Assembly (NCBI GenBank): GCA_900314975.1 | Contig: OMXI01000036.1 | Coordinates: 1 to 49,544 of the forward strand | Origin: an uncultured Eubacteriales bacterium | GTDB lineage: Bacteria; Bacillota; Clostridia; Oscillospirales; Ruminococcaceae | Length of the DNA stretch: 49,544 nt | Direction of reading: 5' to 3' | In this document: positions 1 through 49,544 of the stretch, one piece after another | How positions within the stretch are numbered: position 1 is the stretch's first letter | Layout of the letters: every line of letters begins with the position of its first letter | Translations under genes and position numbers: made by a program | Notes under the pieces: generated by a model | The model's database searches: none | What the model saw: the letters and a program-made list of their open reading frames with translations, nothing else | Told to the model about the DNA's origin: nothing

Positions 1-45
1 GCGGATTTATTTGCACATACTTATAGATGTGTACCCGAATGGGGT

Positions 46-98
46 AAAATGATTGCTCGCAATCATTTTGGGGCATTGACCGGAAAGCCCCCAAATAA
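46..98. other. Two adjacent hairpins downstream of DAHP synthase
   Basis: Bases 46-56 (AAAATGATTGC) and 59-69 (GCAATCATTTT) form a perfect 11-bp inverted repeat with almost no loop. A second arm pair, TTTGGGGC (66-73) with GCCCC plus AAA (about 90-98), follows directly. They lie beyond the 3' end of the minus-strand DAHP synthase gene. Neither has a convincing U-run on that strand, so terminator function is only possible. The hairpin resembles the AAAAATGC/GCATTTTT hairpin at 2796-2814. I see no gene in bases 1-195. Confidence 0.4.
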
Positions 99-195
99 AA
101 TGCGCCCCGCGCGGCAAATTCTGATTTATCTGAATAAACTATCAATGATAATTATACCAATTTTCCGCCGCCTTGTCAACAAAGTGTTTTCGCCA

Positions 196-1218
196 TTATT
201 CTACATCGTCAACAGGCTTGCCCATGAACTCTGCGAGCGCCTTAATCTTTTTCATAGTATCCGCGAAAGCCTGCGGTGTAAGCTGCTGCGAACCGTCGCT
301 GAGTGCTTTCTTGGGGTCGCAGTGTACCTCTATTTCAAGTCCGTCGCAGCCTGCCGCAACTGCCGCAAGAGACATAGGCTCTACCAGCTTTACAAGCCCT
401 GTTGCGTGGCTTGGGTCAACGACTATCGGCAGATGTGATTTTTGTTTGAGCAGTGCCACCGCCGAAATATCCAGCGTGTTTCTCGTCATCGGCTCAAAGG
501 TGCGTATGCCTCTTTCGCACAAAATGACCTTTGAGTTGCCCTCGCTCATAATGTACTCCGCACTCATCAGAAGCTCCTCGAGGGTGCTTGAAAGACCGCG
601 CTTTAGCAGTATCGGCTTGTCGCAGCGACCCAGCGCCTTGAGCAGCTCAAAATTCTGCATATTCCTTGCGCCGACCTGTATAACGTCAACCTCTGCGAAC
701 ATATCGATATGCGCAAGCGACATTATCTCGGTAACTATCGGCAGACCCGTTTCCTTCTTGGCTTTTAGCAGCAGCTGTATGCCCTCTTCTCTCATCCCTT
801 GGAACGAGTACGGCGAAGTCCTTGGCTTGAACGCACCGCCGCGCAGCATTGTCGCGCCAGCCTGTTTGCAGGCTATTGCGGTTTCCATAAGCTGCTTTTC
901 GCTCTCGACCGAGCAGGGACCCGCAATTATCTGCGTTTTGCTGCCGCCGATAAGTCTGCCGCCGATATCAAGCACGGTGTTGTCGGGGTGGAACTTGCGG
1001 TTTGCATTTTTGTAAGGCTCCTGCACTCTGCGCACTGCCTCGACGCAATCGTTAGCCTCGATAGCCTCGATATCGATATGCACGGTATCACCGATAAGCC
1101 CGATGATGTTTGAATGTACGCCCTGCACAAGATTTGTCTTTACGCTGTAGCCCTCCAGCCAACTGACAAGCTCATTTACCTGCTGCTTTGTCGCTGTGTT
1201 TTTCAGTACGATTACCAT
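196..1218 (-). CDS. aroF: 3-deoxy-7-phosphoheptulonate (DAHP) synthase
   Basis: Condenses phosphoenolpyruvate and erythrose 4-phosphate to DAHP, the first step of the shikimate pathway to Phe, Tyr and Trp. The 340 residues match the Thermotoga-type layout: an N-terminal ferredoxin-like (ACT-like) regulatory domain of about 75 residues starting MVIVLKN, a linker with FHPDNTVLDIGG, then the TIM-barrel catalytic domain opening with IIAGPCSVES and containing GGAFKPRTSPYSFQG, VGARNMQN and the C-terminal DPSHATG. In this family the N-terminal domain mediates Tyr/Phe feedback inhibition. Expression appears to be controlled by the Phe-rich leader peptide and terminator immediately upstream (1236-1485). 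No cotranscribed neighbour is visible. Length and motifs are normal, so the family call is secure; which aromatic amino acid inhibits it is not visible. Confidence 0.97.
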   Translation of the reverse strand: MVIVLKNTATKQQVNELVSWLEGYSVKTNLVQGVHSNIIGLIGDTVHIDIEAIEANDCVEAVRRVQEPYKNANRKFHPDNTVLDIGGRLIGGSKTQIIAGPCSVESEKQLMETAIACKQAGATMLRGGAFKPRTSPYSFQGMREEGIQLLLKAKKETGLPIVTEIMSLAHIDMFAEVDVIQVGARNMQNFELLKALGRCDKPILLKRGLSSTLEELLMSAEYIMSEGNSKVILCERGIRTFEPMTRNTLDISAVALLKQKSHLPIVVDPSHATGLVKLVEPMSLAAVAAGCDGLEIEVHCDPKKALSDGSQQLTPQAFADTMKKIKALAEFMGKPVDDVE

Positions 1219-1235
1219 TTACTATCAATCCTTTC

Positions 1236-1279
1236 AAAAATAAAAATGACCGCAGCCTTGCGCGTGCAAAGCTGCGGTC
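1236..1279 (-). terminator. Attenuator terminator in front of DAHP synthase
   Basis: On the minus strand GACCGCAGC (1279-1271) pairs perfectly with GCTGCGGTC (1256-1248), with a smaller inner TTGC/GCAA pairing, and is followed by an ATTTTTATTTTT tract (1247-1236). It lies between the leader peptide stop (1307) and the aroF start (1218). Its 5' half overlaps bases 1270-1261, which can instead pair with 1345-1336 inside the leader coding sequence. That gives the terminator/antiterminator switch expected of a transcription attenuator. Confidence 0.85.
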
Positions 1280-1306
1280 TGATATACATATTTAAGCTAT
1301 GAAAGC

Positions 1307-1423
1307 CTAACTGCAATACCGTTCCAAAGCACCCTTTTGCACACGACCGAAAAGCCCTGACCAGAAAAAGCCAAAGCTAAAAAAGAAGTATGTAAAGACT
1401 GCTGACAATATTACAGTAAACAT
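1307..1423 (-). CDS. Phe-rich leader peptide of the DAHP synthase attenuator
   Basis: A 38-codon ORF, too short for usual gene calling, beginning MFTVILSAVF and continuing TYFFFSFGFFWSGLFGR before ending ERYCS. It holds nine Phe, two Tyr and one Trp, with eight of the Phe clustered between residues 10 and 25. An SD-like GAAAGGAA sits about 8 bases upstream, and a good promoter lies just before it (1457-1485). Position, composition and the terminator after it are those of a pheL-type leader: ribosomes stalling at Phe codons when Phe-tRNA is scarce would leave codons 27-30 free to pair as antiterminator. The peptide itself need have no function. The start codon choice is secure because it is the first ATG after the promoter. 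Confidence 0.85.
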   Translation of the reverse strand: MFTVILSAVFTYFFFSFGFFWSGLFGRVQKGALERYCS

Positions 1424-1456
1424 CTTTTTTGTTCCTTTCACAGATTTAATAGATAC

Positions 1457-1485
1457 AGCATAGCACCTCGATTGATTTTTGTCAA
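1457..1485 (-). promoter_or_regulatory. Promoter of the aroF attenuator transcript
   Basis: Minus strand TTGACA (1485-1480), 17-base spacer, TATGCT (1462-1457). Transcription would start near 1450, about 27 bases before the leader peptide ATG. Confidence 0.8.
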
Positions 1486-1494
1486 GTGAATTTT

Positions 1495-2763
1495 TTATGA
1501 ACTGCTGTCTGTTTTATATTTTTCTACCAGATGGTAGACCTTGACATCGACCTGCGCATCAACAAGCACGCCCTGCGCGGTATACTCCTCGCTGAACACC
1601 CTGCCGTCTATGCGTATGGTGTTCAAAAGCGCGCCCTTATCAAACGGCAAAAGCAGCTTGCAGCGTATGCACGACTGCGGCAGAGCATTCTGCACCGCAA
1701 GCAGCAGTTCGTCAAGCCCCTCGCCGCGCTTTGCGGATATTTTGACTGTGCCCTGCTGCTGCGAGATATCGAGCATATCGATGTTTGGAACCTTGTCGCA
1801 CTTGTTAAGCACCGTAACAACGGGTATCCCCGAGCAGCCAAGCTCGCCCAGCAGCTCGTTTGTGACCTTTACCTGCTGCGCGCAGTCCTGTGACGAAGCG
1901 TCGCACACGTGGATTATCACATCAGCGTTTGCAGCCTCCTCAAGCGTTGATTTGAACGCCTCTACCAGCTTGTGCGGCAAGCGCCTTATAAGACCGACTG
2001 TGTCCACCAGCGTCACGCTGCGCCCGTCGGGCAGCTCTATCGCCCTTGACGTTGTTTCAAGCGTGGCAAACAGCTTATTCTCGGCAAGCACGCCCGCCTG
2101 CGTGAGCGTATTGAGCAGCGTTGACTTGCCCACGTTTGTATACCCCACTATCGCTGCAACCAGCACGTTGTCCTTTTTGCGCCGCTTGTGCAGCATATCG
2201 CGCCGCTTTTCTATCTCTTTAAGCTCGTCCGACAGCTTTTCGATATGCTCGCGGATATGCCGCTTGTCCGTTTCGAGTTTTTTCTCGCCGGGACCTCTTG
2301 TGCCTATGCCGCCGCCCGTTCGCGAAAGCTCTATGCCCTTGCCCGTAAGGCGCGGGAGCATATACCTGCTCTGCGCAATCTCGACCTGCAAACGCCCCTC
2401 GTGCGTAGTCGCTCTCTGCGCAAAGATATCAAGGATAAGCATAGTGCGATCGATAGCGTAGACACCGCACGCTTTTTCGATGTTTCGCATCTGCGTGCCC
2501 GTCAGCTCGCAGTCAAAGACTATCCTGTCGATATCCAGCTGTGCGCAAAGCTGTGCCATTTCCTCAAGCCTGCCTGCGCCTATGCAGGTCGCGCTGTCGT
2601 ATGCGGGGCGCTTTTGCACGACCCGCGCAGCGACCTCTCCGCCTGCGGTGCGCACAAGCTCTTCAAGCTCGTCCAGCGAGGTCTGCATATCATATGTACC
2701 CAGATCCGCCGCCGCTATCAGCACTTTTTCGGGTGCAGCCGTGTTTTCCAAATATTCTGCCAT
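1495..2763 (-). CDS. hflX: GTPase HflX
   Basis: Ribosome-associated GTPase that splits stalled or stress-inactivated 70S ribosomes. About 422 residues: an N-terminal HflX domain with DELEELVRTAGGEVAARVVQ and TCIGAGRLEE, a Gly-rich linker (TGGGIGTRGPGEKKLETDKR), a coiled segment, then the G domain with P-loop GYTNVGKSTLLN, switch motif DTVGLIRRLPH and NKCD. I place the start at the ATG at 2763 (MAEYLENTAAPEKV), where family similarity begins; the frame stays open upstream to a TTG at 2862 but that stretch is the translated end of a dispersed repeat. No strong SD lies before 2763 (an AAGGG about 15 bases upstream is weak), perhaps because the repeat displaced the native leader. A promoter near 3015-3044 would give a leader of about 245 bases. 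Confidence 0.95.
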   Translation of the reverse strand: MAEYLENTAAPEKVLIAAADLGTYDMQTSLDELEELVRTAGGEVAARVVQKRPAYDSATCIGAGRLEEMAQLCAQLDIDRIVFDCELTGTQMRNIEKACGVYAIDRTMLILDIFAQRATTHEGRLQVEIAQSRYMLPRLTGKGIELSRTGGGIGTRGPGEKKLETDKRHIREHIEKLSDELKEIEKRRDMLHKRRKKDNVLVAAIVGYTNVGKSTLLNTLTQAGVLAENKLFATLETTSRAIELPDGRSVTLVDTVGLIRRLPHKLVEAFKSTLEEAANADVIIHVCDASSQDCAQQVKVTNELLGELGCSGIPVVTVLNKCDKVPNIDMLDISQQQGTVKISAKRGEGLDELLLAVQNALPQSCIRCKLLLPFDKGALLNTIRIDGRVFSEEYTAQGVLVDAQVDVKVYHLVEKYKTDSSS

Positions 2764-2767
2764 ATCA

Positions 2768-2830
2768 GTTGGGGGAAACCCTTTTGGATGAAGGCAAAAA
2801 TGCGAAGCATTTTTATCCCCCCAAACCCCC
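2768..2830 (-). repeat. Variable tail of the dispersed repeat, with hairpin
   Basis: Between the repeat core and the hflX start lies a perfect 8-bp hairpin, AAAAATGC (2796-2803) / GCATTTTT (2807-2814), and a G/C block starting GGGGGAAACCC (2771). A closely similar stretch occurs at 26763-26793 in front of the V-ATPase F gene: GGGGGAAACCC, TTT, a GGA-rich centre, AAGG and an A-run. The copy at 18.0 kb lacks this tail. Confidence 0.6.
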
Positions 2831-2936
2831 TTCCTAAACCTTTTAATGCTTTTTCGGCACAAGGTGTCTGCGACACCTTATCCCGAAAAAGTAATAGAGA
2901 GTTCAAAAAGAGTTTGAGAAAAAACACTCCCAAGAG
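2831..2936 (-). repeat. Dispersed structured repeat, copy A
   Basis: About 106 bases, read on the minus strand, matching 18015-18122 on the plus strand along nearly its whole length: both begin CTCTTGGGAG, share GAACTCTCTATTACTTTTTCG, and end GCATTAAAAGGTTTAGGAA. A central stem-loop uses outer arms CTTTTTCGG (2849-2857) / CCGAAAAAG (2883-2891) and inner arms AAGGTGT (2861-2867) / ACACCTT (2873-2879) around a five-base loop (CGCAG on the minus strand). It would be transcribed in the hflX leader. No ORF, terminal inverted repeat or target duplication is apparent. Confidence 0.85.
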
Positions 2937-3014
2937 AATACCACAGCTGATATAACAAATTATTCAGAACAGCACAGCTATTCCCGCAAGAGTACAACTT
3001 AACATCTTTATCTT

Positions 3015-3044
3015 TTTATATCACAAACAAAACTGCCTTGTCAA
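3015..3044 (-). promoter_or_regulatory. Probable hflX promoter
   Basis: Minus strand TTGACA (3044-3039), 18-base spacer, TATAAA (3020-3015). The transcript would run through repeat copy A before reaching hflX. Confidence 0.6.
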
Positions 3045-3188
3045 CAAAAATTTTCCGCGCCGTGAATATTTCCCGCTTAACTGCCCAAAATAATGCCAAA
3101 GGACTTGCGCACCGATAGCGTAAGTTTTGTCTGCGCACACATCTTATGCAGACGCTCCATTTCTTATCGGGGAAAGGCATTAGAAACT

Positions 3189-3899
3189 ATGAAAAATTTC
3201 AGCTTGAAAAACACCAAGCTCGGCAAAACGCTGGGCAAAAAAGGTCTTTACATCACCATGGGAGCCTGTCTGCTTGCGCTGGCAGGTGCGGGTGTGGCGG
3301 CTTACAACAAGACCGTTGACAGCATAAACAAATCTCTGGTGATAACAGAGCAAAGCACGGACTATCCAAACGCCGCGCAGATCGCGGAAAACAAGGTCAC
3401 AGACGTACCCAAGCAGACTACTGCGGCAACGCAAAAGCCCGAAGAAAAGACACAGCACAAGGACGACCTCAACACCAAGACACAGCCAAACATCATGCCC
3501 GTCAGCGGCGAGATAATAGGTGCATTTTCAAACGGCGAGCTTGTTAAGAGCGAGACCCTCGGCGTATGGAAAACTCACGACGGCATTGACATCAAAGCCG
3601 ACCTCGGCGCGCCCGTAAAGGCAATGAACAAGGGCAAGGTCATCAAGGTGTGGTCAGATTCGCTCTGGGGCAACTGCATAAACATTGACCACGGCAACGG
3701 TGTTACGGGGCATTATTACGGTCTTACCGCTGCCGCGGCAGTAGCAGAGGGCGACATGGTGAACTCGGGTGACGTTATCGGCGCGGTTGGAGACACTGCA
3801 CAGATAGAGGTCGCACTGGCTTCGCATCTGCACTTTGCGCTTGACCGCAACGGCACATGGATAGACCCTGTAGATTTTATCAGCCCATCTACCAAATAG
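3189..3899 (+). CDS. Membrane-anchored M23 (LytM) peptidase-like protein, SpoIIQ-like
   Basis: 236 residues: a short basic N-terminus, one membrane segment (about residues 20-40, ITMGACLLALAGAGVAAY), a Thr/Lys/Gln-rich linker, and a C-terminal LytM domain from about residue 110. The zinc-site motifs are present: HDGID (HxxxD) and HLHF (HxH), with an additional HYYGL. Such proteins cleave peptidoglycan cross-bridges. The single-pass anchor with a LytM domain is the architecture of clostridial SpoIIQ, which retains the metal site and works in the forespore channel during engulfment, but other M23 proteins share it. The ATG at 3189 is chosen because GGGGAAAGG precedes it and the membrane segment then sits at the N-terminus; the longer frame from 3093 adds unrelated sequence. 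Ends in a terminator shared with the gene opposite. Confidence 0.85.
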   Translation: MKNFSLKNTKLGKTLGKKGLYITMGACLLALAGAGVAAYNKTVDSINKSLVITEQSTDYPNAAQIAENKVTDVPKQTTAATQKPEEKTQHKDDLNTKTQPNIMPVSGEIIGAFSNGELVKSETLGVWKTHDGIDIKADLGAPVKAMNKGKVIKVWSDSLWGNCINIDHGNGVTGHYYGLTAAAAVAEGDMVNSGDVIGAVGDTAQIEVALASHLHFALDRNGTWIDPVDFISPSTK

Positions 3900-3922
3900 G
3901 TTTTCCCATAATATCCCCCATA

Positions 3923-3958
3923 CCAAAAACTCCGCAGATACGCTCTGCGGAGTTTTGG
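3923..3958. terminator. Bidirectional terminator
   Basis: ACTCCGCAGA (3929-3938) pairs with TCTGCGGAGT (3944-3953), with A/T-rich extensions on both sides. It lies between the convergent M23 gene and the YkuD gene and can serve both. Confidence 0.85.
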
Positions 3959-3963
3959 TTTTA

Positions 3964-5868
3964 TCAGTTAGGCTTTGTTGCCGCACCTGCTGCGGCTTTT
4001 TCGATGTTGTAGACAAACACAGGTGTATTTATCGGGATATTGTTGTAAACATACTTTGCATCCTCGACTGAAAGGTTGATACAGCCGTGCGAGCCGCCCG
4101 AAGAGGTCTTATACTTGTTTCCGCCGAACACGCCGTACTGCCACGTTGCATCGTGGAAACCTGCGCCGTACAGCGAGAAGTTTGTCCAGTACTGCACCTG
4201 AACGTCCCAGCCCTCGCCCTTGAGCCTTGATGGGCTTTGCTTTGCCCATACCTTGAATACGCCCTCACGGGTGTATCTGTTTTTATCGTACAGATATCCC
4301 GATACAAAGTCAAATTCCTTTGCTATCTTGCCGTCAGCATAGTAATACATATGCTGTGCGGCGATATCTATCTCAACATAGGTGTTTCCGTAGTCCTTAT
4401 CCTTTGTCCACACGCTCTCGTCACAGGCGTAGATGAACTTGGAGTCGGGGTTCTGGTAGTACACGGGCTGTATCTTTCCGCCGCCCGATACTATGGTGTC
4501 TCTGATAAGCTCCATAGTCTTTTGCTGGTCTATCCACCAGCCGTAGCAGCCTGTATCGTTGCCCTGCTTATCGCCGCCCTTGATGGTGATAACACCCTTC
4601 TTGGTGGTCTTGAACTGTCTGTCCTTTGCGTAGGTGTCGTACTTTTCGGCAAGACCTTCAACGTAGGTCTCCACCTGCTTCATATCAACGACGATACCGT
4701 CCTTTGTCTTGCTGTCAAAGCTTACCCACGACATTATCTGCGTTCCGCTTATGGTCTCCTGGCTATGTATGAAATCAAGAGTGATGGTCATACTGTTCAT
4801 CTTGTTGAGCCTGTCACATTCGTCTTTAAGCGAGTCTGCGGTTATCTTTGCAGTCTCGTAGCAGTCAACGCCCGATATGTCGATAACATATCTGCCTGCG
4901 TCAAGGCTCTGCTCAACGTAGTCGAAAAGATTCTTTATCTTATCCACTGTGACCTTGTCGCCGGGCTTTTCCTTGATTATAATGTAGCCCGAGCCGTCTG
5001 TGCTCTTCTGGATAGTTGCATTTTCGGGAGCCTTGCCCGATGCGGAGGACATTACCTTCTTTTTCAGCAGAGTTTCGAGCATCACCTTATCGTATGTGAA
5101 CTTCTCGTTCAGCTCAAACTGCGTATTGCTGAACTTTGCACCGAACCAGTTGTAGTGGTTCTGCGAGTTGTAGAACTTTTCTACCTCGTACTGCGTTTTG
5201 TCTGTATAGCCTATGTCTTTAAGCGGAAGCTGTATCTGGGAGTTGTCAAGGCGGACAATGGTTATGCTGTCCTTTAGCTCGGACTTCTCCTTGAGCATAT
5301 TGTATGCCTCTTCCTTGGTCTTTCCGCTTACATCGATATTGTTGATGAAAGTGTTTGCAAGGAACACGCCCTTGTATTTTACCATGCCCACGATATATGT
5401 TATCGCAAGACCGAGTACCACTGCACCCAGCAGCGAAAGGCACACTATCAGCGGTGCTTTGGACTTTTTCTTTCTTCTTGCGGGCGGTCTTCTCTTTGGA
5501 GCTGCGCCCTGCGGTCTTTTTCTCTGTGCGCCGTCTCTCGACTGCGGAGGTCTTCTGCGCGCGCCCGAGCCGTTTCGTCTGTTTGCCATATCGTTATCAC
5601 TATCTCTTTGTGCAGGGAAAGATGCCGTTCTTCTCACACCTGCGGCATTTCTGTCGCTGCCAACGGCGTTGACAGCCTCTGTAGCTTTTTTCAGTGCGGA
5701 ATCGACCTTGGGCTGACTGCCGTTATCTTGTATCACCTCGTCCTCAAAGGACACCGCAGCCATATTTTTAGCTATCATTTTAGCTTTTTCCTGTTTAGCG
5801 GCTGCTATAGCTGATTCAAGGTCAAGCTCTTTATCCTGCTCCTTTTCGTTTCTGATGTTCTCGTCCAT
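3964..5868 (-). CDS. L,D-transpeptidase (YkuD family) with PG-binding domains
   Basis: 634 residues. Residues 1-138 are cytoplasmic and rich in Arg, Lys, Pro and Gln; one membrane segment spans about 139-161; the exterior part carries repeats of the kind seen in VanW-like/PG_binding_4 proteins (about 170-470) and a C-terminal YkuD domain with SHGCINLS, catalytic Cys about residue 596. These enzymes form 3-3 cross-links in peptidoglycan or attach groups to meso-diaminopimelate, and resist most beta-lactams. The long basic cytoplasmic tail is typical of clostridial forms. The ATG at 5868 follows AAAGGGG closely, and a promoter lies at 5922-5950. Monocistronic, convergent with the M23 gene; both neighbours act on the cell wall but need not be linked. 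Confidence 0.93.
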   Translation of the reverse strand: MDENIRNEKEQDKELDLESAIAAAKQEKAKMIAKNMAAVSFEDEVIQDNGSQPKVDSALKKATEAVNAVGSDRNAAGVRRTASFPAQRDSDNDMANRRNGSGARRRPPQSRDGAQRKRPQGAAPKRRPPARRKKKSKAPLIVCLSLLGAVVLGLAITYIVGMVKYKGVFLANTFINNIDVSGKTKEEAYNMLKEKSELKDSITIVRLDNSQIQLPLKDIGYTDKTQYEVEKFYNSQNHYNWFGAKFSNTQFELNEKFTYDKVMLETLLKKKVMSSASGKAPENATIQKSTDGSGYIIIKEKPGDKVTVDKIKNLFDYVEQSLDAGRYVIDISGVDCYETAKITADSLKDECDRLNKMNSMTITLDFIHSQETISGTQIMSWVSFDSKTKDGIVVDMKQVETYVEGLAEKYDTYAKDRQFKTTKKGVITIKGGDKQGNDTGCYGWWIDQQKTMELIRDTIVSGGGKIQPVYYQNPDSKFIYACDESVWTKDKDYGNTYVEIDIAAQHMYYYADGKIAKEFDFVSGYLYDKNRYTREGVFKVWAKQSPSRLKGEGWDVQVQYWTNFSLYGAGFHDATWQYGVFGGNKYKTSSGGSHGCINLSVEDAKYVYNNIPINTPVFVYNIEKAAAGAATKPN

Positions 5869-5921
5869 CGTTAAACCCCTTTATTTTGCATACTTGTCTA
5901 CAATAAACGTTAAGTAAACAT

Positions 5922-5950
5922 ATTATACACCATCGCGCCGCAAATTGCAA
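5922..5950 (-). promoter_or_regulatory. Promoter of the YkuD gene
   Basis: Minus strand TTGCAA (5950-5945), 17-base spacer, TATAAT (5927-5922). Confidence 0.75.
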
Positions 5951-6037
5951 GCAAAGACCGTTAATTTTTTATTTTCTGCAACACTTGACAAAAAGCCCCA
6001 CTTTCCGCAAAGACTTTCTTGTTGATTTTGCCGTAGC

Positions 6038-6066
6038 TTGACAGCGGCTTTCAAGTGTGATAGAAT
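6038..6066 (+). promoter_or_regulatory. Promoter of the small membrane protein / sugar kinase operon
   Basis: TTGACA (6038-6043), 17-base spacer, TAGAAT (6061-6066), about 38 bases before the first ATG. Confidence 0.8.
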
Positions 6067-6104
6067 GATACCCGTATCAAAACCTTAATGAACGGAGGGT
6101 AAAT

Positions 6105-6413
6105 ATGCCCGTAAAGGAAATCGCTTCAATACTTTCGGAAAGCATGCCCGAAAAGGATATAGCCTCAACGCTTTCGACTGTGGCGCTTATCTCGCTGATA
6201 ATCTCGGGACTTATGTACATATTCAGCGTTATGTCGGTCGTAAAGCGCCTTAGATCGCACAAGAAGAAAAGCTCGGGAACAGGCATACTGTGCGTAATAC
6301 TCGCAACGCTTTTCGCGGTCATCGCATTTCAGCTTTACATCGGATTTTCGCTGTGGTTCATCATCGGGATCATAATTGTTGACTCGGTATTTGTAATGCT
6401 TCTGACCGAATAG
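6105..6413 (+). CDS. Small integral membrane protein, unknown function
   Basis: 102 residues with an amphipathic N-terminus (two related segments, VKEIASILSESMP and EKDIASTLSTVA), a membrane segment around residues 28-47, a basic loop (KRLRSHKKKS), and two further hydrophobic segments around 60-76 and 80-99. Excellent SD (GGAGGG, 8 bases before the ATG) and its own consensus promoter make expression likely. It ends 15 bases before the sugar kinase and is probably cotranscribed. I do not recognise the family. Confidence 0.7.
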   Translation: MPVKEIASILSESMPEKDIASTLSTVALISLIISGLMYIFSVMSVVKRLRSHKKKSSGTGILCVILATLFAVIAFQLYIGFSLWFIIGIIIVDSVFVMLLTE

Positions 6414-6428
6414 AAAATGGGAGAAAAA

Positions 6429-7331
6429 ATGGTTTATACAGTCACTTTCAACCCCGCCGTCGACTACACCGTAACGCTTGAGCGCCTGTGCGCAGGCGGC
6501 GTAAACAGGTGCGCGACCGAGGATATGACTTTTGGCGGCAAGGGGATAAACGTTTCCGCGGTGCTGCGCGAGCTTGGCACACCCACCATAGCGCTCGGCT
6601 TCTGCGCGGGCTTTACGGGAAAGGCTATCCGCGACGGACTTGAGGCAAGCGGCGTGCATACGGACTTTGTTGAGCTTGCTGCGGGGAACTCGCGCATAAA
6701 CGTCAAGATAAAGACCGACACGGAGACCGAAATAAACGGCAGGGGTCCCGACATCAGCACATCGGAACTTCAGCGCTTTTTTGAAAAGCTCTCGCAGCTG
6801 CAAAACGGTGATTTTATCGTGCTTGCGGGCAGCGTTCCGTCAAGCATTCCGCGTGATATTTACAGGCAGATACTCGAAAGGCTCTCGGAAAAAAACGTGC
6901 TGTGCGCAGTTGACGCAGAGGGCGAACTGCTGACCGATACGCTCGCATTTGCGCCGTTTGTGATAAAGCCCAACAAAGCAGAACTTGAACAGATTTTCGG
7001 CAAGTCGCTTGATACCCGTGAGCAGATAGCAGAGTGCGCACAAAAGCTTCAAAGCAAGGGCGCAAGAAATGTGCTTGTTTCTATGGCGCAAGACGGCTCG
7101 CTGCTGCTGGACGAAAACGGCAAAGTCCACACCATCGGCGTTTGCAAGGGTGAGGTGGTCAGCTCTGTAGGCGCTGGCGACTCTATGCTCGCTGGGTTTA
7201 TATCGGGCTATCTGCAAACCCACGATCATGATTATGCACTGCGCCTCGCGACTGCCTGCGGCGGCGCTGCCGCATTCTCCTGCGGTACACCAAAAAAAGA
7301 GCTTATAGACAAGCTCTTTTCACAGCTATAA
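6429..7331 (+). CDS. PfkB-family hexose kinase (1-phosphofructokinase / tagatose-6-P kinase type)
   Basis: 300 residues of the ribokinase/PfkB fold. Visible motifs are TFNPAVDYTV at the N-terminus, the first signature GGKGINVSAVLRELG, and the C-terminal anion-hole/catalytic motif VGAGDSMLAGF, whose Asp is the usual base. This subgroup phosphorylates fructose 1-phosphate or tagatose 6-phosphate to the 1,6-bisphosphate. No PTS fructose permease or DeoR regulator is beside it, so the substrate cannot be fixed from context. I use the ATG at 6429, preceded by GGGAG, instead of the in-frame ATG at 6417 that contains the SD. Confidence 0.92.
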   Translation: MVYTVTFNPAVDYTVTLERLCAGGVNRCATEDMTFGGKGINVSAVLRELGTPTIALGFCAGFTGKAIRDGLEASGVHTDFVELAAGNSRINVKIKTDTETEINGRGPDISTSELQRFFEKLSQLQNGDFIVLAGSVPSSIPRDIYRQILERLSEKNVLCAVDAEGELLTDTLAFAPFVIKPNKAELEQIFGKSLDTREQIAECAQKLQSKGARNVLVSMAQDGSLLLDENGKVHTIGVCKGEVVSSVGAGDSMLAGFISGYLQTHDHDYALRLATACGGAAAFSCGTPKKELIDKLFSQL

Positions 7332-7337
7332 CAAAAG

Positions 7338-7370
7338 AACTGCTGCACCTTGTCAGGTACAGCAGTTTTA
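7338..7370. terminator. Bidirectional terminator
   Basis: AACTGCTG (7338-7345) pairs with CAGCAGTT (7360-7367), with inner ACCT/AGGT, followed by TTATTATTT on the plus strand. It separates the convergent kinase and cell-wall-binding protein genes. Confidence 0.8.
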
Positions 7371-7374
7371 TTAT

Positions 7375-9384
7375 TTACAGTGCGATCTTACCGTTTTTAA
7401 GGTATCCGCGCCAGCCTGTTTTGGTCACATCCTTGCCGTTTACCTTCTCGGTATATGTATACTTATCCTCTACGTCCTTATACAGCTCGCAGACGTGCAT
7501 CCAGTCGCCGTCCTCGCCGTAGTTTCCTGCTTCCATAACGTATGTCTGACCGTTTATCTTTACCTCACACCAGAAATGCTGCCACTTGGATGTGATAGTG
7601 CCGCTTGCATTTACCTTTCCGCGATATCCGCAGACAAGGTGAGCATCGTAGCCCAGATACAGCATCATTGAGGCAAGAGCGCCGTTGTAGCAGTTGCACT
7701 GACCTATCTTGTAGTTGAAGATACAGTTCACATAGCTGAATGTGCCGTTCTGGCTCATAGCCATTATCTTTGCCCAGCCGCCGTCGGCAACGGTGCCGTA
7801 CCAGACGTTCTTGTTTATCCAGTTTACCGTATAAGCGACCTTTTCAGCCTTGGACATATCCGCAGTAAAGTGTTCCTTTGCAAACCTTTCAAGTGTTGCC
7901 CAGTCGTTAAGTGAGTATCTTATATCGTAGTAAGTATAGGTGCTTGATGCGCTCTGTGCATTTTCCGTCTTGAAAGAGTATTTCGGTGTATTATTCTTTT
8001 CCGAATTGAGCCTTGCGGTATTGACCGGATCAAGCAGCTCGTGGTAGTCAAAGCCCTTTCGCTTGAGCTCTGCCGAGGCATCACTAACGCACTTAATGTT
8101 ATTGAATGTATAGTTGTAAACGATTCTGTATGTGTATGAAATATCGCCTTTAAGACCCGAATCAACGTAGGTTATCTGGCTTGGGTCTGTTATTGTCGCA
8201 ATAAGTGCGCTGCCCCTGTAAAGCTGATAAGATGTTATGTAGGAATTGTAATTCCACTTCAGCACTGCCTTTGTGTCGCCGTCAGCAGTGACAGCAAGTG
8301 CAGGGTCGCTGATAAGCAGAGCCGACCTTACCGTGCTTTCGGGAACGGCCGCCTCGCCGCCGAAGGCGATCATCTTGTTGCCCTTTTCAAGCGTTACGCC
8401 GAAGGTCTTGAGGTACTCAACCTGCTTGGTACTTACCTCGCCGTCAGCGAGCATAAGCGGTGAGCCGTTTTGAGCGGCAAGCACGCCGCCTGCAAGTGCA
8501 TCGGGGAAATTCTTGCCCATTGCGAGATAAATGTCCTTGCCCTTGAAGAAGGTGTTGAATGCTGTATTTATCCTTGTGTTTGTTTCGTATCTGTTGCTGC
8601 CGCCGTATCTTCCCGACTCGTTGAAATAAGGCTTGACCTCTTCAAAAATGTCGTCGCCGATAGCACCGCTGCCGCCGATGATATACGCAAATCCGAGCTT
8701 TCTGCCGCAGTTTGCAAGGTAGTCCTTAACGCTGTCATCGAGCTTGCCCGACTCGTCAACATAGAAAATCGGGGAATCCTTGACCGCAGCTATCGAGCTT
8801 ACGGAAAGTGCATCGGGGAAATCCTTTGCGCTTACAAAGAATGCCGTAAGCGAGGGCTTGCCTGCAATCTTCTGTAAAGTCTCAGCCGCCTGTGCGCAGG
8901 TGCCGTACCTGTCCTCGCCCGCTATTCTTATAACATTGAGTTTCTTATCCTTGAGCTTTTCCTCGACCGTTTCGTCAATAACGCCCGTTCCGCCGAGAAT
9001 ATAAACAGTCTTTGCGCCCAGCCTGTCAATTTCCGCCTCGGTCTCTTTTACCAGAATATCCGTAGGGTTGAGCAGTATCGGCGCTTTGAGAGCCTTTGCA
9101 AGCGGAGAGCCGCAAAGTGCGTCAGCATATGTCTGCGCGTTTGCAAGCACAACGTTCTGCGCACCGTTTGGGTAAGCCGTCTGCGAAACGGCAGCAGCCG
9201 TTGCGTACCTGTTTGAACCGCTTATTCTTTCGGAAGGCAGATCAAGCTGTACTGCATTTATGCTTGCACTCTGTGAAGATAAACCGTTTTCGGTGCTTGT
9301 CTGGGCAAATGCACTAAAGCCTGTTAAGCAGCTAAAGCCCACAGCAGCGGCACAAACGGTTGAAAGAAGTCTTTTCTTTATCAT
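7375..9384 (-). CDS. Secreted cell-wall-binding protein with transglutaminase-like domain
   Basis: 669 residues: a signal peptide (MIKKRLLSTVCAAAVGFSCLTG to about residue 28, AFA cleavage region), then three cell-wall-binding type 2 repeats (about 50-330; RISGSNRYATAAAVS, RIAGEDRYGTCAQAA, RYGGSNRYETNTRIN), a fibronectin-III-like segment (about 360-425), and a C-terminal transglutaminase-like domain. The latter has GQCNCYNGA with Cys 565 in the nucleophile position and QHFWCEV with His 603; the third position reads VMEAGN, so Glu 618 stands where Asp is usual. The CWB2 repeats anchor proteins to anionic wall polymer in clostridia. Whether the domain is a protease, an amidase or inactive cannot be told. 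Own promoter at 9444-9472. Confidence 0.88.
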   Translation of the reverse strand: MIKKRLLSTVCAAAVGFSCLTGFSAFAQTSTENGLSSQSASINAVQLDLPSERISGSNRYATAAAVSQTAYPNGAQNVVLANAQTYADALCGSPLAKALKAPILLNPTDILVKETEAEIDRLGAKTVYILGGTGVIDETVEEKLKDKKLNVIRIAGEDRYGTCAQAAETLQKIAGKPSLTAFFVSAKDFPDALSVSSIAAVKDSPIFYVDESGKLDDSVKDYLANCGRKLGFAYIIGGSGAIGDDIFEEVKPYFNESGRYGGSNRYETNTRINTAFNTFFKGKDIYLAMGKNFPDALAGGVLAAQNGSPLMLADGEVSTKQVEYLKTFGVTLEKGNKMIAFGGEAAVPESTVRSALLISDPALAVTADGDTKAVLKWNYNSYITSYQLYRGSALIATITDPSQITYVDSGLKGDISYTYRIVYNYTFNNIKCVSDASAELKRKGFDYHELLDPVNTARLNSEKNNTPKYSFKTENAQSASSTYTYYDIRYSLNDWATLERFAKEHFTADMSKAEKVAYTVNWINKNVWYGTVADGGWAKIMAMSQNGTFSYVNCIFNYKIGQCNCYNGALASMMLYLGYDAHLVCGYRGKVNASGTITSKWQHFWCEVKINGQTYVMEAGNYGEDGDWMHVCELYKDVEDKYTYTEKVNGKDVTKTGWRGYLKNGKIAL

Positions 9385-9443
9385 TTACATCCATCTCCGT
9401 TTTTATATTTTTCTCTTTAAAATTTTACACAAAACTTTCGTTT

Positions 9444-9472
9444 ATTATAACACTTTTTCCTTGCGTTGTCAA
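9444..9472 (-). promoter_or_regulatory. Promoter of the cell-wall-binding protein gene
   Basis: Minus strand TTGACA (9472-9467), 17-base spacer, TATAAT (9449-9444): a perfect consensus. Confidence 0.88.
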
Positions 9473-9536
9473 CAAAAAATGCGATAAAATCAGCTTTTGG
9501 TAAATATTATTCATTTTGTTTCCTGCCCAAGTTAAC

Positions 9537-9569
9537 GAAAAAAGTCCGAAAGTGCGAAACTTTCGGACT
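9537..9569 (-). terminator. purC terminator
   Basis: On the minus strand AGTCCGAAAG (9569-9560) pairs with CTTTCGGACT (9552-9543), followed by a T-run (to about 9537). Confidence 0.85.
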
Positions 9570-9591
9570 CTTTGAAAATATTTGCGGTTGA

Positions 9592-10434
9592 TCAGCCTGT
9601 TATCTTGCTTCTGCACTCGTCATACAGCGCAGCGGTCTTTGTAACTATCTCGTCGGGCAGCTTCGGAGCAGGCTCTACACCCTTGAGGTCGTTAGCTATC
9701 AGCCAGTCTCTTACAAACTGCTTGTCGTAGGACTTCGGAGACTCGCCTACCTTGTACTCCGCAGCGTTCCAGAAACGGCTTGAATCGGGAGTGAACATCT
9801 CGTCTGCAAGCACTATCTCGCCGTTCTCGTCAAGACCGAACTCAAACTTTGTATCTGCAATGATAATGCCCTTTGTCAGCGCGTAGTCATAGCACTTGTT
9901 GTAAAGTGCGATAGAGATATCAAATATCTTCTGTGCAAGCTCCTCGCCTACGCCCTGTGCCATTTCCTCGCGGGTGATGTTTATATCGTGACCCTCGCTG
10001 CTCTTGGTAGACGGCGTAACGATAGGTGTTTCGAGCTTTTCAGCAAGCTGGTGCTCGCCCTTGAATTCTGCTCCGCAGAACTTCTCGCCTGCCTTGTAAG
10101 CGTTCCACATACTGCCGAAAAGATAGCCTCTTACGATAACCTCGTAGGGAAGCATCTTGAGCTTCTTTACCTTTATTGTCCTGTCCTTGTAGTAAGCGTC
10201 TGCAAACTCTGCACCCATATCCTCCTGCTTTGTGGAAACGATATGGTTCTTTACGATGTCCTTGGTGTAGTCAAACCAGAAATTAGCTATCTGTGTAAGG
10301 TTTACGCCCTTGCCCGGTATCTCGCTGTCAAGGATAACGTCAAATGCGGAGATCCTGTCGGTCGTAACGATGATAAGCTCGTCCTTGCCCGTGTCATATA
10401 CCTCGCGCACCTTGCCCGAAATGATTTTCTCCAT
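9592..10434 (-). CDS. purC: Phosphoribosylaminoimidazole-succinocarboxamide synthase (SAICAR synthetase)
   Basis: Ligates aspartate to CAIR with ATP in de novo purine synthesis. 280 residues, longer than the ~235-residue Bacillus form and closer to the long form with extended C-terminus. Motifs: SGKVREVYD, TTDRISAFDVIL, EVIVRGYLFGSMW, TPSTKSSEGHD, IADTKFEFG, LADEMFTPDSSRFW. GGAGG lies 9-10 bases before the ATG. It stands alone, with its own promoter and terminator and no other pur gene nearby. The substrate-binding SAICAR signature is intact. Confidence 0.96.
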   Translation of the reverse strand: MEKIISGKVREVYDTGKDELIIVTTDRISAFDVILDSEIPGKGVNLTQIANFWFDYTKDIVKNHIVSTKQEDMGAEFADAYYKDRTIKVKKLKMLPYEVIVRGYLFGSMWNAYKAGEKFCGAEFKGEHQLAEKLETPIVTPSTKSSEGHDINITREEMAQGVGEELAQKIFDISIALYNKCYDYALTKGIIIADTKFEFGLDENGEIVLADEMFTPDSSRFWNAAEYKVGESPKSYDKQFVRDWLIANDLKGVEPAPKLPDEIVTKTAALYDECRSKITG

Positions 10435-10475
10435 AAGTTTTACCTCCGATATTGTATTTTAACTGTGCCTTTAAA

Positions 10476-10504
10476 ATTATAGCATTACACAGACAAAATT
10501 TCAA
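10476..10504 (-). promoter_or_regulatory. purC: purC promoter
   Basis: Minus strand TTGAAA (10504-10499), 17-base spacer, TATAAT (10481-10476). The leader is only about 35 bases, which leaves no room for a purine riboswitch. Confidence 0.8.
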
Positions 10505-10571
10505 TGTACGTTTTGACAAAATTCATAGCATTTTGCGTGAACATATACAGCTATCCTGCAAAAAAACGCGC

Positions 10572-10622
10572 TTGACAAATCGAACAGAATGTGTTAAACT
10601 TATACTAACCTACCAAATTAGT
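10572..10622 (+). promoter_or_regulatory. Promoter and possible operator of the Rrf2 regulator
   Basis: TTGACA (10572-10577), 17-base spacer, extended -10 TG-T-TAAACT (10592-10600). Just downstream, covering the start region, ACTAA (10604-10608) and TTAGT (10618-10622) form an inverted repeat with a 9-base centre, the geometry expected for a dimeric Rrf2 regulator controlling itself. The operator assignment is an inference. Confidence 0.55.
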
Positions 10623-10642
10623 CTGAAAAGCGGAGGGAGCTT

Positions 10643-11068
10643 ATGATTTCGACCAAAGGACGCTATTCGCTGCGCATATTGATTGACCTTGCACAGCACC
10701 GCAACGGCAGCTATATACCTATGAAAGACGTTGCCAAAAGACAGGGCATCTCGCTGAAATATATCGAAAGGCTTCTGCCTGCGCTGAAAGACGGCGGGCT
10801 TATCGACAGCCTGCACGGCAAAGGCGGCGGCTACAAGCTCACACGCGAACCTGATGCGTACAACCTTTGGGAGATACTCAATCTTGCCGAGGGCAACCTC
10901 GCACCTGTTGAATGTCTGCGCGAGGACGCCGAACAGTGCGCACGCTCGGCGCAGTGCCTCACCCTGCCCGTGTGGCAGAATTACTACAAGCTGATAAAGG
11001 ATTATTTTTCGGGCATTACCCTTGCAGACCTTATCAGCAAGGATGTATCCTACGATTATATTATCTGA
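10643..11068 (+). CDS. Rrf2-family transcriptional regulator (IscR-like)
   Basis: 141 residues with the Rrf2 winged-helix start MISTKGRYSLRILIDLA, the recognition region GISLKYIERLLPALK and wing GKGGGYKLTRE, and a cysteine triplet in ECLREDAEQCARSAQC (Cys-x7-Cys-x5-Cys). In IscR/NsrR-type members three such cysteines hold an Fe-S cluster that senses cluster demand, nitric oxide or redox state; CymR-type members lack them. No isc/suf genes are adjacent, so the regulon is not evident. SD GGAGGGAG precedes the ATG. Divergent from purC. Confidence 0.9.
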   Translation: MISTKGRYSLRILIDLAQHRNGSYIPMKDVAKRQGISLKYIERLLPALKDGGLIDSLHGKGGGYKLTREPDAYNLWEILNLAEGNLAPVECLREDAEQCARSAQCLTLPVWQNYYKLIKDYFSGITLADLISKDVSYDYII

Positions 11069-11072
11069 CAGT

Positions 11073-11113
11073 AAAACGGTGTAAAGGAGATTATCCATTA
11101 CACCGTTTTTTTT
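11073..11113. terminator. Bidirectional terminator
   Basis: AAAACGGTGTAA (11073-11084) pairs with TTACACCGTTTT (11098-11109), followed by more T. It serves the Rrf2 gene and overlaps the end of the convergent HAD gene. Confidence 0.88.
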
Positions 11114-11762
11114 ACATCAGCTCTATGTAGTTTTCAAAGCACACATCGGCGCTTTTGCGTATTTCGTCACGGTCGGGCTTGTAGTGGTCATTCAGCCTTG
11201 CACATACCGCAAAGCCGCCGAGCTTTGCCGCCCTCACTCCCTCGATTATATCCTCAAACACCGCACATTCTTCGGGCTTTGCGCCTATGCCCTGCGCGGC
11301 AAAAAGGTAGATATCGGGGTAGCCCTTTCCTCTTTCGACCTGCTCTGTGGTAGCGAAAAAGTCAAAGCAGTCAAACATTCCGTGGCGCTTGAGAACAGGC
11401 TCAAAAAGCTCTGCGTGCGAGGCTGTAGCCAGCGCGAGCCTGACCCCTGCTGTGTGCAGTGCGCGTACAAACTCGGGTGCGCCGCTGACCGCCGCAATGT
11501 CGTTGACGTAGTGCCATATCGCCATATCGCGCCATTCTCTGCGTATTTCCTCAACGCTTTCTTCAAGCCCGAAACGCTGCTTGGTGTATATCGCCGCCTG
11601 CTGAAAATCCATAGCGGAAACTATCTTGCCGTAGTCATCAGGCACCGCAAAACCGCGCTTTCCGAGAAACTCAACATCTATCTGCGCCCACACTCCGTTT
11701 GACTCGACAAGCGTGCCGTCGAGGTCAAATATCACGCCTTTGAACTGCTTAAAATCTATCAT
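11112..11762 (-). CDS. HAD-superfamily phosphatase/phosphomutase, beta-PGM-like
   Basis: 216 residues with motif I FDLDGTLVES (nucleophile and acid/base Asp), a helical cap (about 15-85), motif II ATAS and motif III/IV KGYPDIYLFAAQGIG and VFEDIIEGVRAAKLGG. The family dephosphorylates small sugar phosphates or isomerises beta-glucose 1-phosphate; the substrate is not predictable here. Last gene of a minus-strand operon, 14 bases after yitT-like. Its 5' leader is the heptad repeat array 11766-11800; read on this strand the array gives GGTAAGAGA just before the ATG and may act as the ribosome site. Confidence 0.88.
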   Translation of the reverse strand: MIDFKQFKGVIFDLDGTLVESNGVWAQIDVEFLGKRGFAVPDDYGKIVSAMDFQQAAIYTKQRFGLEESVEEIRREWRDMAIWHYVNDIAAVSGAPEFVRALHTAGVRLALATASHAELFEPVLKRHGMFDCFDFFATTEQVERGKGYPDIYLFAAQGIGAKPEECAVFEDIIEGVRAAKLGGFAVCARLNDHYKPDRDEIRKSADVCFENYIELM

Positions 11763-11765
11763 CTG

Positions 11766-11800
11766 TCTCTTACCTCTTACTTCTTATCTCTTACCTCTAA
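11766..11800 (-). repeat. Heptanucleotide repeat array, locus 1
   Basis: On the plus strand five consecutive heptads: TCTCTTA, CCTCTTA, CTTCTTA, TCTCTTA, CCTCTAA, followed by AGG. The array encodes the last residues of the YitT-like protein (LEVRDKK and stop) and forms the leader of the HAD gene. Same unit as the arrays at 23228, 31677 and 45630, but reversed relative to its genes. Confidence 0.85.
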
Positions 11801-12649
11801 AGGCTGAAACCCGTTGCCGTATATTTCGTTGGTATCCAGCACCAGAATAAACGCCTCGCTGTCGGTTCTTACCGCAAGGGTGCGCACCGCGTGCAGACGG
11901 TGCTTTTTTATTGCGCACATCAGCGTGCTTGCCTGCGAACCCGTATACCCCGCACGCGCGCTTATCACCGTACAGCCGACGTTTGCACTGCTCAAAAGCT
12001 GCGGCAAAAGCGCATCAGCCTTTTGGGTGACGATAAGCACCAGCTTTGCACTGTTTCCGCCGTAAAGCACCGCGTCGAGCATCTTTGAGAAAACAAAAAG
12101 CCCGATGAACGCATACAGCGCGTTTGAAAGGCTTTTAAAGACTATGCCGCCCGCTATGCACACGCTGCCGTCTATCGCAAGAAACACCTTGCCCGTGGAA
12201 AAATGCGGCTTTTTGCGCAGTATCAGCTTTGTGACGATATCCGTGCCGCCCGTCGTTGCGCCCGACAAGAAAACCGCACCACAGCCAAGTCCCATAAGTG
12301 CGCCGCCGAAAACCGCCGCAAGCAAAGGGTCTGTTATCGGCGTATCAAGACGCGCAAAGCAGTCTGCCGACAGCGCGCAGACAGCTATTGCCGCCGCAGT
12401 CGACAGCACAAACCGCCTGCCGAAGACCCTGTACGCGCAAAAAAGCAAGGGTATGTTCAGCACAAAGGTAAACGTTCCCACACCGAGCGGAAAAACGCTG
12501 TCAAGTATCACGGAAATGCCCGCAATACCGCCCGCAGCAAGCCTGTTGGGGCTTAATATCATTCCCAGCGCAAGTCCGAAAAGCACGCTGCCGCAGACAA
12601 GTATAACTCCCCGCGACCATTTCCCCTGCGCAAGCCTGTAAATATCCAC
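11777..12649 (-). CDS. YitT family membrane protein (DUF161/DUF2179)
   Basis: 290 residues with about five N-terminal membrane segments (for example VILVCGSVLFGLALGMILSP and VGTFTFVLNIPLLFCAYRVFG), Gly-rich loops including GATTGGTDIV, and a C-terminal soluble DUF2179 domain (TVISARAGYTGSQASTLMCAI). Function is unknown; the soluble domain may bind a ligand. Starts at a GTG with GGAGG seven bases upstream; a hairpin (12661-12691) abuts that SD. Its last codons lie in the heptad repeat, so the native C-terminus may have been replaced. In the operon running 14828 to 11112. Confidence 0.9.
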   Translation of the reverse strand: MDIYRLAQGKWSRGVILVCGSVLFGLALGMILSPNRLAAGGIAGISVILDSVFPLGVGTFTFVLNIPLLFCAYRVFGRRFVLSTAAAIAVCALSADCFARLDTPITDPLLAAVFGGALMGLGCGAVFLSGATTGGTDIVTKLILRKKPHFSTGKVFLAIDGSVCIAGGIVFKSLSNALYAFIGLFVFSKMLDAVLYGGNSAKLVLIVTQKADALLPQLLSSANVGCTVISARAGYTGSQASTLMCAIKKHRLHAVRTLAVRTDSEAFILVLDTNEIYGNGFQPLEVRDKK

Positions 12650-12660
12650 AACAAAGCCTC

Positions 12661-12691
12661 CTTGGAAAGTTCTTCACTTTATTTTTCCAAG
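12661..12691 (-). other. Hairpin next to the YitT ribosome-binding site
   Basis: CTTGGAAA (12661-12668) and TTTCCAAG (12684-12691) form an 8-bp stem with a 15-base loop. On the minus strand the 3' arm runs straight into GGAGG, sharing the AAG of AAGGAGG. It could modulate translation or stabilise RNA ends; no U-run follows. Confidence 0.4.
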
Positions 12692-12702
12692 AAAGGCGTG
12701 AG

Positions 12703-13086
12703 TTATTCAAACCACGGGTAGCTTACCGTTTTCATTCCGCCCTTTGTGGTCATATTCAGATAGTACGTCTCTATACCGTCTATGAACTGTCCGCCCTGCA
12801 AATACACCTCGTTTGAAAGGCTGCCCGACTGCGTGCTTGCAAACACGGTGTAAACATTGTCGTTAAGGTCAAGCACTATCTGCTCGCCGTTTTTTATGCG
12901 TGCGCCGTTTGCATCAAGCACCGCTATGTCTATCCTTTGTATCGGCTGACCCAAAGCGCCGTACTGTACAATATCGCCGTAAAGCCCGAACTGCGCCATA
13001 AACGCCTGCTTTGACCCCGGTATCACCCAGTAGGGCATAAGCGAAGATGCGAGTTTTTTCTGCCTTGTTACGATTATCCGTTTCAT
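12703..13086 (-). CDS. Hypothetical protein
   Basis: 127 residues starting MKRIIVTRQKK, with a mixed hydrophobic/polar sequence, no signal peptide and no membrane segment. The second half reads like a beta-rich domain (IDIAVLDANGARIKNGEQIV, VYTVFASTQSGSLSNEVYL). The ATG overlaps the stop of the upstream gene (ATGA), so translation is probably coupled. I do not recognise a family. The longer frame up to 13227 is antiparallel noise inside the neighbour. Confidence 0.65.
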   Translation of the reverse strand: MKRIIVTRQKKLASSLMPYWVIPGSKQAFMAQFGLYGDIVQYGALGQPIQRIDIAVLDANGARIKNGEQIVLDLNDNVYTVFASTQSGSLSNEVYLQGGQFIDGIETYYLNMTTKGGMKTVSYPWFE

Positions 13087-13550
13087 TCCCCCACCTCTAT
13101 AAACTCTCCCAAAAGCCCTGCGGAAAGCTCTATCAGCTCTCTGCACGGGCGCTTTTTGTAGTATTCGTCCGTCCTTGCCGCAGGTGTCGGCTCGCTCGCA
13201 CCCGAAAGCCCCAGCATATCGCGGCACACGATGCTGTCAAAGCGGTTCTCCTCTTTAAAGCGCGCTGCAAAGGTCTGTATCAGCTTGTAAAGCTCCGCCT
13301 TTGCCGCGGTGTCCTTTGGTTCTGAATACCCGTATTTGTATGACAGCACCATAAATGCGCCCGTAACCGAGCCGCACACCTCGCGCAGTCTGCCCATGCC
13401 GCCGCCGAAACCGCTTGACAGACGCATAGCAGTTTCGCGTTCAAGCCCGATGTCCTCCGCCCACGCACATATCACCGACTGCGAGCAGTTGCAGCCCTGC
13501 ATAAACAGCTCGCCCGCAAGGCGCGCCTTGTCTTCGTTGTACTTTTTCAT
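13083..13550 (-). CDS. C_GCAxxG_C_C family (redox-type) protein
   Basis: 155 residues matching the family named for its cysteine pattern: GCNCSQSVICAW near the N-terminus, a Gly-rich FGGGMGRLREVCGSVTGA segment corresponding to C-G-x-x-x-G, then DSIVCRDMLG and KRPCRELIE. Members are small, widespread in anaerobes and often next to redox or metal genes; a disulfide or metal role is presumed but unproven. SD AAAGGAG, start ATG clear. Sits between the TPR gene (10 bases) and the overlapping hypothetical gene. Confidence 0.85.
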   Translation of the reverse strand: MKKYNEDKARLAGELFMQGCNCSQSVICAWAEDIGLERETAMRLSSGFGGGMGRLREVCGSVTGAFMVLSYKYGYSEPKDTAAKAELYKLIQTFAARFKEENRFDSIVCRDMLGLSGASEPTPAARTDEYYKKRPCRELIELSAGLLGEFIEVGE

Positions 13551-13560
13551 ATTTTCTCCT

Positions 13561-13968
13561 TTATGCGTTTTGAATAAGGTCTTTTATTGCGTCAAGGTAC
13601 TTGCCGTCCTCGCCGTCAAAAATCTCCTCGCCCTCGCTCATATATGCTCTCAAAAGATACTCCCGCGCATCATCTCTGCCAAGCTCAAAGCAACACTGAC
13701 CGAGCCGCAGCATCACGAACGGATCGTACCCCTCACCCGAGAGATTTGACCTTGCAGCTGTCAGGTAGCTGTACGCGGTCTGATAGTCACCAAGCATAAA
13801 ATATGCGTCTGCTATGCTTGTCTGAAACCAGACCGCCTCGCTTTGCACATTAAATGGCTTTTCAAGCAGTTCAAGACCTTTCTGCCACACATTTACAGCC
13901 TGTTCATACTTGCCCGCGTCAAAGAGCATATTGCCCTTTTCCGCTATATCATCAATGGTATTGTTCAT
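13561..13968 (-). CDS. TPR-like helical repeat protein
   Basis: 135 residues with tetratricopeptide-like helices: GKYEQAVNVWQKGLELL, AVWFQTSIADAYFMLGDYQTAYSYLTAA, MLRLGQCCFELGRDDAREYLLRAYM and a C-terminal EIFDGEDGKYLDAIKDLI. TPR folds mediate protein contacts. The start at 13968 overlaps the stop of the upstream gene by the ATGA arrangement; the frame further upstream is shadow. This type of short TPR protein frequently accompanies polymorphic-toxin immunity genes, which fits the Imm42-like gene two positions upstream. Confidence 0.75.
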   Translation of the reverse strand: MNNTIDDIAEKGNMLFDAGKYEQAVNVWQKGLELLEKPFNVQSEAVWFQTSIADAYFMLGDYQTAYSYLTAARSNLSGEGYDPFVMLRLGQCCFELGRDDAREYLLRAYMSEGEEIFDGEDGKYLDAIKDLIQNA

Positions 13969-14288
13969 AGCTTCTCCTTGTAGTAATCGAGCCAATCGTC
14001 CGCTGCGATGCCGCCGATGGTGTCTATCACGATATGCGCCCAGCTGTCCTTTACCGAGCGTCCGCCGAAGATATCTGCGCACATCATCTCGCGCGCAGTC
14101 AGAAACTCGCAGCCGTCCTCAATGTCGCAGTACCCCACCCGGTAGGGTTTCTGATACTCGCGCAGACAGCCAAGGAAATGATGTTCTCCGCCTGTCTCGC
14201 CCTCAAAGTGAAAGGCTGTCTCGTCAACGGGAAAGATATCGTCATTTTCAAAGATATACACAAGCTGCTCAAATGAAAGCTCCGTCAT
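13965..14288 (-). CDS. Hypothetical acidic protein, possible immunity-type
   Basis: 107 residues, acidic, single domain, ending IGGIAADDWLDYYKEKL, with FGGRSVKDSWAHIVID before it. No secretion signal. SD GGAGG eight bases before the ATG, 12 bases after the Imm42-like gene and overlapping the TPR gene. Small acidic cytoplasmic proteins in such clusters are often toxin antidotes, but I cannot assign a family. Confidence 0.6.
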   Translation of the reverse strand: MTELSFEQLVYIFENDDIFPVDETAFHFEGETGGEHHFLGCLREYQKPYRVGYCDIEDGCEFLTAREMMCADIFGGRSVKDSWAHIVIDTIGGIAADDWLDYYKEKL

Positions 14289-14300
14289 CGTGCACCTCCG

Positions 14301-14828
14301 TCATTTCAGGCTGCTGTAAAACTCCGAGAGCTGTGAGCGTATGCTTTCAAGCTCTGCAAGAGTTATTGTTGTTTCGCTTGCAAGCTCTTGCCCGTCATTG
14401 ATGATAAAGCCGTTGGGTGAGAGCCTTCTGTTGACATCCTGTCCGACAAGCACCCTGACGTTCTCTCCGTCGGAAACAAGAAATACATCAAAGCCTCTGT
14501 CACTTATCTCCGTGAACGGTACAATAAAACGGTATTCGTTGTCGGTGTCTATGTCTTGGGGGTAGGTGATATTTTCAAGGTAAGCAAGCAGCTCATCAGA
14601 CGGCATTGCGTACAGCTCTCTGTCCACAGCAACGTTCATCAGTGCAGAGCCTTCACCAAGTATATCGGGCAGCTCGCTGAAAAACGTCGTTGTGCGCACG
14701 TCCTTGGGGTACACCTCGCCGCTTACGCACAAAAACATTATGCCGTTTCTGAAACTGTCGTTCTGCGGCTCCCATATCGGCATTCTTTCAACTATGAATG
14801 CCAGCCTGTAAGGGTCTCCGATTACCAT
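14301..14828 (-). CDS. Imm42-like immunity protein
   Basis: 175 residues. The N-terminus MVIGDPYRLAFIVE, followed by NGIMFLCVSGEVYPKD and RTTTFF, has the pattern of Imm42 immunity proteins, which neutralise polymorphic-toxin effector domains in the producing or neighbouring cell. The start at 14828 (SD GGTGGAG) is where that similarity begins; the open frame further upstream runs through the promoter. First gene of a seven-gene minus-strand operon with promoter at 14857-14885. No matching toxin gene is in the window, so it may be an orphan antidote. Family call from memory, moderately sure. Confidence 0.65.
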   Translation of the reverse strand: MVIGDPYRLAFIVERMPIWEPQNDSFRNGIMFLCVSGEVYPKDVRTTTFFSELPDILGEGSALMNVAVDRELYAMPSDELLAYLENITYPQDIDTDNEYRFIVPFTEISDRGFDVFLVSDGENVRVLVGQDVNRRLSPNGFIINDGQELASETTITLAELESIRSQLSEFYSSLK

Positions 14829-14856
14829 TTTTGTCTCCACCTTTTGTTTTTTTGAT

Positions 14857-14885
14857 ATTATAACACATAATCCTGTGCTTTTCAA
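14857..14885 (-). promoter_or_regulatory. Promoter of the Imm42-to-HAD operon
   Basis: Minus strand TTGAAA (14885-14880), 17-base spacer, TATAAT (14862-14857). Confidence 0.75.
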
Positions 14886-14962
14886 CAGTAATTGTAAAGT
14901 ACTTTGTGCAATGTATACAAATTTGGTATAATATTTTGTGATATTTATTCTTTCAAGGTTCG

Positions 14963-14991
14963 TTGACAAAGCGGTCAAAATCAAGTATAAT
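14963..14991 (+). promoter_or_regulatory. Strong rubrerythrin promoter
   Basis: TTGACA (14963-14968), 17-base spacer, TATAAT (14986-14991): a perfect consensus, with 59 bases to the ATG. A TATAC/GTATA inverted repeat lies further upstream at 14914-14930. I see no clear PerR box. Confidence 0.88.
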
Positions 14992-15050
14992 AAACGTGTG
15001 TTAAAACGACAGCTTTTTTACACAAATCAAAGCTATGGGAGGAATAAAAT

Positions 15051-15596
15051 ATGTCAAAATTCGTATGTTCAGTATGCGGTTACATCTATGAGGGCGAGCA
15101 GCCGCCCGAGAAGTGCCCACAGTGCGGCGTTCCGGGTTCAAAGTTCAATAAGGTCGAGGAAGAAAAGATAATGTGGGCTGACGAGCATAAGCTGGGCTCG
15201 GCACAGGGTCTTGACGAGGAGATCGTTCAGGGTCTGCGTGATAACTTCAACGGCGAGTGCAGCGAGGTAGGTATGTATCTTGCTATGGCGAGAGTTGCTT
15301 ACAGAGAGGGCTACCCCGAGGTAGGTATGTACTACGAAAAGGCTGCTTTTGAAGAGGCAGAGCACGCTGCAAAGTTCGCAGAGCTGCTCGGTGAGGTAGT
15401 TACCCCGTCTACAAAGAAAAACCTTGAGCTGCGCTATATGGCTGAAAACGGCGCTTGCGAGGGCAAGATGAAGATCGCTAAAAAGGCTAAGGAGCTTGGC
15501 TACGATGCTATCCACGATACAGTTCACGAGATGGCTAAGGACGAGGCAAGACACGGCTGCGCTTTCAAGGGTCTGCTGGACAGATACTTCAAGTAA
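15051..15596 (+). CDS. rbr: Reverse rubrerythrin (NADH-dependent peroxide reductase component)
   Basis: 181 residues with the domain order reversed relative to classical rubrerythrin: an N-terminal rubredoxin-like site ([10 protein letters not shown] ... CPQCGVPG), then a four-helix ferritin-like diiron domain carrying repeated Glu/His ligand motifs ([55 protein letters not shown]). In clostridia this form reduces H2O2 and O2 with electrons from NADH via a reductase, protecting strict anaerobes. Perfect promoter and good SD suggest high expression; it is monocistronic, with a terminator at 15618-15659. Confidence 0.95.
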
Positions 15597-15617
15597 TACA
15601 ACCGATATATTATTAAA

Positions 15618-15659
15618 AATACCCAAGAACGCTTGATCGCTCTTGGGTATTGTTTTTTT
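15618..15659. terminator. Bidirectional terminator
   Basis: AATACCCAAGA (15618-15628) pairs with TCTTGGGTATT (15641-15651), followed by a T7 run on the plus strand. Lies between rubrerythrin and the convergent antiporter. Confidence 0.88.
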
Positions 15660-16638
15660 AGTTTGAAAGTATCAAAAAGGCTGCATAGCAGCCGAGTATC
15701 GCAAGTCCGCCGATGCGGTAGAAAAGCTTCAGCCCTGCGTTCTCGGTGTCCTTTTTGCGCTGCTTGATAATAAGTATCGCGCCCACAGCAGCTGTTGCGA
15801 CAAGTCCGAAAATATTGAGGTACGAACTTGACTTGTCGTTTGAGATATATACCGAGCCGCCGCGGTAGAGGATATCTGCCACGGAGATGATACAGAAGTT
15901 GAACACGCCGCTGCCCATTACGTTGCCCGCGCAGGCATTGAAGTTGCCCTTTCTGATAAGCGCGATAGACGAGGTAAGCTCGGGCAGCGATGTAGCTACA
16001 CCGAGGAACAGCGCGCCGCCGACCGTCTTGCCGAGCTTGAACTCTTCGGAGAGGTGGTCTGCTGCGATGGTGATGAAGATAGATGCTGTTACCAGCAGCA
16101 CTGCCATTATGACAAATCTGATGATTATCTGCTTGAGCGTGAGGTCGCTTGTATCCTCGCCCTCGCTCTCGGCACTGTCGCCCGCCATAAACTTGATAGA
16201 GCAAGCGTAAAGCACCAGCAGGATTATCGAGTAAACGCTTATGCCGACTACCGTGTAATCCTTTTTGAACACGACAGGCAGAAGCATTATCGAAAACATT
16301 ATAAACGTGATGACCGTTGTTTTGAGGTGGCTGCTGCCTATCGTTGACTTGCAAAGGCTCTTTGCCGCAACAACTGCCGCACCGCCGAAAATACACATAT
16401 TGAACAGGTTGCTGCCGAGGATATTACCCATTACAAGATCGGGCTGCTTTACAAAAAGCACCGCCGAGATAGAGGTGAAAAGCTCAGGCAGACTGGTAAC
16501 TGCGGCAAGGATAACGCCGCCTATGAACGCTCCCGACAGGTCTGTTTTTTTGTCGATAAGGTCAACATAGTTTGCCAGCTTGATCGAGAAAAATACCACG
16601 CATACCGCCAGCGCGGCATAAATACCTACCCACATCAT
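15658..16638 (-). CDS. Calcium/sodium antiporter (CaCA family, YrbG-like)
   Basis: 326 residues, about ten membrane segments in two inverted halves. The duplicated alpha repeats are visible: GGVILAAVTSLPELFTSISA with GNILGSNLFNM in the first half, and GALFLGVATSLPELTSSIAL with GNVMGSGVFNF in the second. The conserved Glu of each TSLPEL is the cation ligand. The central loop is short and acidic (DSAESEGEDTSDL). Members exchange Na+ (or H+) for Ca2+. Own promoter at 16682-16710. Confidence 0.95.
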   Translation of the reverse strand: MMWVGIYAALAVCVVFFSIKLANYVDLIDKKTDLSGAFIGGVILAAVTSLPELFTSISAVLFVKQPDLVMGNILGSNLFNMCIFGGAAVVAAKSLCKSTIGSSHLKTTVITFIMFSIMLLPVVFKKDYTVVGISVYSIILLVLYACSIKFMAGDSAESEGEDTSDLTLKQIIIRFVIMAVLLVTASIFITIAADHLSEEFKLGKTVGGALFLGVATSLPELTSSIALIRKGNFNACAGNVMGSGVFNFCIISVADILYRGGSVYISNDKSSSYLNIFGLVATAAVGAILIIKQRKKDTENAGLKLFYRIGGLAILGCYAAFLILSN

Positions 16639-16681
16639 ATTGTTTTACTGTCCTTTCTTGCGCAAATCTGCGAACATTACT

Positions 16682-16710
16682 ATTATATCCCCATATAACG
16701 CAAAAGTCAA
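16682..16710 (-). promoter_or_regulatory. Antiporter promoter
   Basis: Minus strand TTGACT (16710-16705), 17-base spacer, TATAAT (16687-16682). Confidence 0.78.
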
Positions 16711-16713
16711 TAG

Positions 16714-16744
16714 AAAAAAGCACACCGAGTAACTTTCGGTGTGC
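16714..16744 (-). terminator. Terminator of the small membrane-protein pair
   Basis: Minus strand GCACACCGA (16744-16736) pairs with TCGGTGTGC (16728-16720) and is followed by TTTTTT (to 16714). Confidence 0.85.
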
Positions 16745-16765
16745 AGAGATGATCAAAGCGTTATT

Positions 16766-17423
16766 TTACCAGCCGCTTTTTGACTGATTGTATTTATCGT
16801 TGTATTTTGGTCGCTTTTCTTCCCATTCCTTCAACGCTGTGTTTGCATCTGCCATATAGTGTGTTTTCCGCCAGTCCTCACAGGTCTTGGTTTCGTCCAA
16901 CCCGTACTCCGCCAGCCTCTTGGTGTCCCAGTCATTAACAAGGTCGATTATCTTTTTCGCTTCACTTTGATATTTTTCGCAAAAGCAAGCATAAAAACGA
17001 CTTGAAGCTGCCATTTTCGGACATGATATTCTCCTTTAATACCTCTGCAACATCGGGATTGTCGTCAATGTTATCTTCGGTCAGCTCTTCAAACCCGTCG
17101 CCGTCATCAAAAATGACTATGCCTATTACATTGTACACCGTCAGGTCGTCGGTGTGTGCCAAGCCCTTGAAACTGTCCTTATAAATGCCAAGCTCGATCC
17201 AGATGTGCATATCTGAATTTGTCGAATAAAGATCGCTCGCAACCTCGCTGAAGGTATAGCTTCTTCTCACCTTGAACTTGTCGCCGTACTGGGTTTTTAT
17301 CGTTTCGTTGTCGTCACTCATCGACCATAGAAACAGCAGGTGTATAAAAACGTAAAACGCCAAAGGTATCAACAGTATGCATAAACATACAATCAGTATT
17401 GTCTTTTTTGCTTTCGCACTCAT
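16766..17423 (-). pseudogene. Membrane-anchored hypothetical protein, frameshifted
   Basis: The first part (17423 to 16962, 153 residues) starts MSAKAKKTILIV, has one membrane segment (about 8-33) and an exterior acidic domain, and runs out of similarity-like sequence after ENGSFKSF. A second open frame (from 17014 to 16766) continues as a natural-looking helical C-terminus (CFCEKYQSEAKKIIDL to NQSKSGW) but its own ATG has no well-placed SD. Removing one T from the five-T run (plus-strand A5 at 16993-16997) fuses both into one ~218-residue protein. I therefore read it as a single gene broken by a +1 homopolymer insertion, real or a sequencing error. It is a tandem paralogue of the next gene: both share the upstream GGGGATAATGAG region and an MS.KAK start. 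Confidence 0.65.
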
Positions 17424-17440
17424 TATCCCCAAGCCTCCTT

Positions 17441-17824
17441 TTAAAACTCCGCCTTGAAACTATGCCAGCCACCCTTGGAGAATTTTATAAACACTTCGAC
17501 ATAGTCATCATACCATTTTATCTCTATATCGTTTTCATCAAGCTGCCCGTGGTGGAAACTGTCAAACCAAAAATCCTCGTTCAGCAGTGTTGTGCCAAAG
17601 ATACCGTCATTTTTCTTTATCTTGATGTTATAGTCGGGGTCGGCAAAAGGTGCGATAGCCTTGTATTGTGAAATAACGACCGTGATATTACTGTCGCTTG
17701 ATGTGTACTCCAAAAGCTTTTCGGGCAGCACAAACAGCCATATGAACAGCGCCGCTATCAATATCACCGCAAGCGAGACTGCCCCTATTATCAGCAGTTT
17801 TTTATGCTTCGCTTTTACGCTCAT
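17441..17824 (-). CDS. Small membrane-anchored hypothetical protein
   Basis: 127 residues: MSVKAKHKKLL, a single membrane segment (about 9-30, LIIGAVSLAVILIAALFIWLFV), then an exterior domain rich in Asp/Lys and aromatic residues, with SNITVVISQYKAI and DIEIKWYDDYVEVFIKF. The pattern resembles secreted DUF5412-like domains, but I am not sure. The ATG at 17824 is chosen for its SD (GGAGG, 9 bases away); the frame upstream is noise. Lies 17 bases ahead of its paralogue. Confidence 0.6.
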   Translation of the reverse strand: MSVKAKHKKLLIIGAVSLAVILIAALFIWLFVLPEKLLEYTSSDSNITVVISQYKAIAPFADPDYNIKIKKNDGIFGTTLLNEDFWFDSFHHGQLDENDIEIKWYDDYVEVFIKFSKGGWHSFKAEF

Positions 17825-18014
17825 TATCCCCGTGCCTCCTTTGCTGTCAGATGTTTGCCCTCTGATATATAAACGATCCACGACAGCAAATTTGTGCATT
17901 GTCAGATAATATTTGCAGCCTTGCACAAACAGCACCGCCGAAACTTGTGCAACACGCCAAAAGCAAAAAAGCTGTGCGGTAAAGCACAACTGTATTGGTG
18001 ATTATTGGGGTACT

Positions 18015-18122
18015 CTCTTGGGAGCGTTTTTTCTCAATCTCTCTTTTTCTGAACTCTCTATTACTTTTTCGTTATTTGGGTCGCAGACCCAAATGGCGAA
18101 AAAGCATTAAAAGGTTTAGGAA
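18015..18122 (+). repeat. Dispersed structured repeat, copy B
   Basis: About 108 bases matching copy A (2831-2936, opposite strand). Central stem-loop: outer arms CTTTTTCG (18064-18071) / CGAAAAAG (18097-18104); inner arms ATTTGGGT (18074-18081) / ACCCAAAT (18087-18094); loop CGCAG (18082-18086). The outer arms and the loop equal copy A while the inner arms differ but remain self-complementary. The copies diverge after GGTTTAGGAA. It lies in a 418-base gene-free stretch. Confidence 0.85.
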
Positions 18123-18134
18123 AACGGGGTCAAC

Positions 18135-18233
18135 CGCCCTTACGGGCGCTCGCGAGGATACCCAAAGGGTATCCTCGGGGGATAACAGAGTAACCGTTAC
18201 AACGGTTACTCTCTAAAACGGCGCAGCCGTTTT
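18135..18233. repeat. Array of four perfect hairpins
   Basis: Directly after repeat copy B: CGCCC/GGGCG (18135-18148, loop TTAC); CGAGGATACCC/GGGTATCCTCG (18153-18177, loop AAA); AGAGTAACCGTT/AACGGTTACTCT (18187-18212, almost no loop); AAAACGGC/GCCGTTTT (18215-18233, loop GCA, plus TTTT on either side). The stems are unrelated in sequence. The last one may terminate the GGDEF gene, which ends ten bases away on the minus strand. No ORF in 17825-18242. Confidence 0.75.
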
Positions 18234-18242
18234 TAGCATTCA

Positions 18243-20510
18243 TCAGCTGTCAAGCAGCTTTTTGCGTTCACGTTTCTGCACATACAGCAGATAGTCCGCC
18301 TTGTCGATTATCTCCGAGATATTCTTGTACTCGTTTGCCTTGCACTCGAAGATACCCATTGAGAACGCTATCTTGTACGGGCGCTTGAGCCTTTCGTTGA
18401 GCTGGTCGAGCACCTCATTGCACTTGTTGCGCACATACTCGCTCATATTGTCAAATATCGACGGCATCATCGCAACGAACTCGTCACCGCCGACACGCCC
18501 GACGATACCGATATCTGCAATTACCTCGCGCAGACAGTCTGCAACTGCCTTTATCGCGATATCGCCCTCGGAGTGACCGAAGTTGTCGTTTATCATCTTC
18601 AGTCCGTCAAGGTCAACGAACACAACTATCAGCTTGTCGGTGATCTGCTCAAACTGCTTTGCCGCCTCGTTGTAGAAGCCGCGCCTGTTGAGCGCACCTG
18701 TAAGCTGGTCAAGGCTTGACATATTGTGCAGAGCAATGTTTATCTTGTTAAGCTGGATAAGCGTCTCGTTCTGCGTTCTGATAAGCTCCTGTATCTTGAC
18801 CGCCGCGCTTAACTGGTAGGTCAGATACTCAAGGTAGCTGAAATGCTCATAATCAAGCTCGAACATTGCAAGACCGTACTGCACGTTGGTTGAGTACAGC
18901 ACCGTCATTACCATAGTCCAGCGCCTGTCATCAGGCAGATACCTGTGCCTGAACAGCTGCGGCGGCGTGACGGTGTTTTTCTCCTTTGGAACCGTAAACA
19001 CCTTCTCGCCTACGTGGTAAGCCTCAAGCCCCCAGCTTATGTCTTTTTTGACATCACTGCGCGAGCTGTATATAACAGGCTTTTCAAGCAGATACAGATA
19101 ACTCGTTTTTATATCAAACAGATGCAGCTGGCGCAGCATAGACCCGCATGCGCCGTCGATATCCTGCGTTGCGAACATAAGCACATCGCGCGTGATGATG
19201 TTTGAACGGTGACGCAGCTCGGCGCTGACGTTTTCGTCGTGCAGTCTGCGCAGCTCCGCGTTGAATGCAATAGTCTGGTAAAGATGCGTAAACACGGTGA
19301 TTATCTTGTCCGTGTGGTGAGGATAACTCTTCAGCAGCCAGCGCATACCCTCTTCAACTATGCTTAAGAATTTGCTCATGTTATAGTCAAAGAACATATC
19401 TTTTTTGCAAAATACGCTGTCGATAAGGTCTATAAATTCCTGCACCTGTTTTTGTGTAGAGTCGGGATCCTTAAACACCTCACGCGTCTTTTGCAGCAGC
19501 ATTATGCAGGCGTTCAAAGCCGTTTCCCACTGCTGCGGCGCCACAAACTCGGTGTATGCAAACGAGAGCATTTCCTTTGCGCACTGCTCGGTATCGAGCT
19601 TGAATATCCGGCTCCTGTCGGGGTATTCGGCTTTTCTGTAGCACGACTCGCGCAGAATAAACATTGTCGGCATACGCTTGTGCTCGATAAACTGCGTGTT
19701 TCCGCCGAGATAGTCTGCCGCTCTGCTGACCGCCTTGTACGCAAGCTGCTCGGCATCGGCTCTGACAGACGCAAGCGGCGGCGAAAGGCGCTGCGCAACG
19801 GGCAGGTCATCAAAGCCCACCACGGCTATGCGCTCGCCCACGCTGATACCGTGCTTTTCAAGCACCTCGTAGACCGTCGTTGCGGTAGTATCGTTGCAGC
19901 AGATTATCGCGTCCATATCGGGATTGTCCGCAAGCAGCTTTTCCACCTGCTCGTGACAGAACGAGGACATATCGTTGAAAATCGTGAGCTTTTCGTCATA
20001 CTTGATACCGTTTGCTTCCAGCGTCTTTCTGTACGCGGCATTTCTTTCAATGCAGTCGTAGTTGTACGGCTCGCCCTTCATCAGACCTATATGCTTTCTG
20101 CCCGCATCTATCAGGTACTGCACGGCATCGCTGACGCCCGATGCGTTGTCAAACACAAGGCTCTCAAAACCGTCGACCTTTGCGGCAATAGACAGCACGG
20201 GCGTATCGCCTATGCTTTTCAAAAGCTCCTGCCTGTCGGAGTCGGTCATGGAATACACTATCTCGCCCGTTGAGATTATAATATAGTCAAGCGCACCTGC
20301 CGAAACGTACGTAAGCAGCGAGTTGAACATATACTCGTACTTTTCGTCTGCGCTTTCGGGAGCATTTTCCCTGCCTATGTATTTCATAGGTATTATCGCA
20401 AGGTTTACATCAAGGTCGTTTGCAGCCGCCATTGCTCCCCTTGCAATATTCTTGCTGAACTGGTCGTTCAGGCTCGCCACAACAAGCCCGACATTATGCC
20501 GTTCACCCAT
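18243..20510 (-). CDS. LacI-type sensor / GGDEF diguanylate cyclase
   Basis: 755 residues. Residues 1 to about 310 form a periplasmic-binding-protein-like sensor of the LacI/GalR type (NVGLVVASLNDQFSKNIARG, ISVGERIAVVGFDDLPVAQRLSPPLASV) but with no HTH before it and no signal peptide, so it should sense a cytoplasmic ligand. A long helical linker follows, then a GGDEF domain: NMSSLDQLTGALNRRGFY, VVFVDLDGLKMINDNFGHSEGD, and an intact VGGDEF motif, implying c-di-GMP synthesis. Where the inhibitory RxxD site would lie the residues are ADIG, so product inhibition there is unlikely. Start at the ATG at 20510 with GGAGG upstream; the open frame continues to a TTG at 20567. Promoter at 20585-20613. 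Confidence 0.92.
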   Translation of the reverse strand: MGERHNVGLVVASLNDQFSKNIARGAMAAANDLDVNLAIIPMKYIGRENAPESADEKYEYMFNSLLTYVSAGALDYIIISTGEIVYSMTDSDRQELLKSIGDTPVLSIAAKVDGFESLVFDNASGVSDAVQYLIDAGRKHIGLMKGEPYNYDCIERNAAYRKTLEANGIKYDEKLTIFNDMSSFCHEQVEKLLADNPDMDAIICCNDTTATTVYEVLEKHGISVGERIAVVGFDDLPVAQRLSPPLASVRADAEQLAYKAVSRAADYLGGNTQFIEHKRMPTMFILRESCYRKAEYPDRSRIFKLDTEQCAKEMLSFAYTEFVAPQQWETALNACIMLLQKTREVFKDPDSTQKQVQEFIDLIDSVFCKKDMFFDYNMSKFLSIVEEGMRWLLKSYPHHTDKIITVFTHLYQTIAFNAELRRLHDENVSAELRHRSNIITRDVLMFATQDIDGACGSMLRQLHLFDIKTSYLYLLEKPVIYSSRSDVKKDISWGLEAYHVGEKVFTVPKEKNTVTPPQLFRHRYLPDDRRWTMVMTVLYSTNVQYGLAMFELDYEHFSYLEYLTYQLSAAVKIQELIRTQNETLIQLNKINIALHNMSSLDQLTGALNRRGFYNEAAKQFEQITDKLIVVFVDLDGLKMINDNFGHSEGDIAIKAVADCLREVIADIGIVGRVGGDEFVAMMPSIFDNMSEYVRNKCNEVLDQLNERLKRPYKIAFSMGIFECKANEYKNISEIIDKADYLLYVQKRERKKLLDS

Positions 20511-20584
20511 ACTGCTGTCGTCCTCCGTTTCGTCTTTTTCTTTTTTGCATTGCGTATATATATTCAAACAAAATTAACAATAGT

Positions 20585-20613
20585 ATTATAGCACCATTTT
20601 TCGCCGTTTGCAA
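20585..20613 (-). promoter_or_regulatory. Promoter of the GGDEF gene
   Basis: Minus strand TTGCAA (20613-20608), 17-base spacer, TATAAT (20590-20585). The remaining bases up to 20749 are AT-rich without recognisable features. Confidence 0.75.
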
Positions 20614-20749
20614 CTATTTTTTGTATATTTTGAAAATCGCGCGGATATGCGCATTTTAGTTTGTGCATATTGGCAAAATGCCTCCACCGTATATTGTTAA
20701 TCCTGCATATTTTATTAACATATCAAACGAAACCGCTTGCATTCTTACA

Positions 20750-20780
20750 AAAAAACAGAGCACAAGCGTTATACTTATGC
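20750..20780 (-). terminator. hom terminator
   Basis: Minus strand GCATAAG (20780-20774) pairs with CTTGTGC (20766-20760, one G-T pair), followed by CTCTG and a run of T. Weak stem but good T tract. Confidence 0.6.
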
Positions 20781-20799
20781 CCTGCAAATAATTCTGATA

Positions 20800-22041
20800 T
20801 TACTGATAAATTCTTATCTTGCTCTTGATATCGGCGGTCTTGGAGAGTATCTCAAGGTTATTGTCTATATCCGCCTCTTTCATAGTCGGTGTGATGAAAG
20901 CTATCTCGTTATCGGGTCTGCCCTTGCGCTCGATATACATCAGCTTGCCGAACATCTCCGAAAGCGAGCCTTTGAGCTGCTCTGCGTTGTCAGCCTGTAT
21001 CCTTACATAGACCGAGGTATCCGTCTGCTTGTAAGGAACAACAAAACTCTTGTCTGCGCTGTCCTCCCAGTTGATAGCAAGCACTGTCTGCGGGTGCTTG
21101 AGGCAGTCGATTATGTCGCCCACAACAGCCGATGCGGTAGGCAGCTTGCCTGCGCCCTTGCCGTAGAACATAACGTTGCCCACGCCGTCGCCGACTACGC
21201 TGATAGCGTTGTAAACATCGTCAACGCTTGCCAGCAGATTAGACTTTGGAACGAACCTTGGGCAAACGATAGCCTTCAGATTGCCGTCAGCGAGCTTTTT
21301 GACCGAGCCGATAAGCTTGATAACATAGCCCGCATTGTCTGCATACTCAACATCGTCAAGCGTTATCCTTGTGATGCCCGAGCAGTGTACCATTTCGGGA
21401 TAGATGTGTCTGCCGTAAGCCAGCGAGCCGAGAATGCAGATCTTTCTGCAAGCGTCCTCACCCTCAACGTCAGCGGTCGGGTCAGCCTCGGCATAGCCAA
21501 GCTCCTGCGCCATTTTCAGCGCATCGTCAAAGGACATCTGGTCCTTTATCATCTTTGAAAGTATAAAGTTCGTGGTGCCGTTGAGGATACCCGATATCTG
21601 AAGTATCTCGTTACCCGCAAGGCACTTGTTGATAGGTCTGAGGATAGGTATGCCGCCGCCTACGCTCGCCTCAAACAGATAGTTGCACTTGTGCTGCTTT
21701 GCCAGCGCAATAAGCTCTGCGCCCTTTTCGGCAACCAGCGCCTTGTTTGATGTTACAACACTCTTGCCCCTTTCAAGCAGTCTTCTTGTATAGTCGTAAG
21801 CAAAAGTCGTTCCGCCTACGACCTCGGCAACAACGCTGACCTCGTCATCGTTGAGTATCGTCTCAAAATCCTTTACCATGCGGTCTGCAAACGGCGAATC
21901 GGGGAAATCCCTCAAATCGAGAATGTACTTGATATCGCAGTCCTTTCCGACCTTTTTGGAAATGGACTCACGGTTTTTCATGAACAGCTCGACCGTTCCC
22001 GAACCTACCGTACCGTAACCTATTACCGCAACCTTACACAT
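20800..22041 (-). CDS. hom: Homoserine dehydrogenase
   Basis: Reduces aspartate semialdehyde to homoserine, on the way to threonine and methionine. 413 residues: N-terminal NAD(P)-binding motif VAVIGYGTVGSGTVELF, the catalytic region with GGGIPILRPINKCLAGNEI, GILNGTTNFILSKM, ELGYAEADPTADVEGEDACRKI, and a C-terminal ACT domain (about 335-413, DTSVYVRIQADN) for feedback control by threonine. Second gene of an operon 33 bases after the ACT-domain protein, which is the usual clostridial pairing. No thrB/thrC follow. Confidence 0.97.
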   Translation of the reverse strand: MCKVAVIGYGTVGSGTVELFMKNRESISKKVGKDCDIKYILDLRDFPDSPFADRMVKDFETILNDDEVSVVAEVVGGTTFAYDYTRRLLERGKSVVTSNKALVAEKGAELIALAKQHKCNYLFEASVGGGIPILRPINKCLAGNEILQISGILNGTTNFILSKMIKDQMSFDDALKMAQELGYAEADPTADVEGEDACRKICILGSLAYGRHIYPEMVHCSGITRITLDDVEYADNAGYVIKLIGSVKKLADGNLKAIVCPRFVPKSNLLASVDDVYNAISVVGDGVGNVMFYGKGAGKLPTASAVVGDIIDCLKHPQTVLAINWEDSADKSFVVPYKQTDTSVYVRIQADNAEQLKGSLSEMFGKLMYIERKGRPDNEIAFITPTMKEADIDNNLEILSKTADIKSKIRIYQ

Positions 22042-22074
22042 AAAATTTACCTTTCCTCTCTGTCTTATATGCTG

Positions 22075-22521
22075 TTATTCGCCCGAAATGAGCTTTACAT
22101 CAACTACGCCCGCGACCTTGCCAAGCTCCTGCTTTAGCTCGCCCGCCGACACCGAATCCCTGTCAAAGCGCACCGACACAGTTACCGTCGCCACCGAGTC
22201 AACGGGGATGTTCTGATTGATAGTCAAAATGTTAGTGCCAAGCTCGTACAGCTTTGCGATTATCGAACTGAGCACACCCTTTTCATCACGCAGAATAAGA
22301 TATATCGACAGTATGTTGTTCGTAAGCTGTTCCTCGTAGTTGAAAACGCAGTCCTTGTATTTGTAATACGCGCTTCTGGATATGCCCACTGCCCTGCACG
22401 CCTGCGCAGAGGTAGCCGCCTCGCCGCGCGCCCGCATACCCTTTGCTGTAAGCACCTTCATTATTATCTCGGGGAGTACCTCCGAGCTTACTATCACCAG
22501 CTTGCCTTGCTCACCTGCCAT
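22075..22521 (-). CDS. ACT domain-containing protein, UPF0735 (PheB-like)
   Basis: 148 residues. An N-terminal segment with a helix-turn-helix-like stretch (TSAQACRAVGISRSAYYKYKDCVF), then an ACT domain (LTNNILSIYLILRDEKGVLSSIIAKLYELGTNILTINQNIP). ACT domains bind amino acids. Members of UPF0735 regularly precede hom in Firmicutes, which suggests a role in sensing or regulating the aspartate family or Phe, but the function is unproven. The ATG at 22521 has GGAGG nine to eleven bases upstream; the longer frame to 22575 lies before that SD and is rejected. Confidence 0.88.
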   Translation of the reverse strand: MAGEQGKLVIVSSEVLPEIIMKVLTAKGMRARGEAATSAQACRAVGISRSAYYKYKDCVFNYEEQLTNNILSIYLILRDEKGVLSSIIAKLYELGTNILTINQNIPVDSVATVTVSVRFDRDSVSAGELKQELGKVAGVVDVKLISGE

Positions 22522-22565
22522 ATCAAGTCCACCTCCCACGCACAGATGTACTCGTGATAGATACG

Positions 22566-22594
22566 AATATAACACTTTTAACGCATTTTGTCAA
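22566..22594 (-). promoter_or_regulatory. Promoter of the ACT-hom operon
   Basis: Minus strand TTGACA (22594-22589), 17-base spacer, TATATT (22571-22566). The short leader rules out a T-box or riboswitch. Confidence 0.8.
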
Positions 22595-22646
22595 GCACAG
22601 GCAGCGCTTGCTTTAAGAGAAAAAAAGCGATTGCCGCCGAAAATTT

Positions 22647-22697
22647 ATGTGCGTTTTGCACATACAGACTACATATTGTGCCTAAAGCATTGCACAA
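22647..22697. promoter_or_regulatory. Cluster of GTGC/GCAC inverted repeats between divergent operons
   Basis: ATGTGC (22647-22652) / GCACAT (22658-22663) and TTGTGC (22676-22681) / GCACAA (22692-22697), with another GCAC at about 22718. They lie in the 348-base gap between the hom operon and the V-ATPase operon, possibly as regulator sites. Nothing else is evident in the gap except promoters. Confidence 0.35.
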
Positions 22698-22796
22698 GCC
22701 TACAAATTGCGGTTTTGCACGACAAATCCGTACAAATTCCCGACCTTTTCAATAATGAATTTGTTACAAAAACGATTTCGTTAATAATATAATGCT

Positions 22797-22805
22797 TGCT
22801 ATAAT
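22797..22805 (+). promoter_or_regulatory. Extended -10 promoter of the V-ATPase operon
   Basis: TGCTATAAT (22797-22805) is a perfect extended -10 element; no good -35 is visible 17 bases upstream. A second TATAAT lies at 22788-22793. The first gene starts 65 bases downstream. Confidence 0.55.
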
Positions 22806-22869
22806 TATTAAAAAGGTGTAAAATAGGATTAAGAATTTTTATTTTTCAACTATGAACGGAAGTGATAAA

Positions 22870-23181
22870 ATGGATATAATCTCCGAGATACTCGAGACAG
22901 ACAAACTCGCAGACGAAAAGATAGTAAAAGCACACGAAAAGCAGGCACAGCTTGAACAGCAGACCGACGAGGAGATCGAGCGTTTCAAGCAGGAGGCAAA
23001 GGACAGGATAGAGGCTTACCGCAAGAAAACCGAATCGCGCACAAAGTCCGAATCCGACGGGCAGATAGCCAGGATAACCAAGGACGAGCAGGAGAAAATA
23101 GCCAAGATAGACGAGCTTTACGCGAATAAGCACAAGAAATGGGAAAAGGTCATCTTTGAAAAGGTTCTTTCAAGCGATTGA
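22870..23181 (+). CDS. V-type ATPase peripheral-stalk coiled-coil subunit (G/H-like)
   Basis: 103 residues, almost entirely charged heptad-type helix (Glu, Lys, Gln, Ala rich), starting MDIISEILETDKLADEKIVKAH. Position at the head of the V-ATPase operon and the composition fit the stalk subunit that pairs with subunit E to hold the catalytic head against the membrane sector. Sequence conservation in this subunit is low, so the call rests on context and the coiled coil. SD GGAAG precedes the ATG at 22870; the alternative ATG at 22852 lies before the SD. Confidence 0.8.
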   Translation: MDIISEILETDKLADEKIVKAHEKQAQLEQQTDEEIERFKQEAKDRIEAYRKKTESRTKSESDGQIARITKDEQEKIAKIDELYANKHKKWEKVIFEKVLSSD

Positions 23182-23227
23182 CCCTGACCGACAGTTCTCA
23201 CAAGGTTATGTTCGGCACATCTTATTA

Positions 23228-23255
23228 ATTCTTACCTCTTACCTCTAACATCTGA
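23228..23255 (+). repeat. Heptanucleotide repeat array, locus 2
   Basis: ATTCTTA, CCTCTTA, CCTCTAA, CATCTGA followed by AAGGAG, which is the SD of subunit C. A partial unit (CATCTTA at 23218) precedes it out of phase. Confidence 0.8.
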
Positions 23256-23270
23256 AAGGAGAAAAGCTGT

Positions 23271-24302
23271 ATGCTCGACGGACTTGCGTCGAATGCGACT
23301 GTTGCGAAGATACGCGCTTTGCACGGCAAGATGCTGAAAAAAGAAAACTACCGCGAGATGCTGACAAAGCGAAGCGTTCCCGAGATAGCAGAATATTTAG
23401 CGGCTACACCGCGCTACAAGGAAACTCTCAAGGACATCGACCCGATGACCGTACACCGCGGCTTCATTGAAACGCTTCTTGAAAAGGACAGCTTTGATAC
23501 CTACATCAGACTGTGCCAGTTCCAGCAGCTCGATAAGGTACCTTTCTTTAATTTCCTTATAGAAAAAGCCGAGATAAACTGTATCCTTATGCTGATAAAC
23601 AGCATAAACACGGGTGTTGACCGTTCATACCTCAACGACCTGCCGGGCTATGTCATCAAGCACACAAAGCTTGATCTGCTGAAATTGAGCAGCGCGGGCG
23701 ACTTTACACAGCTGATGAAGCTGCTGCGCGGCACACGCTACCACAAGCCGCTTGTCAGGGTACCGCTTTCAGAGGACGGCAAGGTGGATTACACCGAGTG
23801 CGAGGTAAGGCTGCGTACACATTATTATGTCAATCTTTTGCAGGAGGCAAAGGACTCGTTTGCAGACAGTCAGCTCGAAGAGGTCACGCGCATGGTAAAG
23901 GCGGATATACGCTTTAGAAACCTTATCAACGCATACCGCATGAAAGCGTTCTACGGCTTTTCAGCCGAGCAGATAAAGAAGCACCAGCTGAAGATCGCAA
24001 GCACGGGCAGAAAGCTTGATGAATATTATAATCTCGAAACGCCCGAGCAGATGCTTGAATGGCTCTCGCGCCACGAGATGCAGTCGGAGATAACCGACGG
24101 CGCACAGATAGAGCTGAAAATGCAAAGAGACAGGTTCAGAAAGCTTGAACACAGCATATACCGCAGCTTCAGCGCACCTGTTGTGCTTTACGCATTTACC
24201 GAGCTTTGCGACTTTGAAACATCAAACATCACGCACATTATCGAGGGCATACGCTACGGCGTTGACCCGACCTATATAGAAAACAACATTTTGATCTGCT
24301 GA
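23271..24302 (+). CDS. ntpC: V-type ATP synthase subunit C
   Basis: 343 residues, all-helical, matching the C/d (Vma6-type) subunit that caps the membrane rotor ring and connects it to the central shaft. Recognisable family features are repeated helical bundles with VAKIRALHGKMLKKENY at the N-terminus, LLKLSSAGDFTQLMKLLRGTRY in the middle, and a C-terminal end of the ENNILIC type. SD AAAGGAG 9 bases before the ATG. Length is normal. The heptad array separates it from the stalk gene. Confidence 0.92.
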   Translation: MLDGLASNATVAKIRALHGKMLKKENYREMLTKRSVPEIAEYLAATPRYKETLKDIDPMTVHRGFIETLLEKDSFDTYIRLCQFQQLDKVPFFNFLIEKAEINCILMLINSINTGVDRSYLNDLPGYVIKHTKLDLLKLSSAGDFTQLMKLLRGTRYHKPLVRVPLSEDGKVDYTECEVRLRTHYYVNLLQEAKDSFADSQLEEVTRMVKADIRFRNLINAYRMKAFYGFSAEQIKKHQLKIASTGRKLDEYYNLETPEQMLEWLSRHEMQSEITDGAQIELKMQRDRFRKLEHSIYRSFSAPVVLYAFTELCDFETSNITHIIEGIRYGVDPTYIENNILIC

Positions 24303-24327
24303 TGATCAGGAAAGGAGTAATACTCAA

Positions 24328-26283
24328 GTGGGTATTGAAAAAATGGAGCTTGTCACGCTTGTCGGTAAAATGGACGAGCTTGACCGCTGCCTTGACAAAT
24401 GCTGCGAAAGCGGCTGTTTCCACATTGAGCCTGCGTTCTCGTCAGTCGGCACGGCAAACGGGCTGACTATGCTCAACGAGAAAAACGGCTACACCGCGCA
24501 GCTCAAAGCGTTTGAACGGCTCGCCGCAGAACTTGGCATAGAGCTGAAAGAAACAGACCACAGCGATTATGCACCGCACACTCCGCAGGAATTTGCACAG
24601 CGCGCACAGCACATAAGCGAGAGCTTTGAGGAAACAAACACGCGCAAAAAAGACGCGCTGCAAAAAATATCCGAAATGAACGGCGCAATAACGCAGATAA
24701 CTCACCTCAAGGGTATGAACAGCGACTTTAAGGAGATATTCTCCTGCAAATACGTTGCCTCGCGAATAGGCAGACTGCCCACGGACAACCTCGAAAAGCT
24801 GGACTACTATGACGAAAACTTCTTCTTTGTCCCCTTTGAAACGCAGGACCTTTTCTGCTGGGGAATGTACTTTTGTCCTGCCGAGGAAAAGGCGATAGTA
24901 GATGACCTTTTCCGTTCGATGTACTTTGAGCGCATAACACTGCCCGACTTTGTCGAGGGCGACTCCGATGAGGCTGTAAGAAAGCTCACGCAGAGCATTT
25001 CCGAGCAGCAGGCGATCGCCGACAGCTGCCAGAAGGAGATAGACACCATCTCCGAACAGGCGCGCGAGGAGATACTCAAAGCCTACTCAAAGCTGGTGTA
25101 CCTGCACGGCATTTTCGAGCTTCACAAGAAGGTCGGTTTCCTGAGCGGAAAGTTCTACATCAAGGGCTTTGTCCCCAAAAGAGACAAGCAGAGGTTTTCA
25201 GACCTTATGAAAGACTTTGAGTCGCTGACGGTGACGTTTATGCCGCCCGATACCGACGCAAACTGCACTCCGCCCACGATACTCAAAAACAGCATTTTTA
25301 CAAGACCCTTCAGAATGCTGGTTGAAATGTACGGTCTGCCCAATTACGGCGGCTTTAACCCGACCGCGTTCGTTGCGGTGACATACTCGATACTGTTCGG
25401 TATAATGTTCGGCGACCTCGGTCAAGGTTTCCTTGTGGTGCTGCTTGGCTTTATCGTCGGCAAAAAGCTGAACAAGGACGCAGGCGGCATTATGATACGC
25501 TGCGGTCTTGCAAGTATGATATTCGGTACGCTCTACGGCTCGGTTTTCGGCTACGAGGACCTGCTCGACCCGATGTACGAACAGCTGGGAATAGATTTCC
25601 TGCCGCTCAAGGCGTTCCACGAAACAAGCTTCATACTGCTCACGGCGGTGGGCATAGGCATAGTGCTGATAGCCTTTTCAATGCTGATAAATATCTACGT
25701 CGGCTTTAAGGAAAAGGACTACGAAAAGGCGATTTTCGGCTGCAACGGCATAGCGGGACTTATCTTCTACGGCTCTGTTATCGCGGGACTTGTCTCAACG
25801 ATAATGTTCGATGTCAAGATAATGTCTGCACCGTTTGTCATCTGCCTGATAGTTATTCCGCTGCTTTGCATATTCTGCCGCGTACCTTTCTCGCTGGCAG
25901 TCAAGTACAAAAAGCTGCGCCTGAGCGCAGACGAAGAGGAAAAGGTCACGATCGGCGGCTTTATCGTGGAAAACTTCTTTGAGATGTTCGAGTTTATGCT
26001 TTCCTACATCTCAAACACCATGTCGTTTTTGAGAGTCGGCGGCTTTGTGCTTTCACACGCGGGCATGATGCTTGTCGTAATGACCCTTATGGATATGGTC
26101 TCCTCGACCGCGCAGCCGTTTGTGCTGGTCATAGGAAACGCATTTGTAATGGCTATGGAGGGTATGATCGTAGCGATACAGATAATCCGTCTGGAATTCT
26201 ACGAGATATTCAGCCGTTTCAGCGAAAGCGACGGCGTGCCCTTTGAACCTGTCACTGTAGACTTCACCGCACAGGCGGAATAA
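24328..26283 (+). CDS. ntpI: V-type ATP synthase subunit I (a-subunit)
   Basis: 651 residues: a cytoplasmic N-terminal half (1 to about 340) that binds the peripheral stalks, and a membrane half with seven or eight hydrophobic segments containing GDLGQGFLVVLLGFIVGKKL, and near the end FMLSYISNTMSFLRVGGFVLSHAGM, where the essential Arg of the ion half-channel lies. It is the stator against which the K ring turns. Starts with GTG at 24328 behind AAAGGAG; length is typical. Confidence 0.94.
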   Translation: MGIEKMELVTLVGKMDELDRCLDKCCESGCFHIEPAFSSVGTANGLTMLNEKNGYTAQLKAFERLAAELGIELKETDHSDYAPHTPQEFAQRAQHISESFEETNTRKKDALQKISEMNGAITQITHLKGMNSDFKEIFSCKYVASRIGRLPTDNLEKLDYYDENFFFVPFETQDLFCWGMYFCPAEEKAIVDDLFRSMYFERITLPDFVEGDSDEAVRKLTQSISEQQAIADSCQKEIDTISEQAREEILKAYSKLVYLHGIFELHKKVGFLSGKFYIKGFVPKRDKQRFSDLMKDFESLTVTFMPPDTDANCTPPTILKNSIFTRPFRMLVEMYGLPNYGGFNPTAFVAVTYSILFGIMFGDLGQGFLVVLLGFIVGKKLNKDAGGIMIRCGLASMIFGTLYGSVFGYEDLLDPMYEQLGIDFLPLKAFHETSFILLTAVGIGIVLIAFSMLINIYVGFKEKDYEKAIFGCNGIAGLIFYGSVIAGLVSTIMFDVKIMSAPFVICLIVIPLLCIFCRVPFSLAVKYKKLRLSADEEEKVTIGGFIVENFFEMFEFMLSYISNTMSFLRVGGFVLSHAGMMLVVMTLMDMVSSTAQPFVLVIGNAFVMAMEGMIVAIQIIRLEFYEIFSRFSESDGVPFEPVTVDFTAQAE

Positions 26284-26312
26284 ATAAATACAAAATTACG
26301 GAGGAAACAATT

Positions 26313-26747
26313 ATGCTTATCTTTTTCTTACCACTTATCGCGCTCGCACTTATCTGCGTGCCATTTATGTTCATCGCTAAAAAAGTAAAGACAGGAAAGG
26401 CTTGCAAGAGAGCTTTTATCGGTAACCTGTGCTCATTCGCGGGCGTTATGCTGCTTGCGATAATCCTGCCAATCGGAGGCTTTGTAAGCGCCGCTACCGA
26501 GGAGGGCGTTGCGACAGTCGTTTCAACAGGCGCAGGTCTTGGCTACCTCGCTGCCGCACTCGCTGTCGGACTTTCCTGCATAGGCGGCGGTATCGCCGTT
26601 GCAGCAGGCGCACCTGCGGCTATCGGTGCGGTTTCCGAAGACCCGAAATCGTTCGTTAAAGCACTTATCTTCGTCGTTCTCGGTGAAGGTATCGCTCTGT
26701 ACGGCGTGCTTATCTCTATCCTTATCCTCTCGTACGTTTCAAAGTAA
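26313..26747 (+). CDS. ntpK: V-type ATP synthase subunit K (rotor ring)
   Basis: 144 residues with four hydrophobic segments. The second hairpin is the c-subunit type, with a Gly/Ala-rich helix (CIGGGIAVAAGAP, polar loop SEDPKSF) and an outer helix carrying LGEGIALYG, where Glu 125 is the ion-binding carboxylate. The first two segments are more degenerate and lack a carboxylate, so one ion site per protomer is expected. Around Glu 125 the Na+-ligand pattern (Glu followed by Ser/Thr, with Gln on the partner helix) is absent, which leans towards proton coupling; this is an inference. SD GGAGG before the ATG. Confidence 0.92.
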   Translation: MLIFFLPLIALALICVPFMFIAKKVKTGKACKRAFIGNLCSFAGVMLLAIILPIGGFVSAATEEGVATVVSTGAGLGYLAAALAVGLSCIGGGIAVAAGAPAAIGAVSEDPKSFVKALIFVVLGEGIALYGVLISILILSYVSK

Positions 26748-26762
26748 ACTTGACGGATAATC

Positions 26763-26793
26763 GGGGGAAACCCTTTCGGAGAAGGACAAAAAC
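26763..26793 (+). repeat. Short match to the hflX-side repeat tail
   Basis: GGGGGAAACCC, TTTCGGA, GAAGGA and an A-run closely match 2771-2800 in the same orientation. Here the GGAGAAGGA part serves as the SD of subunit F, 9 bases before its ATG. Confidence 0.5.
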
Positions 26794-26795
26794 AA

Positions 26796-27104
26796 ATGAA
26801 ATTCTATCTGATAAGCGACAATATAGATACCCAAATGGGTATGCGCCTTGCGGGCATTGAGGGCGTTGTCTCGCACACACCCGAGCAAACGCAGCAGGCG
26901 CTTGACGAGGCTATGAAAATGGACGATGTGGGTATCGTGCTTATGACCGAAAAGGCGGTCAAGCAAATACAGGACACCGTCTACGAATACAAGCTGACCT
27001 GCAAGCAGCCGCTGATAGTCGAAATACCCGACAGACACGCTACCTCGAAGATTTCCGACACTATTTCGCGGTATCTTTCCGAGGCGGTGGGCATCAAGCT
27101 GTAA
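26796..27104 (+). CDS. ntpG: V-type ATP synthase subunit F
   Basis: 102 residues of the Rossmann-like F subunit that binds the central shaft (subunit D): MKFYLISDNIDTQMGMRLAG, EALKMDDVGIVLMTEKAV-type core and PLIVEIPDRHATSK. It tunes rotation and ATP hydrolysis. Length is standard. SD is supplied by the repeat-like sequence before it. Followed 21 bases later by an uncharacterised gene. Confidence 0.92.
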   Translation: MKFYLISDNIDTQMGMRLAGIEGVVSHTPEQTQQALDEAMKMDDVGIVLMTEKAVKQIQDTVYEYKLTCKQPLIVEIPDRHATSKISDTISRYLSEAVGIKL

Positions 27105-27125
27105 CGCTGGCGAGGAGGCTTGGGT

Positions 27126-27872
27126 ATGTCACTTTTTTCAAAAAACAAGCAGCCGAGCGCATCATCGGGCAGGGTAAATGTGTTTGATATTGACTATACG
27201 TTTGACCGTTCAAACTGGCTTGACGTTTTTTCCGCCTGTGCGGGACGCTCTGTGATCGTGCAGGAAAGATTTGCGCAGCTTATCGTGCGCGACCGCGACT
27301 GGTACGTTGACTTTGACGCGCAGACACTTTCGTTCGGAGACGATGCTTACCCTGTGCAGTTCATAGGCTCTGAATCAAGCATCAGCAACAGCTGGATGTG
27401 GGGCTGGAACAACATCAACAATTTCAGCTCGCAGATTACAAGCCTTGTCGGAGAGGTGCGAACCCTGGGCGAGCAGTGGGGGCTTAAAGCGCTTACTACA
27501 AAGCAGTTTGAATTAAACGACACCTATAATGCGCACACCCTTTCAATAGTCGCAACGGGGATAACGGGCGGCACAAGCTGCTACTACATAGGACCGCACG
27601 AAAACGGCGCGGCGGTAATGGCTGTTCCCGTAAGAGACGAAAGAGTGTTCGCACCCGTGGACATCACGGAATTTGTACAGTGGACAATGGCGGCGATACA
27701 GAGCTTTGACCTTGACCACAGGATATTTGCCGAGAGCCTGCTGCTTTGGAACGGCACACCCTTTGAGCGTGACGGCGATAAGATAATCGCGTACTTTCCG
27801 CAGCAGAGGCTGATGCTGAAGCTGGAAAGCGCAGACGGCATTGACCGTATAACAGACATAAAGACGATTTAA
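27126..27872 (+). CDS. DUF6882-like protein inside the V-ATPase operon
   Basis: 248 residues, soluble, no signal peptide. The central part reads WYVDFDAQTLSFGDDAYPVQFIGSE and SNSWMWGWNNIN, the W-x-W-G/A-W-x-N signature that I associate with DUF6882 proteins, followed by a mixed alpha/beta region (LSIVATGITGGTSCYYIGPHENG). Function unknown. It occupies the slot between subunits F and E, 21 bases after F, with SD GAGGAGG seven bases before the ATG at 27126 (a TTG nine bases earlier is disregarded). No known V-ATPase has such a subunit. It may be an inserted cargo gene or an operon-specific factor. Confidence 0.7.
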   Translation: MSLFSKNKQPSASSGRVNVFDIDYTFDRSNWLDVFSACAGRSVIVQERFAQLIVRDRDWYVDFDAQTLSFGDDAYPVQFIGSESSISNSWMWGWNNINNFSSQITSLVGEVRTLGEQWGLKALTTKQFELNDTYNAHTLSIVATGITGGTSCYYIGPHENGAAVMAVPVRDERVFAPVDITEFVQWTMAAIQSFDLDHRIFAESLLLWNGTPFERDGDKIIAYFPQQRLMLKLESADGIDRITDIKTI

Positions 27873-27878
27873 GGAGGA

Positions 27879-27895
27879 AGCTGCACCTTGCAGCT
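27879..27895 (+). other. Hairpin in the gap before subunit E
   Basis: AGCTGCA (27879-27885) and TGCAGCT (27889-27895) form a 7-bp stem with loop CCT. It directly follows a perfect AAGGAGG (27871-27877) that is too far from the E start (27912) to be its SD unless the hairpin closes the distance. A nearer SD-like GTAAGGG follows the stem. Confidence 0.4.
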
Positions 27896-27911
27896 GTAAG
27901 GGTAAAAGTAT

Positions 27912-28502
27912 ATGAAAAACGAGACCGAAAAGCTGAATAAATTCAAGCTGGCTGTTTTTTCCGAGGTAGAGCAGCAGGCGCAGGATATAGTGAGCGAAGC
28001 ACAGCTGCAGCAAAAGCAAAGGCTTTCCGAAGCAAAAATGCAGACCAAGAGCGAAATGGATTCACAGCTTGAAATAATCGAAAAGCAGTACGAGGCAGAC
28101 AAGGTGCGCGCGGTATCATCACGCAAGCTTGAGGCGCAGAGAAATGTGCTGACGCACCGCAGCGAGATGATGCAAAAGGTTTTTGACACCGTCTGTAAGA
28201 ACCTGTCGGAATTCTGCGGCAGCGACAAGTACCCCGACGAGCTTAAAGCAAGACTTGATAAGATAGCGCAGCAGACACAGGGCAAAAAATGCACCGCGTA
28301 CTTTGCAAGGCGCGATATGGAGCTTGGGACGCAGCTTTGCGAGGGAACAAGCTTTACCCCGCAGCAGTCGCAGTCGATAACGCTCGGCGGCGTGACAGTG
28401 ATATGCGAGGAAACAGGCATAGCCTATGACAGCAGCTTTGACACCGCGCTTGAACAGGAAAAACAGAACTTCTTGAAAGCCTCAGGGCTTGCACAGATAT
28501 AG
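27912..28502 (+). CDS. ntpE: V-type ATP synthase subunit E
   Basis: 196 residues: a long N-terminal coiled coil (about 1-100, Glu/Gln/Lys/Ala rich: FSEVEQQAQDIVSEAQLQQK) and a C-terminal globular domain (about 105-196) that binds the catalytic head. With the stalk subunit it forms the peripheral stator. Length and position before A fit the family. The sequence is divergent, as usual for this subunit. Confidence 0.88.
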   Translation: MKNETEKLNKFKLAVFSEVEQQAQDIVSEAQLQQKQRLSEAKMQTKSEMDSQLEIIEKQYEADKVRAVSSRKLEAQRNVLTHRSEMMQKVFDTVCKNLSEFCGSDKYPDELKARLDKIAQQTQGKKCTAYFARRDMELGTQLCEGTSFTPQQSQSITLGGVTVICEETGIAYDSSFDTALEQEKQNFLKASGLAQI

Positions 28503-28517
28503 AAAGGCAATAAGTCA

Positions 28518-30275
28518 ATGGATACGATTTTTTCTATAAACGGTCCCGTAGTCAAGATAAAAAACGCAAGAGCATTTTCAATGCAGGAAATGGTCTATGT
28601 GGGCAATAAGCACCTTATCGGCGAGGTCATCAGAGTTACCGAGGAGTACACCACTATTCAGGTGTACGAGGGTACGACAGGACTAAAGCCGGGTGAAGCA
28701 GTCGAAGGTACTGGCGCACCTATGAGCGCAACGCTCGGACCGGGAATACTTGACAACATCTTTGACGGTATCGAAAGACCGCTTAAAAGGCTTGAAGAGC
28801 TGTCGGGCGCGTTTATCGCAGACGGCGCGAACGTTTCAAGCATCGACACACAAAAAAAATACACCTGCTCAATGACCGTCAATGTCGGCGATAAGCTGAA
28901 CGCGGGCGACGTTTACTGCACCTGCCCCGAAACGATGCTTATCGAGCACAGATGTATGCTCTCACCGCTTTCAAAGGGCGGCGAGGTAATCTGGCGCGCA
29001 CCCGACGGCGAGTACACGGTCAATGACACAGTGGTAAAGATAAAGCTGCCAAACGGCGACGAGGAGGCTCTCACCCTGTGCCAGAAATGGCCTATCAGAA
29101 CGCCGCGCCCGTGCAGGCAAAGACTTCACGGCACACGCCCGCTTATCACGGGACAGAGAATAATCGACACCGTGCTGCCTATCGCAAAGGGCGGTACTGC
29201 GGCTATCCCGGGCGGATTTGGTACGGGTAAGACTATGACACAGCACCAGCTTGCGAAATGGTGCGATGCGGATATAATCGTGTATATCGGCTGCGGCGAG
29301 CGCGGAAACGAAATGACACAGGTGCTTGAGGAGTTCTCCGAGCTTATCGACCCGCACACACAGCGCCCGCTGACAGACAGAACAGTGCTTATCGCAAACA
29401 CCTCAAATATGCCTGTTGCCGCAAGAGAAGCATCTATCTACACAGGCATCACGCTTGCGGAGTATTACAGGGATATGGGCTATCATATCGCAATAATGGC
29501 AGACTCGACATCGCGCTGGGCTGAGGCTCTGCGTGAGATATCGGGACGGCTTGAAGAAATGCCCGCCGAGGAGGGCTTCCCTGCTTATCTGCCCTCGCGT
29601 ATCTCCGAATTCTACGAGCGTGCAGGCTATGTTGAGAACTTAAACGGCACTGAAGGCTCGGTAACGATAATCGGTGCGGTATCACCGCAGGGCTCTGACT
29701 TCTCCGAGCCTGTAACGCAGAACACAAAGCGCTTTGTGCGCTGCTTCTGGGCGCTTGATAAGTCACTTGCATATGCAAGGCACTACCCCGCTATCAACTG
29801 GAACTCCAGCTACTCGGAGTATGTGGGCGACCTTGAGGAGTACTACACCAAAAATGTCAATAAGGACTTTATAAACATAAGGCAGGAAATCTCGACCATA
29901 CTTGTCGAGGAAAACACCCTTATGGAGATAGTCAAGCTTATGGGTACAGACGTTCTCCCCGACGACCAGAAGCTGCTGATAGAGACCGCAAGGATAGTGC
30001 GCGTGGGCTTTTTGCAGCAAAACGCCTACCACAAGGACGACACCTATGTTCCGCTTGAAAAGCAGTACCTTATGATGAAGCTGATAACCGACTTTTACGC
30101 TCTTGCAAAGAAAGCACTTGCAGACGGCACGGCTTACGATAAGATACTTTCGCTGGGCTGGGCGGATAAGATAGTCAAGGTAAAATACGATATACCAAAC
30201 GACAAGCCCGAAATGTTTGAGGAATATACCAAGCAGATGATACAGGACTTTGAACAGCTTACGGAGGTGGCATAG
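28518..30275 (+). CDS. ntpA: V-type ATP synthase catalytic subunit A
   Basis: 585 residues, the ATP-hydrolysing/synthesising head subunit. It has the N-terminal beta barrel, the non-homologous insertion typical of V/A-type A subunits (about 110-190), the P-loop GGFGTGKT at residues 232-239, [15 protein letters not shown] with the catalytic Glu, and [35 protein letters not shown] before the ATG. The stop at 30275 abuts the start of B. Confidence 0.97.
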
Positions 30276-31676
30276 TTGGAACTGAAATATGTTGGACTCT
30301 CCGAGATAAACGGACCTCTCGTAGTGCTTGACAAGGTAAAGGATGTAGCATTTGACGAGATCGCACAGATACAGCTTTCGGACGGCTCGCGCAGACTTGC
30401 CAGAGTCGTTGAGGTCGAGCAGGAAAAGGCTGTGCTTCAGGTGTTTGAAGGCACAAAGGGGCTTTCACTGACAAACACCACTACTAAATTCCTCGGCAAG
30501 CCTATGGAGCTTGCGCTTTCAAAGGAAATGCTGGGCAGGATATTCAGCGGCTCGGGCAAAGCAATAGACGGTCTGGGCGACATTATCCCCGAAAAGTATA
30601 AGGACATCAACGGCAGTCCATTGAATCCTGTTTCAAGAACATACCCAAGGAACTACATCAACACGGGCATATCCTCTATCGACGCGCTTATGACGCTTAT
30701 CAGAGGACAAAAGCTGCCTATCTTTTCAGGCTCGGGACTTTCCCACAACAAGCTTGCGGTGCAGATAGCAAGGCAGGCAAAGATAGCCGATGACAATGGA
30801 CAGGGCTTCGGTATAGTTTTCGGCGCAATGGGCGTTAAAAACGACGTTGCCGATTACTTCAAGCGCAGCTTTGAGGAAACAGGCTCGCTTGAAAGAGTTG
30901 CTATGTTCATCAACCTCTCAAACGACCCTATCATAGAAAGAATACTTACCCCAAGATGTGCGCTCACCTGCGCGGAGTACCTCGCGTTTGAGCACAATAT
31001 GCACATTCTGGTTATCCTTACCGATATGACATCATACGCAGAGGCGTGCAGAGAGTTCTCCTCGTCAAAGGGCGAGATACCGGGCAGAAAAGGCTACCCG
31101 GGGTACCTCTACTCCGACCTTGCGTCGATATACGAAAGAGCAGGCATAGTCAAAGGCTCCACAGGCTCGGTAACGCAGATTCCGATACTTACCATGCCAA
31201 ACGACGACATCACCCACCCTGTCCCTGACCTTACAGGCTACATCACCGAGGGTCAGATAGTTATGGACAGACACCTTGAGCAGACAGGCACATACCCCGC
31301 TGTTTCGGTGCTGCCAAGCCTTTCAAGACTTATGAAGGACGGCATCGGCGAGGGCTACACCCGAGAGGATCACTCAATGTGCGCAAACCAGCTTTTCGCG
31401 GCATACTCAAAGGTGCAGGACGCAAGAGCGCTCGCATCGGTCATCGGTGAGGAAGAGCTTTCCGCGGGCGACAAGGCGTATATGCGCTTTGGCAAGCTGT
31501 TTGAGGAGCATTTCATCAACCAGGGCTTTGACGTTAACCGCTCGATAGAGGAAACACTCGACTTGGGCTGGGCATTGCTGTCTACCCTGCCAAAAGCAGA
31601 GCTTGACAGAGTCGACGAAGACCATCTGAAAAAATTCTACGACGCAAACAAAGCAAAAACAATGTTCGGGGAATAA
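30276..31676 (+). CDS. ntpB: V-type ATP synthase regulatory subunit B
   Basis: 466 residues, non-catalytic nucleotide-binding head subunit. It matches B in [39 protein letters not shown] (where A subunits have the P-loop), [44 protein letters not shown]. The start is a TTG directly after the A stop codon (TAGTTG), with GGAGG ten bases upstream, giving tight coupling. Followed by the longest heptad array of the window. Confidence 0.97.
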
Positions 31677-31753
31677 TCTCTTACATCTTACCTCTTATCT
31701 CTTACATCTTACCTCTTATCTCTTACATCTTACCTCTTATCTCTTACATCTAA
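31677..31753 (+). repeat. Heptanucleotide repeat array, locus 3
   Basis: Eleven perfect-phase heptads in the order TCTCTTA, CATCTTA, CCTCTTA repeated (a 21-base higher-order unit, 3.67 copies), ending CATCTAA and running into AAAAAGGCGG, the SD of subunit D. Begins directly after the stop codon of subunit B. Confidence 0.95.
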
Positions 31754-31769
31754 AAAAGGCGGTGACTAA

Positions 31770-32396
31770 ATGGAACAGCAGGTATTTCCAACAAAGGGCA
31801 ACCTTATGCTGTCAAAAAAGGCTTTGCAGCTGGCAACGCTGGGCTACGACCTTCTGGACAGAAAACGAAATATCCTTATCCGCGAGCTGATGAAGCTGGT
31901 AGATAAGGCACAAATGCTGCGCGCGTCCATTGAGGGCACCTATTCTGATGCATACAAGGCTTTGCAGCAGGCAAACATCTCGCTGGGCGTGGTTACTCCT
32001 TTTGCGCAGTGCGTACCCATCGAAAACGGCATAACGATAAGCTCGCAAAGCGTTATGGGCGTTGAGCTTCCTACGGTCACGCTCGAAAAACAGCCGCCGC
32101 AGGTACACTACGGCTTTGCAAGGACAACTGCAACGCTTGATATGGCTTACATCGCCTTTGAAAAGGTAAAGGAAATGACCGCTGTGCTTGCAGAGGTCGA
32201 AAACGGCATTTACAGACTGTCTGTGGCGATAAGAAAAACACAGCGCCGCGCAAATGCACTGCAAAACATCATCATACCGAGAAATCAGAGCATTGTGAAA
32301 TACATCACCGATTCGCTCGAGGAAAAGGACCGTGAAGAGTTCTCACGCCTCAAGGTCATCAAGGCGACAAGGCTCAAAGCGCAGAAACAAAACTGA
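31770..32396 (+). CDS. ntpD: V-type ATP synthase subunit D
   Basis: 208 residues, the antiparallel coiled-coil central shaft that turns inside the A3B3 head. Family traits: FPTKGNLMLSKKALQLATLGYDLLDRKRNIL at the N-terminus, and C-terminal IRKTQRRANALQNIIIPRN. Length normal. The leader is the heptad array; SD AAAGGCGG. Confidence 0.95.
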   Translation: MEQQVFPTKGNLMLSKKALQLATLGYDLLDRKRNILIRELMKLVDKAQMLRASIEGTYSDAYKALQQANISLGVVTPFAQCVPIENGITISSQSVMGVELPTVTLEKQPPQVHYGFARTTATLDMAYIAFEKVKEMTAVLAEVENGIYRLSVAIRKTQRRANALQNIIIPRNQSIVKYITDSLEEKDREEFSRLKVIKATRLKAQKQN

Positions 32397-32415
32397 AACA
32401 GCAAAGGAGAATAGT

Positions 32416-33036
32416 ATGAAAACAGTTAAAAACATCTTCAAGAATTTCTGGATACTGTCGGTATTTTGTATCGTGCTTGGCATAGCCCTTATCGCTGACC
32501 CCGGCTTTTTCACAAAGACTATCGGCTACATCATCGCGGGACTTCTCGTGTGCTACGGCGCGGTAATGCTGATAATCTACTTTACAAAAAGCAGCACCGA
32601 GGGATTTTTTGATAACGGACCAAAGCTCGTGGGCGGACTGCTTTTGTGCGCCGCAGGCGTGTTCGTGTTCATTCAGCCCGACATCATTTCAAAGGTAGTC
32701 GCAATCGTGTGCGGAATGTATATGCTGATAAACGGCATAGTCAATCTTCAGGGCACGCTGAAAATGCGCAAGGCAGGCTTTACCGACTGGAAAACCACAG
32801 GCGTTCCCGCAATGATAACTATGGGCGTGGGCATACTGCTGGTGCTTAACCCTATGATGTCGGTAAGCTTTGCGATGACATTGCTGGGCATATGCCTGTT
32901 TGCCGCAGGTCTTATCAATCTTATCGACTGCTCGATCATCGCGCACAGACTCAATAAGATAAGCAAAAACTCCGACTCCACCGCCCTTGCGGTAAGAGAC
33001 GGAAGAAACGACAGTACGGATATAATCGATATCTGA
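32416..33036 (+). CDS. HdeD/DUF308 family membrane protein
   Basis: 206 residues with six hydrophobic segments in three hairpins (NFWILSVFCIVLGIALI, GYIIAGLLVCYGAVMLIIYF, LVGGLLLCAAGVFVFIQPDII, AIVCGMYMLINGIVNLQG, VPAMITMGVGILLVLNP, LLGICLFAAGLINLIDC) and a polar tail. DUF308/HdeD proteins are linked to acid resistance in enterics; in Firmicutes their role is unknown. Position 19 bases after subunit D with SD AAAGGAG suggests cotranscription with the V-ATPase, which would suit a membrane or pH role. Start at 32416 chosen for that SD. Confidence 0.85.
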   Translation: MKTVKNIFKNFWILSVFCIVLGIALIADPGFFTKTIGYIIAGLLVCYGAVMLIIYFTKSSTEGFFDNGPKLVGGLLLCAAGVFVFIQPDIISKVVAIVCGMYMLINGIVNLQGTLKMRKAGFTDWKTTGVPAMITMGVGILLVLNPMMSVSFAMTLLGICLFAAGLINLIDCSIIAHRLNKISKNSDSTALAVRDGRNDSTDIIDI

Positions 33037-33116
33037 CCTGTATTGTCTGTTTTAAACAAAAATTTTCTGCGGTGTGCAGCATTATTTGCAGTATAGTAAG
33101 AAAATGCAAAAAATGC

Positions 33117-33145
33117 TTGCAAACACCGCATTTATAAAGTATACT
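33117..33145 (+). promoter_or_regulatory. glnN: glnN promoter
   Basis: TTGCAA (33117-33122), 17-base spacer, TATACT (33140-33145), 50 bases before the ATG. Confidence 0.75.
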
Positions 33146-33195
33146 CTAAAAGTGAAAGTATTAACCGTTAAGTCAGGGAAAGGAATGGATCATAT

Positions 33196-35277
33196 ATGAC
33201 AAATGTGCCGGGAATTTTCGGTTCGGATGTTTTCAACGAGTCGGTCATGAGGGAAAGACTCCCCAAAACGACCTACAAACAGCTGAAAAAGACCATAGAG
33301 GACGGCGTGCCGCTTGATATCGAGCTTGCAAACGTTGTCGCAAACGCTATGAAGGACTGGGCAGTTGAAAAGGGCTGTACCCACTACACACACTGGTTCC
33401 AGCCGATGACGGGCATCACTGCGGAAAAGCACGACAGCTTTATCTCCCCGACTGATGACGGGCATATCATTATGGAGTTCTCGGGCAAGGAGCTTATCAA
33501 GGGCGAGCCTGACGCATCGAGCTTTCCCTCGGGCGGATTGAGATGCACCTTCGAGGCAAGAGGCTACACCGCATGGGACCCGACCTCTTACGCATTTATC
33601 AAGGCAAACACTCTTTGCATACCGACTGCATTCTGCTCGTACGGCGGCGAGGCGCTTGACAAGAAAACCCCGCTTCTGCGCTCGGTAGATGCTATCAACA
33701 GAGCTACTCTGCGTATACTCAAGCTGTTCGGTTCGGATGCTACAAGGGTCATTGCAAACGCAGGTCCCGAGCAGGAATATTTCCTTATCGACCGAGAGAT
33801 GTACTCTCACAGAAAAGACCTTATCTTCGCAGGCAGAACACTCTTCGGCGCACCCGCACCAAAGGGACAGGAGCTTGACGACCACTACTTCGGCACTATC
33901 AAAACAAGAGTTGCCGCATATATGAAGGACCTTGACGAGCAGCTGTGGAGACTTGGCATATACTCAAAGACCAAGCACAACGAGGTCGCTCCCTCACAGC
34001 ACGAGCTTGCACCTATCTACAACACCGTCAACATCGCCACTGACCACAATCAGCTGACGATGGAGATAATGAAGCGTACTGCAAGAAAGCACAACTTCAA
34101 GTGCCTGCTGCACGAAAAGCCGTTTGACGGCATCAACGGCTCGGGCAAGCACAACAACTGGTCGCTTTCGACCAACACGGGCGTAAACCTGCTCGAACCC
34201 GGCAAGACCCCCGCTGAAAACGCACAGTTCCTGCTGGTTCTCGCGGCTATCATCAAGGCGGTCAACAAGCATCAGGATATCCTGCGCGCATCTGTTGCGA
34301 CCGCAGGCAACGACCACAGGCTCGGCGCAAGCGAGGCACCGCCTGCTATCGTTTCTATCTTCCTCGGCGACGAGCTGACCGACATTCTGCAGTCTATCGT
34401 TGAGGGTACAAAGTACGAGGGCAAGCGCGTTGAAATGGAGATAGGCGTTGACGTTCTGCCGCACTTTACCAAGGACACCACCGACAGAAACAGAACCTCA
34501 CCTTTCGCGTTCACAGGCAATAAGTTTGAGTTCAGAATGCCCGGTTCAAGACTTTCCGTCGCAGGACCCAACACAGTCATCAACACAATCGTCGCAGAGA
34601 CGTTTGACGAGTTCGCAGACGTGCTTGAAAAGGCTGATAACTTCCAGGACGCTCTTGACGACCTTATCAAAAAGACTATCAAGGAAAATTCAAATATCAT
34701 CTTCAACGGCAACGGCTACGCTGACGAATGGTGCGAGGAGGCTGAAAAGAGAGGTCTGCTCAATCTCAAGACCACTCCCGACGCAGTTCCCTGCTTTGAG
34801 TCACCCGAGAATATCGCGCTGTTTGAAAAGTACGGCGTTTATACCGAAACAGAGCTTCATTCCAGAGTTGAGATTTTGCTTGACGAGTACTGCAAAACGC
34901 TGTCTATCGAGGCAAACACAATGATAGATATGGCAAAAAAGGATATCCTTCCCGCAGTTGCTTCTTACATCAAGGAGCTTGCAAGAACTGCCGAGCTTGC
35001 AAAGACCTGCGGCGCAGACGTAAGCTTTGAAACGGATATGGTAAAGCGCCTGTCCGAGCTTACCGCAAAGATGTATAAAAACCTCGGCACGCTTGAAGAT
35101 GCCGCAAAGAAAGCAAAGACCTTTGAGGACATCAAGAAGCAGTCGGAGTTCTACCGCGACAGCGTTATCCCTGCGATGAACGAGCTTCGCGCTCCCGCTG
35201 ACGAGATAGAGTCGCTGGTGGGCGAAAAGTACTGGCCGTACCCCACCTACGGCGCACTGCTGTTCTATGTAATGTGA
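33196..35277 (+). CDS. glnN: Glutamine synthetase type III
   Basis: ATP-dependent assimilation of ammonia into glutamine. 693 residues, the length of GSIII (about 700; GSI is about 450). It carries [34 protein letters not shown] with metal-ligand Glu residues, [34 protein letters not shown] (ammonia/ATP site, His ligand), and [26 protein letters not shown] is common in Bacteroides and Ruminococcus. Own promoter, SD GGAAAGGA, and terminator at 35285. No glnK/amtB adjoins. Confidence 0.97.
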
Positions 35278-35284
35278 TACAAGC

Positions 35285-35311
35285 AAAAAGACCGCAAATG
35301 CGGTCTTTTTT
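35285..35311. terminator. Bidirectional terminator
   Basis: AAAAAGACCGCA (35285-35296), AA, TGCGGTCTTTTT (35299-35310). It ends glnN and the long minus-strand block coming from rnf. Confidence 0.92.
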
Positions 35312-35651
35312 ATTGCTGTGTGGTTGGCTCGGTGTATTGCATATCCTCTATTATCAAATCGTCCGAAATAACATAATTGTCGGGCGTTGGCGGCTCGGCA
35401 TATGCCGTGCGGTCAAATTCGTCAGTAAAGACGTCGCTTGAAACGATATACGTCTCGTTCAGCCTGCCGTGCTCGGTAAAGTCAAACTCCTGTAAGCGCC
35501 CGTCGTCTTCTATCGGCTTGGGCGCAGGTACTGCCATCTCCCGCTTTTTCTTTCTGTCGGTGAACATACGCCGCTCGTAAAGCTCGTCGTCCTGCCTGTC
35601 AAATTCCTCGTCAGTAAGCGAGGTCTTGGTGAACTTGCCGTCTATGTACAT
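35310..35651 (-). CDS. Hypothetical acidic protein, downstream copy of the duplicated pair
   Basis: 113 residues, highly acidic and Tyr/Thr-rich, no membrane segment. The N-terminal 25 residues (MYIDGKFTKTSLTDEEFDRQ and on) are identical to those of the protein encoded at 36346-36693; the rest aligns more loosely (DDGRLQEFD, DVFTDEFDR). The ATG overlaps the end of the preceding membrane-protein gene by 41 bases and has no clear SD, so translational coupling is likely. No family recognised. Confidence 0.7.
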   Translation of the reverse strand: MYIDGKFTKTSLTDEEFDRQDDELYERRMFTDRKKKREMAVPAPKPIEDDGRLQEFDFTEHGRLNETYIVSSDVFTDEFDRTAYAEPPTPDNYVISDDLIIEDMQYTEPTTQQ

Positions 35652-35679
35652 ATGCTTTCTTTGCAGGTAGTCTTCGGGA
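35581..35679 (-). repeat. Junction repeat, copy 2
   Basis: 99 bases identical to 36622-36720, spanning the start of the small acidic gene and the end of the membrane-protein gene. A 14-base insertion (ACTTTGCAGACTCG, 35680-35693) follows, absent from the other copy, then about 100 further near-identical bases. Confidence 0.9.
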
Positions 35680-36231
35680 CTTTGCAGACTCGATAAGCTG
35701 TATCTTGCGCTTGTACTCGGCGACCTCTATCATATGCCCCGAAACCCTCTCGTTGAACGGGAAGGTCGGCATAGCGCGCAGAAAGGCTATATCATTGTCA
35801 GCCTGAATAACATAAGGGCGAATAAGTACCAGGTATATAGGCGTTATGATCGCAACGATAATGTAAATAGGAGTCGGCACAACAAAGAATAATGCCGCCT
35901 GAATGGCAAGGTCAACCGCCGATATAATCAGAACAGCATTGCTGCTGCCTTTTCCATTGAAAGAAAATGCAACGAAGTAGCGCCATATCAGAAATACAAA
36001 AGAAAATGCCGCAGATATTACAAAGTATGTGAATGAACCCTCGACAAGTAAAAGTGGAAAATTGGCATAAAGATAAAAAAACGTTCCCCCTGTAATAACA
36101 CCCAGCAAAAGCATAAACAGTACGCTCGACATCAGCTTTCGCATTTTTCTTGTGTGTTCATATATCTTTTTAAGGTCTGCAAGCGGCAGCTGGAGCGCTT
36201 CCTCGCGCCAGTCTGTCCTTTCTGTTCCCAT
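35611..36231 (-). CDS. Multi-pass membrane protein, downstream copy of the duplicated pair
   Basis: 206 residues: a soluble N-terminus (W.EEA.QLPLADLKKIY), five or so hydrophobic segments between about residues 38 and 140, and a conserved cytoplasmic motif DIAFLRAMPTFPFNERVSGH that is shared word for word with the paralogue at 36684-37241. The C-terminal tail differs because of the 14-base insertion that shifts its frame, so it reads on 41 bases into the following gene. SD GGAGG eight bases before the ATG at 36231. Function unknown. Confidence 0.75.
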   Translation of the reverse strand: MGTERTDWREEALQLPLADLKKIYEHTRKMRKLMSSVLFMLLLGVITGGTFFYLYANFPLLLVEGSFTYFVISAAFSFVFLIWRYFVAFSFNGKGSSNAVLIISAVDLAIQAALFFVVPTPIYIIVAIITPIYLVLIRPYVIQADNDIAFLRAMPTFPFNERVSGHMIEVAEYKRKIQLIESAKSRRLPAKKAYVHRRQVHQDLAY

Positions 36232-36345
36232 TTGTGTCACCTCCGTCTTTTGTCCTGATCATATCATAGCACAAAAAAACCCCGGCAGCAGCTTTTGGTG
36301 GTGAATTGACTGTTTTATGTGGTGAAATGACATACGCTTTAAAAA

Positions 36346-36693
36346 TCATTGCTGTTGTGGTCTTTCGGAGAAATCAAACTCCTCAAGCTGTATGTCATCA
36401 GCAAGCACGATATCCTCTTCGCTCGGCGCGTCTGCGATCATCTGCACCCTCTCAAAATCCTCGGTGTAAACGTCCTCGGAAATTTGTATATCTTCCTTTT
36501 TCGGCTGGTCCTGCAAAGTGTAGTCAAACTCCTGCAAGCGCCCGTCGTCCTGTATCTCCTGCGGCGCTATCGGCAAGCCCTCTGCCTTTTTGCGCTTGTC
36601 GCGGTAGATGTGGTGAGCATAGAGCTCGTCGTCCTGCCTGTCAAATTCCTCGTCAGTAAGCGAGGTCTTGGTGAACTTGCCGTCTATGTACAT
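36346..36693 (-). CDS. Hypothetical acidic protein, upstream copy of the duplicated pair
   Basis: 115 residues, acidic, N-terminal 25 residues identical to the protein at 35310-35651. The body contains KKAEGLP, a GRLQEFDYTLQD segment and several acidic Ile/Val repeats (ISEDVYTEDFE, VLADDIQLEEFD) in both copies. It overlaps the preceding gene by ten bases. No family recognised. A weak extended -10 (TGCTATGAT near 36263) in the gap after it may start the second unit separately. Confidence 0.7.
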   Translation of the reverse strand: MYIDGKFTKTSLTDEEFDRQDDELYAHHIYRDKRKKAEGLPIAPQEIQDDGRLQEFDYTLQDQPKKEDIQISEDVYTEDFERVQMIADAPSEEDIVLADDIQLEEFDFSERPQQQ

Positions 36694-36720
36694 ATGCTTT
36701 CTTTGCAGGTAGTCTTCGGG
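36622..36720 (-). repeat. Junction repeat, copy 1
   Basis: Identical over 99 bases to 35581-35679 at an offset of 1041 bases. It contains the overlap between the membrane-protein gene and the acidic-protein gene. Confidence 0.9.
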
Positions 36721-37241
36721 ATAAGCTGCTTTTTGCGCTTGTACTCGGCTACCTCTATCATATGCCCCGAAACCCTCTCGTTGAACGGGAAGGTCGGCAT
36801 AGCGCGCAGAAAAGCTATATCCTCGTCTATCTGCGCCATAGGCAGACGCACAGCCACAAGAAAAATATACATGATCAGCGAGAATATCGAAATGCTTGTG
36901 TCAAATAAAAGCATTATCAGCGTGTAAGATGTGAGCAGCCACAGGGCAATGTTGTTCGCAGGCTTGCCGTGATACGCTATAAGCACGCAGCAGCAAAGTA
37001 TGCCAACGATAACGTCCCACGCGCTTGCGATAGAAAACGTGAACTTGCCTGCCGAATACAGAAAAAGAACCGTGGATGCCCAGCCCGCTATCGCATATAC
37101 GAACATTATCAAAACCGAAATAAATATCGGTATGGTCGTAATAAGCACACGCTTGTTGTTCAGACTTTTGTATATTTTTTTCAGGTCTGCAAGCGGCAGC
37201 TGCTTTGCCTCCTCACGCCAGCTGATTTTTTCATTCCCCAT
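36684..37241 (-). CDS. Multi-pass membrane protein, upstream copy of the duplicated pair
   Basis: 185 residues with N-terminal SWREEAKQLPLADLKKIY, about five hydrophobic segments (residues 30-135), and the conserved DIAFLRAMPTFPFNERVSGH motif near the C-terminus. SD AGGAGG before the ATG. It begins 71 bases after rnfB with no terminator in between, so it may be transcribed with the rnf operon. Function unknown. The membrane segments have diverged strongly from the paralogue while the C-terminal motif is preserved. Confidence 0.75.
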   Translation of the reverse strand: MGNEKISWREEAKQLPLADLKKIYKSLNNKRVLITTIPIFISVLIMFVYAIAGWASTVLFLYSAGKFTFSIASAWDVIVGILCCCVLIAYHGKPANNIALWLLTSYTLIMLLFDTSISIFSLIMYIFLVAVRLPMAQIDEDIAFLRAMPTFPFNERVSGHMIEVAEYKRKKQLIPKTTCKESICT

Positions 37242-37311
37242 TTTGTTTCCTCCTATTTTTTCACTTCACCTTTTCTCTCTCTTTGGTGCTGTTGATTGTA
37301 AGTTTACCTAT

Positions 37312-38100
37312 TCAGTTTATCCGCATAACCGAGCCTATTTTGCACACATCTGCGCACTTGCCGCAGTTGTTGCACTTATCGTAATCTATTACCGCGTGGT
37401 TGTCGACAACGTGTATCGCGCCCTGCTCACAGTTTTTCTCGCACAGCTTGCAGCCCACGCAGCCGCCCTCGCACAGCGAGCGCGTGACCTTTGCAATGTC
37501 CTTTGACGAGCAGGTAACGTCCACCGCCTGCGATATCTTGCGCACAACGATAAGCCCGTTAGGGCAGGCATCAACGCACAAGCCGCAGCCTATGCACTTT
37601 GATTTATCCACCTTTGCTATCCTGTCCACGATGCTCACCGCGCCCTGCGGACAAACGCTCACACAGTCGCCATAGCCAAGACAGCCGCTCGTGCAGGTCT
37701 TGCTGCCACTGTAGAATCTGTTGCAGGCAGCGCAGCTCTGTACGCCGTCAAAAACGTACTTGTGCGGCGTGATGTGACAGTCACCGTGACAGCGCACAAA
37801 CGCGACCTCGGGTTCTCCCACACTGACCTCAACGCCCATTATTTCAGCTATCTTTTTGGCGGTCTTTTCGCCGCCGGGCTTGCACATATCGCACCTTGCG
37901 CCCTTGTTAACGATAGCCTCGGCGTAGTCGGCACAGCCCGAAAAGCCGCACGAACCGCAGTTTACCTGCGGCAGCGCCTCGCTGACCTTTTCAATGCGCT
38001 CATCGACCTTGACCTCAAAAACCTTTGAAGCCACCGTAAGCAGCACACCTGCCACAAGCCCGAGCGCTGCGAATATCCCGACTGTTATTAAAATACTCAT
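37312..38100 (-). CDS. rnfB: Rnf electron transport complex subunit B
   Basis: 262 residues: one N-terminal membrane segment (about 5-25), the CGSCGFSGCADYAEAIV four-cysteine cluster domain, then several ferredoxin-type clusters (CTSGCLGYGDCVSVCP, CIGCGLCVDACP, CVGCKLCEKNCEQ, CNNCGKCADVC). It takes electrons from reduced ferredoxin into the Rnf complex, which passes them to NAD+ and pumps ions. All cluster cysteines appear present. Last rnf gene in the order C-D-G-E-A-B. Confidence 0.96.
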   Translation of the reverse strand: MSILITVGIFAALGLVAGVLLTVASKVFEVKVDERIEKVSEALPQVNCGSCGFSGCADYAEAIVNKGARCDMCKPGGEKTAKKIAEIMGVEVSVGEPEVAFVRCHGDCHITPHKYVFDGVQSCAACNRFYSGSKTCTSGCLGYGDCVSVCPQGAVSIVDRIAKVDKSKCIGCGLCVDACPNGLIVVRKISQAVDVTCSSKDIAKVTRSLCEGGCVGCKLCEKNCEQGAIHVVDNHAVIDYDKCNNCGKCADVCKIGSVMRIN

Positions 38101-38133
38101 ACCCGAGCGTTCTCCTTTTTGTGTTTGAACTGT

Positions 38134-38703
38134 TTACATCATTCCCGTGAAGCCCATAAAGCTCACCGATACTATCGCCGCCGCGATAAGCGTCGCAGGC
38201 ACGCCCTTGAAAGCCTCGGGGAAATCGTTGCCCTCAATGCGCGCGCGCACTCCGCTGAAAAGCAGCAGTGCCAGCGTGAACGCGAGTCCCGTTCCCAGCG
38301 CATTTGTGATAGATTCAAGGAAAGTATATTCGTTGTTTATGTTGCCAAGCGTTACGCCAAGCACAGCGCAGTTTGTCGTTATCAGCGGCAGATATACGCC
38401 AAGCGCCTTGTAAAGAGCGTGCATCTTCTTTTTCATAACTATCTCAACGAGCTGGACAAACATCGCTATAACGAGTATGAACGCGACTGTTTTGAGATAG
38501 GTTATCTCAAAATGCTCAAGCAGCTTGTAAAGCGGGTAGGTTATCGCGCTTGCGCACACCATTACGAAAATTACCGCGCCGCCCATTCCCACGGACGATT
38601 TCATCTGCTTTGAAACTCCCAGAAACGCGCATATTCCCATAAACTGCGAAAGCACGACGTTGTTTACAAAAACGCACCCGACGAGGATAAGTATATATGT
38701 CAT
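38134..38703 (-). CDS. rnfA: Rnf subunit A
   Basis: 189 residues, six membrane segments (VGCVFVNNVVLSQFMGICAFLG at the N-terminus, with the conserved NNVVLSQFMGICAFLGV motif, and a matching TTNCAVLGVTLGNI later). RnfA and RnfE are paralogues inserted in inverted topology and hold an Fe-S cluster in the membrane. The start directly follows the rnfE stop. Confidence 0.95.
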   Translation of the reverse strand: MTYILILVGCVFVNNVVLSQFMGICAFLGVSKQMKSSVGMGGAVIFVMVCASAITYPLYKLLEHFEITYLKTVAFILVIAMFVQLVEIVMKKKMHALYKALGVYLPLITTNCAVLGVTLGNINNEYTFLESITNALGTGLAFTLALLLFSGVRARIEGNDFPEAFKGVPATLIAAAIVSVSFMGFTGMM

Positions 38704-39384
38704 TTACGCACCCTCCTCTACCTTGCACTGACCCTTGCACATAGCGGCATTGGGGCAGCTTTCGCAGGATATCTCCTTCGGCGGCTTTTTGCCTGCTATC
38801 TTGTTGACCAGCGCGATAAGGCAGCCAAGCACGAAAAATCCGCCCGCGGGCATAATGAATATCGTCATAGGTCTGTCGCACAGGAAAGGTATCTTCATAC
38901 CAAACCAGCTGCCAAGCCCGAGTATCTCTCTGACCGAGCCCATAGCAAACAGCGCCAGCGTAAAGCCTATGCCCATGCCAAGTCCGTCAAGCACCGAGCG
39001 CCCCACGCTGTTGCGGCTTGCAAACGCCTCTGCTCTGCCAAGGATTATGCAGTTTACCGTGATAAGCTGCAAAAACACGCCCAGCGCCGAGTGCAGCTGC
39101 GGCAGATATCCCTGCATAAGAAAATCTATAAACGTCACAAAGCCCGCTATGATAACTATAAAGCAGGGCAGGCGCACCGCCTTTGGTATGACGTTTTTGA
39201 GCAGCGAGATAACTGCATTTGAGCATACCAGCACAAACGTCGTGGCAAGCCCCATACCAATGCCGTTCTCTGCAAGCACCGTCACCGCAAGTGTCGGACA
39301 CATGCCAAGCAGCGTGACAAGCACGGGGTTTTCTTTGATTATTCCCTTTGTAAATTCGTACAAGGTCTTTCTTTGCTCGCTCAT
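38704..39384 (-). CDS. rnfE: Rnf subunit E
   Basis: 226 residues, six membrane segments, with the family motifs NPVLVTLLGMCPTLAVT and TVNCIILGRAEAFAS. The C-terminus has a cysteine-rich extension (CESCPNAAMCKGQCK), about four Cys, beyond the usual family end, which could carry a metal or cluster. Overlaps the stop of rnfG by four bases. Confidence 0.93.
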   Translation of the reverse strand: MSEQRKTLYEFTKGIIKENPVLVTLLGMCPTLAVTVLAENGIGMGLATTFVLVCSNAVISLLKNVIPKAVRLPCFIVIIAGFVTFIDFLMQGYLPQLHSALGVFLQLITVNCIILGRAEAFASRNSVGRSVLDGLGMGIGFTLALFAMGSVREILGLGSWFGMKIPFLCDRPMTIFIMPAGGFFVLGCLIALVNKIAGKKPPKEISCESCPNAAMCKGQCKVEEGA

Positions 39385-39938
39385 GCGAAAATCTCCCTTT
39401 TATGCACCGTGTAGATGTCAAGAGCCTCCTCGCAGGCTTTTTTCAAGCCGTTTGAGGAATATGTCGCCGCTGTCATCGTATCGATTTTTTCAATGTCGGA
39501 CTCTACACCGAGTCCCTTGAACTTATCCGTGTAATCCTTCTGTGCGACCTTTGCACCCAAGCCGGGCGTTTCGCCTATCGACAGAAAGTACAGCCCTGCT
39601 ATCTTGCCGTCAGAGTCAATGCCCACCAGCAGATGAAGTCCGCCCTTTGCGTAGCCGTCGCAGGTCATTTCGATAAGACAGTTTTTATTCTCCTTATCGG
39701 CAATTACCGAGTCAACGTGCTTTTCACCAAACGTCACAGGCTCTGTCGAGTGGTCTTTTTTCTCCGTGAGCATTTCGTAGTCGCCCTCGCCGAAGATATC
39801 CACGCAGCCTTTTTTCATTTCCTTTGTCATAACGCCCTTGTTGTCAACGTGTGCCGCATCGTGCGCTATCACCAGCAGACCGCACACAAGTATGCATATC
39901 ACCGTCAGTACCAAAGGCGGCATTACCTTACTTTTCAC
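39381..39938 (-). CDS. rnfG: Rnf subunit G (FMN-binding)
   Basis: 185 residues: one N-terminal membrane segment, exterior FMN-binding domain with LYFLSIGETPGLGAKV and, near the end, the flavin-attachment motif in the form DTMTAATYSS (family S/T-G-A-T-x-S/T; here Ala replaces Gly). The Thr is the expected site of covalent FMN added by ApbE. I take the GTG at 39938, ten bases after AGGAGG and overlapping the rnfD end; an ATG 15 bases later is the alternative. Confidence 0.9.
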   Translation of the reverse strand: MKSKVMPPLVLTVICILVCGLLVIAHDAAHVDNKGVMTKEMKKGCVDIFGEGDYEMLTEKKDHSTEPVTFGEKHVDSVIADKENKNCLIEMTCDGYAKGGLHLLVGIDSDGKIAGLYFLSIGETPGLGAKVAQKDYTDKFKGLGVESDIEKIDTMTAATYSSNGLKKACEEALDIYTVHKREIFA

Positions 39939-40869
39939 CTGTCTGCGCCTCCTTTTTGACCTGCGCAGCACCGATCGGCTTTTTGCGGGTTGCCATATCA
40001 ATGTACGGCGTTGCTATGTTCATAATAAGTATCGAGAAGGACACTCCCTCGGGGTAGTTTGCATAGAACCTTATAACGCAGGTTATTATACCGCAGCCTA
40101 TGCCGAATATCACCTTGCCCGACTTTGAAACAGGCGTTGTAACGTAGTCTGTCGCCATAAAGATCGCACCCAGCATAAGTCCGCCCGAAAGTATCTGATA
40201 AAGGGGATCCTTGCCTGCTGCCCACGAAAAACCGAACACTGTCGCGATAAACGCAAGCGGTGCGTGCACAGTTATCACCCTTACTGCCACAAGGTATATG
40301 CCGCCCGCGATAAGCGCCGCAGCGCTCACCTCGCCAAGACAGCCGGGGCATTTGCCTATGAATAGATCCCAGTAGCTGTACAGCTTGTAGTTATCAACAA
40401 GCGGCGTCGGCGCAGTTGAAATATCGTTCATAAGCGAGGGGACGGTCCAGCTTGTCATAGGTCCCGTAAAGGACAGCATAAGCACTATCCTGCCCACTAT
40501 CGCAGGGTTTGCAAAGTTCTGTCCCAGTCCGCCGAATATCTGCTTTACGATAACTATCGCCACAAACGTTCCTATCACCGCCATCCAGTATGGCAGCGCA
40601 GGCGGCAGATTGAACGCAAGCAGCATACCCGTCACAAACGCCGAAAGGTCGTGCAGGGTGTCGGGCTTTTTCATCACGATATTGCAAAGCTTTTCCCAGA
40701 GTGCCGCAGAGAGCATACATACGCTTGTGAGCATAAGCGCTCTTCCGCCGAACAGATATGCCGACATCGTCATCGCGGGAAAAAGCGCAATGATAACGTG
40801 CAGCATTATTTTTGAAGTGGTCGCCCCGCTGCGTATGTGCGGCGACGGGCTCACTGTCAGATTATCCAA
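39928..40869 (-). CDS. rnfD: Rnf subunit D
   Basis: 313 residues, about nine membrane segments. N-terminal SPHIRSGATTSKIMLHVIIALFPA is the usual RnfD/NqrB opening. The second flavin site region reads DISTAPTPL, a variant of the S/T-G/A-A-T-P-L motif with Thr still present. Starts 17 bases after rnfC; SD GGGAGG. Confidence 0.94.
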   Translation of the reverse strand: MDNLTVSPSPHIRSGATTSKIMLHVIIALFPAMTMSAYLFGGRALMLTSVCMLSAALWEKLCNIVMKKPDTLHDLSAFVTGMLLAFNLPPALPYWMAVIGTFVAIVIVKQIFGGLGQNFANPAIVGRIVLMLSFTGPMTSWTVPSLMNDISTAPTPLVDNYKLYSYWDLFIGKCPGCLGEVSAAALIAGGIYLVAVRVITVHAPLAFIATVFGFSWAAGKDPLYQILSGGLMLGAIFMATDYVTTPVSKSGKVIFGIGCGIITCVIRFYANYPEGVSFSILIMNIATPYIDMATRKKPIGAAQVKKEAQTGEK

Positions 40870-40885
40870 AAGCGCTACCTCCCTG

Positions 40886-42187
40886 TCAGGTTCTTAATAA
40901 AGCCTTTGCAAGCTGATTTTTCTCTGCAAGGTTTCTCTTTGCAGGGCACACGTATGTGCAGCTGCCGCAGTTCATACAAAGCGAGACCTTCATCTTTTTG
41001 AGTGTTTCTCTGTCCTTTTTGTCAAATGCCTTTTCAAGTACTGTCGGCATAAGCCCCACGGGGCAAGCCTCTATGCAGCGTCCGCAGCGTATGCAGTTTG
41101 TCTGCACTGGCTTTGGCTGCTTATCGTCTTTTTTGAGCGCAAGCACCGCACTGTGCGTTTTGCACACGGGGTCGGAAAGGTCGAAAAGGTCAATGCCCAT
41201 CATCGGTCCGCCTGCTATCGCCTTTGACATATTATCAAAGTCGCAGTCGGCAAACTTGAGTACCTCTTTAAAGGAAATGCCCAGCGGCACTATAACGTTG
41301 CACGGCGTTTTGACCGCGTTGCCGCTGACAGTCATACGCTTTTTGACAAGCGGCATACCCGTTGCCATATATTCGCCGATAAAACCGCAGGTGGACACGT
41401 TTATAACGATAACGCCGACATCTGCGGGAATCTTTCCCTCTTTTACGACTCTGCCCGTTATGTTGTAAACTATCACCTTTTCCGCGCCCTGCGGATATTT
41501 TGCTTTAAGCGGCACTACCTTAACAGAGCTGTCAGACTGCGCCGCCTTGCGCTTCATAAGCTCGATAGCGTCGGGCTTGTTTTTCTCGATGCCGATATAA
41601 ACGTTTTTTATGTCAAGATTTTTCTTTATGTGCGCTATCCCCTCAAAAATGCGGTCTGCATTTTCGAGCATCTCGCGGTGGTCGCCCGTAAGATACGGCT
41701 CGCACTCCGCAGCGTTCACAACCAGAGTATCAACGCTGAATTTCTTTTCGTCAAAGCCGAACTTGACGTGCGTGGGAAAGCCCGCGCCGCCCAATCCGCA
41801 GCAGCCCGATTCTCTCACCGCACGGCAAAAGCTGTCCCTGTCGGTAACAACAGGCGGCTTCAAGCCGTCAATGACCGTCTGCTCTCCGTCGGTCTTAATG
41901 TCGACGCACTTGCACACCTTGCCGCTTACCAGCAAAAGCTCGCTTATCCCCGTTACCGTTCCCGAAACGGAGGAATGTACAGGCACCGACATATACTTGT
42001 CGCTGTCGCCTATTTTCTGCCCTACAAGCACCTTGTCGCCCTTTTGCACAAGCACGTCGCAGGCAGCGCCCGCACTTTGCAGCATAGGTATGCTCACCCT
42101 TTCGGGTACAGGTATCGGCACGCTCGCAGATGACGCAGTGCCTTTTTTATGGTCAAGGATTATACCCTTCAGCCTCATTTCAGGCAT
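40886..42187 (-). CDS. rnfC: Rnf subunit C
   Basis: 433 residues: a soluble NADH-binding-type subunit with an N-terminal barrel, SGCCGLGGAGFPTHVK (flavin/NAD site), NAAECEPYLTGDHREM, and two C-terminal 4Fe-4S motifs CIRCGRCIEACPVG and CMNCGSCTYVCPAKR. It is the site of NAD+ reduction (or NADH oxidation). Starts 13 bases after apbE; SD GGAGG. Confidence 0.96.
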   Translation of the reverse strand: MPEMRLKGIILDHKKGTASSASVPIPVPERVSIPMLQSAGAACDVLVQKGDKVLVGQKIGDSDKYMSVPVHSSVSGTVTGISELLLVSGKVCKCVDIKTDGEQTVIDGLKPPVVTDRDSFCRAVRESGCCGLGGAGFPTHVKFGFDEKKFSVDTLVVNAAECEPYLTGDHREMLENADRIFEGIAHIKKNLDIKNVYIGIEKNKPDAIELMKRKAAQSDSSVKVVPLKAKYPQGAEKVIVYNITGRVVKEGKIPADVGVIVINVSTCGFIGEYMATGMPLVKKRMTVSGNAVKTPCNVIVPLGISFKEVLKFADCDFDNMSKAIAGGPMMGIDLFDLSDPVCKTHSAVLALKKDDKQPKPVQTNCIRCGRCIEACPVGLMPTVLEKAFDKKDRETLKKMKVSLCMNCGSCTYVCPAKRNLAEKNQLAKALLRT

Positions 42188-42199
42188 ATCCTCCTTTCG

Positions 42200-43219
42200 T
42201 TACTTTTCAACTATTATTGTATGCCCGCTTTTTTCAAGTGTTATTTTATTTTCAAGCGCCTTTGATATGTGAATGTTTCCCTGCGTATCAACGGCGATTA
42301 TCTGTATGCTTTTGTCAGCAAAATACTCCCCCAGCTTTTTTGTGCCGCCGATAAAGATGCTTGTCGAAAGCTGGTCGGATTTCAGACCGCTGCCGCAGAT
42401 GACCGTCACGCTGGTAAGGTCTGTTTCGGCAGGTCTGCCCGTGGTCTTGTCAAAAATGTGTATGTAGCGTTTCCCATCACGCTCAAAGTATCGCTCATAT
42501 CCGCCCGAGGTCGAAACAAAGCACTCGCCGCAGGTGAATTTCAAAAGCATTCCGTCGGGGCTTTCGGGGTCTTTTACAGCAACGCTGAAATCCTTGCCGT
42601 CGGGCTTTTTGCCGTACAGAAGGCTTGACGAGCCCATAGTAACGACTGCGCACTGCGCCTTGCTGTCCTTTAACTTTTGCTTTGCACAGTCAAGCGCATA
42701 GCCCTTTGCCGCCGCGCCTGCATCAAGCTGCGCACCGCCCTGCAGCGTGCAGCTGTCGCCGTCAAGCTGTATGTTTTCATATCCGCAGGTTTTCAGCGCG
42801 ATAGCGATCTCCTCGTCATCAGGCACCTTCGGGTCTTTTCCCGTGACGTTCCACAGCTTTGTCACCGCGCCTATCGAAATATCAGCATCGGGGTATTTTT
42901 CGGTAAGCGCCGCCGACTGCCCGAGAAACGCTTTCATATCCTTTGACATTTTGCCATAGCCGCTTAGGTTGAGCTTTGATATCTCGCTTTGTTCACTGTG
43001 ACAGTCAAACACGCTTTCAAGCCGCTTTATCTCGCCGCATATCTTCTCGGGGTCAACACCCCACGTCCTCGCCGTGCAGGCAGTATCCATAGCAAACACG
43101 GTCTTTTCCTGTGCATCAGTGTTTTTATATCCCCTTGCGAACATCAGCGCAGCGCCCACACCAAACACAAGCAGCGCAAATATCACCGCCGCCAATACTA
43201 TCCTGCTGCTGTTTTTCAT
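42200..43219 (-). CDS. apbE: FAD:protein FMN transferase (ApbE)
   Basis: 339 residues: an N-terminal membrane anchor (about 8-30), then the ApbE domain with MDTACTARTWG, DISIGAVTKLWNVTG, QLDAGAAAKGYALD, TSGGYERYF, and HIFDKTTGRPAE. It transfers FMN from FAD to Thr of RnfG and RnfD using Mg2+. First enzyme gene before rnfC, which matches that substrate. SD AAGGGG. Follows the XRE regulator by 57 bases. Confidence 0.95.
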   Translation of the reverse strand: MKNSSRIVLAAVIFALLVFGVGAALMFARGYKNTDAQEKTVFAMDTACTARTWGVDPEKICGEIKRLESVFDCHSEQSEISKLNLSGYGKMSKDMKAFLGQSAALTEKYPDADISIGAVTKLWNVTGKDPKVPDDEEIAIALKTCGYENIQLDGDSCTLQGGAQLDAGAAAKGYALDCAKQKLKDSKAQCAVVTMGSSSLLYGKKPDGKDFSVAVKDPESPDGMLLKFTCGECFVSTSGGYERYFERDGKRYIHIFDKTTGRPAETDLTSVTVICGSGLKSDQLSTSIFIGGTKKLGEYFADKSIQIIAVDTQGNIHISKALENKITLEKSGHTIIVEK

Positions 43220-43275
43220 TTCCGCATCCCCTTTAAATGCTCTTGAAATGCTCGGGAAAATATGTTATACTTTCT

Positions 43276-43893
43276 TTAGCTTGTACCGAGCAGCTCCTCA
43301 CATTCGCCTACGAACGTGCGCAGCTCGTGCCCTCTTTCAACTGGCAGCTCGAACCTGTCGCGCCTTATGTGACAGCCCTCGATAAGACTGTGCAGTATCT
43401 GCGGCATATTTTCGACCATACGGCTGACTGCGCCGCTTGCGGCTTTTGCGTCGCTGCTGAATATCCTGCCCGTGTTGTGCGGATTAGCCTCGTAAAGCTG
43501 CCGAAACGCGCTGTATATGCAAAGCTTGAGATACTCGTCAATGCCCTTTTCAAGCACCGCCGAGCCTGAATTCTCAACAAGCTGTTCAAGCAGACTCAAA
43601 GCACCCGCAAGGCTGCTCTCTATCTCGGGAGTTTCAAAAACCCACGTATCAGCGTGGTTTTCGCCGAACACAGTTTCGTAGCTCACGCCGTAGATGTTTA
43701 TAAGGTCAAGTACAAAGCCGATAGAAAATGCTTTTTTGCCGTTTTCGACTGCCGAAAGGTAGGACTGCGTGCAGCCTGCTTTCTCTGCTGCCTGCACCTG
43801 CGTAAGCCCCTTGGCTTTTCGCACGGCGGCAAGCTTTTCGCCTATTTCAAGCAATCTTTCGCTGCCTTGTGCAGCGCTTTGCTGCTCGGTCAA
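43276..43893 (-). CDS. XRE-family transcriptional regulator
   Basis: 205 residues: an N-terminal helix-turn-helix of the XRE/HTH_3 type (about 15-75; LAAVRKAKGLTQVQAAEKAGCTQSYLSAVENGKK), and a larger C-terminal helical domain with no recognised family. Starts with TTG at 43893 behind a GGGG-type SD; the HTH is intact. With apbE following at 57 bases and no terminator between, it may regulate or belong to the rnf operon. Direct repeats CAACATTAT at 43913-43921 and 43936-43944, over its promoter, could be its own sites. Confidence 0.83.
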   Translation of the reverse strand: MTEQQSAAQGSERLLEIGEKLAAVRKAKGLTQVQAAEKAGCTQSYLSAVENGKKAFSIGFVLDLINIYGVSYETVFGENHADTWVFETPEIESSLAGALSLLEQLVENSGSAVLEKGIDEYLKLCIYSAFRQLYEANPHNTGRIFSSDAKAASGAVSRMVENMPQILHSLIEGCHIRRDRFELPVERGHELRTFVGECEELLGTS

Positions 43894-43929
43894 ATAAAAC
43901 GCCCCATTTCTTCAACATTATACAGAATA

Positions 43930-43958
43930 ATTATACAACATTATTTATTTTTTGTAAA
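43930..43958 (-). promoter_or_regulatory. Promoter of the XRE gene and perhaps the rnf operon
   Basis: Minus strand TTTACA (43958-43953), 17-base spacer, TATAAT (43935-43930). Confidence 0.65.
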
Positions 43959-43980
43959 TAGAAAATATGCCCAATATTAC
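43952..43980 (+). promoter_or_regulatory. Divergent promoter of the phosphatase operon
   Basis: TTGTAA (43952-43957), 17-base spacer, TATTAC (43975-43980). Its -35 box overlaps that of the opposite promoter, so the two may compete. Confidence 0.45.
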
Positions 43981-44092
43981 GGCATGATATCGGTACAAAT
44001 CTTACTTTACATCAAAAATACAGGCTTTGAAAAAAAGAGAGGTTTTTATCCCTGTCCTTGACCACTTTCAAAAGCCGAAAGGAGTACACATA

Positions 44093-44767
44093 ATGAAAGG
44101 TTACCGCATAGTTTTCATACGCCACGGAATGACCGAGGCAAACGCCGACGGCAGATACATCGGCGTGACCGACCTGCCGCTGAGCAAGGAAGGTGCGCAG
44201 GCGCTTTACGACAAGCTCGAAAAGTACGAATACCCGCCCGCACAAAAGGTCTACACATCGCCGCTCAAGCGCTGCAAGCAGACGGTGAGCATTTTGCAGC
44301 CAAACAGGCTGACCGTCGAGCTGCCCGAGCTGGTCGAAATGGACTTCGGTGACTTTGAGAACAAGCCCGTCAGCGAGCTTATCGACACCGACAGCTACCG
44401 CAAGTTCATACAGGGCGGACTTGACAACCCCGCACCGAACGGCGAATCGCTGCGCGACGTGGTCAACCGCTGCTACAAGGCTTTGCAGATAATAATCTCC
44501 GATATGATGTACGAGGGACTTACAAACGTTGCAGTCGTCACCCACGGCGGCATCATAATGAATATGCTGTCCTGCTTTGGCATACCAAAGCGCAAGCCTA
44601 TGGATTATTCGTGCGATTTCGGCGAGGGCTTTGAGGTGCTTGTCACCGCGTCGATGTGGCAGCGCAGCGAGGCTTTCGAGGTGCTTTGCACCTACCCCGC
44701 AGGCGAGGAGATACAGGGTTACAGCTTTACCGACCCCGACGGTGACAGCGAAGGACTCCCCTCGTGA
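44093..44767 (+). CDS. Histidine phosphatase family protein (phosphoglycerate mutase-like)
   Basis: 224 residues. N-terminal FIRHGMTEAN carries the phosphorylated His; VYTSPLKRCKQT, MDFGDFENKP and VTHGGIIMN complete the histidine phosphatase set. Substrate not evident; small-molecule phosphatases such as CobC-like or PhoE-like are possible. I start at the ATG at 44093 behind AAAGGAG. The stop overlaps the GTG of the next gene, so the two are coupled. Confidence 0.9.
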   Translation: MKGYRIVFIRHGMTEANADGRYIGVTDLPLSKEGAQALYDKLEKYEYPPAQKVYTSPLKRCKQTVSILQPNRLTVELPELVEMDFGDFENKPVSELIDTDSYRKFIQGGLDNPAPNGESLRDVVNRCYKALQIIISDMMYEGLTNVAVVTHGGIIMNMLSCFGIPKRKPMDYSCDFGEGFEVLVTASMWQRSEAFEVLCTYPAGEEIQGYSFTDPDGDSEGLPS

Positions 44768-45627
44768 AGATACTCGTTGTGGGCGGCACGCGGTTTTTCG
44801 GCATACCGATGGTAAGAAAGCTGATAGCCGACGGACACGATGTCACGCTTGCGACAAGGGGTCAGCACAAGGACACGTTTGGCAGCAGCGTGCAGCGGAT
44901 AACCCTTGACAAAACCGACGAAAGCAGCGTAAAATCTGCACTTTGCGGCAAAAGCTTTGACGTAATTATCGACAAGGTAGCCTACTCGTCCAACGACGTT
45001 CGCTCGCTTTTAAAGCACGCACTGTGCGAAAAGTACATACAGATGTCTTCCTGCGCGGTGTACCAAAGCGAGCATCTGAACATAACCGAAAACGAGTTTG
45101 ACCAAAAAAGCATAGAGCTTAAATGGCTCGACAGACCTGCCGACTACGCGCTGGGCAAAAGACTTGCCGAAAGAGCCGCGCTGGAGTTTATGGACGAAAA
45201 AAACTGCGTTTTTGTGCGCTTTCCCGTTGTGCTGGGCGAAAACGACTACACGGGCAGGCTCGCATTCTACGCACAGCACATTTGCGGCGGCTTGCCTATG
45301 CATATACAAAACATAAACGCCAAGACCTCGTATATCCACGAAACGCAGGCGGGCGAATTTATCGCAAAGCTCGTTGATACGGACATTTCGGGCGCGGTCA
45401 ACGGCTGCTCGGACGGCATAGTCTCGCAAAGAGATATCATAGGATACATAGAGAAAAAATGCGGCAAACAGGCGATAATTTCGCAAAGCGGCGACAATGC
45501 GCCATACGATGATGTGTGCAGCGATAAGTCGTACGACTGCACAAAGGCGAAATCACTCGGCTTTGCCTTTTCGGATATATCCTCGTATCTGTACAGCCTG
45601 CTCGACAATGAAATAAAACAGGTATAA
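44764..45627 (+). CDS. NAD-dependent epimerase/dehydratase (SDR-type)
   Basis: 287 residues with the Rossmann start ILVVGGTRFFGIPMVRKL, a substrate domain, and YALGKRLAERAALEF in the position of the SDR YxxxK motif (Tyr and Lys with the catalytic spacing). Likely acts on a nucleotide sugar or similar; no pathway context. Starts with GTG overlapping the upstream stop (GTGA). Followed by a heptad repeat. Confidence 0.85.
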   Translation: MKILVVGGTRFFGIPMVRKLIADGHDVTLATRGQHKDTFGSSVQRITLDKTDESSVKSALCGKSFDVIIDKVAYSSNDVRSLLKHALCEKYIQMSSCAVYQSEHLNITENEFDQKSIELKWLDRPADYALGKRLAERAALEFMDEKNCVFVRFPVVLGENDYTGRLAFYAQHICGGLPMHIQNINAKTSYIHETQAGEFIAKLVDTDISGAVNGCSDGIVSQRDIIGYIEKKCGKQAIISQSGDNAPYDDVCSDKSYDCTKAKSLGFAFSDISSYLYSLLDNEIKQV

Positions 45628-45629
45628 AA

Positions 45630-45657
45630 GGTCTTACATCTTACTTCTTACATCTAA
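45630..45657 (+). repeat. Heptanucleotide repeat array, locus 4
   Basis: GGTCTTA, CATCTTA, CTTCTTA, CATCTAA, running straight into AGGAGG, the SD of the next gene. Confidence 0.8.
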
Positions 45658-45671
45658 AGGAGGTTTCAGCC

Positions 45672-46508
45672 GTGCTGACCGTCAGACAGATAAAAGTTAA
45701 AGCGCGCAATTCGCTCAACGACCAGATGGGCGACGCACTGACAATAACCATGCACGCTGTCACAAACGTATGTATGATAGCCCTGCTGGAGTTTTCGCTG
45801 TATCTGATACTTGCACGCTTCGGGCTGGGGTATTACTACGACCCGCGCAATATCTTCAAGATACCGTGGGTAGCAGTGATGTGGGGCATACAGGCAGTCG
45901 TGATAATCAGCTTTCTCACCTACCAGCGCACCGTCCTGCGCAGAATGTTTGTCGATATAACCGTCGGCAAGGACTATATCCTCACGCGGCAGTATATCTT
46001 TGCCCACACCAACGAGTTTATCAAAATATCGCTTCGCTCGTCGCTGGTGATGAACTTTCTCAAGCTCGTGATGTTCTCGCCTATCGTGCTTTCGGGCTAT
46101 CTTATCTATATGTGGGGTCAGCGCAACCGTACAGACGAGCTTACCTCGCTGGGACTTTTCGTGTTTATGCTGTGCATAGGCTTTACGATAATCTGGACAG
46201 GCATTTTCATCAAGTACTGCGCATCGCTTGCACTTGCGCCGTATATAATGTCGCTCAATCCGCGCACAAATGTATTTGATGCCTGCGACCTTTCCGCAAA
46301 GCTGATGGACGGTCACTACGGACAGTATCTGTCGCTGCTGCTGTCGTTCGTGGTGTATCTGCCGCTGATGGTACTTATCTACCCGATATTTGTGCTGTAT
46401 CCGTTCTGGGCGGCTTCGTACGATACTCTGGTAAAGGACATAATGGGCGATTACTGGCAGGATAAAATGCCCGCAATGATAAGAAGATGGCAGAAATACA
46501 GACAGTGA
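45672..46508 (+). CDS. Integral membrane protein, DUF975-like
   Basis: 278 residues starting with GTG 9 bases after AGGAGG. N-terminus LTVRQIKVKARNSLNDQ, then about six hydrophobic segments with amphipathic loops, including LLEFSLYLILARFG, VVIISFLTYQ and LLLSFVVYLPLMVLIYPIFVLYPFW. Resembles DUF975-type proteins of Firmicutes, which lack a known function; this is a tentative match. It overlaps the next gene by 22 bases. Confidence 0.7.
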   Translation: MLTVRQIKVKARNSLNDQMGDALTITMHAVTNVCMIALLEFSLYLILARFGLGYYYDPRNIFKIPWVAVMWGIQAVVIISFLTYQRTVLRRMFVDITVGKDYILTRQYIFAHTNEFIKISLRSSLVMNFLKLVMFSPIVLSGYLIYMWGQRNRTDELTSLGLFVFMLCIGFTIIWTGIFIKYCASLALAPYIMSLNPRTNVFDACDLSAKLMDGHYGQYLSLLLSFVVYLPLMVLIYPIFVLYPFWAASYDTLVKDIMGDYWQDKMPAMIRRWQKYRQ

Positions 46509-47344
46509 CCTTTACCTGCACAGCTGACGAAAACGGCAAAAAGCTCGGCGATATCCTGCGCGCACGCGGTTTTTCGCGCAAGCTGATAACAAGGCTCAAG
46601 CGTACCGAGAACGGCATTTTGCGCAATTCACAGCCTGTGAGGACAGTCGATACCGTCTTTTGCGGCAATGTGATAACTGTTACCGAGAGCGACACGGGCG
46701 GCGCTGCGGCAAACCCCGCACTTGATGTCAGGATTCTCTACGAGGACGAGCATTTAGCCGTGTTTGACAAGCCGCCGCTTATGCCCTGCCACGAATCGAT
46801 AAAGCACCGCGGCGATACGCTGTCAAACTTTTTTGCCGCGCACTGCCCGAATACGGTCTTTCGATGCATCAACCGCCTTGACCGCGACACCAGCGGGTGT
46901 GTGGTAGTGGCTAAAAGCGCTTTTTGCGCGAACGCTCTGCAAAAAAGCTGCGAAAAGGTGTATGTCGGCATTTGCGAGGATATGCAGATAAGCGGCGGTC
47001 GTATCTGCGCGCCTGTCGCACGGGAAAAAGAGTCGATAATAAAGCGCTGTGTGCGTGATGACGGACAGTACGCCGCAACGAATTTCTTTGTTGCCAAAAG
47101 ATACGGCAGATACTGCCTTTGCAGATTTATTCTCGAAACGGGCAGAACGCACCAGATACGCTGTCATATGGCACATATCGGTCACGCGCTCGTCGGTGAC
47201 GATATGTACGGCGAAAAAAGTGAGCTGATAGACAGACAAGCCCTGCACTGCGCACAGGTGACGTTCACCCACCCTGTCAAGCACAAAAGATTGACGGTAA
47301 CAGCACCCCTGCCCGATGATATGAAAAGGATAATAGACACATAA
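46487..47344 (+). CDS. RluA-family pseudouridine synthase
   Basis: 285 residues: an N-terminal S4-like RNA-binding part (about 10-65, GKKLGDILRARGFSRKLITRLK), then the synthase domain with catalytic INRLDRDTSG (Asp), VLETGRTHQIRCHMAHIGHALVGDDMYG-type C-terminal motif. It isomerises uridine in rRNA or tRNA; which site is unclear. The ATG at 46487 overlaps the upstream gene's end by 22 bases; a GTG at 46505 is the alternative. Confidence 0.93.
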   Translation: MAEIQTVTFTCTADENGKKLGDILRARGFSRKLITRLKRTENGILRNSQPVRTVDTVFCGNVITVTESDTGGAAANPALDVRILYEDEHLAVFDKPPLMPCHESIKHRGDTLSNFFAAHCPNTVFRCINRLDRDTSGCVVVAKSAFCANALQKSCEKVYVGICEDMQISGGRICAPVAREKESIIKRCVRDDGQYAATNFFVAKRYGRYCLCRFILETGRTHQIRCHMAHIGHALVGDDMYGEKSELIDRQALHCAQVTFTHPVKHKRLTVTAPLPDDMKRIIDT

Positions 47345-47346
47345 AT

Positions 47347-47375
47347 ACTCCCGTACCAGCCGATACGGGAGTTTG
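47347..47375 (+). terminator. Terminator after the pseudouridine synthase
   Basis: ACTCCCGTA (47347-47355) pairs with TACGGGAGT (47364-47372), followed by TTGT. The short T tail makes it moderate. Confidence 0.65.
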
Positions 47376-47404
47376 TACTGTTTGCACATATATCAGAAAG
47401 CCCG

Positions 47405-47502
47405 TTTGTGCATAGATACAAATATTATAAGAGAATGCACAAATACGACTCTGTGAAACGTATACAGTATAGAGGGACAAGTTCGCTCTGTTGTACTGTA
47501 TA
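47405..47502 (+). promoter_or_regulatory. Two inverted repeats in front of a small anchored protein
   Basis: TTTGTGCAT (47405-47413) / ATGCACAAA (47435-47443), 21-base centre that includes a -10-like TATTATAA; and TATACAGTA (47461-47469) / TACTGTATA (47494-47502), with inner AGAG/CTCT, which would fold as a leader hairpin ending just before the SD. Regulator sites or an RNA element; not identified. Confidence 0.45.
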
Positions 47503-47518
47503 AAGAGAGGTGAGCCTT

Positions 47519-47992
47519 ATGAAAGAAAAGACAACAAACAAAAAGCTGCTGATAATTATCGGCTGTTCGCTGATAGCTATAACAACGGCTGTAATTGTTC
47601 TTTTGAGGATATTTGTATTCTATGACACTCCGGGCACGCAGTTCAAAAATGTAAAGAGTTCGGACATTGAAAGCATCACGGGTAAGCTGTACACAGAAGG
47701 TTCAACAGGCGAAATAAAGGGCGACGATATTGATACTTTCATAAAGCTGATAAGAGATGCCGATTATAAACGCTCCGACCGCACAGAGCATTACGCTTCG
47801 CTGATTGTCTTCTCATTAAAATACAAGGACGGAAAAGAGCAGGAGATAACTGTTATCGGTTCTTATATGTCCGATGGCACTCTATTCAAAGGCTTTGTAA
47901 GGGTTGACGACGGCGATTTATATGAATGTGACACAAAAAAATTATTTGAGCTGTTTCTGAAAAACAGCAATTCAAGGTACAAAAAAAGCTGA
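47519..47992 (+). CDS. Small membrane-anchored hypothetical protein
   Basis: 157 residues: MKEKTTNKKLL, one membrane segment (about 10-35), then an exterior domain (SDIESITGKLY, GDDIDTFIKLIRDADYKRSD, EITVIGSYMSDGTLF). No lipobox in the usual form. SD AGAGAGGTGAG before the ATG at 47519 (a GTG nine bases earlier is less likely). Monocistronic; terminator overlaps its stop codon. Function unknown. Confidence 0.75.
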   Translation: MKEKTTNKKLLIIIGCSLIAITTAVIVLLRIFVFYDTPGTQFKNVKSSDIESITGKLYTEGSTGEIKGDDIDTFIKLIRDADYKRSDRTEHYASLIVFSLKYKDGKEQEITVIGSYMSDGTLFKGFVRVDDGDLYECDTKKLFELFLKNSNSRYKKS

Positions 47993-48012
47993 CCGCGATT
48001 GGTCAGCTTTTT
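47983..48012. terminator. Bidirectional terminator
   Basis: AAAAAGCTGACC (47983-47994) pairs with GGTCAGCTTTTT (48001-48012). Its 5' arm contains the stop of the small protein gene; it also ends ilvE on the minus strand. Confidence 0.92.
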
Positions 48013-48024
48013 GTTTTGTTAATA

Positions 48025-49095
48025 TCAGTCTATCTTCTCTATCCAGCCGAATGTATCTGGGATAGTGCCCCACTGGATACCTGTCATTGTATCGTACAGC
48101 ATCTGCGAGATAGGTCCTATCTCGTTGTTGTTGATAGTCATTACCTTGTCGCCCCACTTGAGATGACCGACAGGCGAGATAACAGCGGCAGTACCTGTGC
48201 CGAATACCTCGTCGAGCTTGCCGTTGTCGTAAGCGTCTGCAATTTCCTGGATGGAAATCCTTCTCTCGCTTACCTTGTAGCCCTTGCTCTTGCAGACCTC
48301 AAGTGCGGACATTCTTGTGATACCGGGGAGAACCGAGCCTGTCAGCTCAGGTGTGATTACTTCACCGTCGATAACAAAGAAGATGTTCATCGAGCCGACT
48401 TCCTCAACGTACTTTCTCTCAACACCGTCAAGCCACAGCACCTGCTCGTAGTCCTGCTCGTGAGCCTCTGCCTGACCTGCAAGCGAGATAGCGTAGTTAG
48501 CGGCAGTTTTAGCAAAGCCTGTGCCGCCTCTTACTGCTCTTACATACTGGTTTTCAACATAGATCTTAACAGGGTTGAGACCTGTGGAATAATAAGCGCC
48601 CGACGGCGAAAGGATTATCATAAACAGATAGTGGTCAGCGGGCTTAACGCCAACGTATGGGTCTGTTGCGAAGATGAAAGGTCTGATGTAAAGTGATGTA
48701 CCCTCGCTGTGCGGTACCCAGTCAGCCTCCATCTTTACAAGTTCCTTGGTTGCGTGCAGTACAAACTCCTCGTCGATAGGCGGGATTACCATTCTCTTTG
48801 CGGAGTTGTTCATTCTCTTGTAGTTCTCCTGCGGTCTGAAAAGCTGGATAGAGCCGTCAGCCACTCTGTAAGCCTTGAGTCCCTCAAAGATCTCCTGACC
48901 GTAGTGCAGGCACATAGCGGCAGGCGAGATAGGAAAATCGCCGTAAGGAACGATCCTTGCGTTGTTCCAGCCCTTGCCCTCGTCATAGTTCATCACGAAC
49001 ATATGGTCGGTGAAAATGTGACCGAAACCGAGCTTGGATTCGTCTGTCGGCTTAGCCTTTGGCGAGGTGGTTTTTTCAATTTTGATTTCCATCAT
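48025..49095 (-). CDS. ilvE: Branched-chain amino acid aminotransferase
   Basis: 356 residues, PLP fold type IV. Transfers the amino group between Leu/Ile/Val and 2-oxoglutarate, the last step of their synthesis. Motifs: GFAKTAANYAISL with the PLP Lys, QVLWLDGVERKYVEEVGSMNIFF, and LPGITRMSALE. The length is that of the eukaryote-like/Firmicute long form. Start ATG-ATG at 49095/49092 behind AGAAGGA. Promoter at 49135-49163 leaves only a short leader, so no T-box. Monocistronic. Confidence 0.97.
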   Translation of the reverse strand: MMEIKIEKTTSPKAKPTDESKLGFGHIFTDHMFVMNYDEGKGWNNARIVPYGDFPISPAAMCLHYGQEIFEGLKAYRVADGSIQLFRPQENYKRMNNSAKRMVIPPIDEEFVLHATKELVKMEADWVPHSEGTSLYIRPFIFATDPYVGVKPADHYLFMIILSPSGAYYSTGLNPVKIYVENQYVRAVRGGTGFAKTAANYAISLAGQAEAHEQDYEQVLWLDGVERKYVEEVGSMNIFFVIDGEVITPELTGSVLPGITRMSALEVCKSKGYKVSERRISIQEIADAYDNGKLDEVFGTGTAAVISPVGHLKWGDKVMTINNNEIGPISQMLYDTMTGIQWGTIPDTFGWIEKID

Positions 49096-49134
49096 AAGAT
49101 ATATCCTTCTTTCATTTTAAAATATCTGTATCAC

Positions 49135-49163
49135 ATTATAGCACTTTAAAGCGATATTTTCAA
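49135..49163 (-). promoter_or_regulatory. ilvE: ilvE promoter
   Basis: Minus strand TTGAAA (49163-49158), 17-base spacer, TATAAT (49140-49135). Confidence 0.8.
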
Positions 49164-49271
49164 GTACCCTGCGGCATTTTTTTCGCGGTTTTGCGCATAT
49201 TATTATTCTAAAACACTAAAACCCGACATTGTTTTTGCAAAAATTGTGCAAAACGTGCAATTTATGCGCTG

Positions 49272-49283
49272 GAAAACGTTTTC
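49272..49283. promoter_or_regulatory. Perfect palindrome, LacI/CcpA-operator-like
   Basis: GAAAACGTTTTC is a perfect 12-base palindrome with a central CG, matching the core of LacI-family operators/cre sites; the outermost positions differ from the cre consensus. It sits two bases upstream of the -35 box at 49286. Confidence 0.45.
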
Positions 49284-49285
49284 GG

Positions 49286-49314
49286 TTGACATTGACACCT
49301 TTTAGGTATATAAT
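49286..49314 (+). promoter_or_regulatory. Strong promoter at the right edge
   Basis: TTGACA (49286-49291), 17-base spacer, TATAAT (49309-49314): perfect consensus. Transcription would start near 49321 and no protein gene follows in the remaining 224 bases. Confidence 0.85.
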
Positions 49315-49320
49315 ATATAG

Positions 49321-49544
49321 GATAAATTTTCGACTTTTGTACGTTTATACGATTGTTTCGTTAATTTTTCGGTACAATAAGCAATAGATAAAACGTCACA
49401 AGCAATATGGAGCTTGTGTACGGCAAAGTCGAATATAGTACGCTTTCCTTTTCACTTAATCATCAGCGAAAAGCACTGAACGTGCAATTCGCAAAAGGTT
49501 GTTAGCGACAGTGAGGCGCAGCGAGGGCGTTTACAACCGAGCAG
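49321..49544 (+). ncRNA. Candidate structured RNA or long leader, truncated by the window
   Basis: Foldable pairings visible by eye: TTCGACTTT (49329-49337) with AAAGTCGAA (49425-49433); ACGTTTAT (49341-49348) with ATAAAACGT (49388-49396, one bulge); ATTGT (49352-49356) with ACAAT (49374-49378); CACAAGC (49397-49403) with GCTTGTG (49412-49418). Together they make a closed multi-branch domain. Further on, GCGAA/TTCGC encloses GCAC/GTGC (49466-49491), and GGTTGT/ACAACC (49498-49537) closes a large loop. The only small ORF (ATG at 49407, 32 codons) has no SD. It matches no RNA class I can name; it could be a leader of a gene beyond the window. Confidence 0.5.

What the first reader, a model, noticed from the sequence alone, without database searches (positions are those of the whole stretch)
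1236..1485. Complete phenylalanine attenuator upstream of DAHP synthase, with a readable switch
Seen: promoter TTGACA-17-TATGCT, a 38-codon leader ORF with nine Phe (eight between residues 10 and 25), a perfect 9-bp terminator with U-tract before aroF, and a competing 10-bp pairing (one G-T) of codons 27-30 (1345-1336) with the terminator's 5' half (1270-1261). A ribosome stalled at the Phe cluster leaves 1345-1336 free, so the antiterminator forms; a ribosome reaching the stop at 1307 covers it and the terminator forms. Ribosome-mediated Phe attenuation is well known in enterics (pheA, pheST), while Firmicutes usually use TRAP or T-boxes. Such a leader on a clostridial DAHP synthase is, as far as I know, not widely described.
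Basis: partly seen in the sequence, partly recalled or inferred. Interest (0 to 1): 0.78.

Follow-up and report, generated by a model that had tools for sequence, protein, structure and literature searches.

The report
Phenylalanine leader-peptide switch before DAHP synthase
Upstream of the gene for the first enzyme of aromatic amino acid synthesis, this bacterium carries a short phenylalanine-rich reading frame and RNA hairpins that very likely switch the gene on when phenylalanine runs short, and many relatives carry the same kind of switch.

Summary
On the minus strand lie a promoter, an SD-preceded 38-codon ORF with nine Phe codons (1423-1307), a terminator hairpin (1279-1248, 14 pairs rather than 9) and a competing pairing of codons 27 onward with the terminator's 5' arm and loop, before a DAHP synthase gene (1218-196).

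Relatives carry the proof. An SD-preceded Phe-rich ORF lies before 69 of 85 related DAHPS genes (1 of 85 reverse complements, 20 of 425 shuffles). All 71 leader loci examined have a terminator of -10 kcal/mol or better (37 of 355 shuffles). Antiterminator strands fit their own terminator better than others' (26 loci: -15.0 vs -12.2 kcal/mol; 26 more from 22 families: -14.1 vs -9.9; 0 of 20,000 permutations each).

Best reading: classical ribosome-mediated Phe (perhaps Phe+Tyr) attenuation. It is a new member of a known kind, more widespread than I found in print; the nearest printed case is an Acholeplasma aroF uORF. There are no expression data.

The parts
1457..1485 (-). promoter TTGACA-17-TATGCT
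1307..1423 (-). leader ORF, 38 codons, nine Phe, SD-like GAAAGGA upstream
   Evidence: relatives
1388..1399 (-). strand 1 (protector), codons 9-12 GTC-TTT-ACA-TAC, near-fixed third positions in relatives
1324..1345 (-). strand 2 (antiterminator 5' strand), codons 27-33 and part of 34
1281..1320 (-). predicted hairpin nested between the antiterminator strands, spans the leader's stop codon
1261..1277 (-). strand 3: terminator 5' arm (part) and loop, pairs with strand 2 or with strand 4
1248..1279 (-). intrinsic terminator hairpin, 14 pairs, U-tract 1247-1236
   Evidence: relatives
196..1218 (-). DAHP synthase gene, 340 aa, TIGR01361/PRK08673 type

Best explanation
A ribosome-mediated transcription attenuator that senses charged tRNA-Phe (perhaps tRNA-Tyr too) and controls a DAHP synthase gene. 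When Phe is short, the ribosome slows at Phe codons 10-20, holds the protector strand open and leaves codons 27-34 free to pair with the terminator's 5' arm and loop, so RNA polymerase reads through. When Phe is plentiful the ribosome runs on to the stop codon, breaks the nested hairpin and blocks codons 34-38, and the terminator forms. When the leader is not translated it folds on itself and the terminator forms too. Shown by sequence: ORF, terminator, competing pairings and their conservation. Inferred: translation, stalling, read-through, and Phe as the signal.
For: SD-preceded Phe-rich ORF in 69 of 85 related upstreams against 1 of 85 reverse complements and 20 of 425 shuffles; with the same threshold no other amino acid of eleven tried exceeds 7 of 85. 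Terminator at or below -10 kcal/mol in 71 of 71 leader loci against 37 of 355 shuffles; 7 of the 9 loci without a leader have no terminator-like site in the last 200 nt. Own-versus-swapped antiterminator pairing: 26 order-level loci -15.0 vs -12.2, 26 class-level loci -14.1 vs -9.9 kcal/mol, 0 of 20,000 permutations each; against shuffles of strand 2, 24 of 71 and 12 of 26 loci in the top 5%. Protector pairing in the top 5% in 19 of 46. Folding ahead of a stalled ribosome gives the antiterminator, ahead of a ribosome at the stop it does not. The gene makes the first enzyme of the Phe pathway.
Against: No expression data. The window locus's own pairings do not beat shuffles. Once the 3' arm is made the terminator is the minimum in every stalled state, so the switch must be kinetic. 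The stop codon lies about 27 nt past the core of strand 2, so blocking by a ribosome at the stop is indirect. Nine of 85 order-level loci (16 by the rule) and 34 of 60 class-level loci show no leader by the rules used; the second DAHPS copy has none seen in 13 loci. Order-level loci share ancestry. Nearly all leaders also hold Tyr (69 of 71 and 26 of 26), so Phe alone is not shown.
Confidence: 0.88

Rival explanations
1. The nascent peptide itself, not slow decoding, arrests the ribosome (as TnaC does for tryptophan, recalled): the VFTYFF or FYFSAGYF stretch would sense free Phe, Tyr or another metabolite in the exit tunnel.
For: The VFTY stretch is kept in 45 leaders, and SAG with codons AGC-GCN-GGN recurs in nine loci of distant families.
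Against: Third positions of the VFTY codons are kept too and pair with strand 2, which points to RNA; other leaders keep only Phe/Tyr richness. In known peptide-arrest systems high ligand causes arrest (recalled), which would give the wrong sign for a biosynthetic gene with this layout.
Confidence: 0.05
2. A plain terminator or RNA element with U-rich sequence; the ORF is a by-product and is not translated, or the terminator only ends hflX transcripts.
For: Phe codons are U-rich by nature, and hflX lies upstream on the same strand.
Against: SD, start codon and an open frame with AGC, GGC, TAC and TGG codons in frame are kept; shuffles give such ORFs in 20 of 425 against 69 of 85; a promoter lies between hflX and the leader; antiterminator pairing follows its own terminator.
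Confidence: 0.04
3. Another amino-acid sensor (T-box) or an RNA-binding protein (TRAP-like) works the terminator.
For: The genome has 13 T-box matches, and 8 of 60 class-level DAHPS genes have a T-box.
Against: No Rfam family above its cut-off, T-box included, at this locus (six sub-threshold matches, five to eukaryotic small RNAs and one to a streptococcal sRNA).
Confidence: 0.02

Closest known systems
uORFC-13-1 motif, Acholeplasma aroF (PMC8632094, section 26 read)
   Same: Phe-coding uORF, promoter, terminator, upstream of the same gene; the authors suggest Phe-dependent attenuation
   Different: 24 examples, said to be only in Acholeplasma and environmental sequences, with at least one Phe codon; here Clostridia, with 4-8 Phe in 12 residues in 69 loci and tested three-way pairing
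Enteric Phe attenuators (pheA leader, pheST leader); recalled
   Same: Phe-rich leader peptide, protector, antiterminator and terminator
   Different: Other genes; leader sequence unlike; here the ORF is longer (38 codons) and strand 2 lies inside it
Leader peptides in Firmicutes: hisS/hisZ and his operons, ilv-leu of S. aureus (passages of PMC2965389, PMC9413887, PMC5794164)
   Same: Leader peptide rich in the sensed amino acid, with terminator and antiterminator, in Firmicutes
   Different: Other amino acids and genes; the His cases are reported in few species
T-box leader (RF00230)
   Same: Senses uncharged tRNA; found on 8 of 60 class-level DAHPS genes
   Different: No T-box at this locus; T-box DAHPS genes fall in another part of the tree

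Membership tests
ribosome-mediated (leader-peptide) transcription attenuator | short ORF with start signals and a cluster of codons for the end-product amino acid | tested here: met
   conserved in 69 of 85 relatives
ribosome-mediated (leader-peptide) transcription attenuator | intrinsic terminator between leader and structural gene | tested here: met
ribosome-mediated (leader-peptide) transcription attenuator | antiterminator that excludes the terminator | tested here: met
   (computed only; window locus alone not above shuffles)
ribosome-mediated (leader-peptide) transcription attenuator | protector pairing within the leader | tested here: met
   family-level: 19 of 46 in the top 5%, mean z -1.57; window locus alone not above shuffles
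ribosome-mediated (leader-peptide) transcription attenuator | ribosome at the stop codon blocks strand 2 | tested here: inconclusive
   direct cover fails by footprint; indirect block through the nested hairpin is predicted
ribosome-mediated (leader-peptide) transcription attenuator | read-through rises on starvation for the amino acid | not testable with these tools
   no expression data
T-box leader RF00230 | match to the covariance model above cut-off | tested here: not met
   no T-box match at E up to 5 in 1-3000
enteric Phe leader as an Rfam family (name recalled) | match to the covariance model | tested here: not met
   no such match; low similarity expected for leaders
uORFC-13-1 (Acholeplasma aroF) | sequence and structure consensus of the motif | not tested
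   only the text of section 26 was read; the figure is not held

The most novel reading that the evidence does not exclude
The leader is one member of an old, class-wide family of Phe/Tyr leader-peptide attenuators that is a standard control of one group of DAHP synthases in Clostridia, standing where T-boxes stand in another group; and some of its members (leaders with the FYFSAGYF stretch and near-fixed codons AGC-GCN-GGN) use the nascent peptide or an extra RNA element besides slow decoding.
Probability: 0.3. Interest if true: 0.7.

Novelty: new member of a known kind. Interest (0 to 1): 0.5.

Why it matters
Firmicutes are usually thought to sense amino acids through T-boxes and repressors. 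Here the entry enzyme of the aromatic pathway has a Phe/Tyr leader in 22 of 43 sampled families of the class (families, leaders), in a genome whose trpE, trpS, hisS, alaS, asnS and leuA follow T-boxes. If expression tests agree, leader peptides are an ordinary control of aromatic synthesis in these bacteria, and the contrast between leader-bearing and T-box-bearing DAHPS genes lets one study how two tRNA-charge sensors replace each other.

Tried and rejected
Rfam on the locus: six sub-threshold matches, none a leader family. Column-wise covariation on the 45-row alignment A1 was not attempted: by eye, strands 2 and 3 slip by one column between clades, so own-versus-swapped pairing was used instead. 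The strand-1 motif (18 bases) was sought in 29 genus genomes: 24 have exactly one hit with 0-1 mismatch, each just upstream of DAHPS; the other hits have two mismatches, and the reversed control pattern also gives scattered hits. The second DAHPS copy was checked for a leader: none seen in 13 loci, no Rfam match in the four loci searched. The six genes after T-boxes were named from pieces, most below the models' full-length cut-offs; two of the eight T-box loci gave no named gene. Print: eight searches showed no report of this leader in Ruminococcus or other Clostridia; most subscription papers are not held, so this is weak.

Thresholds and dropped rows: the cut of four Phe in 12 residues was fixed, and six Phe/Tyr. 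One search had 110 loci, 87 distinct upstreams; L030 and L031 (second copy) were dropped, leaving 85. Searches used the 71 of 72 loci with at least three Phe; L107 was dropped by hand although it has a strong terminator. One search used 26 of 71 (greedy, dissimilar terminators). Searches used 45 loci with FTY, leaving out L017, whose terminator call looked wrong; one search used 46. The 60 class-level loci were picked by hand, one to three per family, from the places that one search listed (it did not list all); L143, L173 and L191 are short. One class-level terminator is weak (L162, -6.0 kcal/mol), and no shuffle control was run for class-level terminators. The tree used 60 class-level, 29 hand-picked order-level and 4 second-copy N-terminal pieces; support values were not looked at.

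Full report
What is there. On the minus strand of the window lie, in order, hflX (2862-1495), a promoter (1485-1457), an SD-preceded ORF of 38 codons with nine Phe (1423-1307), a 14-pair terminator hairpin with a U-tract (1279-1248) and a DAHP synthase gene (1218-196; TIGR01361 389 bits, cut-off 268). Of 216 SD-preceded ORFs of 12-70 aa in the window, the leader is the only one with more than four Phe in 12 residues; it has seven. The leader RNA folds at -78.7 kcal/mol, z -7.4 against 200 shuffles. The window's genome (G000, 2.92 Mb) shares its genus with genomes whose contig lengths equal those of R. albus KH2T6, R. albus 8 and R. bicirculans 80/3 records.

Conservation of the ORF. All 29 genus genomes have a DAHPS match; in G006 only the second copy was found. 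With 80 further loci there are 87 distinct upstream regions, 85 without two second-copy genes. Of these 85, 69 have an SD-preceded ORF with at least four Phe in 12 residues; reverse complements give 1 of 85, dinucleotide shuffles 20 of 425, and the same threshold for eleven other amino acids is met by at most 7 of 85. Seven more look like Phe/Tyr leaders by eye, farther upstream, with fewer Phe, or without my SD motif (L087, L093, L097, L099, L106; L105, L110). Nine show none (L048, L061, L062, L063, L066, L077, L084, L092, L107). In 45 leaders with the FTY motif the codons GTC-TTT-ACA-TAC are almost fixed, third positions included: GTC in 40, TTT in 45, ACA in 45 and TAC in 43 of 45.

Conservation of the switch. 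A terminator-like hairpin at or below -10 kcal/mol lies after the Phe cluster in 71 of 71 leader loci and in 37 of 355 shuffles of the same regions; at or below -15 it is 63 of 71 against 6 of 355. Of the nine loci without a leader, seven have no such site in the last 200 nt, L048 a weak one, L107 a strong one. The pairing between the region after the first Phe codons and the terminator's 5' arm plus loop is better than in shuffles of that region (mean z -1.42; 24 of 71 in the top 5%); the window locus itself ranks 53 of 200. In 26 loci with dissimilar terminators, own pairs average -15.0 and swapped pairs -12.2 kcal/mol; no permutation of 20,000 did as well. Strand 2 sits around codons 26-36 in most long leaders, ends at the stop codon in short ones (L053, L059, L064, L068, L072) and runs past it in the YFYFYF type. 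Compensatory changes can be read between relatives: L053 TGAGCTGA with CAGCTC, L064 TAAGCTGA with CAGCTT; L022 AAAGC with GCTTT, L019 AAAGA with TCTTT. The near-fixed codons pair with strand 2 more than shuffles do (mean z -1.57; 19 of 46 in the top 5%), though not at the window locus taken alone (rank 121 of 200). This pairing is my explanation of their fixed third positions.

How it works. Folding the RNA ahead of a ribosome with codon 13 to 20 in the A site, up to 1260, gives an antiterminator that encloses a hairpin at 1320-1281 spanning the leader's stop (-29.8 to -33.9 kcal/mol); with codon 25 it is -20.2 and with the stop codon -2.2 (lengths differ, and the 14-nt leading edge is a recalled value). 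Early stalling thus lets the antiterminator form, and completion of the leader does not. When the 3' arm is included, the terminator is the minimum in every state, so read-through depends on the antiterminator forming first: a kinetic switch, as is usual for attenuators (recalled). Untranslated, the leader folds on itself and leaves the terminator.

How far it reaches. TIGR01361 was found in 250 of 293 genomes of the class. From the listed places 60 were picked, from 43 families. An SD-preceded ORF with at least six Phe/Tyr in 12 residues lies upstream in 26 of 60 (22 families, the window's own family among them), against 0 of 60 reverse complements and 2 of 300 shuffles; all 26 have a terminator-like hairpin, one of them weak. 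Own strand pairs average -14.1 against -9.9 kcal/mol when swapped, 0 of 20,000 permutations; against shuffles the mean z is -2.11, 12 of 26 in the top 5%. Most of these leaders are too unlike each other for copied sequence to explain the fit. Tyr is commoner here (12% of residues against 6% at order level), so Phe+Tyr sensing is open. Eight of the 60 have a T-box on the gene's strand instead (L135, L147, L149, L153, L154, L158, L159, L164), none of them among the 26; on a tree of N-terminal pieces they group together with some unlabelled genes, apart from the leader-bearing ones. The window's genome has 13 T-box matches, five over the cut-off; of the eight loci held, six precede asnS, hisS, leuA, alaS, trpE and trpS. 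So the tryptophan branch follows a T-box and the common first step a leader peptide.

What is known. Passages of PMC2965389 report His leaders in bacilli, to its authors the first outside Proteobacteria and Actinobacteria; passages of PMC9413887 add candidate His attenuators in the B. cereus group, Eubacteriales and Erysipelotrichales; passages of PMC5794164 describe a Leu-rich attenuator in S. aureus. Section 26 of PMC8632094, read whole, describes uORFC-13-1, a Phe-coding uORF before aroF in Acholeplasma with a terminator, 24 examples. That is the nearest precedent and lowers the novelty: the principle on this gene is in print for another lineage. Eight searches showed nothing for Ruminococcus or other Clostridia, but most subscription papers are not held.

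Verdict. The finding is real and well conserved, the mechanism is the classical one with high probability, and the interest lies in its reach across the class rather than in a new principle. Open: Phe alone or Phe plus Tyr, whether SAG-type leaders add something, and all expression evidence.

Noticed in passing
L112 about 5222-5320, minus strand (upstream of the second DAHPS copy, 59% identical, in the window's genome), and the same place in L113-L124: After the promoter, all 13 loci hold a conserved A-rich element resembling ACATAAAAGCTTAAAAGCATAAAAGCTTTAAAGC and no leader ORF was seen. In L112 a chorismate mutase/prephenate dehydratase gene lies upstream on the same strand. It may be an operator or RNA element.
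   Followed up: partly
leaders in L086, L095, L133, L136, L137, L140, L151, L169, L180: Leaders of distant families share a [FY]-[FY]-S-A-G stretch with near-fixed codons AGC-GCN-GGN; L133 holds it although its leader missed my rule. Whether RNA or peptide holds it is unknown.
   Followed up: no
L053, L059, L064, L068, L072: In short leaders the strand-2 motif CGTGTG is kept but read in another frame (SCVS-stop in L053, against R-V in long leaders), so it seems to be held as RNA and not as peptide.
   Followed up: no
window 179-151, minus strand: A full-consensus promoter (TTGACA-17-TATAAT, TG before the -10) just after the DAHPS gene, pointing to the contig end.
   Followed up: no
window 1-105, minus strand; and upstream of the second DAHPS copy in L117: By eye the two places share GGGGGCTTTCCG, runs of C and a TTCGG-ACACAT stretch; perhaps a dispersed repeat at contig ends.
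   Followed up: no
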